Shown: positions 1 through 34,204 of the stretch, piece by piece | Layout: the number at the start of each line of letters is the position of its first letter | How positions within the stretch are numbered: position 1 is the stretch's first letter | Origin: a bacterium | GTDB taxonomy: Bacteria > Bacillota > Clostridia > Lachnospirales > Lachnospiraceae | Assembly (NCBI GenBank): GCA_030535455.1 | Contig: JAUNJY010000044.1 | Span: forward strand, 1-34,204 | DNA: 34,204 nucleotides | Direction: 5' to 3' | The notes under the pieces: model-generated | Databases searched by the model: none | What the model was told of the DNA's origin: nothing | What the model saw: the letters and a program-made list of their open reading frames with translations, nothing else | Program-made: the position numbers and the translations under genes

Positions 1-2238
1 TCTTCTTGTGACTGGGATCGTCAAAGATTCACATTAGATGAAGGATGTAACAAAGCAGTTGAAGAAGTATTCGTAAAATTATACGAAAAAGGACTTATTT
101 ACAAAGGTTCTAGAATTATCAACTGGTGTCCAGTTTGTAAGACTTCCATCTCTGATGCAGAAGTTGAACATGAAGAACATGCAGGTCATTTCTGGCATAT
201 GAAATACCCAATCGTTGGGGAAGAAGGACGTTTCGTTCAAATCGCAACAACTCGTCCAGAAACATTACTTGGCGATACTGCAGTAGCAGTTAACCCAGAA
301 GATGAAAGATATGCTGACATCGTTGGTAAAACTGTAATGGTACCATTTGTAAACAGAGAGATTCCAGTAATCGCTGACTCTTATGTAGACAAAGACTTTG
401 GTACAGGTGTTGTTAAGATCACTCCAGCACATGACCCTAACGATTTCGAAGTTGGTAAACGTCATAACTTACCTGAAATCAACGTAATGAACGATGATGC
501 TACAATTAACGCTCTTGGCGGTAAATTCGAAGGAATGGATCGTTACGAAGCTAGAAAACAAATGGTAGCTGAACTTGACGAAATGGGCTTACTTGTTAAA
601 GTGGAAGATCACTCTCACAACGTAGGTACTCATGATAGATGTAAAACTGTTGTAGAACCATTAATCAAACCACAATGGTTTGTAAAAATGGACGATTTAA
701 TCAAACCAGCTGTTAAAGCAGTTGAAGAAGGCGAAATCGAATTAATTCCAGAAAGAATGAAGAAAACATACTTCAACTGGACTGACAATATCCGTGACTG
801 GTGTATTTCCAGACAGTTATGGTGGGGACATAGAATCCCAGCTTACTACTGCGATAAATGTGGTGAAGTTGTAGTTTCTAAAGAACAACCAGACGTATGT
901 CCAAAATGCGGTCACAACCACTTAACTCAAGACGAAGATACTCTTGATACTTGGTTCTCTTCAGCATTATGGCCATTCTCTACACTTGGCTGGCCAGAAA
1001 ATACAAAAGAATTAGATTACTTCTATCCAACAGACGTTTTAGTTACTGGATACGACATTATCTTCTTCTGGGTAATCCGTATGATCTTCTCTGGTTACGA
1101 ACAAATGGGCGAAAGACCATTTAAGACAGTATTATTCCACGGCTTAGTACGTGACAGCCAAGGACGTAAGATGAGTAAATCCCTTGGAAATGGTATCGAT
1201 CCACTTGAAATCATTTCTGAATACGGTGCAGATGCTCTTCGTTTAACATTAATCACAGGTAATGCACCTGGTAACGATATGCGTTTCTACATGGAAAGAG
1301 TTGAAGCTAGCCGTAACTTTGCAAACAAAGTATGGAATGCTTCCCGTTTCATCATGATGAACATGGAAAAAGCTGAAATTCCAGAAACAATTGACTTATC
1401 TGAATTAACATTAGCTGATAAATGGATCCTTTCTAAGAAAAATTCATTAGTTAAAGAAGTTACTGAAAATATGGAAAAATACGATCTTGGTATTGCTGTA
1501 CAAAAAGTATACGACTTTATCTGGGAAGAATTCTGTGACTGGTATATCGAAATGGTGAAACCTCGTCTTTACAATGACGAAGATAAGACTCAAATGGCAG
1601 CATTATGGACATTAAAGACAGTATTAATCGATGCATTAAAACTTCTTCACCCATACATGCCATTCGTAACAGAAGAAATCTTCTGTACATTACAAAATAA
1701 AGAAGAATCCATCATGGTTTCTGAATGGCCAGAATACAAAGAAGAATTTAACTTTGCTACTGACGAAGAAGCAGTTGAATTAATCAAAGCTGCAGTTAAG
1801 AGTATCCGTAACGTGCGTGCAGAAATGAACGTTCCACCAAGTAAGAAAGCAACAGTAATCGTTGTTTCTGAAGCGGAAGCAGTTCGTGATACTTTCAACA
1901 CAAGTAAAGTATTCTTCGCGACACTTGGTTATGCAAGTGAAGTAATCGTTCAATCTGATAAGACTGGAATCAGCCAGGATGCTGTATCTACAGTAATTCC
2001 AAATGCAACTGTTTACATGCCATTTGCGGAATTAGTAGATATCGAAAAAGAAATCGAACGTTTACAAAAAGAAAAAGCAAAACTTGAAGGCGAATTAAAA
2101 CGTGTTAACGGTATGTTAAACAACGAACGTTTTATGAGCAAAGCTCCAGAAGCTAAAGTTGCTGAAGAACGTGCAAAACTTGAAAATTATTCGAAAATGA
2201 TGGCGCAAGTTGAAGAAAGATTGACACAACTCGCTTAA
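1..2238 (+). CDS. valS: Valine--tRNA ligase, 3' part
   Basis: Charges tRNA-Val with valine in the cytoplasm. The reading frame is open from base 1, so the gene starts before the window; about 745 residues remain of a protein usually near 880. The N-terminal HIGH motif is missing with the upstream part. Visible are the editing (CP1) domain, rich in [15 protein letters not shown] and the [10 protein letters not shown] segment, a CDKCG...CPKCG zinc-like pair near 841-920, the KMSKS signature in [11 protein letters not shown] near 1165-1190, the anticodon-binding domain, and the C-terminal coiled coil ([19 protein letters not shown]) typical of ValRS. Codon use is strongly biased (TTA, GAA, CCA, CGT), as expected for a highly expressed gene. 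A terminator follows after 35 nt. Identity is essentially certain; only the start is unknown. Confidence 0.97.
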
Positions 2239-2273
2239 TCTGTCGATAATTGCGACATTTAATTGTTGAAAAT

Positions 2274-2339
2274 AAAAAGTACCATATTATAATAGACATA
2301 GGACAAATTGTATCTATTCATATAATATGGTGCTTTTTT
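2274..2339 (+). terminator. Rho-independent terminator of valS
   Basis: Arms at about 2274-2291 and 2321-2339 (AAAAAGTACCATATTAT against ATAATATGGTGCTTTTTT) pair over some 17 bp, and the descending arm supplies the T-run. The loop contains a smaller stem (AATAGA/TCTATT). Confidence 0.85.
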
Positions 2340-2348
2340 GATTCGCCT

Positions 2349-2530
2349 ATGTAGCTGGGACGCAGCTGCATGGTAGAATTAAAAAATGCTTTCCTGAAAC
2401 ACGGAAAGCGAGATGCACACTTAGGGGAAAGGAAGATGTCGCAAAAGGTATGCGACATTCCCATTTAGCGCAAAAGTTTTATCGCCCTAAAGTGTTTTGG
2501 GGACATAAAGTGTTTGTGTCGAAAACTTTA
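2349..2530 (+). repeat. Run of hairpins downstream of valS (family B-like structured block)
   Basis: The 570 bases between valS and the next gene hold no convincing ORF before 2809, but carry consecutive stems: ATGTAGCTG/CAGCTGCAT (2349-2357 with 2363-2371), GCTTTCC/GGAAAGC (2388-2394 with 2403-2409), an outer CACTTAGGG/CCCTAAAGTG pair (from 2418, and 2485-2494) enclosing ATGTCGCA/TGCGACAT (2436-2443 with 2451-2458), and ATAAAGT/ACTTTAT near 2504-2529. The GCTTTC hairpin, the GCAC motif after it and the final GTGTC...ACTTTAT segment resemble the PTS leader at 26639-26721. This could be a small RNA gene or a dispersed repeat; no function can be assigned. Confidence 0.45.
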
Positions 2531-2686
2531 TCTTTATAGTTTACTGAATTTAATTTCGGTAATGGCTGAAAAAGACTTACAAAAGAGCATTTTGTCCCTA
2601 ATTAATTACATAATATCTTCGTATATTATGACAAATCTTAACGAATTCTTATGAATTATTAAAGATTGTGAATTTGTGTTGATTTT

Positions 2687-2715
2687 TTGATGTTTTCTTT
2701 TTAATATAGTATAGG
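2687..2715 (+). promoter_or_regulatory. Candidate promoter for the 2809/3000 gene pair
   Basis: TTGATG (2687-2692), 17-nt spacer, TATAGG (2710-2715), in an AT-rich stretch about 95 bases before the 2809 start. An overlapping TATAGT at 2705 with TTGATT at 2679 has a poor 20-nt spacing. Weak match, listed because a new transcription unit must start here. Confidence 0.3.
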
Positions 2716-2808
2716 TTTCAAATAACAATACGAACAATAAATGAACTTAATATACAGTATATGAATATAGAGTAGTAACAGGCAATGACATAGGACGGAG
2801 GATTTAAC

Positions 2809-2961
2809 ATGATTAATTTTGAGGAAGAATTACAACGATTTCAACCAAGTTTAGAAGTAGAGCAGGCAGAAGACGCTATTTATAATGACGATTTAACAGA
2901 TGCAACGGATATTATTAAGGAGATTTTAAAAGCGTCAAAGAACGAAACTCGTACGAAATAG
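2809..2961 (+). CDS. Small acidic protein, 50 aa, unknown function
   Basis: ATG at 2809 is preceded by a good ribosome site (GGAGG at 2797-2801, spacing 7). The 50-residue product is acidic and looks helical (begins MINFEEELQRFQPSLEVEQ), with no signal peptide or membrane segment. It ends 38 bases before the TPR protein gene and is probably co-transcribed with it. I do not recognise a family; coding is supported by the ribosome site, the clean ORF and its position ahead of a real gene. Confidence 0.65.
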   Translation: MINFEEELQRFQPSLEVEQAEDAIYNDDLTDATDIIKEILKASKNETRTK

Positions 2962-2999
2962 ATAGATTTTAGAAAAACGAAAATGAGACAGGTGAAAAT

Positions 3000-4538
3000 A
3001 TGATGAAGTGTCCGAATTGCGGAAGCGTATTGTCTTTAAAAAATAACCGTTGTGATAGATGTGGGGAAGACGTTAGAATGTACAAACGAGTTGTGAAGGC
3101 TTCGAATGCATGCTATAACCAAGGGTTGATGAAGGCAAAAGTTAGAGACCTTTCTGGAGCAGTAATTGCTTTAAGAAAGAGTTTGGAATTAGATAAAAAT
3201 AATACGAATGCAAGAAATTTATTAGGTCTTGTATATTATGAGATGGGCGAGACAGTAAAAGCCCTTAGGGAATGGGTGTTAAGCAAACATCTTCAGGAAG
3301 CCGACAATGATGCAGATGAATATATCAGCATGGTACAGTCCAATCCTACCAAATTAGAAAATACAAATCAGGCAATTAAGAAATATAACCAGGCATTATT
3401 AAGCGCAAAGCAAGGAAATCCGGATCTTTCCATTATTCAGCTGAAAAAGGTTGTTGCACTTAATCCGAAGTTTATCCGTGCATACCAGTTATTAGCGTTG
3501 TTATATATGCAGGCAGGTGAAAAAGACAAGGCATCCAAGCAATTGTTAAAAGCTCATGCGATTGACGTGAATAATACAACGACCATTCGTTATATGAACG
3601 AGTTGGGAGTTAGTGCAGGAAAGACAATCATTAAAGAAGTAAAAGAAGAACATAAAGCATTAAATGATGGAAAAAACGGTGAGTTCAACGTATTTGCCGG
3701 AATGAATGATTTTAAAGAAGATAAGCCAAGCATATGGCCATATTTAAACTTAGTAATCGGTTTAGTAGTGGGCGTACTGGTTTATGCAATTTTAATAGGA
3801 CCAAGTGTATCCAATACAAAAGTGAAAGAATTAAATGCTAGCAATAAGACGCTTCATGAAAAGAATGCATCTCTTGAATCACAGCTTAATTTAGCAACCA
3901 CTGACCGTGATAATTACAAGGCACAAGTTGAAAAGTTAACTGGTAAAGTTCAGGAGGAAAATGCAACAGGAACAGCTACACCAGATCCTAATGCAACTAC
4001 GGATCCTAATGCAACAGCAGATCCAAATGCAGCAGTAACGGGTGACCAGGCAGTAGACTTGTTATTAAAGAGTGCTGATTTTGTAATTAACAATGATGAT
4101 GTAAGCGCTGCAGAGACTCTTGCAACAGTAAATGAAGATGCATTTACAACAGATGCATCCAAGGCATTGTATAAGACAATCAAGGATGAGTCCTTTGATG
4201 GTGCTGCTGAAAAGCTATATCAACAGGGTTATACATTATACGACAAAGAGACGAAAAAGTCTAAGTCAAGTGATAGAAACTTTGATGAGGCAATTGCTAA
4301 GTTAACAGCTGCATGTGCTTTAAAAGATGACTATGAAAATGCTCAATATTTCTTAGCAAGAGCATATATGGAAAGTGGAGAAAATGACAAAGCTAGACCT
4401 ATCCTAGAAAAATTAGTAGAAGATCATCCTAATACGAAACGTGGTATCCAAGCAAAGAGCAAGCTACAACAGCTTCCAGATACAGATTCTAGTGAGGGAT
4501 CTCCATCACCATCTCCATCGGCTACACCAGCTGCTTAA
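3000..4538 (+). CDS. Zinc-ribbon and TPR repeat membrane protein
   Basis: A 512-residue protein of mixed architecture. Residues 1-25 form a zinc ribbon (CPNCG...CDRCG). Residues about 30-205 are tetratricopeptide repeats (GAVIALRKSLELDKNN, ALNPKFIRAYQLLALLYMQ). One membrane helix follows near 250-268 (YLNLVIGLVVGVLVYAILI), then a coiled coil (KELNASNKTLHEKNASLESQ), a DPNAT/DPNA low-complexity linker, a second TPR-like region (about 350-490) and a Ser/Pro-rich tail. The likely topology is a cytoplasmic N-terminal half and an outside C-terminal half. No enzymatic motif; such proteins usually scaffold complexes, which here is inference. Start is ATG 3000 or 3003 after AGGTG. A terminator follows at 4589. 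Confidence 0.85.
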   Translation: MMKCPNCGSVLSLKNNRCDRCGEDVRMYKRVVKASNACYNQGLMKAKVRDLSGAVIALRKSLELDKNNTNARNLLGLVYYEMGETVKALREWVLSKHLQEADNDADEYISMVQSNPTKLENTNQAIKKYNQALLSAKQGNPDLSIIQLKKVVALNPKFIRAYQLLALLYMQAGEKDKASKQLLKAHAIDVNNTTTIRYMNELGVSAGKTIIKEVKEEHKALNDGKNGEFNVFAGMNDFKEDKPSIWPYLNLVIGLVVGVLVYAILIGPSVSNTKVKELNASNKTLHEKNASLESQLNLATTDRDNYKAQVEKLTGKVQEENATGTATPDPNATTDPNATADPNAAVTGDQAVDLLLKSADFVINNDDVSAAETLATVNEDAFTTDASKALYKTIKDESFDGAAEKLYQQGYTLYDKETKKSKSSDRNFDEAIAKLTAACALKDDYENAQYFLARAYMESGENDKARPILEKLVEDHPNTKRGIQAKSKLQQLPDTDSSEGSPSPSPSATPAA

Positions 4539-4588
4539 AAAACGACACAGATTAGACAGTTTTAATCGACTAGATAAATTGTAATATA

Positions 4589-4654
4589 AAACACTTATGG
4601 AAAGTTATTATAACGAACAGATTTTGTTATAGAGCTTACCATAGGTGTTTTTTT
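4589..4654 (+). terminator. Rho-independent terminator after the TPR protein
   Basis: AAACACTTATGG (4589-4600) pairs with CCATAGGTGTTT (4639-4650) with one G-T wobble; an inner TATAAC/GTTATA stem closes the long loop, and a T-run follows. Confidence 0.8.
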
Positions 4655-4687
4655 AGTTAATACACATTTTGCACGTGTATTGACTAA
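4653..4687 (+). promoter_or_regulatory. Long inverted repeat upstream of spoIIAA
   Basis: TTAGTTAATACAC (4653-4665) pairs along all 13 positions (one wobble) with GTGTATTGACTAA (4675-4687), loop ATTTTGCAC; flanking T and A tracts lengthen it. It lies 55 bases before spoIIAA and overlaps the T-run of the upstream terminator. It may be an operator, or a second terminator acting on either strand. I see no convincing sigma-H or sigma-A promoter beside it. Confidence 0.45.
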
Positions 4688-4741
4688 AAACAGCTCCGCT
4701 AAGGAGACACACAAAAAATAATCAGTAAAGAGGGTTGAACC

Positions 4742-5143
4742 ATGAAAACAGAAACGATTAAACAGAAATTTGATCCAGACGATAAGTCAAGAGAATTTGC
4801 AGAGTATGAAGTAGTTGGACACTGTTTAGTAATACGCTTACATCGTGAGTTAGACCATCATTGTGCGATTTATGTTAAGGAACGAAGTGATTACCTGATT
4901 AATAAACGACATATAAAAAATATTATTTTTGACTTTAAATATGCACATTTTATGGACAGCTCAGGAATTGGGGTAATCATGGGAAGATATAAAAGCGTTA
5001 TTTTTACGGGCGGGAAGGTGGCTGTATCAAATGTAGATGCAGCGGTGGATCGTATTTTCGAATTGTCTGGACTTTATAAGATTATAGGCAAATATGAGAA
5101 GACAGAGGATGCAATCAGGGAGCTAAAAGACACTGCATATTAG
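4742..5143 (+). CDS. spoIIAA: Anti-sigma-F factor antagonist SpoIIAA
   Basis: STAS-domain protein of 133 residues that, when unphosphorylated, binds SpoIIAB and frees sigma-F in the forespore. The diagnostic segment [15 protein letters not shown] around residues 75-90 carries the serine phosphorylated by SpoIIAB; RELDHH and the C-terminal ELSGLYKII also match the family. It is slightly longer than Bacillus SpoIIAA (about 117) because of an N-terminal extension of some 18 residues (rich in K, D and E). The ATG at 4742 has AGAGGG upstream. First gene of the spoIIAA-spoIIAB-sigF operon, with a 29-nt gap to spoIIAB. Confidence 0.95.
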
Positions 5144-5172
5144 AGTTTATTATCATGTATAGGAGGGTAAGC

Positions 5173-5598
5173 ATGGATAATACCAACGAAATGTATTTAG
5201 AATTTGACAGTGATTCAAAGAATGAGAGTTTTGCGCGTACTGTTATCGCAGCATTTGTATCGCAGTTAGATCCAACAATGGAGGAGATTGCGGATATAAA
5301 GACAGCAGTTTCGGAGGCTGTTACTAATTGCATTATTCATGGATATAATAATCAGGCTGGTAAAATAGAGATGAGCTGTGCAATCAAGGATAATGAGATT
5401 GCAATTACTGTTAAGGATAGCGGGGTAGGTATTGAGAATATAGAACAGGCAATGGAGCCTTTATACACATCGAGACCTGAACTGGAGCGCTCTGGGATGG
5501 GATTTGCTTTTATGGAGGCCTTTATGGATAAGCTGGAAGTGGTATCTGACAAAGGGGTGGGTACTACAGTAAAAATGAAAAAAGCAATTAAACATTAA
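5173..5598 (+). CDS. spoIIAB: Anti-sigma-F factor / serine kinase SpoIIAB
   Basis: GHKL-fold ATPase of 141 residues that holds sigma-F inactive and phosphorylates SpoIIAA. Visible ATP-fold motifs are the N box ([14 protein letters not shown]), the G1 box KDSGVGIE and the G2-type segment [15 protein letters not shown], followed by GVGTTVKM. An upstream in-frame ATG at 5155 exists, but ATG 5173 is chosen because AGGAGGG at 5160-5166 sits right before it and the protein then has the family length. 29 nt separate it from sigF. Confidence 0.96.
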
Positions 5599-5627
5599 GA
5601 GTATGTACTCGGTTCTAGGAGGTGAAT

Positions 5628-6341
5628 ATGGATACTCTAGAGTTGATTGAACGTTCCAAACAAGGAGATAAAGAAGCAAGAGACCAAGTTGTGAATATGA
5701 ATATCGGATTAGTATGGAGTATTGTAAGAAGGTTTGCAGGCCGTGGTCACGAACTGGAAGATCTGTTCCAGATTGGAAGCATAGGGCTCATTAAGGCAAT
5801 TGACAAGTTTGATACAAGCTTTGAAGTGAAGTTTTCTACTTATGCTGTTCCAATGATCACAGGAGAAATCAAACGGTTTTTAAGAGATGATGGGATGATC
5901 AAGGTAAGCCGTTCCTTAAAGGAAATTGCAGGCAAGGTACGGATTACGAAAGAGATTTTAGGAAATCGTTTTGACCGTGAGCCAACCATTGATGAGATTA
6001 GTGAGGAATTAGGAATTCCAACTGAGGACATTATCATGGCGCTTGAATCAAACAGCGAAGTGGAAAGCTTATATAAGACCATCTACCAGGGGGATGGCAA
6101 CGCTATATATTTAATTGATAAATTAGAACAGACAAGAGATGAAAATGAGAATATTATAGACCATATTGCGCTTCGAGAAATTATAGATACCCTGAGTGAT
6201 AAGGAAAAGAATTTAATCGAGTTAAGATATTTTAGGGATAAGACACAGACGGATATAGCGAAAGAACTGGGCATCAGCCAGGTACAGGTGTCCAGACTGG
6301 AAAAGAAAATCTTAAAAGTAATGAAAGAACGTCTGACATAA
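5628..6341 (+). CDS. sigF: RNA polymerase sigma-F factor
   Basis: Forespore-specific sigma factor, 237 residues. Region 2 is plain (NIGLVWSIVRRF, GHELEDLFQIGSIGLIKAI, FSTYAVPMITGEIKRFLRDD), as are region 3 (SLKEIAGKVR) and the region 4 helix-turn-helix (LIELRYFRDKTQTDIAKELG, ISQVQVSRLEKKIL). ATG 5628 follows AGGAGG (5617-5622) with 5-nt spacing; the GTG at 5622 overlaps that site and is less likely. Last gene of the spoIIA operon. In known spore formers sigma-F starts the forespore programme and leads to sigma-G, which reads spoVA-type genes such as those just downstream. Confidence 0.96.
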   Translation: MDTLELIERSKQGDKEARDQVVNMNIGLVWSIVRRFAGRGHELEDLFQIGSIGLIKAIDKFDTSFEVKFSTYAVPMITGEIKRFLRDDGMIKVSRSLKEIAGKVRITKEILGNRFDREPTIDEISEELGIPTEDIIMALESNSEVESLYKTIYQGDGNAIYLIDKLEQTRDENENIIDHIALREIIDTLSDKEKNLIELRYFRDKTQTDIAKELGISQVQVSRLEKKILKVMKERLT

Positions 6342-6354
6342 TTAGAAATAATAG

Positions 6355-6384
6355 GTATAAAAGTAATGATAATCTCCAATACTA
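6355..6384 (+). promoter_or_regulatory. Candidate forespore (sigma-G/F) promoter before the spoVAA group
   Basis: GTATAA (6355-6360), 18-nt spacer, ATACTA (6379-6384) resembles the sigma-F/sigma-G type (-35 GNATA, -10 CATNNTA). A near copy, GTTTAA-17 nt-ATACTA, stands before spoVAC at 7718-7746. The two agree in GT-TAA and in ATACTAAT. Sequence pattern only. Confidence 0.35.
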
Positions 6385-6400
6385 ATATATGACATTCAGT

Positions 6401-6430
6401 AAAGCATTTACCGTAACCGGTAGGTGCTTT
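6401..6430 (+). terminator. Hairpin between sigF and the spoVAA group, possible weak terminator
   Basis: AAAGCA/TGCTTT (6401-6406 with 6425-6430) encloses TACCG/CGGTA (6409-6413 with 6418-6422, loop TAAC). The stem is followed by CGTTATT rather than a clean T-run, so it may only attenuate read-through from sigF. It lies in the leader of the 52-aa gene if the 6355 promoter is real. Confidence 0.45.
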
Positions 6431-6453
6431 CGTTATTAAGGAGGTTATTATAA

Positions 6454-6612
6454 ATGACAAAGAAGCTGATGATTGCCTTGGTTGCAGGTGTTACCGTACT
6501 AATAGCAATCGCAATTTACATTGTGTTCTTAATGCCATCGGAACAGGTTTACGATGGGGTATTGATTGAACACTCAATAAAACAGGAAGCTACGTATAGC
6601 CGAGCTGCATAA
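6454..6612 (+). CDS. Small single-pass membrane protein, 52 aa, in the sporulation block
   Basis: ATG 6454 has AAGGAGG at 6439-6445. Residues about 5-27 form one hydrophobic helix (MIALVAGVTVLIAIAIYIVF) after MTKK, so the N-terminus is probably inside; the 25-residue remainder (begins MPSEQVYDG) would be outside. There is no lipobox. The stop lies 22 bases before the chosen spoVAA start, so it is almost surely co-transcribed with spoVAA-spoVAB. I do not recognise a family. Its position between sigF and spoVAA suggests a sporulation role, by context only. Confidence 0.75.
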   Translation: MTKKLMIALVAGVTVLIAIAIYIVFLMPSEQVYDGVLIEHSIKQEATYSRAA

Positions 6613-6634
6613 ATTGCAGAGTAAGGATGTGCAA

Positions 6635-7264
6635 ATGAAAGCAAGGATACTTTATATAAAGATTGATCAGAATATTGAAGTCTATAATACCAGGGTCTAT
6701 ATGGAGGATATTGCAAAGTTGTATAGCCCTGATGCCAAGCTGGTCCACGATTTAAATCATCAATTGGTAAAGGTGATTAAGACGAATAAGGATGTGAAAT
6801 ACTGTTTTTCTATTATGAAGGTCATAGAGATGATTGGAAAGCTATATCCAGATGTGGAAGTAGTGAATATGGGAGAAACAGAGTTTATATTATCCTATAA
6901 CATACCTAAGAAGCCTAGTAAGATTTGGGAAGTACTTAAGACAATTTTCGTTGGTTTAGTCGTGTTTTTTGGCGGCGCATTATCTATTATGACATTTAAT
7001 GCAGATGCATCCATTCAGGATATTTTTGATAAAATGTATGAGCTGGTAACAGGAACTGCAAAGTCCGGATGGTCTGTGGTAGAAGTAGGCTACTCAATTG
7101 GCATAGCTGCAGGAATAATTATATTCTTTAATCATTTTTCAAAATTTAAGATCACGACGGACCCTACGCCAATCCAGATCGAAATGAGAAAATATGAAAA
7201 TGACGTAAATAGTGCGTTAATACAGAATGCAAGCAGGGAGGGAAAGATCATTGACTCTAATTGA
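6635..7264 (+). CDS. spoVAA: Stage V sporulation protein AA
   Basis: Membrane protein of 209 residues in the SpoVA complex, which in Bacillus is needed for uptake of calcium-dipicolinate into the forespore and its release at germination. The N-terminal half is soluble (ARILYIKIDQNIEV...); the C-terminal half has two membrane segments (TIFVGLVVFFGGALSIMTF and VGYSIGIAAGIIIFF) and the family-typical DPTPIQIEMRKYE near the end. ATG 6635 is preferred over the in-frame TTG 6614 because GTAAGGA at 6621-6627 is well spaced for it. The 3' end overlaps spoVAB by 14 nt, indicating coupled translation. Confidence 0.88.
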   Translation: MKARILYIKIDQNIEVYNTRVYMEDIAKLYSPDAKLVHDLNHQLVKVIKTNKDVKYCFSIMKVIEMIGKLYPDVEVVNMGETEFILSYNIPKKPSKIWEVLKTIFVGLVVFFGGALSIMTFNADASIQDIFDKMYELVTGTAKSGWSVVEVGYSIGIAAGIIIFFNHFSKFKITTDPTPIQIEMRKYENDVNSALIQNASREGKIIDSN

Positions 7265-7673
7265 GCGAGTAATCCTCCTGTTTATGGGATTTGCCGGCGG
7301 GGTTGGCGTAGCAGCCGGAATTTATGCATTTATCACCATGCTGCAGATTGTCCAGCGGCTGTCTTCTAGGACGGGAACAGCCAATCAGATTAATTTTTAT
7401 GAAGACTGCGTCATGGTTGGCGGAATTTTAGGTAATCTTATTTCTATATTTGAATGGCAGATACACTTTAGTATTGTGTTTTTGGCCATTTATGGCCTGT
7501 TCTCGGGCATTTTTGTGGGCTGCCTGGCAATTGCCTTGGCAGAAGTAATCGATGTGTTTCCTGCCGTTTCTAGGCGTATCTCATTAAAGCTGGGCATACC
7601 TTTCTTAGTAGTAGCAATTGCACTTGGCAAGGGTATCGGAACTTTTTATCAGTTAGTAATCAATCGAGCATAA
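7251..7673 (+). CDS. spoVAB: Stage V sporulation protein AB
   Basis: A 140-residue, very hydrophobic protein with about four membrane helices (LLFMGFAGGVGVAAGIYAF, an internal pair, and LGIPFLVVAIALGKGIG), matching SpoVAB in length and in partner. Start TTG 7251 is chosen: GGGAGG at 7236-7241 lies 9 nt upstream, and an ATG at 7227 would place this site inside the gene. It overlaps spoVAA by 14 nt. A strong terminator directly after the stop separates it from spoVAC. Confidence 0.85.
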   Translation: MTLIERVILLFMGFAGGVGVAAGIYAFITMLQIVQRLSSRTGTANQINFYEDCVMVGGILGNLISIFEWQIHFSIVFLAIYGLFSGIFVGCLAIALAEVIDVFPAVSRRISLKLGIPFLVVAIALGKGIGTFYQLVINRA

Positions 7674-7717
7674 AAATCGTAAGCATTTTAGACTAAAAAA
7701 ATGCTTACGATTTTTTT
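7672..7717 (+). terminator. Strong rho-independent terminator between spoVAB and spoVAC
   Basis: AAATCGTAAGCATTTT pairs with AAAATGCTTACGATTT (about 16 bp) and is followed by seven T. It begins inside the spoVAB stop codon and splits the spoVA genes into two transcription units. Confidence 0.92.
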
Positions 7718-7746
7718 GTTTAAAATTGCAGAAAAGATAGATACTA
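7718..7746 (+). promoter_or_regulatory. Candidate forespore promoter before spoVAC
   Basis: GTTTAA (7718-7723), 17-nt spacer, ATACTA (7741-7746), directly behind the terminator that isolates spoVAC. Shares its two half-sites with the candidate at 6355-6384. Sigma-G assignment is inference from similarity and gene content. Confidence 0.35.
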
Positions 7747-7786
7747 ATGTTAGCTAGTAGCTTAGATAATTAATGGAAAGGATTAA

Positions 7787-8308
7787 ATGATGAGTAAAAA
7801 TAACCAAACCAATAATAAGGGTCCTGACATTGGGGAAGTTATCAATGAGAAGGATCAGAAACTTAGAGATCAGAAGTATAACGAGTATGTAAAGAACGTT
7901 ACACCAACTCACAATTGCTTCTTAAACTGTTTAAAAGCATTCTTAGTAGGAGGTATTATATGTACGATTGGTCAAGCTTTTTTGAATTTATATATGAGTT
8001 TTGGTTTAGAACAGGAAACGGCCGCAGCGTGTAATTCTATTACACTGATTGCAATCAGTATTATTTTGACTGGACTGAACATTTATCCAACGCTTGCTAA
8101 GTTTGGTGGAGCAGGTACCGTTGTTCCAATTACCGGATTTGCCAATGGTGTAGTTGCACCGGCAATGGAGTATAAGACAGAAGGTCAGGTATTTGGTATT
8201 GGATGTAAGTTGTTTATCATTGCGGGTCCGGTTATTTTATATGGTATCTTTAGTTCTTGGGTACTTGGATGGATTTATTATATTTTAAAGCTACTGAAGG
8301 TAGTATAG
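7787..8308 (+). CDS. spoVAC: Stage V sporulation protein AC
   Basis: Membrane protein of 173 residues; in Bacillus SpoVAC acts as a mechanosensitive channel for dipicolinic acid. After a polar N-terminus (about 45 residues, with a conserved-looking KYNEYVKNVTPTHNCFLNC) it has several membrane helices and the family core GGAGTVVPITGFANGVVAPA. The extra ATG at 7790 is equally possible; AAAGGA at 7777-7782 suits the second better. The stop overlaps the ribosome site of spoVAD. Confidence 0.93.
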   Translation: MMSKNNQTNNKGPDIGEVINEKDQKLRDQKYNEYVKNVTPTHNCFLNCLKAFLVGGIICTIGQAFLNLYMSFGLEQETAAACNSITLIAISIILTGLNIYPTLAKFGGAGTVVPITGFANGVVAPAMEYKTEGQVFGIGCKLFIIAGPVILYGIFSSWVLGWIYYILKLLKVV

Positions 8309-8321
8309 GAGGGTGAATGAA

Positions 8322-9353
8322 ATGTCAAAATCAAGCAAGATGCATGGAAAACAAACCTTATTGTTTGAAAACCCTCCATATGTTCTAGGCTATGCAGCTA
8401 TTGCCGGAAAGAAAGAAGGAGAAGGACCACTAGGCAGCTATTTCGATCTGGTAAATGATGATCCGTTTTTCGGAATGAAGACATGGGAAGAGGCAGAGAG
8501 TACAATGCAGACTTTAGCCTGCCAGTATGCTTTGAAGAAGGCTGGGCTAGAAAGCAAGGATATCCGTTATTTATTTGGCGGTGACCTGTTAGGACAATTA
8601 ATAGCCACTTCCTTTGGTGTCATTTCCTTGGAAATCCCTATGTTTGGTATCTATGGAGCATGTTCTACCATGGGAGAGGGAATTAGCCTGGCAGCTATGA
8701 CAATTGATGGTGGATTTGCGGAGAAGACAATGGCAGTCACTTCAAGTCATTTTGCCAGTGCAGAGAAGCAATTCAGGTTCCCTCTTGCTTATGGTAATCA
8801 GAGACCATATTCAGCAACATGGACGGTAACCGGAAGCGGTGCCATGGTTCTTGGAAAGACGAAGACGGAGAATGCCATTGATGTTGTGGTAAAAGGAATT
8901 ACAACAGGAAAGGTAACGGATTACGGTATCAAGGATTCCATGAATATGGGCGCATGCATGGCACCTGCAGCGGCAGATGTCATTTATGCCAACCTGACAG
9001 AACTGAAACGTACACCGGATTACTATGATAAGATCATCACTGGTGATTTAGGAACCGTAGGACGAGATATCACAATCGATATTCTGAGCAAGAAAGGATA
9101 CGATATCAGCAAGCAGTACATGGATTGTGGTATTGAAGTCTTTGACCCAACAGAGCAAGATACTCATGCAGGCGGCAGTGGATGCGGCTGTTCCGGTATC
9201 ACATTAAATGGCTATATCATCGAGATGTTGCGTAGAAAGACATGGAATAAAGTCTTATTTATTCCGACAGGAGCGTTACTTTCTCCAACAAGCTTTAATG
9301 AAGGTCAGACTGTTCCGGGTGTTGCACATGGTGTAATATTTGAGACAGTATAG
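8322..9353 (+). CDS. spoVAD: Stage V sporulation protein AD
   Basis: Soluble thiolase-fold protein of 343 residues that binds dipicolinic acid in the SpoVA channel complex. Family segments seen: QTLLFENPPYVLGYAAIAGK near the N-terminus, FGGDLLGQLIATSFG, the IYGACSTMGEG turn with the thiolase-like cysteine, SSHFASAEKQFRFPLAYGNQ, and a C-terminal HAGGSGCGCSG. ATG 8322 is used; AGGAGG (8307-8312) is 9 nt upstream, whereas a GTG at 8313 overlaps it. It starts 13 bases after spoVAC and ends 24 before spoVAE. Confidence 0.95.
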   Translation: MSKSSKMHGKQTLLFENPPYVLGYAAIAGKKEGEGPLGSYFDLVNDDPFFGMKTWEEAESTMQTLACQYALKKAGLESKDIRYLFGGDLLGQLIATSFGVISLEIPMFGIYGACSTMGEGISLAAMTIDGGFAEKTMAVTSSHFASAEKQFRFPLAYGNQRPYSATWTVTGSGAMVLGKTKTENAIDVVVKGITTGKVTDYGIKDSMNMGACMAPAAADVIYANLTELKRTPDYYDKIITGDLGTVGRDITIDILSKKGYDISKQYMDCGIEVFDPTEQDTHAGGSGCGCSGITLNGYIIEMLRRKTWNKVLFIPTGALLSPTSFNEGQTVPGVAHGVIFETV

Positions 9354-9377
9354 AGCCAAGGTAAGAGAGGGATTTTT

Positions 9378-9734
9378 ATGGATTATATAAAGGCATTTGT
9401 AGTAGGAGGCCTGATTTGCGTTCTAGTACAGATTGTAATGGATAATACCAAATTAATGCCAGGAAGGATTATGGTCGGATTGGTTTGCCTTGGTGCCTTA
9501 CTTGGAGCACTTGGACTGTATGAGCCATTTGCAAAATGGGCTGGTGCAGGAGCAACCGTTCCGTTAAGTGGATTTGGTAATAATTTATTTAAAGGAGTAA
9601 AGGAAGCAGTAGATAAGGAAGGATGGATTGGAATCTTTAAGGGCGGATTTACTGCATCGGCAGTTGGCTTGTCCTCAGCAATCGTATTTGGTTATATTGC
9701 ATCCTGGTTCTTTAAAGATAAGATGAAGAAATAG
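9378..9734 (+). CDS. spoVAE: Stage V sporulation protein AE
   Basis: A 118-residue membrane protein related to SpoVAC, with about three to four helices (KAFVVGGLICVLVQIV, ALLGALGLYEPF) and the shared core GAGATVPLSGFGNNLFKGV, closing with IASWFFKD. Length and position after spoVAD match clostridial SpoVAE (AEB type). A purine-rich GAGAGGG precedes the start. No further spoVA gene follows: a structured tail and a bidirectional terminator end the unit. Confidence 0.93.
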   Translation: MDYIKAFVVGGLICVLVQIVMDNTKLMPGRIMVGLVCLGALLGALGLYEPFAKWAGAGATVPLSGFGNNLFKGVKEAVDKEGWIGIFKGGFTASAVGLSSAIVFGYIASWFFKDKMKK

Positions 9735-9737
9735 TGG

Positions 9738-9834
9738 GCTGTCGCCTTTAATGTAGGATGAGAATATTTTAATGAAAAAAATTAAGTTAGACTGTGAGCG
9801 ACAGCTGCTATGTCAGGTAGATAAGACTACCTGA
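9738..9834 (+). other. Structured tail after spoVAE
   Basis: GCTGTCGC (9738-9745) and GCGACAGC (9798-9805) can close a 52-nt loop; TCAGGTAG/CTACCTGA (9813-9820 with 9827-9834, loop ATAAGA) forms a second hairpin. Neither has a T-run. It is 3' UTR of the spoVAC-D-E message ahead of the terminator at 9868. Confidence 0.4.
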
Positions 9835-9867
9835 TCCAAAGACTGATTTATGAAGAGACAATAAAAG

Positions 9868-9919
9868 AAAAAAGAGAGGTAGTCGTACTTGTAATTGGTA
9901 CGGCTATCTCTCTTTTTTT
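9868..9919. terminator. Bidirectional terminator between spoVAE and the penicillin-binding protein gene
   Basis: About 20 bp of stem: A-run, GAGAGGTAG, CGTAC against GTACG, CTATCTCTC, T-run, around a TTGTAATTG loop. A- and T-runs on both sides let it act for the two convergent genes. Confidence 0.9.
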
Positions 9920-9925
9920 ATCAGC

Positions 9926-12634
9926 TTATTCAGTTGTCTGTTGTTCATCCGGAACAGTATTTTCTGGTTCTGATGTGGCAGCAGGTGTAGTTGTTGGAGC
10001 TACATCAGGAATAACAGGAGTAGGCGTTGGAGTCTGATCCTTTAACGGTTCCTTATTAATACCATTTCCTGAGTGGATTGTACAGTAGGTAGAAACTAGG
10101 TTGGATGGTACGATGTAAGGTGTATCATCTGTCTTTCCAGTCTCATCCTTGTCTAAATAAACGACTTTCTTTGTATGTGGACACTTGTCAGAAGCAAGCT
10201 GCCCGCTTTCTGTACAGATTGTATATTCTACATGTTTGTCACAATAATCAGTTGGAGCTGTTCCACTTGCAAAATACTCTGTTTTTACAGTAGAACCACC
10301 GAGCGCCTTATCACAGACGCCGTCAACAGCAAGCTTTCCTGACTTCGTACAAATTTTAGCACTGACAATGGAGGCTGACTTTTCAAAATCCTTAGTTGCA
10401 AGATTTTTGTGAACCTTTTCCATGATCTTACGCCATAATACTTTATGATAGCTTGTATTGGACTGGCTTTCATTTAAGTCATAACCGCTCCAGATAGAAG
10501 CTGTGTAGTATGGAGTATATCCAGAGAACCAAAGATCAGTATTGTTTGAAGTAGTACCGGTTTTACCAGCAACAGGCATATTAACACTTTGAAGTGCAGC
10601 TAAAGTACCTGTACCGCCAGTCTTAACAACATCCTCCATGGCATTAGTAAGTAACCATGCTGTGGATTCTTTCATTACCTGTTTAGACTCTGTATTATTT
10701 TCTAAAATTACTTTTCCAGAACTGTCAGTAACCTTAGTATAGAAGATTGGCGTATTGTAAACGCCACCGTTTGCAATGGCAGCATAAGCAGCCGTTAATT
10801 CTAAGTTTGTAACACCATCAGTGACACCACCTAATCCCAAGGAAAGGTTGATATCAGAACGAACTTGCTGTGTTTCAGTTCCGTTGGAGTTGGTAGATGT
10901 ATCTACTCTTTGAGATACTAACGTTGTAAATCCTAATGATTGTAATGTATCAAAACCAACTTGTGGAGTTACTTTTTCTAATGTCTTTACTGTAACAACG
11001 TTCATGGAACGCTTGATTGCTTCGCGAAGTGTAGTAAGGCCGGCATAATCATTTGCACCTGACCAGTTGCTTACTTTTTTAGATGTTCCAGGATAGTAGT
11101 ATTCGGAGTCATCAATTACAGTGGCAAGCGTCATACCTGCTGTATCTAATGCAGGAAGATAAGTGGAAAGGATTTTGAATGTAGAACCAGGCTGTCTTAC
11201 TGTATCTGTTGCACGATTTAACGTACGGTTACCAGTCTTATCCCCACGGCCACCTACGATTGCTTTTACTTGACCGGTATGCTGGTCTATTAATGTGAAG
11301 GAAATCTGAGGCTGGATCTTCCAGTTTGTTGTTTCGCCGGCAACAGTATCTCCGTTTGCAACTTTGGCCTTCTTAAATTCCTTGATATATTTATCTGCAT
11401 CTTTTTTAGTCTTATAGTATAAGGAGAAGTTCTTATTTCCCTGTTCTGCGAAATAGTTTTTCATACTGCCTTCAGAATAGTTTGTACTAGTTCCGTCAGC
11501 ATGTTCTACCGTAAGACGATATTCTAACTGCCAAATGGAATTGGTAGGGTAATTGGACTCATCTTCTAATACTGAATCACAGATGTCTTGTAAGCTTTCA
11601 TCTTGAGTCGTATAGATACGTAAGCCGCCTCGATAGATTAACTGGCTGGCCTGCGTTGGTGTATATCCGCATTTTTCCACCAAATCATCAGATACTTGAG
11701 AAATCACTTCATCTACAAAATAACTATTGTATCCATATACATTGGACACTTCTTCATTAGCAGTTGCAATACGTTTGTAAACATCATCCGTATCAGCAAT
11801 GGCTGTGTTGTATTCTTCCTGAGTGATGTAGCCAAGACGGAGCATGCTGTTTAATACTTCAAGTCGTCTCGCCTTATTCTTGTCTGGATTGACAATTGGG
11901 TTTAAGTTGGCAGGACTTTGAGTAATTCCTGCAATGACTGCTGCTTCAGAAAGCGTTAAGTCGGAAACTTTCTTGTTGAAATAACGATTAGATGCTGCTT
12001 GTACACCTAATGTATTTGCTCCAAGGTTGATTGTATTTAAGTAATATTCAAGGATTTGTTCTTTGTTCATTCGATTTTCTAACTGAATTGCCAGATACTG
12101 TTCTTGAATTTTACGTTGTAAGCTTACGATAAAGGTTGATTCGTTACCACCTTCAAATACTTGGTTTTTCAATAACTGTTGGGTAAGGGTACTTGCACCT
12201 TGGCTAAAGTCGCCTTGTGACAAGCCGGTTACCGCAGCACGGAAAATACCGCGTACATCGATACCGTTATGGTCATAGAAACGTTCGTCTTCAATTGCGA
12301 TAAATGCTTCTTGTACATCTTTCGGAACGTGATCGATCGTAACATATTCACGATTTGCATTTTGACCAACTAATTTCTGTATCATCTTATTATCTGTATT
12401 ATACACATAAGTAGCATATCCATCGGGCTGTACGTTAATATTGTTGATATCAGGAGCATTATCGATCAGTCCGGATACAATACCGTATAGTGCGGATGAA
12501 CCGACTAAAATACAAAGTACGATTGCTACAAGAAAAAGTCTATATATAATGATGTTAGTCTTTTTGGCAAGCTTTGTTGATGAAGATTGAATTTTGCGTT
12601 GCTTTTCAATGGTTCCTCTCTTGCTAAAGTTCAT
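9926..12634 (-). CDS. Class A penicillin-binding protein (transglycosylase/transpeptidase)
   Basis: Bifunctional murein synthase of 902 residues. It has a short cytoplasmic tail, one membrane anchor near 30-52 (LFLVAIVLCILVGSSALYGI), a GT51 glycosyltransferase domain (EDERFYDHNGID, QGASTLTQQLLKN, KEQILEYYLNTI), and a penicillin-binding transpeptidase domain with SxxK (GSTFK) near residue 480, SxN (SMN) near 546 and KTG (GKTGTT) near 690. After this comes a Cys-containing segment and a low-complexity Thr/Pro/Glu tail (TPTPTP...PEQQ type). Translation is from ATG 12634 after AGGAGGTAAC. Single-gene unit on the minus strand with its own promoter and a palindrome in the leader. A PBP1A/PonA- or PbpF-like role is likely; which one cannot be told. 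Confidence 0.95.
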   Translation of the reverse strand: MNFSKRGTIEKQRKIQSSSTKLAKKTNIIIYRLFLVAIVLCILVGSSALYGIVSGLIDNAPDINNINVQPDGYATYVYNTDNKMIQKLVGQNANREYVTIDHVPKDVQEAFIAIEDERFYDHNGIDVRGIFRAAVTGLSQGDFSQGASTLTQQLLKNQVFEGGNESTFIVSLQRKIQEQYLAIQLENRMNKEQILEYYLNTINLGANTLGVQAASNRYFNKKVSDLTLSEAAVIAGITQSPANLNPIVNPDKNKARRLEVLNSMLRLGYITQEEYNTAIADTDDVYKRIATANEEVSNVYGYNSYFVDEVISQVSDDLVEKCGYTPTQASQLIYRGGLRIYTTQDESLQDICDSVLEDESNYPTNSIWQLEYRLTVEHADGTSTNYSEGSMKNYFAEQGNKNFSLYYKTKKDADKYIKEFKKAKVANGDTVAGETTNWKIQPQISFTLIDQHTGQVKAIVGGRGDKTGNRTLNRATDTVRQPGSTFKILSTYLPALDTAGMTLATVIDDSEYYYPGTSKKVSNWSGANDYAGLTTLREAIKRSMNVVTVKTLEKVTPQVGFDTLQSLGFTTLVSQRVDTSTNSNGTETQQVRSDINLSLGLGGVTDGVTNLELTAAYAAIANGGVYNTPIFYTKVTDSSGKVILENNTESKQVMKESTAWLLTNAMEDVVKTGGTGTLAALQSVNMPVAGKTGTTSNNTDLWFSGYTPYYTASIWSGYDLNESQSNTSYHKVLWRKIMEKVHKNLATKDFEKSASIVSAKICTKSGKLAVDGVCDKALGGSTVKTEYFASGTAPTDYCDKHVEYTICTESGQLASDKCPHTKKVVYLDKDETGKTDDTPYIVPSNLVSTYCTIHSGNGINKEPLKDQTPTPTPVIPDVAPTTTPAATSEPENTVPDEQQTTE

Positions 12635-12658
12635 AGTTACCTCCTATCATGTAAAAAC

Positions 12659-12682
12659 GTAGATGCATTAAAATGCATCTAC
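12659..12682 (-). promoter_or_regulatory. Perfect 24-bp palindrome at the predicted 5' end of the PBP message
   Basis: GTAGATGCATT (12659-12669), AA, AATGCATCTAC (12672-12682), 11 bp per arm. It begins about 7 bases downstream of the predicted minus-strand -10 and ends 25 bases before the start codon, so it is either an operator at +1 or a stabilising 5' mRNA hairpin. Confidence 0.5.
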
Positions 12683-12688
12683 CTATGT

Positions 12689-12717
12689 ATTATATCAAAT
12701 ATTATGCTTTAAATAAA
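12689..12717 (-). promoter_or_regulatory. Predicted promoter of the penicillin-binding protein gene
   Basis: On the minus strand TTTATT (12717-12712), 17-nt spacer, TATAAT (12694-12689). The -10 is perfect and the -35 weak. Confidence 0.5.
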
Positions 12718-12790
12718 GAAATATAGTAAATAAATATATTTTAAACACTAATTATAGGTAGAGTATTGCCAGAATAAAGATAAATAATCA

Positions 12791-12850
12791 TGTCGATAAT
12801 AGTCGAAAACAGGGTAAAAAGGGTGAAGAAAAATTGTTGAGAATTCGACA
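12791..12850. promoter_or_regulatory. Cluster of Spo0A-box-like sequences
   Basis: TGTCGAT (12791-12797), AGTCGAAAA (12801-12809) and TTCGACA (12844-12850, a perfect inverted TGTCGAA core) lie in the 320-base region between the divergent PBP and DUF6514 genes. The last is inside the promoter spacer of the DUF6514 gene. The Spo0A consensus TTTGTCGAA is known from Bacillus and Clostridium; binding here is inference. Confidence 0.35.
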
Positions 12851-12865
12851 ATAAAAGCTTATACT
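12837..12865 (+). promoter_or_regulatory. Sigma-A-type promoter of the DUF6514 gene
   Basis: TTGAGA (12837-12842), 17-nt spacer, TATACT (12860-12865). Start would be near 12872, giving an 85-base leader that contains the hairpin at 12887-12918. Confidence 0.65.
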
Positions 12866-12886
12866 ATAAAGGTAGTTAGATCATGT

Positions 12887-12918
12887 CTATTATTGTTGTT
12901 GGGGGATAATAATAATAG
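12887..12918 (+). other. Leader hairpin before the DUF6514 gene
   Basis: CTATTATTGTTGTT (12887-12900) pairs with GATAATAATAATAG (12905-12918) over 14 positions, several G-T, leaving a GGGG loop. It has no T-run and lies 38 bases before the start codon. Confidence 0.45.
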
Positions 12919-12955
12919 AAAAATTACAATTTATGAGGAACATTAGGAGGCAATA

Positions 12956-13249
12956 ATGAGGGAACAAAAGTTAATAACAACAAAAGTGGCAGGTAACGAT
13001 GATAACAAGAAGCTTATGTTAGAATATTACTTGACCGAAAAGAAAAGTGAAGAAACAGAAGAGGTGATTTATGGGATTTCAGTTACAAAACAGAGCGATG
13101 AAGGAATTGAAAGTGATGTAGTTGATAATATTTCCTATAAAAAAGAAAAAGTTTTAGACTTATTACATATTCTTAGCGAAAATACAGTAACACCAATTTG
13201 TCTGGCAGAAGTGCTAGATGATTTGATTACTGAAAGAATGTATAGCTAA
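12956..13249 (+). CDS. DUF6514-like small protein, 97 aa
   Basis: A 97-residue soluble protein with the pattern I associate with DUF6514 of Clostridia: a central EEVIYGISVTKQ strand segment, DNISYKKEKVLDLLHILSEN, then VTPICLAEVLDDLI near the C-terminus. No function is known for the family. AGGAGG sits just upstream of ATG 12956. Its promoter carries a Spo0A-like box and its leader a GGGG-loop hairpin, so it seems individually regulated. The next gene has its own extended -10. Confidence 0.7.
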   Translation: MREQKLITTKVAGNDDNKKLMLEYYLTEKKSEETEEVIYGISVTKQSDEGIESDVVDNISYKKEKVLDLLHILSENTVTPICLAEVLDDLITERMYS

Positions 13250-13262
13250 AGATTGAAAAGTT

Positions 13263-13271
13263 TGATATAAT
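13263..13271 (+). promoter_or_regulatory. Extended -10 promoter before the YigZ-family gene
   Basis: TGATATAAT (TGN-TATAAT) 14 bases after the DUF6514 stop and 33 before ATG 13304; no good -35 at 17 nt. Confidence 0.4.
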
Positions 13272-13303
13272 AATCCTTAATGATATTTTCCTGGAGGTTA
13301 TTT

Positions 13304-13960
13304 ATGATCGAACAATATAAAGAAATCTATGAAGGTGGCACTGATGAGATCGTGGAGAAGAAGTCCAGGTTTATTGCCACCGTTTTTCCAGTGAAAGCAG
13401 AGGAAGAGGCTGTCAAGCTAATTGAAGAGACGAAGAAGAAAAATTGGGATGCAAGACATAATTGCTTTGCTTATGTGATTGGACCAAGACATGAACTTCA
13501 GCGTTTTAGCGATGATGGAGAGCCTTCAGGAACTGCAGGAAAACCTATTCTAGACGTATTATTAGGTGAAGATGTTCATAATGCATTAATTATTGTAACA
13601 AGATATTTTGGCGGTACATTGCTTGGAACCGGTGGCTTGGTAAGAGCTTATCAGGGAGCTTCCAAGGCAGGCTTATTAAGCAGCGAAATCATTACGAAAA
13701 AGTGTGGATACAAAATCTTAGTTAAGACAGATTACAATAATGTCGGCAAGATCCAATATATTTTTGGACAAATGGAAATCGATGTAATAGACAGCGCTTA
13801 TACCGATGAAGTTCAGTTTACAATTGCAGTGGAGCTTTCAGTAAGTGCTTCCCTTGAGAAGAAGATACAAGAAGCAACAAGTGCAACGGCTAGCTATGAA
13901 AAGCTAGACGATATTTATTATGCAAAAACAAACGGACAAGTATTACTCTTTGACGAGTAA
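13304..13960 (+). CDS. YigZ/IMPACT family protein
   Basis: A 218-residue protein of the YigZ (YvyE) / IMPACT family. Family signatures: EKKSRFIATVFPV, the DARHNCFAYVIG and RFSDDGEPSGTAGKPILDVL segments, and VTRYFGGTLLGTGGLVRAY, followed by the C-terminal ferredoxin-like DUF1949 domain. The molecular role in bacteria is not settled; eukaryotic IMPACT affects Gcn2 signalling. ATG 13304 is chosen over an in-frame codon at 13280 because CTGGAGG at 13291-13297 fits it. Confidence 0.92.
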   Translation: MIEQYKEIYEGGTDEIVEKKSRFIATVFPVKAEEEAVKLIEETKKKNWDARHNCFAYVIGPRHELQRFSDDGEPSGTAGKPILDVLLGEDVHNALIIVTRYFGGTLLGTGGLVRAYQGASKAGLLSSEIITKKCGYKILVKTDYNNVGKIQYIFGQMEIDVIDSAYTDEVQFTIAVELSVSASLEKKIQEATSATASYEKLDDIYYAKTNGQVLLFDE

Positions 13961-14000
13961 GGAATACAGATATAGTATAAGACAGAGAGGATGACCCAGT

Positions 14001-14177
14001 ATGGCAGTACCAAAGGATCCTGTAATGCTACTAAGTTTTCTTAATCTTAAATTACGTGATTTTTACAGTAGTTTAGATGAGCTTTGCAAAGACTTAGGAT
14101 TGGAAGAGCAAGAGATTATAACAAAATTGAAAACAATTGATTACGAGTACGATCAGACACGAAATCAGTTTGTATAG
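14001..14177 (+). CDS. DUF4250 domain-containing protein, 58 aa
   Basis: A 58-residue protein beginning MAVPKDPVMLLSFLNLKL and ending RNQFV, which matches the DUF4250 pattern (PKDP-MLLS-N-KLRDFY, YDxxRNQFV). GAGAGG lies 12 nt upstream. Function unknown. It is 40 bases after the YigZ gene, with which it may be co-transcribed, and ends before the terminator at 14201. Confidence 0.85.
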   Translation: MAVPKDPVMLLSFLNLKLRDFYSSLDELCKDLGLEEQEIITKLKTIDYEYDQTRNQFV

Positions 14178-14200
14178 ATGGTCCTTTTATAAGGATACAG

Positions 14201-14248
14201 AAAGACGCCAGAAAAATGCGGTAGATGCATTTTCCAGGCGTCTTTTTT
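14201..14248 (+). terminator. Rho-independent terminator after the DUF4250 gene
   Basis: AAAGACGCC (14201-14209) pairs with GGCGTCTTT (14237-14245); an inner GAAAA/TTTTC and TGC/GCA stem follows; T-run at the end. Confidence 0.9.
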
Positions 14249-14291
14249 AGGTGATAGAAAAGAGGTAAAGTGAGTAAGAAGGAGGGGCAGT

Positions 14292-15110
14292 ATGAAAATC
14301 AGACATAGAAGGATAGGGATTGTTTGGGTACTGATTATGTCCTTATGGATGACAGGGTGTTCAAGAAGCAATGCACCCGACAATGCTCATGATATTTTAA
14401 GCATGGCCTATTCTAATATGAGCTCATTGTCAAGTTATAGCGCGGTTACAACTTTTCACTTATCGATGGAATACACAGAAACTACGAAACAGATCCACAT
14501 TGTTTCGAACATTACGGGAGTAAATGAGCCGATGGAGATTATGATGGAACATAAGCTGGATGGAGAGACGGATTTTACCTATGATTATATATACGAAAAG
14601 GAGGACGAAGAATATCGGACAAGTTACGCAATGGGCAAGTGGAGCAAGCCGGAAAAAATAAGCAAGGAACTGGTGGAAAGCCTTAATTCCCCAGTATTGT
14701 TTGGAGTATATTTTATTGATATCAACTCCTTTGAAATTGTGAAGAAAGACAAAGAGAGTATAGTATTAGAAGGAAAGATAGGGAAAGAGCATCTAGACAG
14801 TGCATTAAAGGAGTCAGGGGCATTAAGACAGTTCTCCTTAACCTCCCTTACAAAGGAAGTAATGGAAGCATTGCCGGAGATTAAGGTGCGAGCCTGGATC
14901 AATCAAGAGACAGTTACCATCTCAAAGGTGGAGCTGGACATGAAGGAGACTCTGCAGGCACTTATACCTGCCCTTATTGGAAGGAACAGTGTTGCAAGTG
15001 CCAAGGTTGCAGAGTGCACTATGGTTCTTGATCAGATCAAGCAAAATGAAGTGACTCCAGTAAATATACCAGGTGAAATTAAGAAGTCACTGCAAGAGGC
15101 CATTGCCTAA
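14292..15110 (+). CDS. Putative lipoprotein, 272 aa
   Basis: Signal peptide with positive N-terminus (MKIRHRR), a hydrophobic core and lipobox MTGC, giving lipidated Cys23. The mature part looks like a beta-rich LolA/LppX-type fold seen in DUF6612-like lipoproteins (SYSAVTTFHLSMEYTE..., a central YRTSYAMGKWSK, repeated alternating strands); this is impression only. A good GAAGGAGGGG precedes ATG 14292. Its stop overlaps by 4 nt with the stop of the convergent phospholipase-like gene. No enzymatic motif seen. Confidence 0.85.
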   Translation: MKIRHRRIGIVWVLIMSLWMTGCSRSNAPDNAHDILSMAYSNMSSLSSYSAVTTFHLSMEYTETTKQIHIVSNITGVNEPMEIMMEHKLDGETDFTYDYIYEKEDEEYRTSYAMGKWSKPEKISKELVESLNSPVLFGVYFIDINSFEIVKKDKESIVLEGKIGKEHLDSALKESGALRQFSLTSLTKEVMEALPEIKVRAWINQETVTISKVELDMKETLQALIPALIGRNSVASAKVAECTMVLDQIKQNEVTPVNIPGEIKKSLQEAIA

Positions 15111-16111
15111 AGACAACAGCTTCGGCCAGTATTATAGGAATGATCTTTCAAATCATCTAACAAATCTTTTCTGTACTGTTCCTTTCTGGCCTGATCACCT
15201 GATGTAATTGAAAGAGAATGATAATAGCAGGAAAGCAGCTTTAGTCGTTCGAGGACAGTTGAAAGTGCTTTTTGGTAGAGAGCGATAAAACTGTCATTGG
15301 ACTGTGAGAAAGGATCCCAAGGATTTTTCCATAGTGAGTTTTTCTTGTTTAAGTAATCTGTTCCATCCTTTACTTGATCGATAGTAAAGAGGCTTGTAAG
15401 AAAATGTGCCCTTACAGTGCATGTTTCCAGCAATTCAATTGGTTTACGTTTAGGGCCACCGTGGTCTGTTAGAAAGGCAACCTTCCATGACATGGAGGAT
15501 AAGGCCTTTTTCATAAAGGATGGCGTTGAATAGGCAGAAGGGTTGTCTGGAAAATAGGTGGCTGTAATCGTATCTGAGAGACATTTTCCAAGCAATACAG
15601 CTTCTTTTTTAGTAAGCTTTATAAATCGAGCAGCATTATAATCGCTGGGAACGCGATGTTTTAAATGTCTAAGCATAAGACTGTCCAGGTTTGACTCGTA
15701 TTGACAGTGTGTGGCAAGATACCCAAGACCACCGGAACTGTGGATATCATAGTGAGTCTGCCAGTAGATAAAGGGATGGGTCGCGCAGTCCAGTGTATAG
15801 TGGCAAATCAGTCCGGCCAAATAGGATGTGAAGATTTCTTTCCTCTCCTTTATGTTTGATTTTTCTAAAAAGTCCAGGCAGCAGCGAAAATATTCATCTG
15901 TCTTAGTATGATGCATGAGTGAGCCTAGCTTGCGTTTTGGGTTTAAGTTGCAACTTAAGTCATAAAAAAATAAGTCTGGTCCCTGCGCTCCAATGTTAAA
16001 TGCATGAGGGTAGGTTAGGATGACATCCAACATATCTGAGGGGAGGGGAAGATCCTTTAATTTATGGACGGCTTGACGGCCAAATAATAAGTGAGTTAAG
16101 TAACCAGGCAT
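15107..16111 (-). CDS. Zinc-dependent phospholipase C-like protein
   Basis: A 334-residue protein beginning MPGYLTHLLFGRQA, the typical start of the clostridial zinc-dependent phospholipase C family. Candidate metal ligands are the early TH, NIGAQGPDLFFYDL, the MHHTKTDEYF segment, and HYTLDCATHPFIYW. It has no signal peptide, so the substrate is unclear. ATG 16111 is chosen: AGGAGGT stands 8 nt upstream on the minus strand, and the ORF ahead of it (toward 16192) has none. Convergent 4-nt overlap with the lipoprotein gene. Confidence 0.8.
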   Translation of the reverse strand: MPGYLTHLLFGRQAVHKLKDLPLPSDMLDVILTYPHAFNIGAQGPDLFFYDLSCNLNPKRKLGSLMHHTKTDEYFRCCLDFLEKSNIKERKEIFTSYLAGLICHYTLDCATHPFIYWQTHYDIHSSGGLGYLATHCQYESNLDSLMLRHLKHRVPSDYNAARFIKLTKKEAVLLGKCLSDTITATYFPDNPSAYSTPSFMKKALSSMSWKVAFLTDHGGPKRKPIELLETCTVRAHFLTSLFTIDQVKDGTDYLNKKNSLWKNPWDPFSQSNDSFIALYQKALSTVLERLKLLSCYYHSLSITSGDQARKEQYRKDLLDDLKDHSYNTGRSCCL

Positions 16112-16182
16112 AATACACCTCCTAATAAATTTAATAGTATAATTATACACCTTATGTGGCAAAGATAGACATACAAGGCAGG

Positions 16183-16211
16183 TTGTAACCAAGTAAATTG
16201 TCTGTTACAAT
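16183..16211 (+). promoter_or_regulatory. Sigma-A-type promoter of rarA
   Basis: TTGTAA (16183-16188), 17-nt spacer, TACAAT (16206-16211), 31 bases before the rarA start. Confidence 0.6.
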
Positions 16212-16241
16212 AGAGACAAATAAATGAGCGAGGCAAAATAA

Positions 16242-17573
16242 ATGGATTTATTTGATTATATGAGAGAAAATACAATGAAAAAAGAGTCCCCGTTAGCATC
16301 TAGACTTCGCCCAACCACATTGGAGGAGGTCGTGGGACAGGAACATATCATAGGGAAGGACAAGCTGCTGTATCGAGCAATCAAGGCAGATAAGTTAAGT
16401 TCCCTTATTTTTTATGGACCACCAGGCACCGGAAAGACGACGCTTGCTAAAGTAATTGCCCACACCACAAGCGCTGAGTTTACACAGATCAATGCCACCA
16501 GTGCAGGGAAAAAGGACATGGAAGATGTGGTAAATCAGGCAAAACAGACAGCTGGAGCTTATGGCAAGAAGACCATTCTGTTTGTAGATGAGATCCATCG
16601 CTTTAATAAGAGCCAGCAGGATTATCTGCTTCCTTTTGTAGAAGACGGAACAATCATCTTGATTGGTGCAACTACGGAAAATCCATATTTTGAAGTAAAC
16701 AGCGCCTTGATTTCCAGATCCATTATCTTTCAGTTAAAGCCACTTAGCATGGATGACATTAAGAAATTATTGATGCGTGCCATTACAGATAAGGAAAAGG
16801 GATTAGGGATTTATAAGGCCACGATTACCGAAGAAGCACTTGATTTCTTGGCAGACATAAGTAATGGAGATGCAAGAAATGCACTAAATGCCATTGAGCT
16901 TGGAGTATTAACGACTCCTCCTAGTGACGAAGATGGCTTGATCCATATTACTATTGATGTTGCTTCAGAGTGTATCCAAAGACGTAATATTAGATATGAT
17001 AAGACCGGCGACAATCACTACGATACGATTTCTGCATTTATCAAGAGTATGCGTGGATCAGATCCGGATGCGGCAGTGTATTACCTTGCAAGAATGCTGT
17101 ATGCCGGCGAGAGTGTAACATTTATCGCAAGAAGGATAATGATCTGTGCATCGGAAGATGTGTCTAATGCTGACCCGAATGCTCTTGTGGTTGCAACTAA
17201 TGCAGCCTTGGCTGTGGAACGAATTGGTATGCCGGAAGCAAGGATTATCTTAGCTCAGGCAGCCACTTATGTAGCAACAGCACCAAAGTCTAATTCCGCC
17301 TACGTAGCGATAAATAAGGCGATGGAAGCTGTAAAAAATCAAAAGACGGGAGCAATCCCAGCTTATCTAAAGGATGGCCACTATAAAGGTGCTGCCAAAT
17401 TAGGACATGGTATTGGCTATAAGTATGCCCATGACTATAAAAATAACTATGTAAAGCAGCAGTATTTACCGGATGAGTTTAAGGATGAGACGTTTTATGA
17501 AGCATCTCAAAATGGCTATGAGAAGCAGATCAATGCTTATATGGACTTTATCCGTAAGGATCCGGAGGAATAA
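16242..17573 (+). CDS. rarA: Replication-associated recombination protein A (AAA+ ATPase)
   Basis: RarA/MgsA of 443 residues, an AAA+ ATPase acting at stalled replication forks. N-terminal LASRLRPTTLEEVVGQEHII, Walker A GPPGTGKTT near 60, Walker B LFVDEIHRFNKSQQDYLLP, sensor 1 GATTENPYFEVN, and the arginine-finger region SALISRS are clear. The C-terminal clamp-loader-like part has SDPDAAVYYLARML, AEVERIGMPEARI-type segments and YKYAHDYKNNYVKQQYLPDE. A GAGCGAGG-like site precedes ATG 16242; the ATG at 16272 is less good. Followed by its own terminator. Confidence 0.96.
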   Translation: MDLFDYMRENTMKKESPLASRLRPTTLEEVVGQEHIIGKDKLLYRAIKADKLSSLIFYGPPGTGKTTLAKVIAHTTSAEFTQINATSAGKKDMEDVVNQAKQTAGAYGKKTILFVDEIHRFNKSQQDYLLPFVEDGTIILIGATTENPYFEVNSALISRSIIFQLKPLSMDDIKKLLMRAITDKEKGLGIYKATITEEALDFLADISNGDARNALNAIELGVLTTPPSDEDGLIHITIDVASECIQRRNIRYDKTGDNHYDTISAFIKSMRGSDPDAAVYYLARMLYAGESVTFIARRIMICASEDVSNADPNALVVATNAALAVERIGMPEARIILAQAATYVATAPKSNSAYVAINKAMEAVKNQKTGAIPAYLKDGHYKGAAKLGHGIGYKYAHDYKNNYVKQQYLPDEFKDETFYEASQNGYEKQINAYMDFIRKDPEE

Positions 17574-17596
17574 GAAAAATAGGATATTAGCAATAG

Positions 17597-17630
17597 AAAC
17601 GTCAGGGTTATGTACCTTGACGTTTTTTTT
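17597..17630 (+). terminator. Rho-independent terminator of rarA
   Basis: AAACGTCAGG (17597-17606) with CCTTGACGTTT (17615-17625; one bulge), then eight T. Confidence 0.9.
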
Positions 17631-17703
17631 AAAATTATACTGTAAATACGCTAGTAGATATGTTATATTAGAGTTTCAATTGATACGAGGGGGAGAAAAT
17701 GAA

Positions 17704-20700
17704 ATGCAACATTTTAGAATTACATATGAAAAACGTGTAAGACAGACTATGATGGTATTTATAATTCTGCTAGGATTAGCCCTAGGATTTATTATGGTAC
17801 CAGGAAAACAAGTAGCAGCAGCTGCATTTGCTGGAGGAGATGGAAGCAAAGGAAATCCATACCGGGTTACAACGGCCTCTCAACTAAATGAAATCAGAAA
17901 TTATTCAGGCAAATACTTTGTATTAATGAATGATATTGACTTATCCACGGACAGAAAGACAAAAGAATGGAAGCCAATTCCATTATTTTCAGGAACGATT
18001 GATGGAAATGGCCATACAATTAAGAAGCTAAAAGTCAATCAGCCGGGAAGCAGTTCAGGTTTTATATCCGCAGGAACAAACATTACGGTTAAGAATATAA
18101 AGTTTGTAGAGGTAAATATTTCAGGAAGAGATGCAGGGGCAGTAATAGGATTTCTGGATTCTTCGTATACGTCACAAATAACGACAACAATCAGCAACTG
18201 TGAGGTATCAGGTAAGATTCAGGGCGAACAACAGAGTGGTGGCATTATTGGCAAGGCTTATGGGGGGGCGCACATAAAGGAATGTGTAGTTACTGCTGAA
18301 TTAAAAGGAGAAAATGCAGGTGGAATAGCAGGACAATTAAGCCACGGTACAATTACAAAGAGTAAGTACATGGGGAATATCACATTATCTAAAGACATGT
18401 ACAGCATTGGAGCTGGAATTGCAGCGATCCTAGGAGAACGTGATAAAAATTCAGTAATTGATGGCTGTGAAGTTGATGCCAAGATTGATATGCAGGATTC
18501 CAAAGAGTCCATTGCAGCGGGAATTGTCGGTGATATTTCTAATGGCACGATTAGAAACTGCAAGGTAAAAGGCGAAATTATATCCCAAACGATTGCAGGG
18601 GGGATTTTAGGAAGAGCCTCAAAATCAACGTCTAAGGTTTTAATAGAAAATTGTGAAAATAGTGCACAAGTAACCAGTGTTAATACCAGTATAGGATTTG
18701 CAGGCGGTATTGTAGGCGATCTTTATTATGATAATACGATTAGCAGCTGCAATAACTACGGTACCGTTACAGGGATGGGAAAGTACGCATATGTTGGAGG
18801 AATTACAGGTCGAGTTGATACCAAGTGTACGATTAAAGGAAGTAATAATTATGGCAAGGTTATTTGCGAGACAGACAGCACGGTTGTAGGCGGAATCGTT
18901 GGTCATTGCAGGTCATTTGAAAAAAATTCTTTATTAAATAATCAACTTATAAACTGCGTTTCTTTTGGGGAAATCGAAGCAAAAGAGGGGGGGAGCATAG
19001 GAGGCAGTATTGGTAAATATGCCAATATTTCTGCTTGCTATTATGTACAGAACAAACCCTCTGTTGTTTTAGGAATTGGCCAAGGAATGGAGCGTATTGG
19101 TAAAATAGCAAATCCGGTGGTTAAGCTTGGTACATTGCAAGCGGTTCAATCACAGTATGCAAAAGATGTTACAATTACATTAGTTTCATCCCAATATCCA
19201 AGCGATGTAGAGGTGAAAGACAATAAATTGTACGGCGCCAGCCTTGGAAAATCCGCAATTACCTATAAGGTTACGATACAGAATGGCAAAGAGCAGTTGT
19301 CTTACACAATGAAACAGTATGTAGAAGTAACCAGAGATGGGCTGTTTTCAGGTGGAGAAGGTACAAAGAGCAATCCATACCTTATAAAGACAGCAAATGA
19401 GTTACAACAGATTGGAAACTACCCAGGTGCTTGTTATAAACTTGTAAATGACATTGATCTTTCTTCGATCGAGAGCTTTCGTCCAATTGGAAGTTTTGAA
19501 AAACCATTTACCGGTTCCTTTGATGGAAATGGATATGTAATCAAGGGACTAACTGTAACTAGAGACAATACGTTTGCTGGACTCTTTGGCATGGCAGTCA
19601 ATGCAACAGTAAAAGATATTTATTTAGAAGATGTCTATATTACCACAGGACAATATGCAGGTGCAGTGGTAGCTTATGCATATCAGACTGAGATTGCAGA
19701 TTGTATTGTAAATGGTGAAATTGCAGCAACATCAGTTGAGAATAACTATTCAGGACTTATTGTTGGATATATGGATCAAGGAAGCCTTAAGAACAGCTGT
19801 GGCGTTGGTGACGTTAAAGCAGCATATGCAGGTGTATTTGCAGGCTATATTAATACTACTGCAGTGAACTGTTACTGGTACACGCCGTATGGAACAAAGG
19901 CGGTAGCACAAGGTACAAGTCAGATGGTTAATGCAGTCAAAAAGATTGATTTGGGGCTTGATACGCTTAAAGTAGGAGAAGTCGTTGGAGTAAATGTAAA
20001 AGCGAAAGCAGTACAACCAACAACTAACTTTGCATTATATGGTACGCCGGTAAACTACGCATATTTGGGTACAAGCAATGCTAATGTTGTAAAAATCAGT
20101 AATAAGGAATTACTTCCGGTAGCAGCAGGTACAGCAAATGTAAAGGTAACGGTTACTTTTAAAAACGGAAAGAGTGTTCCTATTGACTATAAAGTCATAG
20201 TAAAGAAATCCATTGAGAAGACAAGTATATCAGGCGTTAGATCTCAAGTATATAACAATAGAAATCTTACTCCTGGCATTACAGTTATGGATGGAAAAAC
20301 AAAACTGACAAGCAAGGATTATACAGTAGCGTATACAAATAATAGAAATCCTGGTACAGCAGTTATTACCATTACAGGAAAAGGTAATTATGTAGGAACA
20401 AAGAAAGTAGCATTTACAATTACCATTCCAAAGGGATCAGAAGTTAAGAGTAGCAATAAGGCGAATCAGGTCAAATTGACATGGAAAAAAGTAAATGCTG
20501 TGGATGGATATGAAATCTATTTTTATTCCACAAAGAAAAGTGTAACAGTAAAGACAAACTCTTATATACATGGGAAGCTAAAAGCTGGAACGACTTATAA
20601 ATATAAGGTAAGAGCATTTAAGGTTGTAAATGGTAAGAGGGTGTATGGCTCCTATTCAAATGTGATTACTGTAATAACAAAGCCAGCCGTACCGACCGTA

Positions 20701-20964
20701 AAATTACAGTCAAGTTCCAAAGCAATTAAGATTAGCTGGAACAAAGTTTCCAGTGGAACAGGCTATGAAATCTACATGGCAAGTAGCAAAGCTGGAAAGT
20801 ATAGCAAAGTCCAAGAAGTGAAAAAGAATAAGATAACTTCTTACACAAAGAAAAAATTAACAAAGAATAAGACCTATTACTTTAAAGTCCGCTCCTATAA
20901 AATGGTATCTGGAAAGAAGTTATATAGTGAGTATTCTGTAGTAAAAGGAATAAGAGTAAAATAA
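17704..20964 (+). CDS. Secreted GLUG-repeat and fibronectin type III surface protein
   Basis: A 1086-residue exported protein. Signal peptide: MQHFRITYEKRVRQTMM, a hydrophobic core and cleavage near the AAAAF run (about residue 41). Two copies of an NPY module (GDGSKGNPYRVTTASQLNEI near residue 45, GEGTKSNPYLIKTANELQQI near 549), each followed by a DIDLS/IDGNGHTI segment and GLUG-like repeats rich in GGIVG and VKNI-type beta turns, which suggest a right-handed beta solenoid. Near 840-910 is a bacterial Ig-like / MBG-type domain (KDYTVAYTNNRNPGTA), and the last 175 residues form two fibronectin type III-like domains. No LPXTG motif or membrane anchor at the C-terminus (ends KGIRVK). ATG 17704 follows GAGGGGGAG; upstream in-frame sequence lies inside rarA and the terminator. 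Confidence 0.88.
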   Translation: MQHFRITYEKRVRQTMMVFIILLGLALGFIMVPGKQVAAAAFAGGDGSKGNPYRVTTASQLNEIRNYSGKYFVLMNDIDLSTDRKTKEWKPIPLFSGTIDGNGHTIKKLKVNQPGSSSGFISAGTNITVKNIKFVEVNISGRDAGAVIGFLDSSYTSQITTTISNCEVSGKIQGEQQSGGIIGKAYGGAHIKECVVTAELKGENAGGIAGQLSHGTITKSKYMGNITLSKDMYSIGAGIAAILGERDKNSVIDGCEVDAKIDMQDSKESIAAGIVGDISNGTIRNCKVKGEIISQTIAGGILGRASKSTSKVLIENCENSAQVTSVNTSIGFAGGIVGDLYYDNTISSCNNYGTVTGMGKYAYVGGITGRVDTKCTIKGSNNYGKVICETDSTVVGGIVGHCRSFEKNSLLNNQLINCVSFGEIEAKEGGSIGGSIGKYANISACYYVQNKPSVVLGIGQGMERIGKIANPVVKLGTLQAVQSQYAKDVTITLVSSQYPSDVEVKDNKLYGASLGKSAITYKVTIQNGKEQLSYTMKQYVEVTRDGLFSGGEGTKSNPYLIKTANELQQIGNYPGACYKLVNDIDLSSIESFRPIGSFEKPFTGSFDGNGYVIKGLTVTRDNTFAGLFGMAVNATVKDIYLEDVYITTGQYAGAVVAYAYQTEIADCIVNGEIAATSVENNYSGLIVGYMDQGSLKNSCGVGDVKAAYAGVFAGYINTTAVNCYWYTPYGTKAVAQGTSQMVNAVKKIDLGLDTLKVGEVVGVNVKAKAVQPTTNFALYGTPVNYAYLGTSNANVVKISNKELLPVAAGTANVKVTVTFKNGKSVPIDYKVIVKKSIEKTSISGVRSQVYNNRNLTPGITVMDGKTKLTSKDYTVAYTNNRNPGTAVITITGKGNYVGTKKVAFTITIPKGSEVKSSNKANQVKLTWKKVNAVDGYEIYFYSTKKSVTVKTNSYIHGKLKAGTTYKYKVRAFKVVNGKRVYGSYSNVITVITKPAVPTVKLQSSSKAIKISWNKVSSGTGYEIYMASSKAGKYSKVQEVKKNKITSYTKKKLTKNKTYYFKVRSYKMVSGKKLYSEYSVVKGIRVK

Positions 20965-21005
20965 AAAGGAAGGGATAAAAGCTGGCTTTTATCCCTTCCT
21001 TTTTG
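20963..21005. terminator. Strong terminator after the GLUG/FN3 gene
   Basis: Some 20 bp: AAAAAGGAAGGG, ATAAAAGC, loop TG, GCTTTTAT, CCCTTCCTTTTT. It starts within the stop codon. A-runs on the other strand let it serve the convergent gene at 21031 as well. Confidence 0.92.
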
Positions 21006-21030
21006 TAGTTAATAAGCTGTTTGACTACGC

Positions 21031-21249
21031 TTATTCTTCGTCGTCTTGTTGATTTTTTCTTGCAAAATATTTATAGATTAAAAGATAACCATATAAAATT
21101 AGTGGTACAACTAACGAGCAGAACAGACTTGCTTTAAACAAGCCGTGTGCAAAGGTAGAGTGCATTAGGGCAGCAATAAATGTTGTGATATAGCTGCCGA
21201 CTAAAAATATAATTCCTACGATGGCTACAATTTTCTTTGATTTTTCCAT
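21031..21249 (-). CDS. Small two-helix membrane protein, 72 aa
   Basis: Residues about 7-28 (IVAIVGIIFLVGSYITTFIA) and 40-60 (ASLFCSLVVPLILYGYLLIY) are membrane helices; the tail KNQQDDEE is charged. Start ATG 21249 has GAAAGGAAA upstream on the minus strand. I do not recognise a specific family. It has its own promoter with a perfect Spo0A-type box in the spacer, suggesting growth-phase control. Confidence 0.75.
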   Translation of the reverse strand: MEKSKKIVAIVGIIFLVGSYITTFIAALMHSTFAHGLFKASLFCSLVVPLILYGYLLIYKYFARKNQQDDEE

Positions 21250-21304
21250 AGCGTTTCCTTTCTGATTACGAAATGCATGTATTGAAATGTTCTAACTTAA
21301 GCTT

Positions 21305-21332
21305 ATTATACTTCATTTGTCGAAATAAGCAA
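21305..21332 (-). promoter_or_regulatory. Promoter of the 72-aa protein with a Spo0A-type box
   Basis: On the minus strand TTGCTT (21332-21327), 16-nt spacer, TATAAT (21310-21305). The spacer contains TTCGACAAA, a perfect match (TTTGTCGAA on the plus strand, 21316-21324) to the Spo0A box. Confidence 0.5.
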
Positions 21333-21381
21333 GCACATCCAGCTATAGCCAGAGGCTATAACCGGATAAAACTATAGAGTA

Positions 21382-21411
21382 TTAACACTATTATTATAGG
21401 AGTGCTATGAT
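21382..21411 (+). promoter_or_regulatory. Predicted promoter of metY
   Basis: TTAACA (21382-21387), 18-nt spacer, TATGAT (21406-21411). A small TATAGCC/GGCTATA hairpin lies upstream near 21343-21360. No SAM riboswitch or T-box is visible in the short leader. Confidence 0.45.
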
Positions 21412-21463
21412 ATAGGCAGAAGTTAAGAACAGAACAAATTCACAAAGAAAGAGGGAATGATTT

Positions 21464-22762
21464 ATGAGTAAATTCAAGGAAAGAGAATTAAGATTTGAAA
21501 CAAAACAACTTCACGTAGGGCAAGAGGAAGCAGACCAGGCAACAGGAGCAAGAGCAGTTCCAATTTACCAGACATCTTCCTATGTATTTAATAATAGCGA
21601 ACATGCAGCAGCAAGATTTGACCTAACAGATGCAGGTAACATCTACGGCAGATTAACAAATCCTACCCAGGACATATTTGAACAGAGAATAGCAGCTCTT
21701 GAAGGCGGCGTTGCAGCTCTAGCAGTTGCATCAGGTGCAGCAGCAATTACATATACATTTGAAAATTTAGCTCACGCAGGAGACCATATCGTGGCATCCA
21801 AAACTATTTATGGAGGATCCTATAATCTTCTTGCTCATACACTTCCACAGTATGGAATTACAGCAACATTCGTAGATGCCAATAACTTAGAAGAAGTAAG
21901 GGATGCGATTAAAGAAAATACAAAGGCAGTGTTTATCGAAACTTTAGGAAATCCAAATTCTAACGTTGTGGATATTGAAGCTCTTGCAGAAATTGCCCAT
22001 GAAAATAAAATTCCGCTTGTAATTGACAACACATTTGGAACTCCATATTTAATTCGACCAATCCAATATGGTGCGGATATCGTAGTCCATTCGGCAACTA
22101 AATTTATCGGTGGACATGGAACGACCATCGGCGGTGTGATTGTAGACAGTGGCAAGTTCGACTGGGAGGGGTCCGGTAAATTTCCTTCATTAACTGAGCC
22201 AAACCCAAGTTATCATGGTATCAGCTTCACTAAGGCAGCAGGACCAGCAGCATTTGTAACGAAAATTCGTGCAATCTTACTGCGTGATACGGGCGCAACC
22301 CTTTCTCCATTCCATGCATTTTTCTTCCTGCAAGGACTTGAAACATTATCGTTACGAGTAGAAAGACATGTGGAAAATGCGCTTAAGGTAGTAAGTTACT
22401 TGGCAAACCATGAACAAGTGGAGAAGGTAAATCATCCATCTTTGCCAGATGCACCAACCCATGATCTGTATACGAAATATTTCCCAAATGGCGGAGGGTC
22501 TATCTTTACATTTAAAATCAAAGGCGGAGCAGAAGAAGCAAAGAAATTTATCGATCACTTACAAGTGTTCTCCTTGCTTGCCAATGTTGCAGATGTAAAA
22601 TCACTGGTAATCCATCCAGCGTCAACGACACATTCCCAGTTAAATGAAGAAGAACTTATAGAGCAGGGAATTAAGCAGAATACCATTCGTTTATCTATTG
22701 GAACAGAGCATATTGATGATATATTGTTTGATTTGGAAGAAGCATTTAATGTAATTAAATAA
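21464..22762 (+). CDS. metY: O-acetylhomoserine sulfhydrylase (aminocarboxypropyltransferase)
   Basis: PLP-dependent Cys/Met metabolism enzyme of 432 residues that makes homocysteine from O-acetylhomoserine and sulfide. It starts with ELRFETKQLHVGQEEADQATGARAVPIYQTSSYVF, has the substrate/PLP segment NIYGRLTNPTQDIFEQRIAALEGG, and VVHSATKFIGGHGTTIGG with the Schiff-base lysine at residue 213. Length and the long insertion after it (FPSLTEPNPSYHGISF) fit MetY rather than MetB/MetC. GAGGG precedes ATG 21464. Single-gene unit with its own terminator. Confidence 0.95.
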   Translation: MSKFKERELRFETKQLHVGQEEADQATGARAVPIYQTSSYVFNNSEHAAARFDLTDAGNIYGRLTNPTQDIFEQRIAALEGGVAALAVASGAAAITYTFENLAHAGDHIVASKTIYGGSYNLLAHTLPQYGITATFVDANNLEEVRDAIKENTKAVFIETLGNPNSNVVDIEALAEIAHENKIPLVIDNTFGTPYLIRPIQYGADIVVHSATKFIGGHGTTIGGVIVDSGKFDWEGSGKFPSLTEPNPSYHGISFTKAAGPAAFVTKIRAILLRDTGATLSPFHAFFFLQGLETLSLRVERHVENALKVVSYLANHEQVEKVNHPSLPDAPTHDLYTKYFPNGGGSIFTFKIKGGAEEAKKFIDHLQVFSLLANVADVKSLVIHPASTTHSQLNEEELIEQGIKQNTIRLSIGTEHIDDILFDLEEAFNVIK

Positions 22763-22787
22763 TAGCTGTTTTACAATCCAGCCAGAT

Positions 22788-22820
22788 GCCAGAGCCAAAA
22801 AGCTCTGGCGTTTTGTTCTT
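22788..22820 (+). terminator. Rho-independent terminator of metY
   Basis: GCCAGAGC (22788-22795), loop CAAAAA, GCTCTGGC (22802-22809), then GTTTTGTTCTTT. Confidence 0.85.
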
Positions 22821-22825
22821 TACAC

Positions 22826-22949
22826 GAACAAAGAGCCAAAGTCATGTGAACATGACCTTTGTGACTGTAGCGATAAGTAGAGAAACTTGTAAAGCGTGCT
22901 TCTTCTGGTTATAAGAAAACCTCTCAGTGAAGAAGATTACTATTGTGTA
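22826..22949 (+). repeat. Possible degenerate copy of structured repeat family A
   Basis: In the same order as the full copies one finds AACAAAG-GCCAA (22827-22839), a hairpin (GTCATGT-GA-ACATGAC, 22841-22856), AAAGCGTG-TT (22891-22901), GAAAACC (22915-22921) and GTGAA-AAGATT...ATTGTGTA (22927-22949). The spacing is shorter. The block directly follows the metY terminator, as the full copies follow their genes. Similarity is weak and could be chance. Confidence 0.3.
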
Positions 22950-22998
22950 ATTTAAGCCTTTCATCCATATAATAAGCATAAAGCTGAAAGGAGGAGCT

Positions 22999-24555
22999 AT
23001 GAATTACTTTAAACGACTGAAAAGGTATTTATGGATTTTAGTAGCGCTAACATTACTATTAGCATCCTGTGGAAAGGCTACTGAAAATACCTCACAAAGA
23101 TATGATACAACAATTAACTTTATCTCATTTTCTGATTTCCATGGGGCGGTAGATAATGCAACAAGCAGTAAAAATCCTGGCATGGATAAGTTTGTTGCGG
23201 CCATAAAAGATTATACCTCAAAGGACTCCAAAGAAGAGGGCTATGTAGTTGTGTCTGGTGGCGATAATTATCAGGGAACCGCCATGTCTAACCTAAGTCA
23301 TGGAAAGGTCATCAATGAGATGTTTAGAGAAATCGGATTAACCTATTCCGCCATTGGAAACCATGAATATGACTGGGGGACTGGTTACTTTGAAACATGG
23401 GAGAAAGACGGTGATTTTGAATTTCTGGCTGCCAATATTGTAGATAAGAAGACGGGAGCTCCGGTTAAATATGCCCAGCCTTATGGAATAGTAGAAAAGA
23501 ATGGACGAAAGATCGGCGTAATTGGTATTTCAACCCCTGAGACTTCCATTACTACGTTATTGGAAAATGTAAAGGACATCGAGTTTACCGATCCAATAGA
23601 GGCAGTCAATAAATATGCCAAACTGTTAAGAGAAGAGGACGACGTGGATGCAGTCGTTGTACTATCTCATTTGGGAAGTGAATCAGACGATGACGGAGCA
23701 GTCACAGGAGGTGAAGTTGTCACACTTGCAAATAAAATTGAGGGAGTTGACGCCATCTTTTGTGGCCATACTCACAATGCAGTTCAAGGAGTAATCAATG
23801 GAGTACAGATTGTAGGTACAACAAATAACGGCAGGGAACTGGGGCAGGTATCCTTAGCATTTAAAGGTGATGACCTTACGGTAACCGGCAAGTTAGACAA
23901 CTTGACCAGCCGATTAGACGACATTTCCAGTGATGCATCTACGAAGACGATTTATGAGACTTATGAAGTAGAACTGAGTCCGATGCTAAATCAGGTAATT
24001 ACTACGTTGCCGGAAGAGTTAGGACATGATCGAAATGCAGGACAGACAGATCTTGGACAGTATTCATGTAAACTTTTAACTGAGATTACAGGCTGTCAGA
24101 TTGGATTATTTAATGCAGGAGGACTACGGACTTCCCTTGAGGCTGGAGACGTTACGGTAGGAGACATGTATACCATCTTCCCATTTGATAATACGATTGT
24201 GACAATGGAACTATTAGGTGCGGATTTAAAATCCAACTTAGAATATGGATTAAATCCTGAGAATGAAGTGGGCACTCTGCAGTACTATGGAATAAATGTA
24301 ACTGTGGACAAGTCAAAAGAGGTTGGCAACCGTATTGTATCAATTACTCTTCTAGATGGAACAAAGGTGGAGATGGATAAATATTATACCGTGGCAACCA
24401 ATAACTTTTTAGCAACCAATGGAGATGGATTTGATTTTAGCAATGCCAAAGAGGTGTTAGATGAAGGCGTTGTCTTAAGAGATGCCATGATAGATGCCAT
24501 TGGAAAAGCAGACCAGATTGAATTTAAGAGAGAGACAAACTATACAGAAAAATAA
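22999..24555 (+). CDS. 5'-nucleotidase / metallophosphatase lipoprotein (UshA family)
   Basis: A 518-residue exported enzyme with N-terminal calcineurin-like phosphatase and C-terminal 5'-nucleotidase domains. Signal peptide plus lipobox LASC gives lipidated Cys24. Metal motifs in order: SFSDFHGAVDN, SGGDNYQGTA, IGNHEYDWG, LSHLGSE, CGHTHNAV. The C-terminal domain has FNAGGLRTSLEAGDVTVGD, FPFDNTIVTMELLG and the substrate loop NNFLATNGDGFDF. It would act on nucleotides or related phosphoesters outside the membrane. Perfect AAAGGAGG upstream of ATG 22999. Followed by a hairpin that has lost its T-run. Confidence 0.93.
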   Translation: MNYFKRLKRYLWILVALTLLLASCGKATENTSQRYDTTINFISFSDFHGAVDNATSSKNPGMDKFVAAIKDYTSKDSKEEGYVVVSGGDNYQGTAMSNLSHGKVINEMFREIGLTYSAIGNHEYDWGTGYFETWEKDGDFEFLAANIVDKKTGAPVKYAQPYGIVEKNGRKIGVIGISTPETSITTLLENVKDIEFTDPIEAVNKYAKLLREEDDVDAVVVLSHLGSESDDDGAVTGGEVVTLANKIEGVDAIFCGHTHNAVQGVINGVQIVGTTNNGRELGQVSLAFKGDDLTVTGKLDNLTSRLDDISSDASTKTIYETYEVELSPMLNQVITTLPEELGHDRNAGQTDLGQYSCKLLTEITGCQIGLFNAGGLRTSLEAGDVTVGDMYTIFPFDNTIVTMELLGADLKSNLEYGLNPENEVGTLQYYGINVTVDKSKEVGNRIVSITLLDGTKVEMDKYYTVATNNFLATNGDGFDFSNAKEVLDEGVVLRDAMIDAIGKADQIEFKRETNYTEK

Positions 24556-24560
24556 AAAGA

Positions 24561-24587
24561 GAAGCAAGGATGTTCTATCCTTGCTTC
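24561..24587 (+). terminator. Terminator-like hairpin without a T-run after the nucleotidase gene
   Basis: GAAGCAAGGAT (24561-24571), GTTCT, ATCCTTGCTTC (24577-24587): a perfect 11-bp stem six bases after the stop codon. Instead of T residues it is followed at once by the family A left end, so termination may be impaired. Confidence 0.6.
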
Positions 24588-24626
24588 AACTTGTCAACAA
24601 AGTGAAAAGATTTATTATAGACATGG
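24588..24626 (+). repeat. Internally deleted copy of structured repeat family A
   Basis: CTTGTCAACAAAGT (24590-24603) matches the left end of the 30862 copy base for base. It runs directly into GTGAAAAGATTTATTATAGACA (split here: GTGAA, AAGATTT, ATT, TAGACA), which resembles the right end (GTGAAT-TAAGATTT-ATTTGTCTACA). The whole interior is missing. It again sits directly behind a hairpin. Confidence 0.5.
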
Positions 24627-24712
24627 GAATAACCGTGGTAAACTTATTGCTTAAAAGGATTGTAAACAATGGTGCATTATGGAATAATTAATAGTAATAA
24701 GGAGGAGAAGGC

Positions 24713-25204
24713 ATGATATTATTTGGGTACATAATTTTTGCGATTGTCAGGGGATGTATATGGGGCATTGCAACTAATGCGGTAATTGCCAATAAGAAGT
24801 ACGATGAAAACTGGTTTTGGTGGGGATTTTTCTTTGGCATAATCGCGTTAATCGTGGCAGCAACGAAACCACAGAATGTCAATACATATGCTTCTCAATA
24901 CTATGGTATTGGGACTACCAGAGAGGAAATCAGACAAAGAGACATAATCAATAATGATGGATGGAAATGTAAACGATGTGGTACTGTAAATCCAAACTAT
25001 ACAGGAAGCTGTGGATGTGGAATGACGAAACAGGAGAATGAACGTTATGGACAGGAAGTCTCCAGACAGGAAACCTCAGTAGAAGTAAACACGAAAACAC
25101 TGGACAAGTTCGAGCAAGTAAAGAAGTACAAGGAGTTACTTGATAGCGGAATTCTTACCCAAGAGGAATTTGACATTAAGAAAAAGGAGCTGCTGTCTTT
25201 ATAA
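24713..25204 (+). CDS. SHOCT domain membrane protein with zinc ribbon
   Basis: A 163-residue protein: two N-terminal membrane helices (about 1-22 and 34-54, the latter in FWWGFFFGIIALIVAATK), a zinc ribbon (CKRCGTVNPNYTGSCGCG), then a linker and a C-terminal SHOCT motif (KYKELLDSGILTQEEFDIKKKELL). SHOCT domains often sit at the end of membrane-associated proteins of unknown role; no function can be named. AAGGAGGAG stands before ATG 24713. Followed by a terminator. Confidence 0.85.
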   Translation: MILFGYIIFAIVRGCIWGIATNAVIANKKYDENWFWWGFFFGIIALIVAATKPQNVNTYASQYYGIGTTREEIRQRDIINNDGWKCKRCGTVNPNYTGSCGCGMTKQENERYGQEVSRQETSVEVNTKTLDKFEQVKKYKELLDSGILTQEEFDIKKKELLSL

Positions 25205-25208
25205 AAAT

Positions 25209-25255
25209 AAGGATTGAGACCGGTAACTTTGCGGGTTTCAATCCTTTTCTTTTTT
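25209..25255. terminator. Terminator after the SHOCT gene
   Basis: AAGGATTGAGACC (25209-25221) pairs with GGTTTCAATCCTT (25234-25246; one wobble), then TTCTTTTTT. The minus strand also gives a T-rich tail. Confidence 0.88.
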
Positions 25256-25361
25256 AACTCCATTTGTCACAGAGAATCTGAATGTCCTCTCGTTTCCTTG
25301 TACTTAATGTGGCCTTGATTATAGCATATCCACCCTGATCTAGACTGCTGATAAATACCAT
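25254..25361 (-). pseudogene. Possible remnant of a minus-strand gene, 35 codons
   Basis: On the minus strand ATG 25361 opens a 35-residue ORF with protein-like composition (MVFISSLDQGGYAIIKATLS, then KREDIQILCDKWS). The frame is open some 15 codons further upstream, but no ribosome site is seen and a stop lies before. It ends in the terminator. It may be the tail of a lost gene or chance. The rest of 25256-25520 holds nothing else I can support. Confidence 0.25.
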
Positions 25362-25462
25362 ACTGGATATGTTGAGAGTAAAGTTCTTAAAGTGATAAAG
25401 AATGATTTAGAGCTGGAACTTATATGATTTACACAGTATTGGGCAAGCAAAAAGAAAAAATA

Positions 25463-25475
25463 TGTAAAAATTACA
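25463..25475. promoter_or_regulatory. Small inverted repeat upstream of the antiterminator promoter
   Basis: TGTAA-AAA-TTACA (25463-25475), within TATGT...ACATA, about 45 bases before the -35. Possible operator; short enough to be chance. Confidence 0.2.
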
Positions 25476-25520
25476 CATAAGAAAAATCTGGTGGTTGGTA
25501 AAAAAATATAAAATTACTGT

Positions 25521-25548
25521 TGACTTACATGGATAATGTGGTATTATT
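25521..25548 (+). promoter_or_regulatory. Promoter of the PTS cassette
   Basis: TTGACT (25521-25526), 16-nt spacer, TATTAT (25543-25548). The predicted start near 25555 lies just before the RAT element at 25578. Confidence 0.6.
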
Positions 25549-25577
25549 TAATTAGTTAAATAAATACAAACTTTATT

Positions 25578-25606
25578 GGATTGTGACTGGTAATGCAGGC
25601 GAGACC
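25578..25606 (+). promoter_or_regulatory. RAT antiterminator element 1
   Basis: GGATTGTGACTGG then TAATGCAGGCGAGACC (29 nt) matches the ribonucleic antiterminator recognised by LicT/SacT/GlcT-type proteins (GGATTGT-ACTG--A--GCAGGC-A-ACC). Its last two bases are the first of the terminator stem, so the two structures exclude each other. Confidence 0.9.
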
Positions 25607-25645
25607 AACTAATAGAACTGGAATCTATTATGTTGGCTTTTTTTT
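25605..25645 (+). terminator. Conditional terminator before the antiterminator gene
   Basis: CCAAC-TAATAG (25605-25615) pairs with CTATTA-GTTGG (25625-25636, one bulged T), then C and eight T. It overlaps RAT 1. Confidence 0.9.
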
Positions 25646-25664
25646 ATTCTTTGGAGGTAGCAGA

Positions 25665-26513
25665 GTGTACAAAATAACAAAGATTATAAATAATAATGTT
25701 GTATGTTCTGTAGATACAGAAGGTAATGAAATCATATTGCGAGGGTTAGGCATCGGATTTAAGAAGAGGGTACATGACAGAGTTGAGAATGAGAAAGTAG
25801 AGAAAATCTATCGAATAGATAATCCTACGACATCGAATAAATTACAGCAGCTTTTAAGTGAAATTCCTATCGAATATGTTACAGTCTGTACGGAGATCAT
25901 CGAGTACGCAAAAGATTCATTACATAAAAAACTGAATGACAACATATTTATAACCCTGACCGACCACATTAGTTTTGCAATCGAAAGAAAGAGTGCAAAA
26001 TTAGAATATCGTAATGTATTACTGACCGAGATAAAGACATTTTATCCAGCAGAATATGCAGTCGGGCTGGGAGCTCTTCATATCATTAAAGAGCGTTTAG
26101 GAGTGGAGTTATCCTATGATGAGGCCGGTTTTATTGCACTACATATTGTAAATGCTGAATTAGATACGAATATGAGCAATACGGTAAAGATTACAGAATT
26201 AATTCAACAAATCAGAGAGATTACCAAAGAGTATTATGGAAAAGAGATGGAGGAGTCATCCTTAAACAATGATCGTTTTATCACTCACCTCAAATTCTTT
26301 GGGCAGCGATTATTTAATAATAAAGTATCCAAAGATGAGGATGCGGAGTTTCAAAAAATTGTGAAAAACAGATATTTGCATGACTATGGTTGTGCAGAAA
26401 GAATTCGAACCTATATAAAAGAAAAGTATGACAAAACAATTACAGAGGAAGAGATGATGTTTCTCACCATTCATCTTAGAAGACTACAGATGACTTCAAT
26501 TGAAGAGAGTTAA
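25665..26513 (+). CDS. BglG/LicT-family transcription antiterminator (GlcT-like)
   Basis: RNA-binding antiterminator of 282 residues. The N-terminal CAT domain (about 1-55: KITKIINNNVVCSVDTEGNE) binds RAT RNA; two PRD domains follow, with candidate regulatory histidines in TDHISFAIERK and FIALHIVNAEL (PRD1) and in RFITHLKFFGQRLF and FLTIHLRRL (PRD2). GTG 25665 is chosen: GGAGG at 25653-25657 is 7 nt upstream and the CAT domain starts right there. A longer ORF from 25593 would run through the terminator and is not real. The family is phosphorylated by HPr and EIIB; here these would be the products just downstream. The stop is 1 nt before RAT 2. Confidence 0.94.
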   Translation: MYKITKIINNNVVCSVDTEGNEIILRGLGIGFKKRVHDRVENEKVEKIYRIDNPTTSNKLQQLLSEIPIEYVTVCTEIIEYAKDSLHKKLNDNIFITLTDHISFAIERKSAKLEYRNVLLTEIKTFYPAEYAVGLGALHIIKERLGVELSYDEAGFIALHIVNAELDTNMSNTVKITELIQQIREITKEYYGKEMEESSLNNDRFITHLKFFGQRLFNNKVSKDEDAEFQKIVKNRYLHDYGCAERIRTYIKEKYDKTITEEEMMFLTIHLRRLQMTSIEES

Positions 26514-26514
26514 T

Positions 26515-26542
26515 GGATTGTGACTGTTCGGCAGGCAAGACC
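26515..26542 (+). promoter_or_regulatory. RAT antiterminator element 2
   Basis: GGATTGTGACTG-TTCG-GCAGGCAAGACC, beginning 2 bases after the antiterminator stop codon. Same core as RAT 1. It shares AGACC with the terminator that follows. Confidence 0.9.
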
Positions 26543-26592
26543 AAGGTATTTGGATATAGTGAAACTATATTCAGTTGCTTTGGTCTTTTTTT
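26538..26592 (+). terminator. Conditional terminator before the PTS permease
   Basis: AGACCAA (26538-26544) pairs with TTGGTCT (26580-26586); an inner GGATATAGT/ACTATATTC stem; T-run to 26592. Confidence 0.88.
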
Positions 26593-26635
26593 AATTGATA
26601 GGAAACTTCTCTTCGAGAAGCCTCCTATCAATTAA
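26591..26635 (+). other. Very stable hairpin in the PTS permease leader
   Basis: TTAATTGATAGGA (26591-26603) pairs perfectly with TCCTATCAATTAA (26623-26635); inside, CTTCTC/GAGAAG (26606-26611 with 26615-26620). No T-run follows it, and its left arm overlaps the T-run of the conditional terminator. Confidence 0.6.
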
Positions 26636-26638
26636 AAA

Positions 26639-26721
26639 GGCTTTCTAAAAACCAGAAAGCCAGATTTTGCACCGTAAAGTGTGCATCTCTTTACAGGGAT
26701 TAATGTGTCAAGGACACTTTA
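26639..26721 (+). repeat. Family B-like hairpin block in the PTS leader
   Basis: GGCTTTCT/AGAAAGCC (26639-26646 with 26654-26661), AGAT-GCAC/GTGC-ATCT (26662-26672 with 26681-26688), and TAAAGTGT/ACACTTTA (26675-26682 with 26714-26721). The order AAAAA, GCTTTC hairpin, AGAT, GCAC, and a closing GTGTC...ACTTTAT recalls 2382-2530. Confidence 0.4.
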
Positions 26722-26749
26722 TGATATAAAAAATAAGGAGGAAGAGAAA

Positions 26750-28900
26750 ATGAAGGACAAATTTTTTAGTGTTATGCAGCGTGTAGGCAGATCATTTATG
26801 CTGCCAATCGCAATTTTGCCAGTAGCAGGTTTATTCTTAGGCTTTGGTGGATCCTTTACAAATGAAACAATGTTAGAGGCATATGGTTTGTTAAATGCAA
26901 TGGGGCCAGGAACCATCCCCTATGCAATCTTCTCAGTAATGAATGCAGCAGGTAATATCGTATTTGCCAACCTGCCGATTATCTTTGCAATGGGCGTGGC
27001 AATCGGAATGGCAAAGAAAGAAAAAGAAGTTGCAGCACTTGCAGCAGCAATCGCATTTTTCATTATGCATGCTTCTATTAGCGGAATGATTGATATTAAT
27101 GGCGGAACCGAAAAATTACTGCAAGGTGCCACTGCCAATGTACTAGGTATCACCTCCCTTCAAATGGGTGTGTTTGGTGGTATCATTGTTGGACTTGGAG
27201 TAGCAGCATTACATAATAAGTTTTATAAGATTGAGCTTCCACAAGTACTTTCCTTCTTTGGAGGTACAAGATTTGTTCCAATCGTCAGTGCTGTTGTATA
27301 TTTGATCGTTGGTATTGCAATGTATTTTGTATGGCCTCCAATTCAAAGCGGAATTTATAAGGTTGGCGATATCGTATTACAATCAGGATATGCAGGAACA
27401 TGGGTATATGGCGTTATGGAAAGAGCCTTGATCCCATTTGGATTACATCATGTATTCTATCTTCCATTCTGGCAGACAGCAGTAGGCGGTACAGCTACCG
27501 TAGGTGGACAGGTAATTGAAGGGGCTCAAAATATCTTCTTTGCTGAACTTAGTGCATCCAATATCCAGCATTTTAGCGTTGGAGCAACAAGATTTATGTC
27601 TGGTAAATTCCCACTTATGATCTTTGGATTACCAGGAGCAGCACTTGCAATGTATCGTTGTGCAAAACCAGAGAAAAAGAAAATTGTCGGTGGACTTTTA
27701 TTATCCGCAGCATTAACTTCCATGATAACAGGTATTACAGAACCACTAGAATTCACATTCTTATTTGTTGCACCAGTGCTTTACGTAATTCACTGTGTAT
27801 TTGCAGGCCTTGCTTATATGCTGATGCACATATTAGGGGTTGGTGTCGGAATGACATTCTCCGGCGGGTTTATCGATTTATTCTTATTTGGTATCTTACA
27901 GGGAAATGCAAAGACAAGCTGGATCAACATCGTATTGGTGGGTATCGTTTACTTCATCGTATACTATTTCTTATTTAAATTCTTAATTACTAAGTTTAAC
28001 TTCAAGACACCAGGCCGTGAGGACGAGGATGAAGAGACGAAGCTTTATACAAGGGCTGATGTAAATGCAAGAAAAGATGCTGAAAAGAGTGGAAAATCAG
28101 TGACATTACAAACATCCGAAAAGGATGCTGTATCTGCAATGATTATGAATGGACTTGGGGGAAAGAAAAATATCAGCGATCTGGATTGTTGTGCGACCAG
28201 ACTCCGTACTACAGTATTTGATCCATCCTTAGTAGATGAAAAAGTATTAAAGGCAAGCGGTGCAGCAGGAGTAATCAAAAAAGGAAAAGGCATTCAGGTT
28301 ATTTATGGACCAAAGGTTACGGTAATCAAATCTAACCTAGAGGACTTTTTAGACAGTCCAGAAAGCGATAGGGTAGAAGAAATCAGAGAAGTACCGACAG
28401 TATCTGAAAATCAGGAAGACGAGGTAAGAAAACCAGAAACTAATAAAAATCTTGCAACCGTGTATGCACCAATGGAAGGCAAGGCGGTAAAATTAGAAGA
28501 CGTCAATGACGGCGTGTTTTCTGAAGGAATGTTAGGAAATGGTATGGCAATCGAACCTAGTACTGGGGTGGTAACAGCACCATTTGACGGGGAAGTTACC
28601 ATGGTATTTGATACAAAGCATGCAATTGGACTAAAGTCAGAGGAAGGCGTGGAACTATTAATTCATATTGGAATTGATACGGTTCAGCTGAATGGAAAAC
28701 ATTATGAGATCAGAGTGAAGAATAATCAGAAAGTTAGAAAAGGCGAGCTTATTGCAAATGTAGACCTAGAGGGAATTAAGCAAGAGGGGTATCGTACGAT
28801 CACTCCGATTATCGTAACCAATACAGATGACTATGAAGAAATCAATATAGTCAAAGTTGGCAGTGTGAAAGCAGGAGAAGAAGTCCTTAACATAAAATAA
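26750..28900 (+). CDS. ptsG: PTS sugar permease IICBA, glucose/maltose type
   Basis: A 716-residue three-domain phosphotransferase permease. IIC, about residues 1-420: VGRSFMLPIAILPVAGLFLG, ALIPFGLHHVFYLPFW, GITEPLEFTFLFVAPVLY, MTFSGGFIDLFLFGI. IIB, about 455-530: LDCCATRLRTTV with phospho-cysteine at residue 481. IIA, about 570-716: TVYAPMEGKAV, VTAPFDGEV, active-site histidine at residue 639 in LLIHIGIDTVQLNG. The family covers glucose, maltose/alpha-glucoside and GlcNAc permeases; the exact sugar is not certain, so the symbol is provisional. ATG 26750 after AAGGAGG (26735-26741); the frame upstream to 26681 is leader. HPr follows after 30 nt. Confidence 0.92.
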   Translation: MKDKFFSVMQRVGRSFMLPIAILPVAGLFLGFGGSFTNETMLEAYGLLNAMGPGTIPYAIFSVMNAAGNIVFANLPIIFAMGVAIGMAKKEKEVAALAAAIAFFIMHASISGMIDINGGTEKLLQGATANVLGITSLQMGVFGGIIVGLGVAALHNKFYKIELPQVLSFFGGTRFVPIVSAVVYLIVGIAMYFVWPPIQSGIYKVGDIVLQSGYAGTWVYGVMERALIPFGLHHVFYLPFWQTAVGGTATVGGQVIEGAQNIFFAELSASNIQHFSVGATRFMSGKFPLMIFGLPGAALAMYRCAKPEKKKIVGGLLLSAALTSMITGITEPLEFTFLFVAPVLYVIHCVFAGLAYMLMHILGVGVGMTFSGGFIDLFLFGILQGNAKTSWINIVLVGIVYFIVYYFLFKFLITKFNFKTPGREDEDEETKLYTRADVNARKDAEKSGKSVTLQTSEKDAVSAMIMNGLGGKKNISDLDCCATRLRTTVFDPSLVDEKVLKASGAAGVIKKGKGIQVIYGPKVTVIKSNLEDFLDSPESDRVEEIREVPTVSENQEDEVRKPETNKNLATVYAPMEGKAVKLEDVNDGVFSEGMLGNGMAIEPSTGVVTAPFDGEVTMVFDTKHAIGLKSEEGVELLIHIGIDTVQLNGKHYEIRVKNNQKVRKGELIANVDLEGIKQEGYRTITPIIVTNTDDYEEINIVKVGSVKAGEEVLNIK

Positions 28901-28930
28901 TATTAAAAAAGAAAGTAGAGGTAGAAAATT

Positions 28931-29188
28931 ATGAGAACATTTAGTTATGAAATTACAGATCAAACAGGAATCCATGCAAGACCAGCAGGCTTATTAGTGA
29001 AAGAAGCAAAAAACTATGCTTCTAAGATTACATTATGCGTAAACCAAAAGAGTGCAGAGGCAACCAAATTGCTGGCACTTATGTCACTTGGTGCAAAACA
29101 TGGCAGCCTTGTAGTTGTTCAAATCGAAGGTCCGGATGAAGACGATGCAGCAGTGAAGATGGAGCAGTTCTTTAAAGATAATTTGTAA
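28931..29188 (+). CDS. ptsH: HPr-like phosphocarrier lacking the Ser46 regulatory site
   Basis: An 85-residue PTS carrier that takes phosphate from enzyme I and hands it to IIA. The catalytic His15 is in TGIHARPAG. Ungapped alignment by residue number with Bacillus HPr places Lys46 (in AEATKLLALMSLG) where HPr kinase would phosphorylate Ser46; residues 47-48 are LL instead of IM. The phosphotransfer side is thus intact while the CcpA-signalling side looks lost. GAGGTAG stands before ATG 28931. It sits between the permease and enzyme I genes, 15 nt from the latter. A second, canonical HPr elsewhere in the genome is possible. Confidence 0.94.
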   Translation: MRTFSYEITDQTGIHARPAGLLVKEAKNYASKITLCVNQKSAEATKLLALMSLGAKHGSLVVVQIEGPDEDDAAVKMEQFFKDNL

Positions 29189-29203
29189 GAAGAGTGAGGA
29201 AAA

Positions 29204-30820
29204 ATGATGGAGAGATATGTTGGAAAGTCTATTTTTAATGGGATCGCCATTGGCAAGTTATATTTTTATGCAAAAGAGGAACAGCAGGTAAGACGCAGTA
29301 AGACAAAGGATGTAAAGACAGAGTTAGAACGTTATGAGGCAGCGAAGCAGCAGGCAATCGCAGAATTGACAACCCTTTATGAAAAGGCAGTCAAAGAAGT
29401 AGGGGAAGTCAATGCAGAGATTTTTAATGTACACATTATGATGTTAGAAGATGACGATTACAATGACTCAATCCATAATATCATCGAGAAGCAGGAATTA
29501 AATGCAGAGTTTGCAGTGGCAACTACGGCAGACAACTTCTATGAGATGTTTTCCACCATGGAAGACGAATATTTTAAAGCAAGGGCATTTGATATCAAAG
29601 ATATCAGCGAGAGAGTAATCAAGATTTTGGGCGGAGCCAGTACGGGCAGTGATATTGGCTCAGACCCAGTCATAGTGGCTGCAACAGAACTTGCTCCAAG
29701 TGAAACCGTGCAAATGGATAAGGAGAAACTAATAGCATTTGTCACAGAAATTGGTTCTTCGAATTCTCATACGGCAATCTTGGCAAGAACCATGAATATA
29801 CCAGCATTGATCGGCATACAGGTTCAAGAATCCTGGAACGGAAAAATGGCAATCGTGGATGGAAATAATGGCGTGCTATATATTGAACCAGAAGAAGCGG
29901 TATTACAAGATTTCCAAAGGAAAAAGGAAGCCGAAGAGAAAAATAGAGAGTTACTGCTTCAGCTAAAGGGTAAGGAAAACGTAACATTAAGCGGGCAGAC
30001 AATTAAGCTGTATGCCAATATTGGAAATACTTCCGATTTGGCATCGGTAATGAAAAATGATGCGGGTGGCATTGGCTTATTACGTAGCGAGTTTCTTTAT
30101 TTGGAAACAGACCATCTGCCAACAGAAGAAGAGCAATTCCAGGTATATAAACAGGTTGCAGAGACCATGGCAGGAAAAAAGGTAATTATCAGAACCCTTG
30201 ATATTGGCGCAGATAAGCAGGTAGAGTACCTGAATCTTGGAAAAGAGGATAATCCTGCAATGGGCTATCGTGCAATCCGTATCTGTCTTACTCAGGTAGA
30301 TATTTTTAAGACCCAGTTAAAAGCAATTTTACGTGCCAGTGCATATGGAAACATTGCGATTATGTATCCAATGATCATTTCAGTTGAAGAGGTACATAAG
30401 ATTAAACGAATTGTAGAGGAAGTAAAAGCGGAACTATCAGAACTTGGGATTGCTTATGGCCAGGTAGAACAGGGAATTATGATTGAGACACCGGCAGCAG
30501 CAGTAATCAGCGATCTGTTAGCAAAGGAAGTGGATTTCTTTAGTATCGGTACTAATGACCTGACTCAGTACACCTTGGCAATTGACCGTCAAAACTCAAA
30601 GCTTGACTCTATCAATAATCCTCATCATGAAGCAGTATTACGTCTGATCGAGTTAGTAGTAAAGAATGCCCATAAGGAAGGTATCTGGGCAGGCATATGT
30701 GGAGAGCTTGGTGCAGACACTACATTGACGAAGAGGTTTTTAGAAATGGGAGTAGATGAACTATCCGTATCTCCATCTCGGATCTTACCGGTTAGAAAAG
30801 TAATTCGAGAAACGAAATAA
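29204..30820 (+). CDS. ptsI: PTS enzyme I (PEP-protein phosphotransferase)
   Basis: Uses PEP to phosphorylate HPr in the cytoplasm. 538 residues, a little short for the family (540-575). The active-site region reads GSSNSHTAILARTMNIPALIG, with the phospho-histidine after NS where most enzymes have TS. HPr-binding helices precede it; the PEP barrel has GIGLLRSEFLYL, RTLDIGADKQ, IMYPMIISVEEV, GIMIETPAAAV, SIGTNDLTQYTLAIDR and the C-terminal GICGELGAD with the conserved cysteine. ATG 29204 or 29207 after GTGAGG. Last gene of the PTS cassette; its terminator hairpin is duplicated on both sides of a family A element. Confidence 0.96.
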   Translation: MMERYVGKSIFNGIAIGKLYFYAKEEQQVRRSKTKDVKTELERYEAAKQQAIAELTTLYEKAVKEVGEVNAEIFNVHIMMLEDDDYNDSIHNIIEKQELNAEFAVATTADNFYEMFSTMEDEYFKARAFDIKDISERVIKILGGASTGSDIGSDPVIVAATELAPSETVQMDKEKLIAFVTEIGSSNSHTAILARTMNIPALIGIQVQESWNGKMAIVDGNNGVLYIEPEEAVLQDFQRKKEAEEKNRELLLQLKGKENVTLSGQTIKLYANIGNTSDLASVMKNDAGGIGLLRSEFLYLETDHLPTEEEQFQVYKQVAETMAGKKVIIRTLDIGADKQVEYLNLGKEDNPAMGYRAIRICLTQVDIFKTQLKAILRASAYGNIAIMYPMIISVEEVHKIKRIVEEVKAELSELGIAYGQVEQGIMIETPAAAVISDLLAKEVDFFSIGTNDLTQYTLAIDRQNSKLDSINNPHHEAVLRLIELVVKNAHKEGIWAGICGELGADTTLTKRFLEMGVDELSVSPSRILPVRKVIRETK

Positions 30821-30836
30821 TTTAGTGAGTAGAAAA

Positions 30837-30861
30837 AGAGAAGATTATAAAGTCTTCTCTT
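30837..30861 (+). terminator. Left copy of the ptsI terminator hairpin (no T-run)
   Basis: AGAGAAGA...TCTTCTCT stem, 25 bases, identical to 31095-31119. It is followed at once by the family A left end and not by T residues. Together the two copies look like a target duplication of a palindromic site. Confidence 0.75.
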
Positions 30862-31094
30862 AGCTTGTCAACAAAGTCGCCAAGCTTTGGATGAAATCGG
30901 GCTTTCATCCAGTGCCGGAGGAAATGATTAGTGCTCATTCGCGCAAGTCCTTATAAAGCAGGACCTATTCGCACTAAATCGATATCCGAAAAGCGTGGTT
31001 TCCGGATATCGATTTCAATGAAAACCCAGGTTTTCAAACTTTCCTCTAAGCAGTGCGTTGGAGTGAATATAAGATTTCATTTGTCTACAGTCTG
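30862..31094 (+). repeat. Structured repeat family A, full copy 1 (233 bp)
   Basis: Bounded exactly by 25-bp direct repeats. Hairpins in order: CTTGTCAAC/GTCGCCAAG (loop AAA), GGATGAAA/TTTCATCC, AGTCCT/AGGAC inside TTAGTGC/GCACTAA, a 13-bp stem (30976-30988 with 31003-31015) with loop AAAAGCGTGGTTTC, GAAAACC/GGTTTTC, then a tail ending GTCTACAGTCTG. No ORF. The ends (CTTGTCAACA and TGTCTACAG) can themselves pair imperfectly. It would be transcribed in the ptsI 3' UTR. I cannot match it to a named RNA or mobile element family. Confidence 0.8.
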
Positions 31095-31125
31095 AGAGAA
31101 GATTATAAAGTCTTCTCTTTTTTTT
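31095..31125 (+). terminator. Right copy of the ptsI terminator, with T-run
   Basis: Same 25 bases as 30837-30861, here followed by T residues to 31125, so transcription from ptsI probably ends here after passing the element. Confidence 0.85.
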
Positions 31126-31164
31126 ATGCCTATTACAAAATATTCTAAAAAACGACAAAAAATA

Positions 31165-31173
31165 TGGTATAAT
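31165..31173 (+). promoter_or_regulatory. Extended -10 promoter of the leucine-rich repeat gene
   Basis: TGGTATAAT (TGN-TATAAT), 58 bases before the GTG start; poor -35. ACGACAAA, a partial Spo0A-like sequence, lies just upstream. Confidence 0.5.
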
Positions 31174-31231
31174 TAAAACTATAGGGAACTTAGCAATAAG
31201 CCTGTACATAAGTAAAAGGGGGAGTAGAAGA

Positions 31232-32245
31232 GTGAAAGAGGATTTTATTGAGGAAAATGATTTGCGTATGAGTAAGGATAGAACCATTTTATATGGTTAT
31301 AGCGGTGAGGGGGGAACAAGGCTTGATGTGCCGGCTAGCATCGTAGAGATTGCCCCACGGGCATTTGAGGGAATTAGCTCTCTGCAAGAGGTAAGTCTTA
31401 ACGAAGGGCTGCAATGCATAGGAGACTACGCATTTGCCTGCACCTCCATTGCAAAAGTAAGGCTTCCAAGTACAGTGAAGGAATTAGGGGTTTGTTGTTT
31501 TACAGTTGATGATCTCTTTATTGATTATTTTGAACCTTGCCATTATGCTAAGATGGAAGTAGACAAAGACAGTAATCATCTTCGATCTGATGGCCAGTGC
31601 ATCTACAAAAGAAGGGAAGATAATACAGAGGAGCTGTTATTATGCTACAATTCTCAAATTGCAACTTATGAGGTTTCAGACAATACAGTTTGTATTCGTA
31701 AATATGCATTTTTAGGCTGTTCCAAATTAAAGGACATAAAGCTTGGGACAGGGGTGAAATGGATAGAAGAGAATGTATTTCGGGATTGCGGTTTAGAACG
31801 CCTTTATATCCCAGCAAATGTTCAAGAACTTTCCAATGTACCATTCCTGACATACTGGACAAAGAGTGGTGAACGTTATCGCATTTCGCTTCATATTGAT
31901 CCGGAAAATCCCTATTATTTTAATGTGGGCTGGGTAATTTACAAAAGAGAAAACGATGGTGATACTTTGCTTTCTTGCAGCTCCAATGAAACAATCATTA
32001 CAGTACAGGATGGAACGACGACCATAGGAGAACAGGCTTTTGCTGAATGCAGCGAACTGGAAAAAGTACTATTGCCAAATACAGTTAAGACCATAAAAAG
32101 AGGTGCATTTCGATTATGTGAATCGTTAAATACCATTATAGCTTTGGATGACCCACGTAGTGATTGGCAAGGTCTTGCTTTGCCGTCCTCTATTGAAACA
32201 GTCGAGGAATATGCGTTTAGCGGATGCAATATGAAAGATGTGTAG
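31232..32245 (+). CDS. BspA-type leucine-rich repeat protein without signal peptide
   Basis: A 337-residue protein of LRR_5 (BspA/TpLRR) repeats: VEIAPRAFEGISSLQEVSL, IGDYAFACTSIAKVRLP, VCIRKYAFLGCSKLKDIKL, IGEQAFAECSELEKVLLP, IKRGAFRLCESLNTII. Each repeat carries the AF-GC/S-L pattern. Most relatives are surface proteins, but no signal peptide or anchor is present here, so it may be intracellular. GTG 31232 follows GGGGGAG (spacing about 8). The sequence ends in an incomplete repeat (YAFSGCNMKDV), which suggests a truncated repeat array. A family A element lies in its 3' region. Confidence 0.85.
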   Translation: MKEDFIEENDLRMSKDRTILYGYSGEGGTRLDVPASIVEIAPRAFEGISSLQEVSLNEGLQCIGDYAFACTSIAKVRLPSTVKELGVCCFTVDDLFIDYFEPCHYAKMEVDKDSNHLRSDGQCIYKRREDNTEELLLCYNSQIATYEVSDNTVCIRKYAFLGCSKLKDIKLGTGVKWIEENVFRDCGLERLYIPANVQELSNVPFLTYWTKSGERYRISLHIDPENPYYFNVGWVIYKRENDGDTLLSCSSNETIITVQDGTTTIGEQAFAECSELEKVLLPNTVKTIKRGAFRLCESLNTIIALDDPRSDWQGLALPSSIETVEEYAFSGCNMKDV

Positions 32246-32381
32246 TAAAATAAAATATAGATAAATAAATAACGCATGATGCATATTCATCGGAAAAGAG
32301 CATGCCGCTGTTGCGACCGAGTTCGGTGAGGGCAAAGTATAAGTATGTTAAGACTACCTTAAAAAAGGAAAAGAAATTTTC
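32246..32381 (+). other. Gene-free stretch with a GC-rich patch
   Basis: Between the leucine-rich repeat gene and the family A copy. About 32290-32335 is clearly richer in GC than its surroundings (GCATGCCGCTGTTGCGACCG), which suggests a fragment of other origin. No ORF with a ribosome site. Confidence 0.3.
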
Positions 32382-32567
32382 AGCTTGTCGACAAAGTCGA
32401 CAAGCTTTGGATGAAATCAGGATTTCATCCAGTGTCGAGTGAGCACTAATCCGAGATTCGAAAAGCGCGGTTTCCGGATCTCGCTTCCAATGAAAACCTA
32501 CAGTTTTCGAACTTTACGCTATGCAGTGCGCAGGAGTGAATGTAAGATTTTATTTGTCTACAGTCTG
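32382..32567 (+). repeat. Structured repeat family A, full copy 2 (186 bp)
   Basis: Same ends and hairpin order as 30862-31094, lacking about 47 bases near the AGTCCT hairpin. AGCTTGTCGAC-AAA-GTCGACAAGCT is here a perfect 11-bp stem; GGATGAAATC/GATTTCATCC is perfect too. The main stem is CGAGATTCG/CGGATCTCG (32452-32460 with 32475-32483) around loop AAAAGCGCGGTTTC. Flanks are AAATTTTC on the left and AAAATTTT on the right, a short palindromic duplication that also lengthens the outer stem. Confidence 0.8.
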
Positions 32568-32646
32568 AAAATTTTGATCTTTATTTAGTCTTTCAGAGAG
32601 CTTGCTTTTTTACATAATTCTTTACATATGAAATCTAAATTGTTAG

Positions 32647-32704
32647 TATTATTGGTAATGCCTTGTATAAAAGTATTATATGATACTTTGTTATGCCAAT
32701 AATA
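32647..32704 (+). promoter_or_regulatory. Palindromic promoter region of the 155-aa gene
   Basis: TATTATTGG (32647-32655) and CCAATAATA (32696-32704) are perfect inverted repeats; inside lie AAAGTAT/ATACTTT (32670-32676 with 32683-32689). A candidate promoter TTGGTA (32652-32657), 16 nt, TATTAT (32674-32679) is embedded in it. AAGGAG follows 5 nt later. Confidence 0.45.
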
Positions 32705-32723
32705 TAGCTAAGGAGAAAATAAC

Positions 32724-33191
32724 ATGAGAGAAGATCAATATACATTTAGTATAGAAACGGAGATTGATTACATAGAAAATTGCAGCAGGATATGTAATGT
32801 GGGATATTTTGAGGAAAATGAGTTTGTAAAGTTTTATGGCAGCTTATTACGGTTATTTGGCAAACCACAGTATTCTTCAGAGGATTTTGAAGCTAGTTTT
32901 GATTATATTATTAAGGCGAAGAGCACACAGGGAGAAGAACTATTGCTTTCTGCGTATTCCGGTCCAACAGGTCCAGCAATTGGAGGAACTTCAGGTATAG
33001 AAGAAACACATGCTGCGGTAGTTGAACTAATATCCTTAATCAAGAATACGGCTCCAGAGAATTATGATTATACGGGGTATTATTTGGAGGCTGGTATAAG
33101 AATAAACTGTGGTATTAAAGATGGAAAAGTTTATTATCAGGAAGAGGAGATAAGCCAAGAGGAACAAGAGAGAATGCTTGAGGAATTATAA
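32724..33191 (+). CDS. Unrecognised soluble protein, 155 aa
   Basis: ATG 32724 with AAGGAG at 32710-32715. Soluble, acidic (ends EEISQEEQERMLEEL), no signal peptide or membrane helix. Features are a central LSAYSGPTGPAIGGTSG glycine-rich turn and two early cysteines (CSRIC). I do not recognise the family. Small size, acidity and an accessory neighbourhood would fit an immunity-type protein, which is inference only. The stop codon is directly followed by ATG 33192. Confidence 0.7.
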   Translation: MREDQYTFSIETEIDYIENCSRICNVGYFEENEFVKFYGSLLRLFGKPQYSSEDFEASFDYIIKAKSTQGEELLLSAYSGPTGPAIGGTSGIEETHAAVVELISLIKNTAPENYDYTGYYLEAGIRINCGIKDGKVYYQEEEISQEEQERMLEEL

Positions 33192-33266
33192 ATGAATTAT
33201 AAAAAGAAACGTAAGTTGAAAATATTTGTGGTATGTGCGTTGACAATTGGCAAAGGAATTAAGTAA
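33192..33266 (+). CDS. 24-residue ORF in frame with the next gene, possible broken N-terminus
   Basis: ATG 33192 touches the preceding stop. The product is very basic and then hydrophobic (MNYKKKRKLKIFVVCALTIG), like the start of a signal peptide, and stops at TAA 33264-33266. The 33267 gene continues in the same frame, so one base change in the stop would join both. It may be a small real peptide or the severed N-terminus of the next protein. Confidence 0.35.
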   Translation: MNYKKKRKLKIFVVCALTIGKGIK

Positions 33267-34109
33267 TTGAAGAGTATAGCAACAATGAGCATAGGAATAA
33301 AATATGATTATGAGAAGATGAGAGAAGTAGAATTACATTCTGAAGAAAAAATAGAATATGAAAGCTTAATGAACAGGTTAAAACCATTTCATGATTGGGG
33401 TGGAATGTATAAAATACCTCAAGAAAATTTACTTATAAAAGAGGTAACAGAACTGGCTGAAAGATATGATAAACTTTCATTCAGTGTGTACTTTGAAGCA
33501 AAATTTACTAAGAAGGAAATGGAACAAGCAGTTGCCTATATGCCCTACTTCCATAGAATGTGCTTTGAATATGATGATACAGGTGATTTTACAGAAACAA
33601 TATGTAAAGAGTGTGATTGCCAAAAACAAATTTATGACTTAGAGATAATGAATCAAGGTTCTATAAAAAAGAGTAAGGTGGACTATGCGACATATAAGCA
33701 TGAAGGAGAAGATTATAGCATTATATCAATCCCTATGTATGAATATTTAAGTAGCAATGGTATTGAACAGTGTTATTTTAGACCTATATATGCACGTAGA
33801 GATAAGAAGAATCCTTTGGCATATCAGATATATTCGGAAAATGTATTACCGGAAGCTGCTGTTATAAGTAAAGAAAATAGATATGAAATGTGTTCGAGTT
33901 GTCATAATATTGAGGCAAAACCACAGAATACACTACAATATGAGCCTTATTATATGATTGAAGAAATGATTGAACAAATGAAGCCAGTGAATATAACAAA
34001 AGAATATTATGGAAGAGATCAACTGCTTGTTGTATCAAAAGAAGTTTATCATATGATTAAGGAGAAGGATCTAAGAGCAAACTTTATACCTATATTTAAA
34101 AAGATATAG
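33267..34109 (+). CDS. Unrecognised protein with two Cys-pair motifs, 280 aa
   Basis: Starts with TTG 33267 (AAAGGA at 33252-33257) or ATG 33285. It has CKECDC at residues 113-118 and CSSC at 209-212, so a zinc-binding double-CxxC arrangement is plausible. The C-terminus (DQLLVVSKEVYHMIKEKDLR, then FIPIFKK) resembles the end of DUF1629- or double-CXXCG-type immunity proteins, a faint likeness only. No signal peptide in the frame after 33267. Lower GC and looser codon use than the housekeeping genes suggest an accessory origin. Function unknown. Confidence 0.65.
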   Translation: MKSIATMSIGIKYDYEKMREVELHSEEKIEYESLMNRLKPFHDWGGMYKIPQENLLIKEVTELAERYDKLSFSVYFEAKFTKKEMEQAVAYMPYFHRMCFEYDDTGDFTETICKECDCQKQIYDLEIMNQGSIKKSKVDYATYKHEGEDYSIISIPMYEYLSSNGIEQCYFRPIYARRDKKNPLAYQIYSENVLPEAAVISKENRYEMCSSCHNIEAKPQNTLQYEPYYMIEEMIEQMKPVNITKEYYGRDQLLVVSKEVYHMIKEKDLRANFIPIFKKI

Positions 34110-34120
34110 TTTTTACGAGA

Positions 34121-34161
34121 ATATGTAAAAAGATTATTTCGTTATACTAGCTTTTACATAT
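34121..34161 (+). other. Inverted repeat after the last gene
   Basis: ATATGTAAAA (34121-34130) and TTTTACATAT (34152-34161), perfect 10 bp, 11 bases after the stop; no T-run. Confidence 0.35.
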
Positions 34162-34180
34162 CAATATAGTTCATGAGAAA

Positions 34181-34204
34181 AGACAAGAATTTATATTCTT
34201 GTCT
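34181..34204 (+). terminator. Terminator-like hairpin at the window edge
   Basis: AGACAAGAA (34181-34189), TTTATA, TTCTTGTCT (34196-34204). Perfect 9-bp stem; what follows is outside the window. Confidence 0.55.

Follow-up and report, generated by a model that had tools for sequence, protein, structure and literature searches.

A mobile element inserted at terminator hairpins, its conserved interior fold and its probable IS1182-family partner in the order Lachnospirales

The ptsI locus and the element it carries

The window, by which we mean the whole stretch of 34,204 nucleotides that was analysed, contains behind ptsI two copies of a terminator hairpin that enclose a non-coding element, and a second, shortened copy of this element further downstream. 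The features of the locus and the parts of the element are:

29204-30820, ptsI, so named in an earlier sequence-only reading
30837..30861, + strand, left terminator hairpin copy AGAGAAGATTATAAAGTCTTCTCTT, U-tract lost, 25 of 25 bases equal to the right copy
30862..31094, + strand, mobile non-coding element of 233 bp, or of 234 bp with the preceding T/C counted in
30862..30887, + strand, left end and hairpin H1 (AGCTTGTC..GTCGCCAAGCT), which holds one arm of the short terminal inverted repeat CAGcttGTcGACAAA
30888..30911, + strand, hairpin H2 of the conserved fold
30926..30979, + strand, irregular hairpin H3-H5 with internal loops
30980..31011, + strand, hairpin H6 (CGATATCCGAAAAGCGTGGTTTCCGGATATCG), an inverted repeat with double changes in 4 pairs
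31019..31036, + strand, hairpin H7 (TGAAAACC..GGTTTTCA), with double changes in 3 pairs
31080..31094, + strand, right end TTTGTCTACAGTCTG, inverted partner of the left end
31095..31125, + strand, right terminator hairpin copy and T-run, the presumed working terminator
32382..32567, + strand, second copy, internally deleted, 186 bp, without a convincing hairpin duplication

The hairpins at 30837-30861 and 31095-31119 are equal at all 25 bases and lie 258 bases apart from start to start, as the first-pass annotation had it when it described an identical 25-bp pair enclosing a segment of 233 bp; its coordinates hold. It had also placed the T-run on the right copy only, and indeed the left copy ends in TT and passes directly into the element while the right copy continues as a run of eight T (31118-31125). 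The element probably starts one base earlier, at 30861 (here T), because 28 of the 65 left-end matches in its own genome are exactly CAGCTTGTCGACAAA; the boundary is ambiguous by this one base. In the consensus of the copies the ends CAG-CTTGTCGACAAA and TTTGTCTACAGTCTG form a short inverted repeat, with 12 of 15 positions matching between CAGCTTGTCGACAAA and TTTGTCTACAGTCTG (counted by hand). With its length below about 500 bp, no transposase gene, shared inverted ends, a target duplication and many dispersed copies, the element has characters typical of MITEs.

The segment had been described as having no ORF. Six reading frames of at least 20 aa overlap 30862-31094, and the longest frame inside (54 aa, 30931-31095, + strand, reaching to the last element base) is open for at least 50 codons in just 5 of 59 aligned copies and is therefore not conserved. 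A comparison of ptsI 3' regions was partly informative. Five ptsI homologues without the element (60-68% protein identity, from three genus genomes; three weaker matches were left out) each have one hairpin in the 330 bases 3' of the gene, read by eye, but these genomes have diverged too far for a site to match letter for letter, and no exact empty site was seen in the ptsI 3' regions of the three. Some 1.3 kb further downstream follows the 186-bp copy, in the same orientation as the first, and between the two is a gene (31232-32245) whose product we take to resemble a leucine-rich-repeat surface protein.

Copies in the genus and their target

The own genome (G000; 4.35 Mb in 126 contigs) holds at least 40 copies including that of the window, the others being 81-96% identical to it (40 copies among 40 scored of 117 candidates), far more than chance would produce, and the left-end pattern occurs there at 65 places against 7 for a control pattern. 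A sequence search of 61 genomes including the own, with 13 candidates scored per genome, found the element in three, G000, G001 and G003, all of one genus; it was not found by sequence in G002, the fourth member of the genus, nor in the other 57. Further copies, which the first-pass annotation had proposed to look for, are thus present both in the host and in two relatives. Identity is 85-97% in G000 and G001 (short self-complementary matches aside) and mostly 68-72% in G003, about 68% over the full length. Records of the MAG S3R_St_47 appear to represent G001, since loci L083 and L059 are the same copy with the same flank.

From 97 sources (the window, 59 from G000, 7 from G001, 24 from G003 and 6 from the MAG), a script retained 60 copies with both ends recognised (31, 6 and 20 from the three genomes and 3 from the MAG). 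A direct duplication of 17-39 bp with a score of at least 10 flanks 52 of these 60 copies (51 score at least 15, and 31 are free of mismatches); no clear duplication was found in the other 8. The duplicated sequence is a stem-loop, usually preceded by A and followed by T, and in 47 of the 52 cases it is more palindromic than all of 50 shuffles. Its length correlates with the span of the hairpin (r 0.78, n=47; five of the 52 were unmeasurable by the script) and thus follows the hairpin structure rather than a fixed stagger. That many copies sit at many terminators, mostly with their own local hairpin duplicated, agrees with the earlier proposal that the element inserted at a terminator palindrome and duplicated its target, and the sequences compared make both the mobility of the element and its preference for terminators well supported.

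Orientation is biased. Among the 60 copies, those between tandem genes lie in sense in 21 cases and in antisense in 7 (p 0.0125, simple ORF calls), while 13 sites are between convergent genes and 19 are unclear; over 87 duplications, the T-run on the right of the element exceeds the A-run on the left in 41, the reverse is seen in 19 and 27 are ties (p 0.006). We therefore rejected a strict direction relative to genes and retain a bias only.

Several G000 copies are internally deleted with the ends kept, leaving 97, 62, 45 and 18 bp between the ends (L067, L071, L063 and L075). In L075 (about 3072-3089 of contig C73) the two ends are fused into the 18 bp CAGCTTGTCGACAGTCTG at a terminator, and L074 (contig C122) is a one-base variant of this derivative, also at a terminator; both probably arose as deletions across the inverted ends. 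The hairpins at another G000 locus, L023 (about 1470-1770 of contig C84), are inverted relative to each other: over 29 bp, loop included, the left one is exactly the reverse complement of the right one, which looks like the flipping of one hairpin once the element had inserted. An inverted duplication scores better than a direct one (score at least 14) in 3 of 111 places and convincingly in L023 only.

The interior fold

The interior was analysed in an alignment (A1) of 59 copies, from which the 186-bp copy was left out. RNAalifold predicts 48 pairs, 17 of them with compensatory changes. When seven helices with 52 pairs in all are taken as the structure, 99.1% of the 3067 cells are paired, and double changes occur in 18 of the 52 pairs. 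Shuffles give 81 double-changed cells and sliding of the partner gives no more than 41, where the alignment has 262; the covariation score of 0.248 compares with 0.099 in shuffles and with 0.063 or less after sliding. Further pair types, at 38, do not exceed the 39.4 of shuffles (464 of 500 shuffles reach 38). The double changes within the genus mostly reflect one old split, of G003 from the rest; inside G003, some subfamilies also differ by paired changes. H2 is paired in 99.8% of its cells in the genus and has no double change there. By a FastTree parsimony count, paired columns change 0.88 times and unpaired columns 3.27 times on average, with two conserved internal loops standing out among the latter (1.0 change per column in columns 87-89, 0.6 in columns 108-112).

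With a covariance model of the element (R1), it was found in 3 of 397 genomes of its own family and in 50 of 392 genomes of the order including its own, distributed over 18 of 174 genera, 48 of the genomes belonging to two other families and one to a third. At most 5 candidates were scored per genome in the order-wide search, and copy numbers from it are lower bounds. Among the matches listed, 39 of the 50 genomes reach at least 40 bits, a level above the 33 bits that the reverse strand of a true copy attains at best; the 11 genomes whose best score lies below 40 bits carry the same caveat as G171, that the model may see shape and not homology. G171 scores 38.2 and 45.8 bits with R1, where reverse strands of true copies reach up to 33, and 28.4 and 17.1 bits with the interior-only model R2, where the reverse complement of a true copy reaches 25.9; nhmmer found nothing significant in its interior. 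G171 was rejected as proof of an old interior, and because it shows shape alone, the claim of order-wide homology rests on stronger loci such as those of G580 (77.9-83.7 bits).

We read 56 order-wide loci, two of which are one place. In 51 rows (50 distinct places) the left end has the hairpin AGNNTGTCGACAAAGTCGACANNCT with no more than four changes, and 35 of these have a duplication scoring at least 10, 29 of them at least 15, and 16 have none that is clear. Since the script's choice of the right end partly favoured the largest duplication, scores close to 10 carry little weight, and 6 of the 35 lie below 15. More palindromic than all of 50 shuffles are 24 of the 35. In an alignment fitted to R1, comprising 52 of the 56 loci (L145, L149, L155 and L197 were left out, the last two being the same place), 93.4% of cells are paired and 50 of 52 pairs show double changes, including all 9 pairs of H2; the double-changed cells number 498, against 135 in shuffles and at most 113 when slid. 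This count leans towards R1, to which the alignment was fitted and by which its rows were chosen, and we argue that the pairing is real because of the slid and shuffled controls together with the G580 scores. A MAFFT alignment made from sequence only, with 39 copies (29 order-wide and 10 from the genus), yields a consensus fold in H1 and H2 only, with 15 pairs, 92.7% paired against 73.8% in shuffles. From the covariation we infer that the interior fold has been under long-lasting selection for base pairing.

Two other readings concern the stems and the origin of the interior. The first holds that they are kept without function by copying errors such as template switching or quasi-palindrome correction. 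Hairpin-rich sequence favours such errors, and the inverted hairpin of L023 shows that arm-to-arm copying or flipping occurs; but with inversion convincing at that single locus out of 111 places, and with errors of this kind expected to perfect stems and erase loops where some loops here change least of all, we regard it as improbable. The second holds that the interior is a host regulatory RNA captured between IS1182 ends, which spread by regulating the genes upstream of its landing sites. The conservation of the fold over many lineages and the sense bias behind genes would suit a captured RNA, which the internally deleted copies, down to 18 bp, do not, and we judge it about as unlikely as the first.

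IS1182-family elements, a proposed mode of movement and the place of the fold

An element with the same ends and a transposase exists. A scan of viral contigs for the left end found a single place, L086, which is a complete element of 1506 bp with the same two ends, lying between two copies of AAGCATCCCGAAGGATGCTT, a 20-bp terminator duplication. It encodes an IS1182 transposase of 456 aa (NF033551, 485.6 bits at a cut-off of 270) with the Pfam DDE domains PF13751, PF05598 and PF01609. The right end is identical in the element and in the IS1182-family loci L086 and L134, and the left end is common to the element and L086. In G002, the member of the genus in which the element was not found, a contig starts inside the 3' part of an IS1182-type transposase gene, followed by TTTTGTCTACAGTCTG, the right end of the element, and then directly by a terminator hairpin.

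The habit recurs in several other IS1182 elements. Of five read on plasmids, taken from the 25 listed of 2110 records and among the closest to L086, two have hairpin duplications (30 and 24 bp), two are flanked by hairpins that differ from each other, and in the fifth no left end was recognised. The two with unlike hairpins, L109 and L111, are on Peribacillus plasmids, and their flanks suggest recombination between copies. Order-wide, 16 of 30 IS1182 loci were read, and the script gave duplications of 23-31 bp in L198, L199, L209, L213 and L221, of which L209 and L213 have identical flanks. The single-contig genome G675 has 11 IS1182 over the NF033551 cut-off. Four with a right end paired by the script have hairpin duplications of 31, 23, 23 and 23 bp, six further ones have by eye a hairpin right at the IS end in the upstream flank, and L224 gave no clear result; their right end, TTTGACAGTCTG, matches the right end of the element in G675. 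The eleven (L199-L225, contig C1) have nearly equal scores and are probably a recent burst at terminators. In G046 (L198, contig C1) one terminator has received both the element and an IS1182: of three copies of the hairpin ACCGCCGCATTTATAATGCGGCGGT, the first and second enclose the element and the second and third the IS1182; the element there scores 47.1 bits with R1 and is 84% identical over 210 bases to L157 of the same genome. Such side-by-side insertion is consistent with mobilisation of the element in trans.

Partners are not found in every host. In 15 order-wide genomes with the element, NF033551 has matches in 6, over the cut-off in 2, and none in the other 9; in the own genome, a draft of 126 contigs, PF13751, PF05598 and NF033551 all have no match. 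Twenty further G000 stretches, searched by script for an autonomous partner (two also by reading frame), contained deleted or partial copies and solo ends, and no IS was seen in them. The IS1182-like genes of G003 (L133, with one stop) and G171 (L132) were dropped as partners for their different ends, and a solo right end in G003 (L092) was discarded as a partner trace, following an unrelated gene.

Published work touches on the target choice of IS1182. Target duplications of the family in ISfinder are 2 to 60 bp (PMC7335449), which fits a duplication measured by the hairpin; related transposases may recognise a target sequence or the structure of the target DNA (PMC12056078); and IS1182 is one of ten families over-represented between convergent genes (PMC9208149), which fits terminator targets. 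The literature searched, partly in excerpts, yielded no description of terminator-hairpin duplication by IS1182, nor of the fold of the element. IS1182 is also reportedly listed in ISfinder and TnPedia with palindromic targets.

Very probably, then, the element is a MITE moved in trans by an IS1182-family DDE transposase. The enzyme would recognise the short inverted ends, as their sharing and the common habit suggest, and would pick the hairpin of an intrinsic terminator as its target, so that joining copies the whole hairpin on both sides; because the duplication follows the hairpin and not a fixed length, each strand may be cut just 3' of the hairpin. The right hairpin, keeping its T-run, should still stop transcription, and the left, having lost it, should not; transcripts of the upstream gene would accordingly run through the element and end at the right copy, and the folded RNA would join their 3' end. 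The first-pass annotation had left mobility to come from outside. This is now likely, there being members of the IS1182 family whose ends match those of the element and which have the same target preference. Its statement that an IS does not fit is right in that the element is itself no IS, and falls short in that it resembles the short non-autonomous companion of one. With IS1182 members the element shares the same or similar ends, the terminator-hairpin target and, in several members read, the hairpin duplication; it differs from them in having no transposase and a multi-helix interior. Of 19 IS1182 loci searched with the fold model, just two match strongly, L133 and L198, and both have the element next to the IS; L086 and L211 match weakly, at 17.8-27.6 bits.

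Group IIC introns insert beside terminator hairpins, and a group II intron-like or reverse-transcribed element aimed at terminators would share this target and a multi-helix interior. The Rfam intron models have no match at the gathering score, nor a plausible one up to E 5; more widely, no Rfam family exceeds its gathering score in the window, and in 14 loci Rfam reports three tRNAs only, outside the element. The inverted ends, the long target duplication and the existence of elements that share these ends and this habit and encode a DDE transposase also speak against an intron, making this reading extremely improbable. REP and BIME sequences are short palindromes of 20-40 bp with a RAYT partner, against which the size and long duplication of the element argue.

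Whether the fold matters as RNA or as DNA is a finer matter. Its hairpins might extrude as DNA and help the transposase to find or pair the ends, the RNA being a by-product. In favour of this, both the left end of the element and its target are hairpins, the direction bias is not strict (21 against 7, and 41 against 19), and a similar caution about DNA is printed for the mobile structured motif MRSC-65-2 in the part of PMC11109978 consulted. But the conserved unpaired loops (columns 87-89 and 108-112) exceed what a simple cruciform needs, and the IS1182 elements L199, L107 and L108, of the same habit, have no fold-model match at E 0.01, so that the IS1182 transposase needs no fold in general. 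Recent single changes give 15 G-U against 10 A-C (p 0.42), which does not separate the two roles. We consider a DNA role possible but on the unlikely side and lean, with some reserve, towards the fold acting as RNA in the 3' UTR. More tentatively, the interior may be an active, long-conserved mobile RNA module that serves the element, by binding the transposase or guiding it to terminators, or that protects or regulates host transcripts; each insertion would then turn a terminator into a hairpin, a folded RNA and a terminator.

Comparable elements have been described. The bacterial MITEs with stable transcripts covered in the review PMC10969869 (QMITE2, Chunjie, BOX, RUP and SPRITE) are, by its descriptions, like the element in their length below 500 bp, inverted ends, target duplications, intergenic position, many copies and predicted stable fold; unlike them, the element duplicates a whole terminator hairpin of variable length and has a fold backed by compensatory changes, beyond prediction. 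The string IS1182 is absent from the main text of that review. MRSC motifs, such as MRSC-65-2, have in common with the element a covarying fold, dozens of copies per genome and a link to a transposase. As described in PMC11109978, MRSC-65-2, the one motif compared, is a single long stem with UYCCGG repeats, whereas the element folds into several helices, bears IS1182 ends and has a defined target. In the literature searched, seen in part, we found no joint description of a terminator target rule and a conserved fold in the MITE of an IS.

The interiors of MITEs are usually thought to decay freely, and here the fold of a non-coding mobile element is kept by compensatory changes across families of one order. 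An element linked to a DDE transposase, with a duplication that is a whole structure of variable length, raises the question of how the enzyme measures its cut by the hairpin and not by distance. Because a working terminator should remain after insertion, terminators would be a nearly harmless niche, and dozens of copies could be explained in this way. Were the fold to act as RNA, the element would be a mobile 3' UTR module; and if the tentative reading of its interior as an active RNA module is true, such a module has been installed 3' on many unrelated mRNAs across the order, which would explain why the fold has outlived the sequence.
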